DNA of 27,646 nt from a virus, in the IMG/VR virus record IMGVR_UViG_3300046655_000160, positions 1 through 27,646 of that record; one strand, given 5' to 3'. How positions within the stretch are numbered: the stretch's first letter is position 1; every line of letters begins with the position of its first letter. Shown one piece after another: positions 1 through 27,646 of this stretch. The notes beneath the pieces were generated by a model. The model was not told the DNA's origin. It ran no database searches and saw only the letters and a list, made by a program, of their open reading frames with translations. Made by a program: the position numbers and the translations under genes.

Positions 1-107
1 TCTTCGATCTCACGACCGACGATGCCCTGCAACTCGACTTCGTCCATGACTTCCGGGTTCAACATCGCCTCAAGCTCGGAGGCCATTTTATTTGCTTCAT
101 AGTCCAT
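1..107 (-). CDS. N-terminus of an unidentified phage protein (cut by window edge)
   Basis: Reading leftwards from an ATG at 105-107, the frame stays open to the window edge and gives 35 residues beginning MDYEANKMASELEAMLNPEV, rich in Glu and Met. The fragment is too short to assign. It follows the 562-residue internal-protein gene on the same strand, about 225 bp after that gene ends, with the small plus-strand gene 178-336 in between. It therefore probably has its own promoter in the 108-177 divergent gap, where a TTAA-N7-TTAAC box lies. No strong Shine-Dalgarno is seen (AAGGGC at about 10 bases upstream). Confidence 0.5.
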   Translation of the reverse strand, partial: MDYEANKMASELEAMLNPEVMDEVELQGIVGREIE

Positions 108-131
108 CTTATGGCCCTTCTTGCGCTTTGT

Positions 132-147
132 TTAACACTGTGTTAAC
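132..147. promoter_or_regulatory. CtrA-like box A (TTAA-N7-TTAAC)
   Basis: TTAA (132-135), seven bases, TTAAC (143-147) matches the full alphaproteobacterial CtrA consensus. It lies between the leftward gene starting at 107 and the rightward gene starting at 178. The box is nearly palindromic, so it could act on both. That CtrA itself binds is inference; a phage regulator with similar specificity is the alternative. Confidence 0.5.
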
Positions 148-177
148 TGTTGAGGCTTCAACTGGGAGGATAACACT

Positions 178-336
178 ATGGATAAAAATAATACAGATGG
201 CGAATTGGATCTGACAGATCCGCTTCGCGCCGGCATATACTCACTGGCATTTATGCTCTTAGACCGCGAGGGCGATTTGCCGAAAAACGTGGTGGAGATC
301 ATTGAAGATATAATTGAGCAAGAGCGCAATTTTTAA
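178..336 (+). CDS. Small acidic protein, 52 aa, unknown function
   Basis: An ATG at 178 follows a strong GGGAGGA ribosome-binding site at eight bases and opens a 52-codon frame ending TAA at 336. The product starts MDKNNTDGELDLTDPLRAG, is acidic, and has a predicted helix with a hydrophobic face (IYSLAFMLLD) and a Glu-rich C-terminus. It overlaps the end of the convergent 562-residue gene by 4 bases (shared TTAA). A longer frame on the opposite strand (132-329) lacks a good start context. The upstream CtrA-like box and the placement match the small plus genes at 3722 and 19075, so these three look like independently transcribed small genes facing the leftward operons. No family recognised. 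Confidence 0.6.
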   Translation: MDKNNTDGELDLTDPLRAGIYSLAFMLLDREGDLPKNVVEIIEDIIEQERNF

Positions 337-2021
337 AGCCCCCTCAAATATGCTTCGATCAGGTTCATCTCATATCGAGTTGCGTCTTCTATTCCGCCAC
401 GATTAAAGCGATCTATATATGTGGAGGCTTCGTCAACGTACTGCTGATCGCCGGCCTGCATCGTCTTCGGGTTCATCGTGAAGACGCGCTGATCTGACGG
501 CAGCGTGTAGGATCTGCCAGAAAACGGCATGTTTTGGCCCGGATAAAATGTGCCTTTCTCAAGAGCGGCTTGCGCCAGTCTTGGCAGGGCAGTGTCGCGA
601 GCTGAGATAGTCCATGGGACATCTACGCCAAACGTCTGAGACCCTGTGCCCGACTTCTTCGATAGCTTAGTGTCGTATGAGGGATGATCCGCAGACAGAA
701 GGCCTCTGGATATATCGGGAGTGGCAAAACGATACCCGGAGCTGAAGCTGGGAGATTGCACAAGATCTGGGTTTGTAGCGGCAAATCGCATTTCACCCAC
801 ATCCGGCAAACCGCTTAGCCCCTTCATGTCAGCCTTATCCATTCTCTGAAGGAATGGCTTTCTGACTTGCTCTGGGGATTGAGTGTCAAACCAATCTCTA
901 AACTCCGGGCTATCCACGCTTGGTATATCTGAAAGATTTACGCGGGTGAGTGGCTTGAGGCCATCTTTCTCTCGCTGCTTGTTTTGCCTTTTGAGAGATT
1001 TCTGCCTAAAGTCTGCGACAATAGACTTTAGCTCTGAGTTGACTTGCTTAACAGTCTTCTTCGGCATCTCAGAAGAGTATAACATCTCAGAATAGAGCTG
1101 ACCCTGATGCTTTGCAAAGTCACCTGACCTCTCGCCCATTGGGCTAAATCCGACGCGAATATCACGACCTAAGTTTTCTGGGCTTGAGAACACGTTTTGC
1201 TTTGGTTTCATAACGCCAGAATGAGATGCCCACACATCATCAGTGTCCATATACTCGCCGCCAGCCTCTAATCGCACAGGCCGCTGCAATTTTAACTGGC
1301 CAACACGACTTACTTCCCGGCCGCCCGCCGTGCGATCTCCAGCTAGAAAATACATATCTGTGCCTTGCATCTCTGAAGGCGTAATTAATGTGGGAGCGGT
1401 GTAGCCTGCATCTACAGAACTCGTCTCAACCTCCCAATTATATGGGGCTGTCTTCTGCTTTACGTTTTGCGAGAACGGGGTAAACAGCGCAGGGTCTTTA
1501 GCGCGACCACCGCCAGCCCGAGGAGGCTCGAAGTAATCTGAGCCACGCATAATCTCAGTCTCTCCAACCTCTGGCCGCAGCCGGACATTCCCGAGCAGAG
1601 AGCCCATCGAATTTGGATCAACCTCTAAGCGACTGGCAGCTCGAATGGCGGGCCCAACTCCGGGCACTACAGACGCCACTGAACCTAAAGCGGCAGCCCT
1701 GTCGGACGCTAGAGCCTTGTTTGACGCCTCAAGCATATATGGCTCTGCGTCTTTGGCCTCGACGCCAAACATCTCCATCAACTTGTCGGCTGCGGTATAG
1801 GTCAAGCCCCGGCCAACTGTCCCGGCGAAGTCTCTAACCGTGCCCACTGGGTCGGTGGCGACGCCGACTACGTCCTCGATCATGCCGCGCCCTATCTCCT
1901 TATTCGTGCCGACTGGGTCGCTCTGGAAGGAGCTTAGCAAATTATAGATGCCGCCGCCGGCGGTGCTCGCCATGTCGTAGGCGCCGCGAAGCTCAGGTGG
2001 GACGTAGTAACGTAGATCCAT
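333..2021 (-). CDS. Large internal/ejected virion protein, putative (562 aa)
   Basis: The 562-residue frame starts at an ATG that overlaps the stop of the transglycosylase gene (TAATG). The N-terminal 130 residues are rich in Gly and Ala with amphipathic stretches (repeated DPVGT, then GSVASVVPGVGPAIRAASRL), as in podovirus proteins that leave the capsid with the DNA. The central part (about 160-480) is a polar mixed alpha/beta region with many Tyr, Phe and Ser, including a Lys/Arg/Gln-rich helix near 330-350. It looks enzymatic or toxin-like, of the 'polyvalent' type, but I see no catalytic motif I can name. The neighbours (transglycosylase and another internal protein, all coupled) support a virion role. 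Function is inference; the gene itself is certain. Confidence 0.75.
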   Translation of the reverse strand: MDLRYYVPPELRGAYDMASTAGGGIYNLLSSFQSDPVGTNKEIGRGMIEDVVGVATDPVGTVRDFAGTVGRGLTYTAADKLMEMFGVEAKDAEPYMLEASNKALASDRAAALGSVASVVPGVGPAIRAASRLEVDPNSMGSLLGNVRLRPEVGETEIMRGSDYFEPPRAGGGRAKDPALFTPFSQNVKQKTAPYNWEVETSSVDAGYTAPTLITPSEMQGTDMYFLAGDRTAGGREVSRVGQLKLQRPVRLEAGGEYMDTDDVWASHSGVMKPKQNVFSSPENLGRDIRVGFSPMGERSGDFAKHQGQLYSEMLYSSEMPKKTVKQVNSELKSIVADFRQKSLKRQNKQREKDGLKPLTRVNLSDIPSVDSPEFRDWFDTQSPEQVRKPFLQRMDKADMKGLSGLPDVGEMRFAATNPDLVQSPSFSSGYRFATPDISRGLLSADHPSYDTKLSKKSGTGSQTFGVDVPWTISARDTALPRLAQAALEKGTFYPGQNMPFSGRSYTLPSDQRVFTMNPKTMQAGDQQYVDEASTYIDRFNRGGIEDATRYEMNLIEAYLRGL

Positions 2022-2563
2022 TATCCGAGTAATCCTTTTGGACGCATTTTCGGACGCATAGGTGTCGCTGGCGCCAGCAAACCTTGCGGGCGGGCGCGTG
2101 GGCGCATTGGCGTTTCGCTATACAGGCTCTGGCCGGAGAACTTTTTTCCGTAGTCCGAAATATATGTGCCGAACTTGTCTTTCTTGTTTACCTTGCCGCC
2201 GCTTTCGAGAAAATTTCGCATCCCCTTGCGGCCACCTAAGTGGGCCATGCCGACCATTGCCGACATATCCACCGGCACGCCGCCAATCTCTTGGCCAATG
2301 TATTGGTCGAGAGCATTGTTGATTGCATAGTCGACGATGTCTTGCTCATGCCAAGACATGACTTCCTCTTGCAAACTAGGATCCGCTAAAAACTCTTCGC
2401 GGGTAAACTTCTTGCCAGTGTCATCCATAAAGTCTTGCAGCCGGGGGTCTCCGAACTGATAAGCGCCCGCGACCGTGCGGCCGGAGCCTGCGTCGGTCAG
2501 GATGCCATAGTTTCCGCTGCTCTCGCTCTGCGCCATTAAATTTCTAAAGTCAGATCCCGGCAT
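2021..2563 (-). CDS. Virion-associated lytic transglycosylase-like protein
   Basis: A 180-residue protein opens with a transglycosylase-like core. AQSESSGNYG places a probable catalytic Glu at residue 14, followed by GAYQFGDPRLQDF at 34-46. This is the usual arrangement of ESSGNY plus GxYQF in phage peptidoglycan lyases of the lysozyme fold. Such enzymes open the cell wall locally during DNA entry. The C-terminus carries two copies of a Pro/Arg motif, TPMRPRARPQGLL and TPMRPKMRPKGLL, a tail not expected of the enzyme. There is no signal peptide, consistent with packaging in the particle rather than secretion for lysis; the endolysin is elsewhere (15444-16070). The start overlaps the preceding stop (TAATG) and the stop overlaps the next start, so the three genes are translationally coupled. 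Confidence 0.75.
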   Translation of the reverse strand: MPGSDFRNLMAQSESSGNYGILTDAGSGRTVAGAYQFGDPRLQDFMDDTGKKFTREEFLADPSLQEEVMSWHEQDIVDYAINNALDQYIGQEIGGVPVDMSAMVGMAHLGGRKGMRNFLESGGKVNKKDKFGTYISDYGKKFSGQSLYSETPMRPRARPQGLLAPATPMRPKMRPKGLLG

Positions 2564-3471
2564 TAAAATTTCCCTGCGTTTAGTCGCTTTGAGACCTCAA
2601 ACATGCGGCGGACAAAATCCTGCGGTATGTCGGGGCTATTGTATTGGCTTCCCTGCTCAGTTTGTAGCCACTGCTCTAGCGTCAAGTCTGCGATGTCCGG
2701 CGCGAGCTGGTCCTGTGCCGCCGTTGACGCCTCAAATGGGTTGTACGACGGGACGTATTTCCCGTCAGCAATTTGCGAGTATCCGGGGTTTGCGTCAAAA
2801 TCTATGTCGTCCAGAGTGGCTCGCGGCGCCCTTGGGTCAAAGCCAAATTTGTCTTCCTCGAAGCCGTAGCCGAGAAGCGGAGACGTCTGGACCGGTGGCG
2901 TTTGAGCGCCATACTGTGGCGTCGCTGCTACTTTCTGCACATTAGCGAGTGCCGCTAGAGGGCTTGAAGCCTGTGCCCGTGACATACTTCCCGGATTGGC
3001 GGATTGCGGTGTCTGCGATGCCGCAATCATTGCGTTAACCTTGCTGGGGTCGTAGGCGCCGCTGCCGCTCTGGGTGTTCATGGTGTATGGCTGATTGCCA
3101 GTTGCGCGCTGAATGCCTCGGAGTATTCCAACGCCGGGGATAAAATTCGTTAAAAAGCGCTGAGGCGTCATGGGCTGGTCGCCGAGGCGGCTGCCTCCGC
3201 CAAAAAAGCTGAGTAGGCCGCCGGCCTGTGGATTGCGTAACGAGCTGCGTGGACGGTCGCCAGATCCGTTGTTCTGGGCGGCCGTGTTGGGCATGTTGTT
3301 CGCCAGAGAGTTGCTATACGCGTTCTGGTACATGGCGTTGTAGATGTTGCCGCCGGGGTCGTCGTGCTGCGATGCCACTTGATGCGCCTGATTGGCGGCG
3401 GTCATCTGATGGTATTCTTCACTCTTTGGGATCTTGCCGGTCAGCATTCCCCAACTTGTTTTGAAATCCAT
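2563..3471 (-). CDS. Internal virion protein, putative (302 aa)
   Basis: I place the start at the ATG at 3471 (MDFKTSWGMLTGK) because GAGAGGA lies nine bases upstream. An ATG 33 bases earlier has no ribosome-binding site. The product is rich in Asn, Gln, Ala, Gly and Pro, with a short hydrophobic stretch (LTNFIPGVGILRGIQRATG, about residues 120-140) and a long disordered centre. No enzyme motif is visible. Composition and position as first gene of the operon with the transglycosylase suggest a minor capsid-internal or ejection protein. The approximately 170-base leader back to the putative promoter contains three stem-loops (3532-3603). Confidence 0.65.
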   Translation of the reverse strand: MDFKTSWGMLTGKIPKSEEYHQMTAANQAHQVASQHDDPGGNIYNAMYQNAYSNSLANNMPNTAAQNNGSGDRPRSSLRNPQAGGLLSFFGGGSRLGDQPMTPQRFLTNFIPGVGILRGIQRATGNQPYTMNTQSGSGAYDPSKVNAMIAASQTPQSANPGSMSRAQASSPLAALANVQKVAATPQYGAQTPPVQTSPLLGYGFEEDKFGFDPRAPRATLDDIDFDANPGYSQIADGKYVPSYNPFEASTAAQDQLAPDIADLTLEQWLQTEQGSQYNSPDIPQDFVRRMFEVSKRLNAGKF

Positions 3472-3531
3472 GTGACCCCGTCCTCTCGTCAGCCTTCCCC
3501 ACATAATACACGCAAACCACTTTTAACGTAA

Positions 3532-3603
3532 CCCCGCGCGCTCATGGGAGGATGGACGCGCGGGGGAGCCAAAAGCTCAGCGGCCGGGTGGGAGGTAGCC
3601 GCT
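3532..3603 (-). ncRNA. Triple stem-loop with CCUCCC loops (structured leader or cuckoo-like small RNA)
   Basis: Three consecutive perfect inverted repeats are present. They are 3532-3540 with 3557-3565 (CCCCGCGCG / CGCGCGGGG, 16-base loop), 3566-3569 with 3575-3578 (GAGC/GCTC, 5-base loop) and 3579-3584 with 3598-3603 (AGCGGC/GCCGCT, 13-base loop). Read on the minus strand, the two larger loops both expose CCUCCC, an anti-Shine-Dalgarno motif; on the plus strand they expose GGGAGG. Two hairpins with CCUCC(U)CC loops are the hallmark of the 'cuckoo'/CcsR small RNAs of Rhodobacteraceae and rhizobia. The element lies between the putative minus promoter (3651-3680) and the gene starting at 3471, so it could be a leader structure or a processed small RNA. 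The stems are directly seen; the RNA is inferred. Confidence 0.4.
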
Positions 3604-3650
3604 AACAAGGGCATGATAACAAAAATTTGTGGGGGAGGCCAGTTTTTTGC

Positions 3651-3680
3651 ATTTTATGGCTTGTAATGGGTAGGTGTTAA
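3651..3680 (-). promoter_or_regulatory. Putative sigma-70 type promoter for the leftward 3471 operon
   Basis: On the minus strand TTAACA (3680-3675, five of six to TTGACA) is followed after 18 bases by TAAAAT (3656-3651, five of six to TATAAT). The -35 overlaps the TTAA-N7-TTAAC box at 3677-3692, so a protein bound there would compete with or recruit polymerase. Predicted start is near 3644, giving a leader that contains the triple stem-loop. Confidence 0.4.
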
Positions 3681-3700
3681 CATTAGGTTAACAGTATAGA
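3677..3700 (+). promoter_or_regulatory. CtrA-like box B with adjacent -10 (TATAGA)
   Basis: TTAA (3677-3680), CATTAGG, TTAAC (3688-3692) is a perfect TTAA-N7-TTAAC on both strands because GTTAAC is itself palindromic. Two bases later TATAGA (3695-3700) could serve as -10 for the gene at 3722. No usual -35 is present at the right distance, which is what an activator-dependent promoter would look like. The same arrangement, including the leader and ribosome-binding site, recurs upstream of the gene starting at 18947. Confidence 0.5.
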
Positions 3701-3721
3701 CAGAAACAAAGGAGAACGGAC

Positions 3722-3916
3722 ATGCACAACAACACACCAAAAAACACGCGGGAAGCCGTCGAGCTGGGCCTGTACCTCGCAATCACCGCCGACACCGAGG
3801 AGAAGTCGTCGGACGCGCTACAGCTCGCCAAGGAGCTGGCTCTGGGGCTCAACTACGCGGAGGTGCAGACCGCCAAGCGAAACGTCGCGGCGCGGATCGA
3901 GCAAGAGCGCGCCTAA
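3722..3916 (+). CDS. Small helical protein, 64 aa, unknown function
   Basis: The ATG at 3722 follows AAAGGAG at eight bases. The 64 residues look wholly helical and alternate charged and hydrophobic residues (REAVELGLYLAI, SSDALQLAKELALGL, VQTAKRNVAARIEQERA). No motif identifies it. It is the only plus gene between two leftward operons and its last codon overlaps the terL stop by 4 bases. Codon use is GC-rich like its neighbours. The promoter-leader region matches that of the gene at 18947, suggesting the two are expressed together. A regulator or host-interaction protein is possible but only a guess. Confidence 0.7.
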   Translation: MHNNTPKNTREAVELGLYLAITADTEEKSSDALQLAKELALGLNYAEVQTAKRNVAARIEQERA

Positions 3917-5334
3917 ACCACCCCGCGAATACCACGCCTCAGCGGCTTCGCCCACGACCCCGCTGAGGCAGTGCCAAACGCCATCGTCGTGTGGTCATTG
4001 GCCAGAGCTAAGCACAGAGCATCAGCGCGGTCCGGGGAACGGATGCCGCGCTTCTTCATGCTCTCCTTGCTCTCCACCTGTATCTTGCCAGACGACGTGA
4101 ACATATACCGCGGACCCGCCAGCTCCGCATACAGCGCGTCGTCGCGTGGCAGAGACACATCCATACCCTCGAGCCACGACTTACACCTAAACCACAGCTC
4201 AGCGCGCAGGTTTAAATACGTCTGCTTCGCCACCGCGCGCTCCGACACGTTCAAGCCACGCGCCGGCAGCCCCAACTCACGCAATCGGTCCAACACGCCC
4301 GCGCCGAAGCCGTTGCTGTCGATTATGATCTCGCTGGGGCGCCGGGACGGGGGCATGGCGTCATATTCCGCCTTAACGGCGCCGGAGAGCTGCATCAGGT
4401 CCAAGTTGCGCCACACCGTGAGCGGGTGGATCACCGGACCCTGCCGCTTGCACAGCACGCTGCTGTCGCCGCCCTGGCGCGCCACGTCCAAGCCCCAAAC
4501 CGCAGTCGTGTCCTCGTGCACCTTCACCTCGTTGTTAAACGCGTGCTCGATCAGAGACACCGGGATCACCGTGTCCTCCTCAGATGGCGGGAAATTGCCC
4601 AAGACGCGCACATGAAACGCCGGGCTGTCCTCACCGTACCGCTTCCGCATGTCGTCGACGAAATCCTCGGACACGCGCGGGCTCTCGACGCAGGAGACGT
4701 GCATCGTGTACCAGTCATCCCGCAGCCGCGTGTGGGTGTCGTAAAAGAAGCCAGTGTTACGCGTCGGGTTGCCGGTGAGCACCGTGGTGGCGCTGTGACC
4801 TGACATCGAGCCCGAGGCAGCCTCAAACACGGCCTCCGGGACACCGCTGGCCTCATCCGCCAGAAGCAGAACGTGCTCGCTGTGCACACCGGCGAGCGCC
4901 TCGGGCTGCTCAGCGCGTGACGTCCGGCACGAGATAAACGTGCTCTCCGGGGCGCTCTTCAGCTCAATCCGGTCCGACTTCACCTCCAGCAAATTGTCAA
5001 ACGGGGGCTTGAGCCGCTTGGCCACGGATTTCATCTCAGCGAAACACGCGTCAAATAGCTGCGCGGAGGTGGGGGCCGTGACCACCGTCTTGCTCGGGTA
5101 GCGCATCAAGACGTGCCAGATGGCCGCCATTGCGACGCCCGTCGACTTGCCGACACCGTGGCCAGACCTGACGGATATGCGGCGGATCTTGGGGGCAGAG
5201 ACGGCGTCTAAAAGCTCAACTTGCCACTCGTCCGGCTCGATGCCGATCACCTCTTGGGAGAAGCGCACCGGGTCGTCGCGGTAGCGCCGCATCAGTTTGA
5301 CGAATGGGTTGTCGATTGGCGTTGTGGCGTTCAT
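3913..5334 (-). CDS. terL: Terminase large subunit (ATPase/nuclease)
   Basis: The 473-residue protein has the two halves of a phage packaging motor. In the N-terminal ATPase, Walker A is GHGVGKST (58-65), the hydrophobic strand ending in acidic residues VLLLADEAS (155-163) is Walker B with its catalytic Glu, and LTGNPTR (186-192) is the coupling motif. In the C-terminal RNase H-like nuclease, the acidic residues are D283 (GLDVARQGGD), D339 (IIIDSNGFG) and D435/D438 (SPDRADAL). It cuts concatemeric DNA and pumps it into the prohead. Length is normal for the family. It is the last gene of the replication-packaging operon, about 300 bp after terS. GGAG lies nine bases before the ATG, and GTTAAC sits inside that spacer. 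Confidence 0.95.
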   Translation of the reverse strand: MNATTPIDNPFVKLMRRYRDDPVRFSQEVIGIEPDEWQVELLDAVSAPKIRRISVRSGHGVGKSTGVAMAAIWHVLMRYPSKTVVTAPTSAQLFDACFAEMKSVAKRLKPPFDNLLEVKSDRIELKSAPESTFISCRTSRAEQPEALAGVHSEHVLLLADEASGVPEAVFEAASGSMSGHSATTVLTGNPTRNTGFFYDTHTRLRDDWYTMHVSCVESPRVSEDFVDDMRKRYGEDSPAFHVRVLGNFPPSEEDTVIPVSLIEHAFNNEVKVHEDTTAVWGLDVARQGGDSSVLCKRQGPVIHPLTVWRNLDLMQLSGAVKAEYDAMPPSRRPSEIIIDSNGFGAGVLDRLRELGLPARGLNVSERAVAKQTYLNLRAELWFRCKSWLEGMDVSLPRDDALYAELAGPRYMFTSSGKIQVESKESMKKRGIRSPDRADALCLALANDHTTMAFGTASAGSWAKPLRRGIRGVV

Positions 5335-5495
5335 TTGTTAACACTCCTGTTCGTGGTGGTGTGAAATTTTTTCGGCGCGGGTGCGTGATTAGGTCATGAG
5401 CTTTTGCACCCGGCCGCGGCGAAGAAGGGGGGGGTAAAAGTTAAAATCTCCGCCGAGAAGGGCAGGGGAGGGCGTTGAAAAACAAGGCATTTCGC

Positions 5496-5538
5496 GGCAG
5501 AGATTAAACGCATAACAAGTATTATGTTAAATTCTGCC
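5496..5538. repeat. Imperfect palindrome between the terminase genes
   Basis: GGCAGA (5496-5501) pairs with TCTGCC (5533-5538). Inside it TTAAA can pair with TTTAA, and CATAA with TTATG around a 6-base centre. The whole forms a 43-base imperfect inverted repeat, AT-rich in the middle within GC-rich surroundings. It could bind a dimeric protein such as TerS or a regulator, or form an RNA hairpin before terL. No T-run follows, so it is a poor terminator. Confidence 0.4.
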
Positions 5539-5589
5539 GAAATCGCCGCGTTGCAGCACGCATTCGCTTGACCTCGTCGCCGCGCTGCG

Positions 5590-5627
5590 GCACGCGTGCA
5601 CGCGCACGCTTCGCTGCGTCGGTGTGC
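5590..5627. repeat. GC-rich overlapping palindromes after terS
   Basis: GCACGCGTGC (5590-5599) and GCGTGCACGC (5594-5603) are overlapping perfect 10-base palindromes. CGCACGC (5602-5608) can pair with GTGTGCG near 5621-5627 using one G-U pair. On the minus strand the last hairpin comes directly after the terS stop, so it may slow or end transcription, though no U-run follows. Confidence 0.35.
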
Positions 5628-5637
5628 GTTTTCGCGC

Positions 5638-6093
5638 TCAATCGCCATCCTGATCCTCGACGATCTCGCCCTCGATGATGTCACCGCCAACCTCGTTGAG
5701 CAGAGCTGCTGCCTGCGCGTGCAAGTCATTTACGCTGATGTTGATCGCGACATCACGCTGCCTCGTGTCATACTCGGGCGACGCCTTAGCCGCCTTCCAC
5801 TTGAGCACGTCGACCGCCAGCTTCGCGCTGTTCACGCTCGCCTCGAGCTGGTGCGTCTGATCGGCAATCTTCTGAGCCTGCGACGCGTAGTAGTGACCAG
5901 CCATCTGCTTGGCCTCGTCATACCGCTGCGCACGACCCTCAGCCGACGCGACCCACTTGTGGAACAGGTTCCAGCCCACGTCATAGTGCTTGATGATGTC
6001 GGACGCATTCATGCCGTCCGCAATCAAGCCGAAGATCTCGTCCTCGCCAGCCGCTTCCAGCGCGGCTATCTTAGCGTCCCCAATTGCACCCAT
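5638..6093 (-). CDS. terS: Terminase small subunit, putative
   Basis: The start is set at the ATG at 6093 (MGAIGDAK), preceded by GAGAGGAAG at five bases; an upstream GTG/ATG would lack this. The 151-residue product begins with a helix-turn-helix-like region (EIFGLIADGMNASDIIKHY, then GWNLFHKWVASAEG) that would bind the packaging site. A long helical part follows (QKIADQTHQLEASVNSAKL, VDVLKWKAAKASPEYDTRQ), and the acidic C-terminal tail would contact TerL. The WKAAKASPEYDTR segment resembles the oligomerisation part of phage small terminases. Position two genes before terL supports the call. Confidence 0.75.
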   Translation of the reverse strand: MGAIGDAKIAALEAAGEDEIFGLIADGMNASDIIKHYDVGWNLFHKWVASAEGRAQRYDEAKQMAGHYYASQAQKIADQTHQLEASVNSAKLAVDVLKWKAAKASPEYDTRQRDVAINISVNDLHAQAAALLNEVGGDIIEGEIVEDQDGD

Positions 6094-6107
6094 CTTAACT
6101 TCCTCTC

Positions 6108-6713
6108 TCAAAACGGTATCTCATCGCCCAGCTCAACGTCAAACGTGCTATTCGCCGGACCGATGCAGCGCGTGACCTTTGCGTCCGGAAACTGCTCCAG
6201 CGTCTTCGCAATGAACTCGCTGCTAAAGTTATTCCCCAGCACGATTGCTGCGTCGACCATATCATACACTAACCAGTCGGGATGCTCACGCCGTATTCCG
6301 GTCGCATCATGCAGCGCAATGCACACGATGTTACCAGACGCGATCTCGATGCAGTAGGCGTGCCGACCGACCGGCTGGTGCCCGTTAGCCTCTGCCTCCG
6401 CCTCGAGCACGTCCCACGCCCGGATGAGCTGCGTGGCGATCTTGTGCACGGCCACGACGTCATCCTCTTCGATCTTGATCCGCAGCGCGTCATACGCCGC
6501 CTCAAAGCGGCCAGCCAACTCGGGCGACACCAGCGACGGAAGTGTGTCTCCCCACTTCAACGTCTTCTCCCGCGCCTTGCGATCCAGCGGCAACAACTGG
6601 CCATCGACCTGACGTGAGATCGGCTTCGTCTGATTGCCAGTCTCAAACGTGCCTCTATCCTTCCTCGCCTTAGCGTAACCCGCCTTTGCTTTGCCACTCA
6701 CCTTCTTAGCCAT
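6108..6713 (-). CDS. Unknown protein preceding terS (201 aa)
   Basis: A GGGGAG ribosome-binding site precedes the ATG. The N-terminus is strongly basic (MAKKVSGKAKAGYAKARKD), suggesting nucleic-acid contact. Residues 60-115 form a helical segment (ELAGRFEAAYDALRIKIEED), and the C-terminal half looks alpha/beta (GRHAYCIEIASGNIVCIAL) with an acidic end DELGDEIPF-like in character. I recognise no family. It is separated from the gene upstream by the 6714-6883 repeat region and lies 15 bp before terS, so it may belong to the packaging group or act at those repeats. Confidence 0.65.
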   Translation of the reverse strand: MAKKVSGKAKAGYAKARKDRGTFETGNQTKPISRQVDGQLLPLDRKAREKTLKWGDTLPSLVSPELAGRFEAAYDALRIKIEEDDVVAVHKIATQLIRAWDVLEAEAEANGHQPVGRHAYCIEIASGNIVCIALHDATGIRREHPDWLVYDMVDAAIVLGNNFSSEFIAKTLEQFPDAKVTRCIGPANSTFDVELGDEIPF

Positions 6714-6731
6714 GTATCATCTCCCCATCGC

Positions 6732-6743
6732 CCTAATGTTAAC
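6732..6743 (-). promoter_or_regulatory. Half CtrA-like box D
   Basis: CCTAATGTTAAC (6732-6743) is identical to half of box B read on the minus strand, but the second TTAA is missing. It lies 18-30 bases before the start at 6713 and could be a weak operator or a decayed copy. Confidence 0.3.
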
Positions 6744-6771
6744 CACACCCAATCGAAACCACTGCCACACA

Positions 6772-6879
6772 CCACACCACACCACGCTATACAATAGCGG
6801 GTGGTGGTGTGGAGAGTGAAATGGCCTTATTCTCCACACCTCCCACACTCCACCACACCCCAAGTGTGGAAGGTGTGGA
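6772..6879. repeat. Nested, mutually exclusive inverted repeats built on GTGTGG/CCACAC
   Basis: Three overlapping inverted repeats occupy this gap. Repeat 1 pairs 6772-6790 with 6794-6812 (16 of 19 positions, 3-base loop, core CGCTAT/ATAGCG). Repeat 2 pairs 6807-6815 with 6831-6839 (GTGTGGAGA / TCTCCACAC, perfect). Repeat 3 pairs 6833-6849 with 6863-6879 (TCCACACC and CCACACT with AGTGTGG and GGTGTGGA, two mismatched bases between). Repeat 2 shares arms with both 1 and 3, so forming it excludes them. This topology is that of an RNA attenuator. The many copies of CCACAC/GTGTGG would equally suit iterons, a packaging site or an origin. It sits upstream of the 6713 gene and terS. Confidence 0.55.
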
Positions 6880-6883
6880 AGCA

Positions 6884-7138
6884 TCAATGCACCACGTCAT
6901 CATCGCCGCTCCTCAGTAGCTGGTCATCCATAACCAGCAGCGCACGCTCGATCGTCCACATCGCATTCACGAGTATCTCGGTGCGGCGCTTCCGCTCCTC
7001 CAAATTTTCCGGCTGCAAGAAGCCCGGCTCGAACTCGATGTTGATCGCCCCGACATCCTCGGACCACAGGACGGTGAGTATGCGATCCATCGCGTCACTG
7101 CTGAACAGCTTTTCGTATGCCGCATCCAAGTCGTCCAT
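6884..7138 (-). CDS. Small acidic protein, 84 aa, unknown function
   Basis: The start is the ATG at 7138, overlapping the HNH stop (TGATG); a GTG one codon earlier is also possible. The protein is acidic and mostly helical (DDLDAAYEKLFSSDAMDRI, then EERKRRTEILVNAMWTIERA) with a C-terminal DDD. No family recognised. Coupling to the HNH gene places it in the replication operon. Confidence 0.65.
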   Translation of the reverse strand: MDDLDAAYEKLFSSDAMDRILTVLWSEDVGAINIEFEPGFLQPENLEERKRRTEILVNAMWTIERALLVMDDQLLRSGDDDVVH

Positions 7139-7737
7139 CACGGTATTCTCGCCCCTTTAGACAAGTTGTCCTTGGCCCACAGTGGCTGCAAATTCGTGTA
7201 ATTGAAACACTTGAGTTGCTGTTTCTCGTCTGTCAGGTCAAACGATGCACACGGCTTGATGTGATCTATGTGCCACTCGCCGTGGTTATCCCACGTCATG
7301 CCACCTGTGAACTGCGCCTCAAGGTGCTGACGTAGGTGCTCAATTGAGCAGCCAATTAGGCGCGTTGTCCTGTATGACTTCGCTCCACGCCCCCTTAGTG
7401 CGCTTCTAAACCTAGACCGCGAGAGGAACTTCAACTTGTATTCAACATCTTCGTTGTATCTTCTTGCGAAATCTTCGCGCTGACGTTGCCGCTGCCTTTC
7501 CCTGTCTATTCCAGACATAGCCTTCTGGCCTTTAGTCCACCTCTCCTCCGCGGTCATGTTTGCCCAAATCTCCCTTCGACGCTTGTTTATTGCTTCAACT
7601 CTTTCCGCCGACCTTTTGGGGTAGTTTTCAATATGACGCTGCCTCGCATTGCACTTTGTTGAGCAGAATATTCTACGCCCCAGTGCGGGGACGGTAAAAA
7701 AGTTGCAGCATATCTGAGATCCACACGCCTTAATCAT
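7138..7737 (-). CDS. HNH endonuclease, probably a free-standing homing enzyme
   Basis: The 199-residue protein starts with a cysteine-rich segment (CGSQICCNFF, then IFCSTKCNARQRH) able to bind zinc. An Arg/Lys-rich helical region follows, then a C-terminal HNH core: EWHIDHIKPCASFDL (about 158-172), with the conserved His-Asp-His, and NYTNLQPLWAKDN (about 180-192), with the Asn and second half of the motif. Such genes are mobile between phages. It overlaps the primase-helicase gene by 4 bases (ATGA) and the next gene by one. Its codons are visibly more AT-rich than the GC-rich primase-helicase gene, consistent with later insertion. A packaging role is possible for HNH proteins near terminases, but four genes separate it from terL. 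Confidence 0.85.
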   Translation of the reverse strand: MIKACGSQICCNFFTVPALGRRIFCSTKCNARQRHIENYPKRSAERVEAINKRRREIWANMTAEERWTKGQKAMSGIDRERQRQRQREDFARRYNEDVEYKLKFLSRSRFRSALRGRGAKSYRTTRLIGCSIEHLRQHLEAQFTGGMTWDNHGEWHIDHIKPCASFDLTDEKQQLKCFNYTNLQPLWAKDNLSKGARIP

Positions 7738-9929
7738 AGCCCCGCCTCATCCCCGGTGATCCACTCGCCGACGACCACCACCGGCACGTCACGCCCGGTC
7801 CGCTGGTCCTTCTCACGCTCAATGCGCAGCACGTCGGTCTCGATCCACTTCTTCACGATTGCGTTGACCTTAGCTTTTTCGTGCTTCTTGTCCACATCGA
7901 GATCAAGATGCAGCGCCACCACATTGCCCACCCAATTCTTGGCCTGCGTGTTCTGGCGCATGAAGTCACCTTTCTGCGCAGCCAGCCCGACATCACGCTG
8001 CACCTTCATGGCGTCCTTTGCGCTCACCCCGTCAAATAGGTCAGGCATTGCAAACTCGGTCGCGACCCCAACATATTCCCCGTTTGGCAACTTCACGCCG
8101 ACCATGCGCCTGTACACCGCCTTCGCTGCCGGCGGCGCCATGTTTGACTTGCCGTCGTCTACACGGAATATGCCCAGCGCCTCGGTCTCGGACACGCCCA
8201 GCTTGAGCGCGTCCTCCTGAGACACGCGGTTGATGACACGCGCCGCACGGGCTGCGCCGATAAGGCTGCCTGCTCCCCGTATGCTGTCGACCGTGGCGTC
8301 GTCGCCGTTGCCCTTGCGTATGTGGTGGACGAGGCCCATGCCGCAGTCTGTCTCATCCGCTATGCTGCGCACCAGTGAGACGGCGGCGTTCATTGCGACG
8401 TTGTCGTTCTCGTTGATGTGGTTTGCGCCGACCCACGGGTCGATGAACACGCAGCCAATCTCGTTCTGCTTGATCTTGGCCACCATGTAGTCCGCCATCT
8501 CCTCGTCGACTGAGATGCCGTCGCGGTCCTGCTTGGCGAAGATCATCTTGAGATCACGGCCCGCATCCAGAAACAGCTTGCCCCTGATTTCGTCCGCCGT
8601 GACGTTGTAGTGCATCATCGCGGAGGCGACGCGCCGCTGCATCTCCTCGAGCGGATCCTCGAGGTTGATGATCCACACGTTGCACGGCTCGTGCACGGGC
8701 TCACCGAGTAGCGGCCGCCCGGTGCAAATTGCCAGCGCCTCGACGATCTGCATCGACGTCTTGCCCACGCCGCCTGCCGAGGCCAAGACAGAGACGTTGC
8801 CCCTGATGTAATGCTGCCCATATATCCAGCGACGCGCCGGTATGCTCGCCGGGTCGATCGGATCGTATGGCGTCGGGTAGCTGCGCTCAGACTGCGCGAT
8901 CTCGGCCTGCACCTGCGCGACCGGCTTGGCCAGTGCCAGAGCCTCACGCAATTTTTCGGCGGACGTCTCGCGCAGGTAGTCGTTGGCGTCTTTTACACCC
9001 TCGACGCCCAGCATGTCGAAGCGCACGACGTGCACGTCAGTGCTGCCGTCGCCGCGGAGCACGTCGGCCACCGCGTCCACGTCCAGATCCGGGTCGGCGC
9101 AGATCGTCACGTCGGACGCCCGCGGCACAGAGTATGTGGACATGCCGGCCTTTCCAAACGTGCAGACGATTGTCGCCTCGTCGCCGACCGCTTGATAGAC
9201 TGACATCGCGTCCTCTGGACCCTCGGTCATGATGATGCAGCCGCCGTCGTGCTCGTTGCCGATCCGCATGACGTTGCCGGCGATCACGCCGCGACTGTAT
9301 TTGCTGATGCCATTGTGCTCGCGCTTCTGGCCCTCGGGCGTGAGTAGCACGCTCTGGATGCCGCACACATTTCCGCTTGGATCGAGCGCCGGGAACATGA
9401 TTGCGGGGCCGTCGTATATATTCGGGTTGAACCGCGCCGCATCCGAGGCTGTGCTGGCTCTCAGACCCCGTGAGTTGAGGTATAGCAGAGCCGGGCGCAC
9501 GGCGTCGATGTTTTCACGCGAAATTGCGACGCCGCGCTCCCAAATGTCCTTCGCCTTGCGCATCTTGTCTGCGCGGGTCTCGTCGTCCCGGACGAGCACC
9601 TCCTTGGCCGCCAAGCGCGCCATAAGGCGGTCGAACTCGGACGGCGTGTACGGCATCGCGTCGGAGTTTTCGAGCTCCTTCGGATTGTCGCCGCCGCGCT
9701 TGAACCCGGATCCAATGGTGGCCCGGATCTCGTGTTCCTGTAGTCCCATAGCCTTCGCTGCGCTGTGCAGCTCGCCCAGCGCCGCATCGAGATTTGACGG
9801 GGCCATGTGCGCGTGCCTCCCGAGCGTAAACGCGGCCTTGTTCAAAATCTCGTTGCGGCTTCCCTTGATTGCATTGGCCACGTCGGCCACTGCGCTCTCC
9901 GCGACTTTGCTAAAATATCTTTCACTCAT
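7734..9929 (-). CDS. Primase-helicase: TOPRIM domain plus RepA-like (AAA_25) helicase
   Basis: The 731-residue protein combines two activities for replication-fork priming and unwinding. Residues 1-80 form a helical domain similar to primase C-terminal modules. Residues 140-330 carry a TOPRIM core with the catalytic Glu in IIMTEGPEDAMS (E236) and the metal-binding ICADPDLD (D279, D281). Residues 365-600 are a RecA-fold ATPase: Walker A ASAGGVGKTS (383-392), Walker B CVFIDPW (493-499), sensor-like LVHHIRKG (533-540) and DSIRGAGSL (548-556), as in RSF1010 RepA-type helicases. The C-terminus has a winged-helix-like segment. No CHC2-type zinc finger is visible, unlike T7 gp4. The neighbouring SSB-like and nuclease genes support a replication operon. 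Ribosome-binding site AGGGG is weak. Confidence 0.88.
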   Translation of the reverse strand: MSERYFSKVAESAVADVANAIKGSRNEILNKAAFTLGRHAHMAPSNLDAALGELHSAAKAMGLQEHEIRATIGSGFKRGGDNPKELENSDAMPYTPSEFDRLMARLAAKEVLVRDDETRADKMRKAKDIWERGVAISRENIDAVRPALLYLNSRGLRASTASDAARFNPNIYDGPAIMFPALDPSGNVCGIQSVLLTPEGQKREHNGISKYSRGVIAGNVMRIGNEHDGGCIIMTEGPEDAMSVYQAVGDEATIVCTFGKAGMSTYSVPRASDVTICADPDLDVDAVADVLRGDGSTDVHVVRFDMLGVEGVKDANDYLRETSAEKLREALALAKPVAQVQAEIAQSERSYPTPYDPIDPASIPARRWIYGQHYIRGNVSVLASAGGVGKTSMQIVEALAICTGRPLLGEPVHEPCNVWIINLEDPLEEMQRRVASAMMHYNVTADEIRGKLFLDAGRDLKMIFAKQDRDGISVDEEMADYMVAKIKQNEIGCVFIDPWVGANHINENDNVAMNAAVSLVRSIADETDCGMGLVHHIRKGNGDDATVDSIRGAGSLIGAARAARVINRVSQEDALKLGVSETEALGIFRVDDGKSNMAPPAAKAVYRRMVGVKLPNGEYVGVATEFAMPDLFDGVSAKDAMKVQRDVGLAAQKGDFMRQNTQAKNWVGNVVALHLDLDVDKKHEKAKVNAIVKKWIETDVLRIEREKDQRTGRDVPVVVVGEWITGDEAGL

Positions 9930-9954
9930 TTCCCACCCCTATCGCAAAAAGTGT

Positions 9955-9978
9955 TGCCGCCCGCCGAAGCAGGCGGCA
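9955..9978 (-). terminator. Intercistronic hairpin (TTCG tetraloop) between SSB-like and primase genes
   Basis: TGCCGCC (9955-9961) pairs with GGCGGCA (9972-9978). With one mismatch the stem continues as GC/GC around CGAA, which is UUCG on the minus transcript. Downstream on that strand is CACTTTTTG, a T5 run. It may act as a partial terminator or as an mRNA stabiliser that lowers primase expression relative to the SSB-like gene. Confidence 0.5.
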
Positions 9979-9984
9979 GCGTTT

Positions 9985-10563
9985 TTAGAAGCCGAACTCT
10001 GTATCCGACGCCGGAGCCGCAGCGGGTGCCGGTGCGGGTGCAGTGATCGGTGCCGCAACCGGCGCCGCTACTTCCGCGCCGTTCTCCGGCTTGTTGATCC
10101 ACTTATTTATTGAAAAACCGACGTCGTAGCTAGTACCCTTTCCCACTACCACTGGTGTGGAGCTGGTCACTTGAACCACTGGGATCTTGGATGCGAAGTC
10201 AGGCGATGCCTCGGCGTCGTTATACACTCGAGCAATAAACTGGCCCAAGCCATACGAGTTGCCGCTGAATGACGCCTGACGGCCGTCACCGAGCCAGCAG
10301 TCCACCTCGAACCCCTGCTTATGGTTTTCAGACGGGCGAGCAATCTGCTCGGATGGCGACGGCCACGGCTGCCAGTCACGCACGCCGATGTCGATCATCA
10401 GCCAGCCGAATTTGACGTTCTTGATGTCCATCGCGAAGCCTCGCAACATATCAATGGGTTCGTCTCCCGCCTCGGTCTTCACCCACCAGCGATTTTGCGG
10501 CAGGTTGGCCCGAATAAATAGTGAACTCCCAGAACCCTCTGAACTTCCGAATGAAATTGGCAT
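9985..10563 (-). CDS. Single-stranded DNA-binding protein-like, putative
   Basis: The 192-residue product has a beta-rich N-terminal domain with many aromatic residues (NRWWVKTEAG, FGWLMIDIGVRDWQPWP), then a polar part and an Ala/Pro linker (about 165-183). It ends in the short tip SDTEFGF. A flexible linker plus an acidic, Phe-ending tip is the hallmark of SSB proteins (bacterial DDDIPF, T7 gp2.5 tail) used to recruit replication partners. The exact family is not recognised, so the call rests on this architecture and on the neighbours, an exonuclease and the primase-helicase. A good AAGGAG site lies seven bases before the ATG. Confidence 0.55.
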   Translation of the reverse strand: MPISFGSSEGSGSSLFIRANLPQNRWWVKTEAGDEPIDMLRGFAMDIKNVKFGWLMIDIGVRDWQPWPSPSEQIARPSENHKQGFEVDCWLGDGRQASFSGNSYGLGQFIARVYNDAEASPDFASKIPVVQVTSSTPVVVGKGTSYDVGFSINKWINKPENGAEVAAPVAAPITAPAPAPAAAPASDTEFGF

Positions 10564-10588
10564 AATGTGTCTCCTTGACGATGTTTGC

Positions 10589-11383
10589 CTAGCCGATTTG
10601 GCTGAATGTAAATGAGTAGCGCGGAATTTGGATCGTTTTCAAGTCCCCAAAATCGTAACCCCACTCATTCGTTGATGACGCCCTCGCAAATTTCTCGAAG
10701 GCGTATTGGCACGCATGTCGCCCCTCGACGAGGCTGTCATGGTCCAATTCGTACACACCGACACGGTGTGGTTTTGTCTTTTCCACCGCAATGAACACAA
10801 AGCGGTCGATCTCGAAGCCCGCCGCCTCCATTGTCATGCGATAGTGTTGATCCTGTATGTGGTAACCAAAGTTAGCACACTGCTTTGCGAAGCCATACGG
10901 GTCGCTGGCGATTGTCGTCTTGAGATCCACCAGCGCACCAATGTCCCGGCGCCATCCGTCTGGGCGGCAGCGGATGTCGACCCCAGTGCCCTCGTGCCTT
11001 GCGAACACACTGGCCTCGCAGACAAGGTCGCCGCTGAGTAGCTCCGCCGCCGCCTTGTTTGCGCGCACAGCCTCCGCCATATCCACGGCCAGCTTGTAAT
11101 CACTTTCGGTCAGTAGCAGCGCGCCCGCCTCTTCTGCGTCGTGCTTCTTCTGCTTCCACTCGAGGCCGCGCCGCGTCTCCGGCCCGCACCACACATCACC
11201 CGACAGCTCGGGTTGCAGCACAAACGTGTGCGTGGCCGTCCCGACGTCAAATGCGGTGCTCTCCTTGCGCTCAGCATACTTGAACGTCGCCAGATCGTGC
11301 ATGGCGATTGTCTTAGTCCCGCTGGCGCTGAGCGCCGGGTCGAGGTGGTATTCCTCGTTGGTCATGTCAAATTTTACAGTCAT
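10589..11383 (-). CDS. RecE/exonuclease VIII-like PD-(D/E)XK nuclease
   Basis: The 264-residue protein begins MTNEEYHLDPALSASGTKT, typical of phage RecE-like exonucleases of the PD-(D/E)XK superfamily. The conserved GTATHTFVLQP helix is at 49-59. Active-site candidates are E123, D142 (RPDGWR) and D153-x-K155 (ALVDLKTT), followed by the helix YHIQDQHYRM (174-183). Such enzymes chew one strand of double-stranded DNA for recombination or end processing. No partner annealing protein is visible unless the next gene (SSB-like) fills that role. The ATG overlaps the RuvC-like stop (ATGA) and GGGAGGGGAGAG gives a strong ribosome-binding site. Confidence 0.82.
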   Translation of the reverse strand: MTVKFDMTNEEYHLDPALSASGTKTIAMHDLATFKYAERKESTAFDVGTATHTFVLQPELSGDVWCGPETRRGLEWKQKKHDAEEAGALLLTESDYKLAVDMAEAVRANKAAAELLSGDLVCEASVFARHEGTGVDIRCRPDGWRRDIGALVDLKTTIASDPYGFAKQCANFGYHIQDQHYRMTMEAAGFEIDRFVFIAVEKTKPHRVGVYELDHDSLVEGRHACQYAFEKFARASSTNEWGYDFGDLKTIQIPRYSFTFSQIG

Positions 11384-11829
11384 CTCTCTCCCCTCCCATA
11401 TGCCGCAATGAGCAAACTCTCGGCGCGATGCTCGTCGCGCTTGCGCTTCAGCCGCAGAGCTAAATCAGGAAACCATTGCTGCGCCTGACGGCGGGCGGCG
11501 TCCTTATCCTTTGGCAAATTCATGCTCGACTTCCACTTAGCGGGCCGCACCTCGCTGTACGGGTGGCCAGACAGGGCGGCAGTCGTGATGATTTGGCCAT
11601 AGGCAAACCCCAGCTTAAACACTGACACGACGCCCTGCTTTGGCATAGCCTGTTGTTTTTCCAGCCAAATATGCTGCACAGGGCCGGCGCTGTTGATGAT
11701 GTCGAGCAGCGCAATCACGTCGACGCCGCCTTCCGTGTAAACCGGCAGGTCGTGCACCTCGGCCCAATCTTCACCAATCAGCGCAACTCCGCCGGTGCGG
11801 TAGCCGGGATCAATTCCAATCGTAATCAA
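11380..11829 (-). CDS. RuvC-like Holliday junction resolvase
   Basis: The 149-residue protein has the RuvC/RNase H fold signature. ITIGIDPGYRTGGVALI gives the first catalytic Asp (D7) and HIWLEKQQAMPKQG the second acid (E57). VVSVFKLGFAYGQI follows, and KRDEHRAESLLIAAYG at the C-terminus supplies the last acids (D132, E137). It would cut branched DNA before packaging. The length suits phage RuvC forms. It overlaps the preceding small regulator by 20 bases and the exonuclease by 4. Confidence 0.85.
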   Translation of the reverse strand: MITIGIDPGYRTGGVALIGEDWAEVHDLPVYTEGGVDVIALLDIINSAGPVQHIWLEKQQAMPKQGVVSVFKLGFAYGQIITTAALSGHPYSEVRPAKWKSSMNLPKDKDAARRQAQQWFPDLALRLKRKRDEHRAESLLIAAYGRGER

Positions 11830-11977
11830 GATCCACCCCCGCCTCGTCCAGCATTGCGGCGACCGCTCGCTCGACGAGCAGCGACACGCTCATGCGGGTA
11901 TTGCGGCTGTGCTCTTTGAGTGCCAAGGCGATATCTTCACGGATCCTTGGCCCGATTTGCTTTAAGTCTCTAGACAT
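11810..11977 (-). CDS. Small ribbon-helix-helix-like DNA-binding protein
   Basis: I choose the ATG at 11977 (MSRDLKQIGPRIREDIALAL) because GGAGGG stands four to five bases before it; earlier possible starts would place the coding region over the box at 11992-12007. The 55 residues give a short beta strand (KQIGPRI) and two helices (REDIALALKEHSRN and SVSLLVERAVAAMLDEA), the pattern of Arc/MetJ/CopG regulators. As first gene of the replication operon, next to the CtrA-like box, it may control its own operon or the divergent lysis cassette. Confidence 0.6.
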   Translation of the reverse strand: MSRDLKQIGPRIREDIALALKEHSRNTRMSVSLLVERAVAAMLDEAGVDLDYDWN

Positions 11978-11991
11978 GATGCCCTCCATTT

Positions 11992-12007
11992 GTAACGCAG
12001 TGTTAAC
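11992..12007. promoter_or_regulatory. CtrA-like box E in the replication/lysis divergent region
   Basis: GTAA (11992-11995), seven bases, TTAAC (12003-12007) has one mismatch to TTAA-N7-TTAAC. It lies 15-30 bases before the start of the leftward replication operon and about 95 bases before the rightward lysis cassette. No clear -10/-35 pair stands out in the rest of this gap. Confidence 0.4.
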
Positions 12008-12101
12008 AGCGCAATGGTCAGGGCACAAGCCCCCGGCTGAAATGTTTTAAAATTGTTTTCGGTGTGCTAAGGTGAGGTGAAACTAGAATACGGACACGCA
12101 A

Positions 12102-12326
12102 ATGGACATGGATGTTATGTGGAATGGGCTTCTGTCCATAGTTATTGCTGGGGTCGGCTTCTGGGTTAAGAGCTGGGTCAGTGAAGTGACGCGCCTGCAA
12201 ATACTCATCAACCGCACGCGCGAAGAGTATGTGACCAAGAGCGAGAGCAGCGCCCAGATGGACCGCGTAATGCACCGGCTCGACGGCCTCGATGCCAAGA
12301 TAGACAGGTTGATTGAGCGCAAATGA
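12102..12326 (+). CDS. Membrane-anchored coiled-coil protein, possible inner-membrane spanin
   Basis: The 74 residues give one N-terminal membrane segment (MWNGLLSIVIAGVGFWVKS, about 6-24). A charged helix with heptad spacing follows (VTRLQILINRTREEY, then MDRVMHRLDGLDAKIDRLI). This layout fits an i-spanin or a small holin-like membrane protein. The next gene overlaps by 4 bases and encodes a lipoprotein, the arrangement of an i-spanin/o-spanin pair that fuses the two membranes in the last step of lysis. The ribosome-binding site is weak. It is the first gene of the plus cassette. Confidence 0.6.
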   Translation: MDMDVMWNGLLSIVIAGVGFWVKSWVSEVTRLQILINRTREEYVTKSESSAQMDRVMHRLDGLDAKIDRLIERK

Positions 12327-12559
12327 TGCGCTTATTCCCAGCACTTCTACTGCTCGGCTGCGCAGAGATCAAAGCACCAAGCCCTCTTGTTCTGCCGTCA
12401 GTTTGCATGGGAGACGAGCATTGTGAGGCTAGAAAAAATGCAGAAACATTGGCTGCGATGGGCTTTCATGACGCTGGCCTTCGGGTTATGTGTGACGATG
12501 CTAACGTCCGAGATGTTCTGGAGGTGGAATGCGAACCAGATGCGCTGCCATATCCCTGA
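12323..12559 (+). CDS. Small outer-membrane lipoprotein with a cysteine motif
   Basis: The 78-residue frame has a lipoprotein signal: MMRLFPALLLLGC, with the lipobox LLGC and Cys13 as lipidation site. It continues AEIKAPSPLVLP, which is Pro-containing like short o-spanins. The second half carries a Cys-rich segment, C-x2-RKNA (about 36-42) and GLRVMC (about 53-58). The same pattern occurs in the secreted protein encoded next (C-x2-RKDA and GLSVMC), so the two share a domain. That resemblance also shows this frame, not the alternative 12438-12602 frame, is coding. It overlaps the upstream gene by 4 and the downstream by 31 bases. Confidence 0.6.
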   Translation: MMRLFPALLLLGCAEIKAPSPLVLPSVCMGDEHCEARKNAETLAAMGFHDAGLRVMCDDANVRDVLEVECEPDALPYP

Positions 12560-13287
12560 TCTTGCTCGGGTCTCTATGCTATGCCCAAGACGGGAGCGTT
12601 GAAGGCGACTTCAATAGCAACACTGGCAACAACAACAGCTCCGTCGAAAGCAATAACACCAACGAGACTTATCAGAACACCTACAATGGGCCGGGCAGCT
12701 CACCGGGTTCACAGCCCCCACCAACTGCGAGTGCGCCGGCTGTCATGGGTGCGGGTGGACAAGACAGTTGCCTCATGCCTAAGACCAGCGGCATACAGGT
12801 CAGCTTATTTGGCATTGCCCAAGGCAACATGGAACAAGATCCAGAATGCAATAGACGCAAGGATGCTAGGCTCATGGGTCAACCGCAGCCGCATGGCCTT
12901 GGATTGCAAATATCTGGGCTGTCAGTAATGTGCGCAGCGCCCCATGTGTTCAAGGCAATGGCCATGTCGTCAACGCCCTGCCCGATCTACAGCGTGACCG
13001 AGGCTCGCATTTTGACCGGGCGTGACGCATATGAGGCCATGCGTTTAAATCCCGAGATTTATGTGGTAGGATACGCGCAAGATCAGAGCTTCTGGGATGC
13101 GTTTCTCAGAATGGACTTAAAGGAACTGCCAAATGTTCAAACGGCTGACAACAATCGCCCTACTCTCTCTGAGCGTTTCCGGCGTACACGCTCAACAAAC
13201 AACGGAAGTGGGCGACCTTCAGGACGCGGCGACAGTGATCCAGCAGCAAGTGGAGCTGGCGGCTCTGATGGCTTACGCAGCGACTGA
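12529..13287 (+). CDS. Secreted Asn-rich cysteine-motif protein
   Basis: The ATG at 12529 follows GGAGG at four bases, and residues 1-20 form a signal peptide (CAAISLILLGSLCYAQ, cleavage after AQ likely). The mature part has an Asn/Ser/Thr-rich stretch (about 22-55), a Pro-rich linker, then a domain with AVMGAGGQDSCLM, C-x2-RRKDA and GLSVMC, ending near SSTPCP. I recall similar motifs in unassigned exported proteins of marine myoviruses, but this is memory and not a search. The final 51 codons overlap the next gene out of frame and look like low-complexity Arg/Ser/Gly. Export to the periplasm suggests a host-envelope role near lysis. Confidence 0.65.
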   Translation: MRTRCAAISLILLGSLCYAQDGSVEGDFNSNTGNNNSSVESNNTNETYQNTYNGPGSSPGSQPPPTASAPAVMGAGGQDSCLMPKTSGIQVSLFGIAQGNMEQDPECNRRKDARLMGQPQPHGLGLQISGLSVMCAAPHVFKAMAMSSTPCPIYSVTEARILTGRDAYEAMRLNPEIYVVGYAQDQSFWDAFLRMDLKELPNVQTADNNRPTLSERFRRTRSTNNGSGRPSGRGDSDPAASGAGGSDGLRSD

Positions 13288-13909
13288 TATGGCTGGTGCA
13301 GGCCAGATCATTGCGAACAACAGTCTGGATGAAGCAATCGTAACCAATGAAATGCTGGCGAATTATCAAGCGTCAGTTGACCTTGTGCTGGCCATGGACT
13401 TTTCGGAAGCCGAAACTGCGTCTGAGCTATTTGATGCTGAGTATGCTTCCGCAATGCTTGAGCTTGGCATGAGCGTTGACGAGTTGGCTGAGGCTAGTGC
13501 TGCACTTATGACTGTGTCGGTGGTGTCTGAAATGGCGGCTACGGCTGACACAAGGCCAGAGGGCTTGGCCTTGCAAGAGGTTTTAGCAAACACCACGATC
13601 ACTCAAGATCATGTTGACAACTATAATCAGGCGTTAAGTGCGGTCAGCGGCATGGCTCAGATTTCTGGCGCGTTCTTTGCAGCAAGCCAGAACACGGCTC
13701 TTACTAACAGTATTGATACATATGTGGCTGACAATAACATTGTAATTGGCGAGTACACATCTGTTGATTTTGTATTCGACACCAACGAGTACATCATTAC
13801 TTGGGGTGACCAGGGTGAAGGTACAGGCTGGACGCAGTACACGACTTCAAACAATAAAACCGCAGACGAGTTGTACGACCATGCCCAAAATCTATATGGC
13901 CAGCCGTAA
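13133..13909 (+). CDS. Second secreted protein, unknown function (258 aa)
   Basis: An AAGGA site eight bases before the ATG precedes a clear signal peptide, MFKRLTTIALLSLSVSGVHA, with cleavage expected after HAQ. The mature protein is acidic, Ala/Thr/Asn-rich and probably helical (AATVIQQQVELAALMAYAATD). Several SEAE/DELAEAS helices follow, then a beta-like C-terminus (YTSVDFVFDTNEYIITWG). There are no cysteines in the mature part, unlike the gene before it. It begins inside the 3' end of that gene (155 bases, other frame) and its TAA is directly followed by the next ATG. Function unknown; exported and expressed with lysis genes. Confidence 0.65.
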   Translation: MFKRLTTIALLSLSVSGVHAQQTTEVGDLQDAATVIQQQVELAALMAYAATDMAGAGQIIANNSLDEAIVTNEMLANYQASVDLVLAMDFSEAETASELFDAEYASAMLELGMSVDELAEASAALMTVSVVSEMAATADTRPEGLALQEVLANTTITQDHVDNYNQALSAVSGMAQISGAFFAASQNTALTNSIDTYVADNNIVIGEYTSVDFVFDTNEYIITWGDQGEGTGWTQYTTSNNKTADELYDHAQNLYGQP

Positions 13910-14329
13910 ATGGAAGACGTTGAAATCAAAGCTGGCGGGTTTACGCTTCGAGGTTGGTACATTGCTGCTGCTGTGCCTCTGTTATCTAGCCTTAGCGGCG
14001 GCATTTGGTATGGCTATGACGCGATTTCTAGGTTCAATGGATTAGAGGCGTCTGTAATCGAGGTGCTGGACGCGACTTCGCGAATACAAGCCATTGAGCA
14101 GACGCTGACGCAAAATAACGTGGCTGGGCTGAACACTCAGCTCACGCAAATCAGCACGCAGATGACCAACATTCTTGAGCAGCAGCGCACACTCATGGAC
14201 CTGCGGTCAACTGTTGAGAAGGGCGCAACTGTCACTGATGGCATTGGTGACAAGCTCGAAACATATGACATGGAAATCGAAGACCTTTGGAAGGCTTTCG
14301 ATGACCTAGTTAAAAATCCAATTAGATAG
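13910..14329 (+). CDS. Single-pass membrane protein with long coiled coil
   Basis: The frame starts immediately after the preceding stop (TAAATG), so it is probably translated by reinitiation. Residues 16-38 form a membrane segment (WYIAAAVPLLSSLSGGIWYG). The rest is a long polar helix (SRIQAIEQTLTQNNVAGLN, TQISTQMTNILEQQRTLMD) with heptad spacing and an acidic end. It resembles the first gene of the cassette in layout but is longer. It may be a spanin-like or scaffold protein for the two secreted products. No family recognised. Confidence 0.6.
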   Translation: MEDVEIKAGGFTLRGWYIAAAVPLLSSLSGGIWYGYDAISRFNGLEASVIEVLDATSRIQAIEQTLTQNNVAGLNTQLTQISTQMTNILEQQRTLMDLRSTVEKGATVTDGIGDKLETYDMEIEDLWKAFDDLVKNPIR

Positions 14330-14338
14330 GAGGCCGCC

Positions 14339-14641
14339 ATGAGCGACTATGACCTAAACGGCAACGGCGTGATCGACCCGGAAGAGAAGGCGATGATGCT
14401 TGAGGATCGCAGGATGCGGATCGAGGATGACAACGCCCAGCGCGACCAGTCTCGCAAGATGATCTGGTGGGTGTTGGCTGGCATGCTGGGATATCCATTC
14501 TTTGTGATCGTCTCCAGTTATCTCGGATTGGATGCCGCCTCTGACATCCTCGGATCAATGGCCACAATCTACTTCCCGGCGACCAGCTTAATCTTGGGCG
14601 CGTTCTTCGGGGCTAACGCTTATCAAGCGAAAAAGGATTAA
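14339..14641 (+). CDS. EF-hand loop plus two membrane segments (putative holin-like protein)
   Basis: A strong AGGAGG five bases before the ATG leads into a 100-residue protein. Residues 5-16 are DLNGNGVIDPEE, which fits the 12-residue EF-hand calcium loop at every key place (D5, N7, N9, G10, I12, D13, E16). A charged helix follows (MMLEDRRMRIEDDNAQ), then two membrane segments, about 41-63 (MIWWVLAGMLGYPFFVIV) and 71-93 (ILGSMATIYFPATSLILGAF). The two-segment layout fits a class II holin or a holin regulator. It sits directly before the recognised holin. Calcium control of a membrane lysis protein would be unusual; one loop without a paired second hand may bind weakly. Confidence 0.65.
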   Translation: MSDYDLNGNGVIDPEEKAMMLEDRRMRIEDDNAQRDQSRKMIWWVLAGMLGYPFFVIVSSYLGLDAASDILGSMATIYFPATSLILGAFFGANAYQAKKD

Positions 14642-14643
14642 CC

Positions 14644-15039
14644 ATGTTGCAGGCTCTCATTGGACCCGTGACGGGCATTTTAGATAAGTTCATTGAGGAT
14701 AAGGATCAAAAGGCGGCACTCGCCCACGAGATCGCAACCATGTCTGAGCGTCACGCTCAGGAGCTTGCAAAGGGTCAGCTCGAAATCAACAAGGCCGAGG
14801 CGGCATCTGGCTCAGTATTCAAGGGCGGCTGGCGCCCATTCATCGGCTGGGTTTGCGGCGTTGCTTTTGCATACCATTTCGTATTGCAGCCGCTCATTGT
14901 GTTTGGCGTAACCGCTGCGGGCGTCGAAATACCAGAGCTTCCGTCATTTGACATGGGCAGCTTAATGACTGTTATGATGGGCATGCTCGGGCTTGGCGGC
15001 TTGAGAAGTTACGAAAAGAAACAGGGGTTAACGAAATAA
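14644..15039 (+). CDS. Holin of the gene-transfer-agent/3TM family
   Basis: The 131-residue protein starts with an amphipathic segment (MLQALIGPVTGILDKFIED) and a charged helix (HAQELAKGQLEINKAEA). The conserved stretch FKGGWRPFIGWVCG leads into membrane segments about 66-92 (GWVCGVAFAYHFVLQPLIV) and 104-122 (MGSLMTVMMGMLGLGGL). The WRPFxGW motif and the GMLGLGGLRSYEK end are typical of the alphaproteobacterial GTA holin family. It permeabilises the inner membrane so the endolysin four genes on can reach the wall. AGGA precedes the ATG, and the stop overlaps the next start (TAATG). Confidence 0.85.
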   Translation: MLQALIGPVTGILDKFIEDKDQKAALAHEIATMSERHAQELAKGQLEINKAEAASGSVFKGGWRPFIGWVCGVAFAYHFVLQPLIVFGVTAAGVEIPELPSFDMGSLMTVMMGMLGLGGLRSYEKKQGLTK

Positions 15040-15293
15040 TGGCTACACCATCGAAGGGCAAAGCCCGCGTTAAAGTCACGGCCAGCGGCAAGAAGGTCAG
15101 CTACGGCCAAGCCGGTAAGGCGAAGGGCGGCGGCCCTCGGGTCAAGCCCGGCACGAAGAAGGGCGACGCGTATTGCGCGCGCTCTGCGGCGCAGAAGAAA
15201 AAGTTTCCAAGCGCCGCTAAAGATCCAAACAGTCCGCTCAATCTGTCGCGTAAGCGGTGGAAGTGCAGCGGCACCAAATCGAAGAGGAGTTAG
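15039..15293 (+). CDS. Small basic protein, 84 aa (conserved phage hypothetical)
   Basis: The product is very basic: Lys/Arg/Gly-rich, beginning MATPSKGKARVKVTASGKKV, with a centre GPRVKPGTKKGDAYCARSAA and two cysteines (about 46 and 76) that end in KRWKCSGTKS. The pattern resembles a family of short basic proteins found in tailed phages, often annotated only as a domain of unknown function. Nucleic-acid or lipid binding is plausible from charge. It is coupled to the holin gene and lies just before another small basic gene. Confidence 0.65.
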   Translation: MATPSKGKARVKVTASGKKVSYGQAGKAKGGGPRVKPGTKKGDAYCARSAAQKKKFPSAAKDPNSPLNLSRKRWKCSGTKSKRS

Positions 15294-15297
15294 TGGG

Positions 15298-15447
15298 ATG
15301 TCACTTTATAAAAACATTGCCAAAAAGCGCGCGCGCATCAAAGCCGGAAGTGGGGAAAAGATGCGCAAGCCCGGCGCCAAAGGAGCGCCAACGGCCGGTG
15401 CATTTAAAAAGGCTGCCAAGACAGCAAAGAAGAAGGCTAAAAAATGA
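15298..15447 (+). CDS. Very small basic protein, 49 aa
   Basis: An ATG at 15298, eight bases after GAGGAG, opens a 49-codon frame ending TGA at 15447, where ATGA couples it to the endolysin. The sequence MSLYKNIAKKRARIKAGSGE, then MRKPGAKGAPTAGAF and a Lys/Ala tail, is the pattern of a short conserved phage protein usually found beside lysis genes. It is below usual gene-calling length. Function unknown; the high charge suggests RNA, DNA or membrane-surface contact. Confidence 0.65.
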   Translation: MSLYKNIAKKRARIKAGSGEKMRKPGAKGAPTAGAFKKAAKTAKKKAKK

Positions 15448-16070
15448 GTGAAGCAATGAAACTGCTCCAGATGAAAATCGGAGTAACGGCTGACGGAAGT
15501 TTCGGCCCGAACACGGCGCGTGCAATCGCCAAGCATTACGAGCTGTCACCTAATCGTGGCGCGCATCTGCTGGGTCAGTCGCACCACGAGAGCGGCGGTT
15601 TTAAGCGCACGACTGAGGGTTTGTATTACTCAACGCCCGAGCGCATCCAAGCTGTCTGGCCGTCACGTTTCCCGACGGTCGAAAGCGCAGAGCCGTATGC
15701 CAAGAACCCGCAAGGTCTGGCAAACAAAGTTTACTCCAGCCGCATGGGCAATGGAGATGAGGCCAGTGGTGACGGCTTTGCGTTTGCGGGCAAAGGCTTC
15801 CTGCAACTCACAGGCAAATCAAACGTCAAGGCATTTGCGGCTGACATGGACTTGCCGGAAGTGCTTGAGTATCCGTCAAAGCTCGCTGACGAGTATGCTT
15901 TTGAGACGGCGCTGTGGTTTTTCCAGAAGAACGGCCTGTTTGCAATTGCTGATGACGGTGTAAGTGATGACACCATCAAGCGGATCACTCGCCGGGTCAA
16001 TGGAGGCTTCCACGGTCTCGAGGATAGGGTCATCCAGACCCGGAAGATCCACACTTGGCTACTGACCTGA
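15444..16070 (+). CDS. Endolysin, GH19 chitinase-like glycoside hydrolase
   Basis: The 208-residue protein begins with a short peptidoglycan-binding-like region (LLQMKIGVTADGSFGPNTAR, 7-26). A GH19 catalytic domain follows. The first catalytic Glu is in SHHESGGF (E49), a second in TTEGLYY (E58), then VYSSRMGNGDEASGDGFAF (97-115) and KGFLQLTG (117-124), which line the sugar groove. It cuts the glycan chain of peptidoglycan. There is no signal peptide, so it needs the holin to pass the inner membrane. The start overlaps the small basic gene by 4 bases. Confidence 0.9.
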   Translation: MSEAMKLLQMKIGVTADGSFGPNTARAIAKHYELSPNRGAHLLGQSHHESGGFKRTTEGLYYSTPERIQAVWPSRFPTVESAEPYAKNPQGLANKVYSSRMGNGDEASGDGFAFAGKGFLQLTGKSNVKAFAADMDLPEVLEYPSKLADEYAFETALWFFQKNGLFAIADDGVSDDTIKRITRRVNGGFHGLEDRVIQTRKIHTWLLT

Positions 16071-16074
16071 GAAA

Positions 16075-16458
16075 GTGCCTGCACAAGACCAGAAAGCCAG
16101 CGCGGCGGTAGGCCGGGCGGGGGAGCATTTAGCCCTTGCCCACCTGTCGCTCGCTGGCTACTCCTGCACTTTGTGCCAGATCAAAGACCACGACGCGTAT
16201 ATACAAACGGATACACGCACCCTGACCTTGCAAGTTAAGACCGCCAGCAAGATGTGCCGTAATAACAAGAAGTATAAATTCCACACGCCAAAAAGAAACG
16301 TAGATGCGTCAGATGTTTTTGCGTTTGTGTCCATTGACCTTGGTGCTGTGGTTTTTCGCCGGGGCGATGAGTTGTCCACAGTTACAACATATATTTCACC
16401 TAAAGAGTTTTTAAGCGAAAAGCCGTCGATGCAGAAAGTGCTCGACAGCTTCAAATAG
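16075..16458 (+). CDS. PD-(D/E)XK-fold nuclease-like protein (127 aa)
   Basis: Starting from a GTG at 16075, four bases after the endolysin stop and with only a weak GAGA upstream, the product has the order of a small PD-(D/E)XK nuclease. AVGRAGEHLALAHLSLAGY (11-29) contains a conserved Glu helix. A strand with Asp follows (DHDAYIQTD, about 38-46), then TLTLQVKTASKM (about 49-60), where Q-x-K replaces the usual E-x-K. A beta strand and Phe-rich segment close it. Known relatives include Holliday-junction resolvases and restriction-like enzymes. It ends the lysis cassette and has no export signal, so it acts in the cytoplasm. The exact start is uncertain. Confidence 0.6.
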   Translation: MPAQDQKASAAVGRAGEHLALAHLSLAGYSCTLCQIKDHDAYIQTDTRTLTLQVKTASKMCRNNKKYKFHTPKRNVDASDVFAFVSIDLGAVVFRRGDELSTVTTYISPKEFLSEKPSMQKVLDSFK

Positions 16459-16497
16459 TATCTTGCGCCCTCGATCGAGCTTGAATAGAAGGTCTGA

Positions 16498-16615
16498 GCG
16501 GGTGGCTATCATCACAAGTAAAATCGACTTTCCACGGGAATGGTCTAGTTGTTTAGCCTAGGATGACGTTGCTACAAATGTGCCAACATTAATAAAAAAA
16601 CCAACGGCCACCCGC
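16498..16615. repeat. Widely spaced perfect 9-base inverted repeat in the convergent gap
   Basis: GCGGGTGGC (16498-16506) and GCCACCCGC (16607-16615) are exact complements 100 bases apart, between the 3' ends of the plus lysis cassette and the minus operon. On the minus strand the right arm is followed by a T7 run (about 16594-16600). A 10-base palindrome CTCGATCGAG (16470-16479) lies just outside. No gene is seen in 16459-16621. The arms could close a structured RNA or be part of a bidirectional terminator, but no compact hairpin precedes the T-run. Confidence 0.4.
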
Positions 16616-16621
16616 ACGACT

Positions 16622-16732
16622 TCAAAATATTATTGCGACCAGCATCATCAGGCCAGCGCCGCTTCCGAAGCCGAAGACAGCTCCGACCAAGCCAGCGATG
16701 TGGATTTTGCGCTCTATCTCTTGGTCACTCAT
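16622..16732 (-). CDS. Tiny single-pass membrane protein, 36 aa
   Basis: The ATG at 16732 overlaps the stop of the upstream regulator gene (ATGA), and the frame runs 36 codons to TGA at 16622. The product MSDQEIERKIHIAGLVGAVF followed by GFGSGAGLMMLVAIIF has a short charged N-terminus and one membrane segment with Gly-rich small-residue faces, which often pack against other membrane helices. Translational coupling and sensible composition support it as real. A holin-like, antiholin or membrane-regulator role is possible; nothing decides. Confidence 0.55.
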   Translation of the reverse strand: MSDQEIERKIHIAGLVGAVFGFGSGAGLMMLVAIIF

Positions 16733-17526
16733 CCCCACACCTCCTCGAAGCAGTCGTCAAACGTGAATGGCGTTTTAGAAAACATCCAGCGCCACTGCTT
16801 TTTTACGCGCCCCTCTATATGTATATACTCGCGACGGCGGTGCAACTTGCCCTGCTCCCACATGCGCTTGAGGTAGCACGCGGCCCGCGGCACGCTCTCA
16901 TCGAGCATGGCTGCGGCCTCAGTGGCGGTGAATACGAAATCATCGTCCAACATATCCATGAGGCGGTTTATGTCCCGCACGACGCGCTCAGCTCGCTCCT
17001 CAGCCTCAACACCGGCCTTGCGGTGCGTCTCTTTATACGACCGACGTTCCGCCACTGGGAGAGGCCCACGTTTATCCGGCTGCTCCATGTGCATGCGCTT
17101 CTCGAACTCGAGCATGTCGTGGCCCAGCTTGATCTCACGCGCCACCTTGATGTCTGTCACGCCCTTTAGCTTCTGGGCCAGCTTCTGGTGCGGCGTCAAA
17201 GCTCTGGATCCTTTAAAGCTCGCCTCAACGCCTCGAGCAACGACGATAGCTCCTCCGCTGTCTGCTGGACGTATGGCTGGCCGCGCAACTTGCTTCGCTC
17301 CATCAGGACCGACGTCACCCGCTCGATCCGGCTCAATAATCTGTCGACTTTTGTGTCCACGACCCCCACTCCTTTTTACTACGTCAATGTTAAATTCTCT
17401 GACTGCATTATGCACAGTCGATGCCGAAATATTCAGATATCGAGCAATCTCGATATTGCACAGCCCGAACTCCGCACACTCTCTGATGCGCCGCACCATT
17501 TCACGTCGATCATACGGGCTCGGCAT
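16729..17526 (-). CDS. Two-domain helix-turn-helix DNA-binding protein, putative regulator
   Basis: I place the start at the ATG at 17526 (MPSPYDRREMVRRIRECAEF), preceded by AGGAGGA at five bases. Residues 10-45 contain a helix-turn-helix (IRECAEFGLCNIEIARYL, then ISASTVHNAVREF) like those of recombinase or transposase DNA-binding domains. The middle is basic and disordered. Residues about 195-240 form a winged-helix-like unit (FTATEAAAMLDESVPRAACY, then MWEQGKLHRRREYIH). No catalytic residues of a recombinase are visible, so regulation of phage or host genes is the likelier role. It overlaps the zinc-finger gene by 17 bases and the tiny membrane protein by 4. Confidence 0.65.
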   Translation of the reverse strand: MPSPYDRREMVRRIRECAEFGLCNIEIARYLNISASTVHNAVREFNIDVVKRSGGRGHKSRQIIEPDRAGDVGPDGAKQVARPAIRPADSGGAIVVARGVEASFKGSRALTPHQKLAQKLKGVTDIKVAREIKLGHDMLEFEKRMHMEQPDKRGPLPVAERRSYKETHRKAGVEAEERAERVVRDINRLMDMLDDDFVFTATEAAAMLDESVPRAACYLKRMWEQGKLHRRREYIHIEGRVKKQWRWMFSKTPFTFDDCFEEVWG

Positions 17527-17725
17527 CTTCGTCCTCCTCATCTTCGGGCGGGTCAACTTCACCCAGCCCGCCGCAATGTTCGCACAGCACAGTTTCGATA
17601 ACTGGCTCCCCGATGTCTCGGGTTGCTGACTGCATCAGGAAGCTGGTTTCCTCCAGAGTGCCCTCCCCGTGGCACTCCGGGCACGCCAGCCGCTTCGGGT
17701 CCGTCCAGATCCATTCGTCCATCAT
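17510..17725 (-). CDS. DnaJ-type zinc-finger protein, 71 aa
   Basis: Two CxxCxGxG motifs, CPECHGEG and CEHCGGLG, about 30 residues apart form a DnaJ-like zinc-binding pair, so one zinc ion is expected. The N-terminus has WIWTDPKRLA and the C-terminus is a run of acidic residues (PPEDEEDEDAEP). It starts in an ATGATG overlapping the preceding stop. No J domain is present, so it is not a chaperone itself. Such short proteins may bind nucleic acid or partner proteins; role unknown. Confidence 0.7.
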   Translation of the reverse strand: MMDEWIWTDPKRLACPECHGEGTLEETSFLMQSATRDIGEPVIETVLCEHCGGLGEVDPPEDEEDEDAEPV

Positions 17726-17991
17726 GTGGCGCACTCCGCGGCGCAGGCGGCGTATCCGGCGGCGTCGATATAGTTGTCGCCGTGTTTTGGGTTCGACTTG
17801 GCTCTAGCGGCCTTGAGCAGCACCATCATGATGCCCACTTGAGATGGGGATATTTCACGGCCAAGAAATTCGCCCCAGAATGCGGCGATGGTCATGAAGT
17901 TGTCCTCCATGTCGCCGTGATCGTCTGCGCGATCTTTGGTGACGTATTCCTTGGCGGTGTCCAAGACTTCCGCGCGTGTCAGTTTAGTCAT
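17722..17991 (-). CDS. DUF6378-like protein, 89 aa
   Basis: The start at 17991 (MTKLTRAEVLDTAKEYV) has GGGAG seven bases upstream. The sequence pattern includes DRADDHGDMEDNFMTIAAFW, a hydrophobic segment EFLGREISPSQVGIMMVLLK, AARAKSNPKHGDNYIDAAGY and AACAAE. It matches a small phage family (DUF6378) of helical proteins with conserved His, Asp and Glu. These residues suggest a metal-binding, MazG-like helical bundle, but no enzyme activity is known to me. Confidence 0.65.
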   Translation of the reverse strand: MTKLTRAEVLDTAKEYVTKDRADDHGDMEDNFMTIAAFWGEFLGREISPSQVGIMMVLLKAARAKSNPKHGDNYIDAAGYAACAAECAT

Positions 17992-18127
17992 GTGTGTTCT
18001 CCCAGTGTGTTGGACGCGCCTTGGGGCGCATTGGCTCTTCAACATTAGCGGTCACTGTGCAGGCGATCAACAGCCCGCACAGTGATGTCCAAGCGATCAG
18101 GATCGCCCAGTCTTGTTTCGTCGGCAT
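17984..18127 (-). CDS. Small membrane protein with MRPKARP tail, 47 aa
   Basis: The ATG at 18127 overlaps the stop of the upstream gene (TGATG). The 47-codon frame ends TAA at 17984, eight bases into the next gene. The product starts MPTKQDWAILIAWTSLCGLL, spans the membrane at about 7-27, and has a polar tail EEPMRPKARPTHW. The GGGAG site for the next gene lies within it. The MRPKARP motif matches the duplicated one in the virion transglycosylase C-terminus (2021-2563). I infer a coding gene from coupling and content. Confidence 0.55.
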   Translation of the reverse strand: MPTKQDWAILIAWTSLCGLLIACTVTANVEEPMRPKARPTHWENTHD

Positions 18128-18675
18128 CACTTGAGCAGCCGCCGCACGTCGGTGCACCAGACCGTCTGAGACGCCTTGGACTGGCCGCTTGTCTTGAAAA
18201 CCTTAGCGCAGGAAATGTCACCGCTGATGAACATATTGTTGAGCACAGTCCCGGCGTCGCTATTCTCAACACCAGCAACAGCCGCCAGCTCGGACGCGAT
18301 AAATGGTTCGCCACTCATTGCCGGCACAGCGGCGCGGACGATGTCAGACACTGTAAGCTCGGGCAGGGCGTCATCTTCCACCTCGTCCTCCTCGACTTGT
18401 TCTTCAAACAGGTCGCGCAGTGGAGAAAATACACTTTCATCTTCGGAGGCGCTGCTGGCGTCCAGATCGGCCGCCTCTGCAAACGTGATAAACCACGGCG
18501 TCTGACCGGATCTGTCGTGGCGATTTTCGACGACGCCGGCGCGATACTTGCGGCCGACCTCGAGGTTGGCTGCTGACACGACCGAGTTGGGCACATATGC
18601 CTGCTCGAATGTATCAGTCAAAACGGCGAATGCGTGGTAATCGCCGGTAAAAGTTATTGTGATTTCTTTGAGCAT
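18127..18675 (-). CDS. Putative regulator with acidic linker and winged-helix-like C-terminus
   Basis: AAGGAG lies before the ATG. The N-terminal 70 residues look like a small beta-barrel (EITITFTGDYHAFAVLTD, then NLEVGRKYRAGVVENRHD), possibly cold-shock/OB-like. A very acidic linker follows at about 74-105 (FEEQVEEDEVEDDALPE). The C-terminus (108-182) fits a winged helix (SDIVRAAVPAMSG, FIASELAAVAGVENSDAGTV, LNNMFISGDISCAKVF). No close family is recognised. It could be a transcription or RNA regulator in an otherwise unknown operon. Confidence 0.55.
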   Translation of the reverse strand: MLKEITITFTGDYHAFAVLTDTFEQAYVPNSVVSAANLEVGRKYRAGVVENRHDRSGQTPWFITFAEAADLDASSASEDESVFSPLRDLFEEQVEEDEVEDDALPELTVSDIVRAAVPAMSGEPFIASELAAVAGVENSDAGTVLNNMFISGDISCAKVFKTSGQSKASQTVWCTDVRRLLK

Positions 18676-18696
18676 AATGCTCTCCTTCTGAGTGAT

Positions 18697-18712
18697 GGGG
18701 GCCGAAGCCCCC
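18697..18712 (-). promoter_or_regulatory. Intercistronic UUCG-loop hairpin
   Basis: GGGGGC (18697-18702), CGAA, GCCCCC (18707-18712) makes a perfect 6-bp stem. On the minus transcript this has a UUCG tetraloop, an exceptionally stable RNA hairpin. It lies between the stop of the first gene (18720) and the ribosome-binding site of the second. No U-run follows on the minus strand, so mRNA stability or partial attenuation is likelier than termination. Confidence 0.5.
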
Positions 18713-18719
18713 GGTTGGG

Positions 18720-18947
18720 TTAGATTTTTTCAAAGCGCTTAAAGTAGACAGCGCCTCTGGGACCAAGTTGAACCGACAGCCATAGGTTGGCGTCATCTTT
18801 AACTCGGACTGTTGGGTAATTATTCCCGAGAACATCATTGACAATAATCATGCCGATCTTGCGCCCGTTCCACAGAGACTTCATAACAGCGCGCTGTGAC
18901 TTATTCAGCTTATTGATTTCTAATGTTTTTGTCTCGTTGGTCTGCAT
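18720..18947 (-). CDS. Small basic protein, 75 aa, first gene of the leftward operon
   Basis: The ATG at 18947 has AAAGGA before it. The protein starts MQTNETKTLEINKLNKSQRA, includes a helix (KSQRAVMKSLWNGRKIG) and a beta-rich part (GMIIVNDVLG, YPTVRVKDDANLWLSVQL, GAVYFKRFEKI). It looks like a compact basic domain, perhaps RNA- or DNA-binding, but I recognise no family. The promoter region is almost a copy of that at 3677-3722. Confidence 0.6.
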   Translation of the reverse strand: MQTNETKTLEINKLNKSQRAVMKSLWNGRKIGMIIVNDVLGNNYPTVRVKDDANLWLSVQLGPRGAVYFKRFEKI

Positions 18948-18968
18948 TTCCGTGTTCCTTTGTTTCTC

Positions 18969-18993
18969 TGTATATTGTTAACATAGGGGTAAC
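18969..18993 (-). promoter_or_regulatory. CtrA-like box F with adjacent -10 (TATACA)
   Basis: On the minus strand the box reads TTAC-N7-TTAAC (one mismatch; GTTAC at 18993-18989, GTTAAC at 18982-18977). Two bases later TATACA (18974-18969) is a -10. Spacing and leader match box B and its gene. The reverse orientation reads TTAA-N7-GTAAC, so the divergent gene at 19075 may also be controlled. Confidence 0.45.
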
Positions 18994-19074
18994 AGCACAC
19001 CCTTGCAAGTGCTAAATGTTCACATAATCGAAAAAATGTTATAGGGTGCCAGAGTGACATTCATGGAGGATCAC

Positions 19075-19275
19075 ATGCTAGACGACCAAACCAAAGAGCT
19101 GGTGCGCAATCTCAATAACCCGCACCGGGTCGTAAACATCATGGCGCTGTTCAAATTTTGCGAGCAGGCGGCGACCATCATCCAAGACCAAGCGGCCGAG
19201 CTGCACCGCGCAGCCGCAGACGCGCTTGAGGCGCAGCCTAAGAAGACTGCGCCCAAGAAAACTGCAAAGAAGTAG
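19075..19275 (+). CDS. Small protein with histone-like Lys/Ala/Pro tail, 66 aa
   Basis: The start is the ATG at 19075 (MLDDQTKELVRNL), with GGAGG five bases upstream; earlier GTG/ATG codons (19054, 19063) lie before or overlap that site. Residues 1-50 are helical (VVNIMALFKFCEQAATIIQD, then AAELHRAAADALEAQ). The last 14 residues are AQPKKTAPKKTAKK, a tail like histone H1 or small DNA-binding proteins. It is the only plus gene between two leftward operons and ends 3 bp from the convergent virion gene. A nucleoid- or DNA-binding role is a guess. Confidence 0.65.
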   Translation: MLDDQTKELVRNLNNPHRVVNIMALFKFCEQAATIIQDQAAELHRAAADALEAQPKKTAPKKTAKK

Positions 19276-19278
19276 TGG

Positions 19279-20940
19279 TTAGCGGGGTATGCTGAGCAGG
19301 CCACCTGTTTGGCGTGCCCCAGACTTCAAGGTGTCCAAGAGCATCTGAGTTGCCGCGCTGTTTTGCGTTGGCATCAGCAAATTTTGCACAGGACGTGACC
19401 GAAGGGTCTGCCTACCAGCGGCCGGCAAGGCGGCGCCTGCGGCCATACCTAGAGGCACAGCGAGCATAGGATCCATTCCGGTCTGAGTTGCTGCGTAAGC
19501 ACCACCACCAGCGCCTAAAAGTCCGCCACCGCCTGTCATCGTCCTACGGCCACCAGCTTGCACGGCCGGCATGGAGCTCACAACTTCCTCCGCAGCACGA
19601 CCAAGATTTGCCAACTCTGACCCAGTACCCAGAATGTACTGGTTGCCTTCTCTGTTGCGCAGCGCACCCGCCAACATGGCTGGAGAGATATAGCCGCCGG
19701 CGCTGTCTGACCCTCTCGTCTTGAGGGCGCGCATTGCGGTCAAATAGCTCCGGTACTGGTCGCGGGCCTGCATTAGCTCCGGAACCAGCTTCGGCTGAGA
19801 GCGGCGGACACTTTCAATCATAAAGTCGTCAATCACGCCATTCATCAGGAATGCGCTTTCATAGACCAGAGGGTCGTCAGTTCCGTTCATCACCTTGCGG
19901 AGACGAGACCGCATGTTTTGGATTTTCTTATTTGATATAGGCTTCCCGGCTGCGGCTGCGCTGAGGATTTCGTCATTCACGTCCACTAAAAACGGCGGGA
20001 CGTCTCCCGTTGCCGAGGTTCCAAGGTGGTCCTCGATAACTTTATTAGCGCGCACGGCCGTTTCGGTCGACGGCACGTCGTCGATGACGTTGTCCGCTCT
20101 GTCGAAAACTTTTCCAAGGCGATCCTTGACGTCTCGCATAGCCGCTGGAGTTGCCAAGGCGCTATCCGACCCCATAGTCTTCATGGTGGCCGTCGTTAAG
20201 GTGCGCTTAGTTTCAAGAGGCACCTCCATGCTTCCCTCAAGAGCCATGAGGCGAGGGGATCCGGATTTTAGGCCAGTAGTCATGGAGACATCAGCGTCTT
20301 CGAGTGTCCGCACCGCCTCGCCTCGAGCTGTACCCGGCTGCGTCAGACGAGCCTCTGGCCCCAACACTGCACGCTGCGTGCCCTGACGCAGTGCGCTCGT
20401 TGCAAACGGCGTTCCGAGTGCCGCGGCCAGTCTAGCTGGACCCTCCATCTCGGTTCCCTTAGTCATCTGACCGGCGGTTTCGCTTGCCAGTGCTGGAAGC
20501 ACTACTGAACGTGCAGCGCGAAGCGGCCCGCCATATGGCATAGCCAAGGCGCCGCCCACAAACTCTCCGGTCGTCTTGGCATACTCGCCCTCGGTTGTCT
20601 GTGGCTCGTATTCAGTAAATCCGCCAGTCATTCTCGAGACGAGCGGGAGTATTTGCGGGTCGAGGTTCATCTCTGGCGCGTCTTCCATGCCGCCGAACAG
20701 CATGCGTGACAGCATAGACGGACCCTCTTGGATTAGCGTAGCGCCCTGACCCAGCATATCAACGGTTTTAGCGAAGCCACTTAGACCGCCAGACGCACCG
20801 GACTTAACAACGTCCTCAGTCTTGCTCGGCTTTGCCTTCTGCTCCTCCGCAAAATACATATCCATGAGGCGGTCTCTGTCTGCGGTTCGTCCGTCGGCCT
20901 CGGCTTGCCGTGCTAATTCAAGTAGCTCTTGCAGGTCCAT
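19279..20940 (-). CDS. Internal virion/DNA-ejection protein, putative (553 aa)
   Basis: The last gene of the virion operon overlaps its predecessor's stop (TAATG). The first 40 residues form a charged helix (DLQELLELARQAEADGRTAD). Small-residue-rich stretches follow (TGEFVGGALAMPYGGPLRA), then a long helical middle (KKIQNMRSRLRKVMNGTDD). The C-terminal 90 residues are Gly/Ala/Met-rich and hydrophobic (TGGGGLLGAGGGAYAATQTG, MLAVPLGMAAGAALPAAG). Amphipathic, membrane-active composition and the position with two similar large proteins fit the ejected core proteins of P22/T7-type podoviruses. No enzyme motif is seen. Confidence 0.7.
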   Translation of the reverse strand: MDLQELLELARQAEADGRTADRDRLMDMYFAEEQKAKPSKTEDVVKSGASGGLSGFAKTVDMLGQGATLIQEGPSMLSRMLFGGMEDAPEMNLDPQILPLVSRMTGGFTEYEPQTTEGEYAKTTGEFVGGALAMPYGGPLRAARSVVLPALASETAGQMTKGTEMEGPARLAAALGTPFATSALRQGTQRAVLGPEARLTQPGTARGEAVRTLEDADVSMTTGLKSGSPRLMALEGSMEVPLETKRTLTTATMKTMGSDSALATPAAMRDVKDRLGKVFDRADNVIDDVPSTETAVRANKVIEDHLGTSATGDVPPFLVDVNDEILSAAAAGKPISNKKIQNMRSRLRKVMNGTDDPLVYESAFLMNGVIDDFMIESVRRSQPKLVPELMQARDQYRSYLTAMRALKTRGSDSAGGYISPAMLAGALRNREGNQYILGTGSELANLGRAAEEVVSSMPAVQAGGRRTMTGGGGLLGAGGGAYAATQTGMDPMLAVPLGMAAGAALPAAGRQTLRSRPVQNLLMPTQNSAATQMLLDTLKSGARQTGGLLSIPR

Positions 20941-22136
20941 TAACCTCTCCCCTCACGCATTCTTTTTAAAAATTCTGCGTCGGTTTCGCCCTGAGCGGGT
21001 GCGTCTGACGATGGATCAAGCCACGCTGGGCGACCCTTAAAGTGGCTGTCGAGCTGCGCCATCCCATCTTCGCTTGCGCCCCTGTAAAGTCCGCGGACGA
21101 TATTTTTATACCTGCGGTCAATTTTAGCCAAAGACTTTTTCACCGCGTCCGGCCCAAGAGCTAAGTCAAGTTTTGTGACGTCATCTAAAAGAATGTTAAG
21201 CTCTTCTTTATTCAGCGCGCCCATAGTTGCCCCGGTGGATTTTAGGTCTTTTAAAGTATCCAAGGCTAGGGTTGATCTCAGGCTATCGACTAAGGCTTGC
21301 GTTTGACCGGCTTGCGTGAATGGGACGTTACGCAAAAACATTGCCATCGGCCCGGTTGTCATTGCGGGGTCATTGTCGATCATTTTTATGATTTCTTGCA
21401 TAGTCTCCAATTGACCGGCCGCAGATGACGCCTTGCCCTCCATGCCCATTTGAGCTTTCTGCGCATCTTGCAGCGCCTTAATGCGCACCGCTATTCCCGG
21501 CGCCAAGTTGGGGTTTGCCACGGCCAAGCGAGACAGTCGCTCGATCTGCGCCTGTATGTCTCCAGCCGCGGCTTCGCCCGGTCCCATGATAGAAGTTAGC
21601 GCTTCTTGCTGCGCCTGCGCCGCCTGCGCCTTGCGCCCCATATCTATCTGGTCGTTGATCGCCTTGAGGGTGCTACTGAATGCGCTGCCCTCTTTGCCCT
21701 GCAACGCAAACCCGGCGTCTTTGATGGCGCCAAACGCCAACATCATGCGCTGCTGACGGTTTAAATTGCTGAATTGGTCCGTGGCCTCCTGCGGCCCGAA
21801 GAGCATGTCGCCCAACCCGCCTGACTTTGGAGCGGTCAACTGCTCCTGAGTTACCGCAGCCGCCGCTGGCACAGCGTTCATAGCTCCCGCCACGGCCGCT
21901 GGGTCCATAGAGCCGGCGTTTAGTGCGGCAGCCTGCGGATCGAGAGTGGTCGCCATGCCCTCTGCGACCTGAGCAGCGGAAACTGGATCTGGAAGCGCTC
22001 CGGGATCGACGTCGTCTTGGATGCCAAGCCTCCGACGCATGTCGTCGGTTGCGGGGTAACCCACCGCCAAGCCTGTGACATCCACGCCCTGACGGGCAAG
22101 CTCGTCGATGCCGAATTGTGTTAAACCACTTTCCAT
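20940..22136 (-). CDS. Internal virion/DNA-ejection protein, putative (398 aa)
   Basis: The 398-residue protein has an Ala/Gln/Gly-rich first third (DPVSAAQVAEGMATTLDPQA). A helical region rich in Gln and Ala follows (NDQIDMGRKAQAAQAQQEAL), then a C-terminal helical domain (LVDSLRSTLALDTLKDLKST, then GALNKEELNILLDDVTKLDL). The latter segment resembles phage internal/ejection proteins I have seen in P22-like and marine podoviruses. The C-terminus is charged (DAEFLKRMREGRG). Three bases separate it from the upstream gene. It would travel into the host with the DNA. Confidence 0.7.
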   Translation of the reverse strand: MESGLTQFGIDELARQGVDVTGLAVGYPATDDMRRRLGIQDDVDPGALPDPVSAAQVAEGMATTLDPQAAALNAGSMDPAAVAGAMNAVPAAAAVTQEQLTAPKSGGLGDMLFGPQEATDQFSNLNRQQRMMLAFGAIKDAGFALQGKEGSAFSSTLKAINDQIDMGRKAQAAQAQQEALTSIMGPGEAAAGDIQAQIERLSRLAVANPNLAPGIAVRIKALQDAQKAQMGMEGKASSAAGQLETMQEIIKMIDNDPAMTTGPMAMFLRNVPFTQAGQTQALVDSLRSTLALDTLKDLKSTGATMGALNKEELNILLDDVTKLDLALGPDAVKKSLAKIDRRYKNIVRGLYRGASEDGMAQLDSHFKGRPAWLDPSSDAPAQGETDAEFLKRMREGRG

Positions 22137-22139
22137 GTT

Positions 22140-23237
22140 CTAGCCCTCATACCCGATGCTCTTGCGCTTCGCGTCCATGAATGGACGTATAACCGCTTTC
22201 AAGAATGGCGCCTTGCGAATAACCGCGGCCACGCGCTCCCCGTGTTTCAAGTATGCGTTGCGGAACCATGCAGGCGCCCAGTCAAACAGCCACTCGCGGA
22301 ACTCAAGCCACTTAGGATCGCTGGCACCATACACCTCGCGAGCCACCCAGCATCCGGGGCCATAACCCATAGCGCCGAGCCCCTGACCAAACGAGCCAAG
22401 TGCCGATAGCGCATACCCTGCGCCGCCTTGGTCTTTAGTGCCCATAGATGTGCCGGACACGTTGGTCGTCCCGAAGCCCGCCGGTATCGCCGCGGCGGTG
22501 CCAGTGAGTGCGCCAAATTGCGACAGCGGAAACTGCAATCCCGCCAAATATTGCTCGTATGCCGCGTCCAGCTCCGCCTGCTGCGGCGCTCTCTCTGCCG
22601 AGCCTGCTGTGAGCTGAGCCCCGAGGCCAGCGAGCTGAGACTGCAAGCCTGCACCGGCGGTCGATGCCATCTGACCCGCTGCCTGCATGCGAAGCGCGTC
22701 TTCCGCTGCTGCACGCTGCGTGCCGTACTGCAAGCCCTGCTGCTGCAATCCCGCCAAAGTTTGGCCCATGCGGGCGTCGTATTCGCCTGCGCGCTCGCCT
22801 TGGAACACGTCGCGACGAGTGTTGCCGAATGCGCCGGCGCCAGTGATCTGGCCCTGCTCTGCGACGATGTCCTTGCCGCGCTGCCGCTCCATAAGCGCCA
22901 GCGTCGGGTCGATGACGCCCTGAGTAAACTGGTTTTGGTATTGCGCGATCTGCGCCGCCTGATCTTGCGGTGTGCGACCAGCGAGGCCAGCGTAAACGTC
23001 GCCGGCGGCGCCGTAAGCGTCAGCGCCAGTATCGAGCCCGCCATAACCCTGTATTGCTCCACGCTCCAAGTCGGTCATCCCGGCCACACGCTGACCCTCA
23101 TATGGCGTGAACTCGGCAGTGCCGATCTCGGTGCCCTTCGGGATTACGACGTTCCGCAGGAAGTCTTCTTGGAACTGAGGCATCGTCGCCTCGGTGGTGT
23201 TGTCGATAACTTCCGTGGTCTTGGTTGTGCTGCCCAT
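22140..23237 (-). CDS. Internal virion/DNA-transfer protein, putative (365 aa)
   Basis: The start is the ATG at 23237 (MGSTTKTTEVIDNTTEA), one base after the stop of the GNAT-like gene (TAAGATG); the longer frame has no site and would overlap it. The centre is very rich in Gln, Ala and Gly (AGLQQQGLQYGTQRAAAEDA). The C-terminal 60 residues are Trp/Arg/Phe-rich (CWVAREVYGASDPKWLEFRE, WAPAWFRNAYLKHGERVA), a conserved end found on several phage internal proteins. Role as an ejected channel/core component is inferred from composition, neighbours and this tail. Confidence 0.7.
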   Translation of the reverse strand: MGSTTKTTEVIDNTTEATMPQFQEDFLRNVVIPKGTEIGTAEFTPYEGQRVAGMTDLERGAIQGYGGLDTGADAYGAAGDVYAGLAGRTPQDQAAQIAQYQNQFTQGVIDPTLALMERQRGKDIVAEQGQITGAGAFGNTRRDVFQGERAGEYDARMGQTLAGLQQQGLQYGTQRAAAEDALRMQAAGQMASTAGAGLQSQLAGLGAQLTAGSAERAPQQAELDAAYEQYLAGLQFPLSQFGALTGTAAAIPAGFGTTNVSGTSMGTKDQGGAGYALSALGSFGQGLGAMGYGPGCWVAREVYGASDPKWLEFREWLFDWAPAWFRNAYLKHGERVAAVIRKAPFLKAVIRPFMDAKRKSIGYEG

Positions 23238-23238
23238 C

Positions 23239-23706
23239 TTATAGCTCCATCTCGTAGTGGACGTAGGTCTTCTTGAAGAAACCACACTTGTCCAAGTATT
23301 TCTCAAACCCGAGGCGTCCGTCTGCCTCAATCCCGCTCAGCTCTGCTTTACGCGCTAACTCCACAATCGCCTCCAGAGCCTCTTGCATCCACTCAGCAAT
23401 TCGAGAGCCACCCAAGTGCTCAATAAATAGAGTTTGACGCATGGGGTGCTGCATGACCGCAGTGCTGAACGCAGCGACAGGCTCACCCGCAATATAAACG
23501 ATCCACATAACGGACCGTCTTTCTCGAAAGTTTGCCAAAACGCGCTCCACAGGGACATTTCTCTCGTCTCTTTCTATACTGGCGGCCAGAAACGGCATGC
23601 CGATCTCAATTCCGTGGTCGATGTCCTCTGCAACGGCAGGAATGACCTCAACATTGTCTTGATGCAACTTTACCACGTTATCCATATTTACGCCAGCCTC
23701 ACCCAT
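23239..23706 (-). CDS. GNAT-fold acetyltransferase-like virion-operon protein
   Basis: The protein has a GNAT-like order: a beta strand WIVYIAGEPVAAFSTAV (about 68-84), LFIEHLGGSRIAEWMQEALE around the acetyl-CoA-binding helix (about 93-112), then ARKAELSGIEADG and LGFEKYLDKCGFFKKTYVHY. The usual Q/R-x-x-G-x-G/A loop is reduced to LGGSRIAEW, so activity is uncertain. T7 gp13-type proteins in podoviruses share this fold and act as virion parts. ACGAGG four bases before the ATG at 23706 supports that start, which overlaps the preceding gene by 8 bases. Confidence 0.65.
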   Translation of the reverse strand: MGEAGVNMDNVVKLHQDNVEVIPAVAEDIDHGIEIGMPFLAASIERDERNVPVERVLANFRERRSVMWIVYIAGEPVAAFSTAVMQHPMRQTLFIEHLGGSRIAEWMQEALEAIVELARKAELSGIEADGRLGFEKYLDKCGFFKKTYVHYEMEL

Positions 23707-24355
23707 GTAACCTCGTGATCGACAGAGTTGACGACGGAATGCCGGGAACTGGCGACGCCGCTGCCGTGTGGTTCAAAAACCCCTGAGTGCTGTCCACCAT
23801 GAAATTGACCTCAAGATAGTCGCCGGCGCTCACTTCAAAAATTTGTGTGCGCGACACCACGAGAGTTGCGTTGTTCTGGTGTAGCGCAGTGGTCATCGCC
23901 CCATTAGTGGCTGCAATTCCATTCACGCTGGGCCAAAAATAGAAGTGAACTGTGCTGCTCGATGTGGATGAGATCTGCGCTGAGAATGACAAGACGTATT
24001 CTCCGCCCTCCTCGAATACGATCCGCGACGCAGGAGTGCCCTGAGTGATACCCTCGTTGCCGACAGGCGCGTCATAGGTCAACTTATATGCAGTGTTTGC
24101 TGAGGCCGCAGTGACGTCCGCCGTCTTAATAAAATTTGCGTGACCATCTTCCAGCACAATCTGACGCCACTCGCCATTTTTAGACACGACAGGATATCCC
24201 TCAGCCTCGTCCCAGAGCAGCGTGCCATTCTCAATCGCCGCCGCGCCGGACGGTTTAAAGACGAGCTGCGTTAGAGCCCGCCTCGTCCATGTAGAGAATG
24301 TCCGCGCCCAGTCGAATATGTCGGGTCCGACGCTGGGTGGAATTGGAGACGTCAT
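23699..24355 (-). CDS. Virion appendage protein with jelly-roll-like domain (218 aa)
   Basis: The 218 residues begin with an Asp/Trp/Arg segment (PDIFDWARTFSTWTRRALTQ) that may anchor it to the tail. A beta-rich part follows (EGGEYVLSFSAQISSTSSST, VHFYFWPSVNG, NATLVVSRTQIFEVSAGDYL) with alternating hydrophobic residues typical of a C1q/TNF-like jelly roll, often used in phage head or tail decoration. It is coupled (ATGA) to the tail-nozzle gene. Fold is an inference from pattern only. Confidence 0.55.
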   Translation of the reverse strand: MTSPIPPSVGPDIFDWARTFSTWTRRALTQLVFKPSGAAAIENGTLLWDEAEGYPVVSKNGEWRQIVLEDGHANFIKTADVTAASANTAYKLTYDAPVGNEGITQGTPASRIVFEEGGEYVLSFSAQISSTSSSTVHFYFWPSVNGIAATNGAMTTALHQNNATLVVSRTQIFEVSAGDYLEVNFMVDSTQGFLNHTAAASPVPGIPSSTLSITRLHG

Positions 24356-25830
24356 CTCTTGCCGCCCGCAACTGCGTCGACGCGCATGACACCCACCCGC
24401 CAGTCAGCGAGGCGCGCGCCCTCGACGCGCATTCGAGCCTGACGACCAGAGAAGCGAACAGACGTCGGGTTTGCCATAGCAAACGGCCCGTGAGACGTCT
24501 CCGACCCGTTGGGATATAGACGCGTTTTGAACGTGGCTGAGACGTCGCCCTGTGTCAACTCGTCTGGGATCAGTCTGGTGACTTTGACTAAGTTGTCGCC
24601 TGAGCCAATTGAGAACGGCCCAGTCTCCGCAAACACTGTGGCGCCGTCGTAGTTTAGGCCGACCTCGTGCTCATACATCGTACCCCCCGGAGACATCATC
24701 AGTGGGTATCTAAAAACTCCGCGGTCGACGCCGCATGTGCGTGACAGCTCACCTGTAGCCCAGTAGCCCTGCTTGTAATCAAAGCTAACGTAGCGATCAA
24801 TTTCGTTTGAGTTAGAGCTACAGTAAAACCACCAGACTTCTCCCTGCTGGCCTAAAGATGCACTCCAGCACTTACTAATCTGCGAGCGGTTTATGTCCCC
24901 GAATATGTAGTCTTTTACGTCACACTCAAGCTCTTGGACGTTGGACCCGTTGTAGAAGAAGAACGACTTGTGGCCCATCCAGAATGTCCCGACGTCCACA
25001 CTAGAAACAGCCTTTCTGGAAGCCAGACCCGACGCCGTACTAATCCTCTCAGTCGAATACACAAATGGCGCCCCGACATATGTCATGCGGTGCGTATCTA
25101 AGTCAGTGAATATTAAAGTCTGACCACGCCCGCGCTGTGCCGCCATGATTTGTCCGGCTGTTTGCAGTATCTGAGAGCCGGCCTGATTTGTGCTTGATGG
25201 CGTCCATGTGGTGATGTCTTCTTGGTCGGACCACTGGACAACCCTCGGGTCTCCGCCCGCCCCAAGGCAAAACAAAAAGCGCTCCTCACTTACAATTACT
25301 CCAAGGTTATTGGTGGGCGCATTGGGTATTACTGTAGCCGCTGTCGCCGTGTTTCCAGTCCACTGGTATGCCCTGCCGTCGTCTACGCTGCACGCGACAA
25401 GGTAGTTTCCAAAGTTATCTAGAGACCATGTGGTCGCCTCTTGGTAATTCCCGGTGTCTGGCCGCTCTGTGCCGTAGAAAGACGTCCCATAGGTTGAATA
25501 CCCATAGCCAGTGTTGATAGCCGCGTCTTGAGTGCCGGCGGTTAAGCCTGCCGGTGTTATGGTGTAGACAGTGCCGGCAGAGTTTGTGACGTACAAATTG
25601 TTATAAGTCCCCATAGCCGCCCAGCGAGAGCCATTGCTATCCTGCCACGCGTGCATGCTGCGAGCTTTTTCTGATACCGCACTTGCAGTGCGTTCACGCC
25701 AACCACCCACCGGACGCAAGGATGAGCCGAGCCAGCGGACGAGGTTACCATCCCGCCAGCGACCTGCGGCTTCGTATTCTGTGCCGTTCCGATACATTCC
25801 CGCAGGAATTTTGAGCGGTATTAGTGCCAT
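24352..25830 (-). CDS. Tail nozzle/stabilisation protein (P22 gp10-like), 492 aa
   Basis: The true start is the ATG at 25830 (MALIPLKIPAGMYRNGTEYE), overlapping the preceding stop (TGATG); an upstream ATG gives an implausible Arg-rich extension. The opening, with AGRWRDGNLVRWLGSSLRPV soon after, is characteristic of the phage stabilisation family that closes the portal channel of P22-like podoviruses. The body is beta-propeller-like, with repeated aromatic/Gly strands (MHAWQDSNGSRWAAMGTYNN, VQWSDQEDITTWTPSS, WWFYCSSNSNEIDRYVSFDY). Length is as expected. It lies after the adhesin and before the appendage gene. Confidence 0.8.
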   Translation of the reverse strand: MALIPLKIPAGMYRNGTEYEAAGRWRDGNLVRWLGSSLRPVGGWRERTASAVSEKARSMHAWQDSNGSRWAAMGTYNNLYVTNSAGTVYTITPAGLTAGTQDAAINTGYGYSTYGTSFYGTERPDTGNYQEATTWSLDNFGNYLVACSVDDGRAYQWTGNTATAATVIPNAPTNNLGVIVSEERFLFCLGAGGDPRVVQWSDQEDITTWTPSSTNQAGSQILQTAGQIMAAQRGRGQTLIFTDLDTHRMTYVGAPFVYSTERISTASGLASRKAVSSVDVGTFWMGHKSFFFYNGSNVQELECDVKDYIFGDINRSQISKCWSASLGQQGEVWWFYCSSNSNEIDRYVSFDYKQGYWATGELSRTCGVDRGVFRYPLMMSPGGTMYEHEVGLNYDGATVFAETGPFSIGSGDNLVKVTRLIPDELTQGDVSATFKTRLYPNGSETSHGPFAMANPTSVRFSGRQARMRVEGARLADWRVGVMRVDAVAGGKR

Positions 25831-26810
25831 CAGGATGTCGCTCCGTAAATTGTGCCGTTGTTTGTCAGCGTGGCTGTCCCAGAGATAGCAGCGCCGCCTG
25901 CGCCCGCTCCCGACCCAGCACCTGATAGCCCCCAACCACCTCCGCTGACTGTCGTGTTGCTCGCCTCAAGTATAGACCCGCCCTCTCCGCCCGGATTTAG
26001 TCCGCCAGTGCCGCCTACCAGCGTCCTATTTCCAGATGAAAGCACGCCGCAGGGAGTGCTGACGGTTCCAGATGCCGTGCAACTCCCGAGCGTGGCATTG
26101 CCAGATCCCGCGGAGGCGCCCTGCCTGCCTCCAGCGCCCCTAACGCCAGAGCCGGTGACAACACACGACAGTGGGATAGGGTAAGGCGTGCCTTCGCAAC
26201 TGACGCTAACAGAGCTGCTGAGCCCTTGCGAGAACGTGTACGATCCACCAGCCGCGCCAGCTTGCCCTGGAGCCGCTTGGCCAGCACCACCGCCGCCTTG
26301 GTCGCCACCTCCGCCGCCTCCACCGCCAGCTATAAATGCGCCAGAGTTATTGGTTATGGATACGGTGTCGCTTGTGGTGACCTGCAACGCCGGTCCGCCA
26401 TCAGACCCAGCGCCACCGCCTTGGCCCGTGATGTTGCCGCTATTGACGATTGTAAGGCCGCCGGGGAAGCTGCCGGCGACAACAGCCCCGCCTGTCGATG
26501 TGCTGTTAGAGTATAGAGTGGTGCCCGCGTTGATGTTGGCCACCAAGGGGGTCTGACCGTCCCAGCCATCCGACACTGCGAGCGCGCGGATATCTGCGCT
26601 CTGAGTGTCGCTAGATATGCTGAAAGAGTATTGATTAGAGGCGCCGTAGAAGTCGCCAACGCTAATTTCTCCAGACGCCGGGACACCAGAGGTGCCGGCC
26701 GGAACAAACGACCCGCCGCTGTAATACTCTGACAGGCTGACCGGGTTAGTGCCGCCAAACTCTGACTGTATTTCGGATAACTTTATTGCTCCGGATGTCT
26801 GCAGAGCCAT
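25830..26810 (-). CDS. Glycine-rich tail adhesin, gp38-like (326 aa)
   Basis: The N-terminus (MALQTSGAIKLSEIQSEFGG, then NPVSLSEYYSGG) is the usual opening of phage adhesin/fibre-tip proteins. From about 115 on, runs of Gly appear (GGGGGGGGDQGGGGAGQAAP, GGTGGLNPGGEGGS, GWGLSGAGSGAGAGGAAI) separated by variable segments with Thr, Ser and four Cys. This alternation of glycine-rich strands and short variable loops is how T-even gp38 adhesins present receptor contacts. It is likely the receptor-binding protein and a fast-evolving region. The start overlaps the previous stop (TGATG). Confidence 0.7.
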   Translation of the reverse strand: MALQTSGAIKLSEIQSEFGGTNPVSLSEYYSGGSFVPAGTSGVPASGEISVGDFYGASNQYSFSISSDTQSADIRALAVSDGWDGQTPLVANINAGTTLYSNSTSTGGAVVAGSFPGGLTIVNSGNITGQGGGAGSDGGPALQVTTSDTVSITNNSGAFIAGGGGGGGGDQGGGGAGQAAPGQAGAAGGSYTFSQGLSSSVSVSCEGTPYPIPLSCVVTGSGVRGAGGRQGASAGSGNATLGSCTASGTVSTPCGVLSSGNRTLVGGTGGLNPGGEGGSILEASNTTVSGGGWGLSGAGSGAGAGGAAISGTATLTNNGTIYGATS

Positions 26811-27280
26811 CACGCATCTCCAAACGCGGTCATGTCGCCTTCAGCCGTTAAGGCGCCAGTGCTGGTCAGTTTAAGCCGCGCTGTTCCGTTATACGAAAAC
26901 ACCAAGTCACTTCCGCTTTGCGCTATCGTCCACCCCCCGAGGCCAACAGCCCCAGTGAATGTCGGACTGGCAATAGGCGCCTTGGCGTCTATCTGCGTCT
27001 GAATGGCGGAGGTTACGCCGTCGCAGTAGTTGATCTCAGTTGTTGTCGCCGTAACTCCACTCAAAATGTTTATTTCGGATGTCGTTGCGGTCACCCCGTC
27101 CAGCTTATTAAGCTCTGCGGTTGACACTGTTGCGCCGTCTAATATTGCAAACTCTGTGGCGCTTGCCCCGCCGAGCAACGTGTCAATGCTGGTCCAGTTG
27201 GCATTTAGGTTAGCACCCCACTGGTCCTCGCTGCCGCCGACGGTCGGTAGGACAAAAGAATAATTTGTTGTATTTGCCAT
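26810..27280 (-). CDS. Short tail fibre/appendage protein (156 aa)
   Basis: AGAGGA lies eight bases before the ATG. After MANTTNYSFVLPTVGGSEDQ, WGANLNANWTSIDTLLGG forms the standard start of tail-fibre shaft genes. Three short repeats follow: FAILDGATVSTAELNKLDG, VTATTSEINILSGV, VTATTTEINYCDGV. This LDGV/T-S-E-I pattern folds as a repeating beta shaft. The end is a small beta domain. It would link the tail to the adhesin encoded next. Confidence 0.75.
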   Translation of the reverse strand: MANTTNYSFVLPTVGGSEDQWGANLNANWTSIDTLLGGASATEFAILDGATVSTAELNKLDGVTATTSEINILSGVTATTTEINYCDGVTSAIQTQIDAKAPIASPTFTGAVGLGGWTIAQSGSDLVFSYNGTARLKLTSTGALTAEGDMTAFGDA

Positions 27281-27339
27281 GCTTCTGGTCCTCTGCCGCT
27301 GCGCCGTTTGGGAGATTATACACTCATTTTTAATGTGAT

Positions 27340-27369
27340 GCCACCTGCGTAAGTATTAGCGCAGGTGGC
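27340..27369 (-). terminator. Perfect 10-bp hairpin between virion genes
   Basis: GCCACCTGCG (27340-27349) and CGCAGGTGGC (27360-27369) are exact complements with a 10-base loop. On the minus strand it lies five bases after the stop of the incomplete gene at 27375 and before the fibre gene. No U-run follows, so partial termination or mRNA processing are both possible. Confidence 0.5.
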
Positions 27370-27374
27370 GTGCT

Positions 27375-27646
27375 CTACTCTGGTTTAGTGGGCCATGTGA
27401 TGTCAGCTGGAAAGCCAGACTGGGCCGTGATGTCACGGAGGGCCTGACGGTATGCTGTCTGCTCTGCGGCCACCGACGAGGCTTGATTTACTCCTAGGAC
27501 ACCTTCGAGCTTACTGCGAATACCAAGACCATCAAGGTTCTGTGCAAAAGATGGGGACCACCACAAGTTACTCAAGTGTAGGTAGTCCATAGAAGCCTGA
27601 CCACTATCCATTATTGTTTGCGGTGCTGATCCAAATGCGCCTGCGG
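27375..27646 (-). CDS. C-terminal part of a tail/fibre protein with tail-assembly-chaperone-like end (cut by window edge)
   Basis: The frame stays open to the window edge, so it is the end of a longer gene; the internal ATG at 27611 is not its start. Codons before that ATG read AGAFGSAPQTI. The last residues, AYRQALRDITAQSGFPADIT then WPTKPE, match the C-terminal motif of the phage tail assembly chaperone family, also fused to tail-fibre proteins. The upstream part has SMDYLHLSNLWWSPSF. Function of the whole protein cannot be judged from this piece. Confidence 0.65.
   Translation of the reverse strand, partial: AGAFGSAPQTIMDSGQASMDYLHLSNLWWSPSFAQNLDGLGIRSKLEGVLGVNQASSVAAEQTAYRQALRDITAQSGFPADITWPTKPE

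Follow-up and report, generated by a model that had tools for sequence, protein, structure and literature searches.

Two adjacent genes in a 27,646-base stretch of DNA from a marine phage (an IMG/VR virus record, here called the window) encode a predicted lipoprotein, A, and a predicted secreted protein, B, which, judged from their sequences, are almost certainly homologous and have a helical four-cysteine domain in common. This duplicated envelope domain is a real and conserved feature, located within a four-gene cassette with the order A-B-C-D. The sequence-only reading of the window had proposed such a domain in two topologies, and this is borne out by the adjacent occurrence of the predicted lipid-anchored and the predicted secreted form across many phages.

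Gene locus and predicted envelope proteins

The cassette belongs to a plus-strand gene block (12102-16458) flanked by minus-strand genes (Table 1), in which a small basic protein is encoded between the holin and endolysin genes. The open reading frames from which the lipoprotein and the secreted protein had been read were confirmed with identical boundaries. Neighboring genes overlap: B starts within the final 31 nt of A (12529-12559) and C within the final 155 nt of B (13133-13287), where the low-complexity tail of B is overprinted on the start of C. A scan of 11700-16800 for promoters and terminators gave sites no more numerous than in shuffles. Pairwise dN/dS values, where dS was defined, were well below 1 for all four genes and indicate apparent purifying selection on A (about 0.06-0.18) and B (0.05-0.09), with the caveat that several pairs have nearly saturated synonymous sites. 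Elsewhere in the window, the regions 20940-23330 and 24352-25935 weakly match a DNA ejection protein and a protein released on infection, and a structural family is matched strongly; by that family, the nearest isolate would be Octadecabacter Antarctic DB virus 2, whose record yielded no reported relative of B.

Table 1. Position and properties of features in the window
Feature	Position	Strand	Description
Gene U	12102..12326	+	74 aa; N-terminal hydrophobic helix and coiled coil; phrog_462-like; adjoins A in the window
Gene A	12323..12559	+	78-aa predicted lipoprotein with four-cysteine domain
A signal peptide and lipobox	12323..12361	+	12 aa; lipobox LLG-C13
A four-cysteine domain	12404..12532	+	C28 to C70; spacings 5, 22, 12
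Gene B	12529..13287	+	252-aa predicted secreted protein, same domain as A
B low-complexity stretch	12589..12726	+	Asn/Ser/Thr/Gly-rich, after the signal peptide; basis: composition
B four-cysteine domain	12769..12981	+	C81 to C151; spacings 25, 27, 15; C2-C3 insertion
Gene C	13133..13909	+	258-aa predicted secreted acidic protein; net charge -32
Gene D	13910..14329	+	139 aa; N-terminal membrane helix and long coiled coil
100-aa protein	14339..14641	+	Weak EF-hand-like N terminus; hydrophobic segments
Holin (GTA_holin_3TM)	14644..15039	+	Pfam PF11351, E 2.8e-25; phrog_3427
Endolysin	15444..16070	+	phrog_181, E 5e-47

Protein A (78 aa) begins with MMRLFPALLLLGC and continues with AEIK. Its signal peptide is very short (12 aa), and since this holds for the family, only 30 of 69 A proteins pass a strict lipobox pattern; the lipobox cysteine is invariant in the A-family alignment. 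The short lipobox signal peptide would place A on the outer membrane, and the alanine after the lipobox cysteine would suit sorting to this site. The signal peptide of B (252 aa) is predicted to be cleaved between SLCYA and QDGS. Because A, B, and C carry signal peptides and D has a membrane helix, the products should have their site of action in the host envelope, as opposed to the virion, and an envelope location of all four is very likely. D resembles an inner-membrane spanin in layout, and it matched neither a lysozyme nor any other lysis family in PHROGs and Pfam. Its homologues CRP-810 gp51 and CRP-207 gp73 carry the GenBank label lysozyme, which is probably wrong. No relation was detected between U and D.

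Homology of A and B

The pairwise comparison by BLASTP gave an E value of 4e-4 with 13/47 identical residues (28%) and a 5-residue gap, and the Smith-Waterman score of 50 was reached by 4 of 5,000 shuffles of either protein. At the family level, the profile comparison by hhalign was significant (probability 97.3%, P 2.5e-11, score 62.4), a stronger relationship than the one previously claimed, and separate alignments yielded a similar result (96.9%, P 1.6e-10); the best of 100 column-shuffled decoys scored 20.9 and reversed B 11.0. Furthermore, a profile built solely from lipoproteins recovered all 80 marine B loci drawn from the matches listed in the IMG/VR profile scan (E about 1e-5 to 1e-2). 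Chance or convergence of short cysteine-rich proteins is hardly credible as an explanation, for although the pairwise score is modest by itself and about half of the 78-aa A lies outside the alignment, the decoys fall far below the profile-profile result, the four cysteines follow an identical order in both proteins, and the A-only profile picks up B orthologues across marine viruses. The two proteins are ancient paralogues built on a small, helical, and probably disulfide-rich domain.

The cysteine motif that the sequence-only reading had described for the two proteins is real, but only the middle two of four shared cysteines had been caught (C28, C34, C57, and C70 in A; C81, C107, C135, and C151 in B), and the motif of B is C-x2-RKDA (CNRRKDA) instead of C-x2-RRKDA. 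The reported 5-residue difference is likewise present in the pairwise alignment, but it is confined to this B lineage, as an insertion.

Conservation and fold of the four-cysteine domain

Over the fetched loci, the four-cysteine pattern is kept in 69/69 distinct A proteins, all with 22 residues between C2 and C3, and in 196/201 B-type proteins with spacings of 25, then 22 or 27-28, then 15 residues. Of the five exceptions, four are truncated or disrupted; the fifth retains the four cysteines with an altered motif. The C1-C2 and C3-C4 spacings are shorter in A than in B-type proteins. The 22-residue C2-C3 spacing of A is also that of pelagiphage-type and bacterial B proteins, and the longer form (27-28) represents an insertion in the roseophage-type B lineage that includes B of the window. 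Either the split of A and B would predate the insertion in B, or A would derive from another 22-residue copy.

AF2 models of modest confidence (mean pLDDT of 68 for A and 53 for B) placed three helices at equivalent positions, i.e., residues 34-45, 49-57, and 60-70 of A and 105-115, 124-134, and 138-146 of B. Judged by the helix ends, disulfides might tentatively be assigned to C2-C3 and C1-C4. A Foldseek search of the A model against BFVD returned B-family proteins near the top, e.g., from MedDCM-OCT-S28-C10, a result that is not independent, since B segments were present in the alignment behind the A model. Against the PDB, the best match of the A model was no better than E 7; searches of A and B in Pfam, NCBIfam, and the PDB gave no useful match, and no solved structure resembling the domain was found. 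In PHROGs v4, phrog_20531, a family without an assigned function, matches the B relatives of CRP-207, HTVC023P, Mosig, and MW202481 over the domain (E 1e-8 to 3e-18). The same stretch of this profile aligns with A of the window (E 0.05) and with A of CRP-810 (E 0.007), and B of the window showed no match up to E 1. The family gives no information on lipoprotein A or on C and D.

Distribution in marine phages

The domain is widespread, with at least 592 stretches confirmed in the IMG/VR profile scan (592/600 candidates among the matches listed). Relatives of B are encoded by the Roseobacter phages CRP-207 and CRP-810, two Manatee Spring phages, one uncultured Mediterranean phage, and the pelagiphages HTVC023P, HTVC033P, HTVC115P, HTVC202P, Baldr, and Mosig; a 328-kb viral contig (L128) also carries the B family. 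A was detected solely in the roseophage-type group. The order A-B-C-D was found in 83/83 loci with A and enough downstream sequence, i.e., every such A was accompanied by B, C, and D, always in this order. What had been suggested as a two-part system is not one of two genes; the conserved unit comprises four. The A gene of CRP-810 (L042:3579-3836), located in the gap between gp54 and gp53, is unannotated. A term search of the literature on these phage groups, as far as its texts were covered, returned no function for the genes A to D.

Pelagiphage-type contigs commonly carry B and lack A, and the profiles for C and D detected neither gene in 50 viral B-without-A loci with both flanks. In pelagiphages, the gene after B often encodes an unrelated secreted protein of about 450 aa that has an acidic stretch, and a membrane coiled-coil protein comes next. 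The 450-aa protein is encoded near B in 72/90 loci (pelagiphage-type, e.g., L048:4466-5851 and L052:4314-5699); its middle is rich in Glu and its C-terminal part is conserved, in some cases with a weak carbohydrate-binding match in the protein. C showed no homology to the 450-aa protein (P 0.36), and the similarity of D to the pelagiphage coiled-coil families was weak (best E 3e-4 at 38% probability) and located over the membrane helix. In some pelagiphage-type contigs, a 55-aa lipoprotein-like protein of another family is encoded just upstream of B (L081:3400-3564 and similar) and may take the place of A without being related to it.

Cellular homologues

In bacterial genomes, a profile scan detected the domain in alphaproteobacterial chromosomes (Hyphomonadaceae/Caulobacterales), e.g., in a Hyphomonadaceae chromosome recorded as complete, where the surrounding 12 kb contain no evident phage genes (L160), and the profile comparison with B was highly significant (P 2.5e-23). 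A narrower search with roseophage-type B found no relative in bacterial genome contigs; the broader profile was the one that revealed the cellular genes. The cellular form is rare in an even sample of the class, where 1/385 genomes, namely the query genome, was positive, and 15/60 genomes of the family of the query genome carry the domain. Many other contigs from the bacterial scan appear, by their pelagiphage-like proteins, to be phage contigs binned into genomes. Two contigs binned as bacterial or archaeal MAGs (L138 and L147) encode B-type proteins in which very long Asn/Thr-rich repeats precede the domain.

The cellular proteins (L157, L160, and L225-L243) have, like phage B, a signal peptide and the four-cysteine domain, in their case with 22 residues between C2 and C3. 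Between the signal peptide and this domain lie long repeats that are Asn/Gly-rich or collagen-like; the C-terminal region is either a tail in which no known domain was recognized or an OmpA domain, exemplified by the peptidoglycan-binding PF00691 of L157 (E 7e-16). An OmpA peptidoglycan-binding domain was not detected in B of the window. Cellular relatives of this kind may explain the label OmpA family protein of CRP-810 gp53. Several genomes harbor tandem pairs in which an OmpA-like C terminus is present in only one of the two genes; in L236-L243 (G423, G438, G445, and G447), a four-cysteine gene with collagen-like or NG repeats precedes another whose product ends in an OmpA-like region. These pairs of one anchored and one free copy parallel the phage A-B pair, but they differ from it in their long repetitive stalks and in an OmpA anchor that binds peptidoglycan in place of a lipid. 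Accordingly, the combination of a free and an anchored domain exists in phages and cells, and this is the best support for the idea of two topologies.

Possible roles of the cassette

A two-part outer-membrane system is plausible, and the chances of a physical A-B complex seem slightly better than even. As the best overall explanation, we tentatively propose, somewhat short of an even chance, an envelope-spanning complex of A to D that aids outer-membrane disruption. B, with its Asn-rich arm, domain, and tail, would stay in the periplasm, where A would keep it at the outer membrane via the shared domain, and the acidic C together with the inner-membrane coiled-coil protein D would complete a bridge between both membranes late in infection. 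At lysis, the complex would help to break the outer membrane and thus do the job of spanins with unrelated parts.

A spanin-like outer-membrane step of lysis is the preferred function, a possible purpose of the cassette that we hold with clearly limited confidence. It is favored by the position beside the holin and endolysin genes and by the spanin-like layout of D. The location of the cassette in CRP-810 and CRP-207, where it lies away from annotated holin and endolysin genes and among tail-fibre, capsid, or terminase genes, speaks against it, and the earlier tie to a lysis region is mixed, the genes of the window lying in the holin/endolysin strand block. Further points against the proposed explanation are that pelagiphage-type contigs with B have neither A nor C and have to do without the two, that the signal peptide of A is so short, and that the AF2 confidence is modest. 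Two-component spanins (Rz/Rz1) resemble the cassette in combining, within a lysis block, a lipoprotein and a coiled-coil protein of the inner membrane. The two genes of a spanin pair usually adjoin each other; D is present at every A locus with sufficient room, but B and C intervene between A and D. Unlike Rz/Rz1, A has a helical four-cysteine domain with a secreted paralogue, its constant neighbors are B, C, and D instead of U, and the genes do not form a single adjacent pair. Neither A nor D matched a spanin family in PHROGs or Pfam. Small phage lipoproteins are not unusual, as is known from spanins and Llp/Cor, and the earlier remark that the arrangement is unusual for a podovirus lysis region does not hold for the lipoprotein as such; the unusual element is its homologous secreted partner.

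Other roles fit parts of the data, with an envelope or surface structure and superinfection exclusion as the main rivals. A part of A to D in assembling or remodeling such a structure in infected cells, for instance a fibre or coat rich in Asn that A would anchor, is rather unlikely. In the cellular homologues, long repeats (NG-rich or collagen-like) precede the domain and OmpA sometimes follows it, which is consistent with such a structure, as are the Asn/Ser/Thr-rich arms of pelagiphage-type B, which are very long in some contigs, but the low-complexity arm of B in the window comprises only about 45 residues and the cellular proteins are themselves without a known function. The type VIII (curli) secretion genes of pelagiphages (PMC9599517) are likewise encoded by marine phages, with a predicted action at the outer membrane of the host; the cassette differs from them in that the export pore CsgG was found in 0/31 viral records that carry it, some of which may be fragments, with positive control genomes. 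A link to curli was hence rejected.

Superinfection exclusion is also unlikely. A would in this case be a small outer-membrane lipoprotein that jams a phage receptor from the periplasm, like T5 Llp or T1/phi80 Cor, and B, C, and D would assist it or act as extra plugs. Llp, a lipoprotein of the periplasm, binds FhuA and contains a Cys11-Cys58 bond (PMC9586334); A resembles it in size, predicted lipid anchor, and the disulfides that may form. Moreover, the CRP-810 cassette is located a few genes after a tail fibre gene. However, Llp and Cor act alone, a clear difference from A with its invariable B-C-D neighborhood, the domain did not match any known superinfection exclusion family, and A of the window lies within the holin/endolysin block.

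An ordinary two-component spanin pair of U (inner membrane) and A (outer membrane), with an incidental likeness of A and B, is distinctly improbable. U has an N-terminal membrane helix and a coiled coil, A begins at the end of U, U of CRP-810 shows weak spanin matches (phrog_13/89, E about 0.1), and cysteines as well as diverse architectures are common among spanins (PMC6139136). Gene order nevertheless rules out U-A as a constant unit: U adjoins A in only 27/92 loci and is therefore no constant part of the module, the gene upstream of A in CRP-207-type phages mostly encodes a soluble 86-aa protein, and no lipoprotein directly follows U in three examined phages of CRP-901/902, C72C1, and MJing1, which also encode U.

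Implications for marine phages and their hosts

Pelagiphages and roseophages are among the commonest marine viruses, and to our knowledge little has been established about the ways in which they open or remodel the envelopes of the alphaproteobacteria they infect. A bacterial envelope domain might have been recruited by marine alphaproteobacterial phages and turned into a trans-envelope machine of four genes that serves the outer-membrane step of lysis or another takeover of the envelope by a mechanism unrelated to known spanins, a broader scenario that we regard as doubtful. The current analysis suggests the correction of two database labels, i.e., OmpA family protein for CRP-810 gp53 and lysozyme for the D homologues. 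A widespread marine viral domain gains a defined cysteine pattern and a cellular relative in envelope proteins of Hyphomonadaceae/Caulobacterales, and for one group of its carriers a fixed four-gene neighborhood is now defined. Since the cultured isolates CRP-207 and CRP-810 carry the module, its function is testable there.
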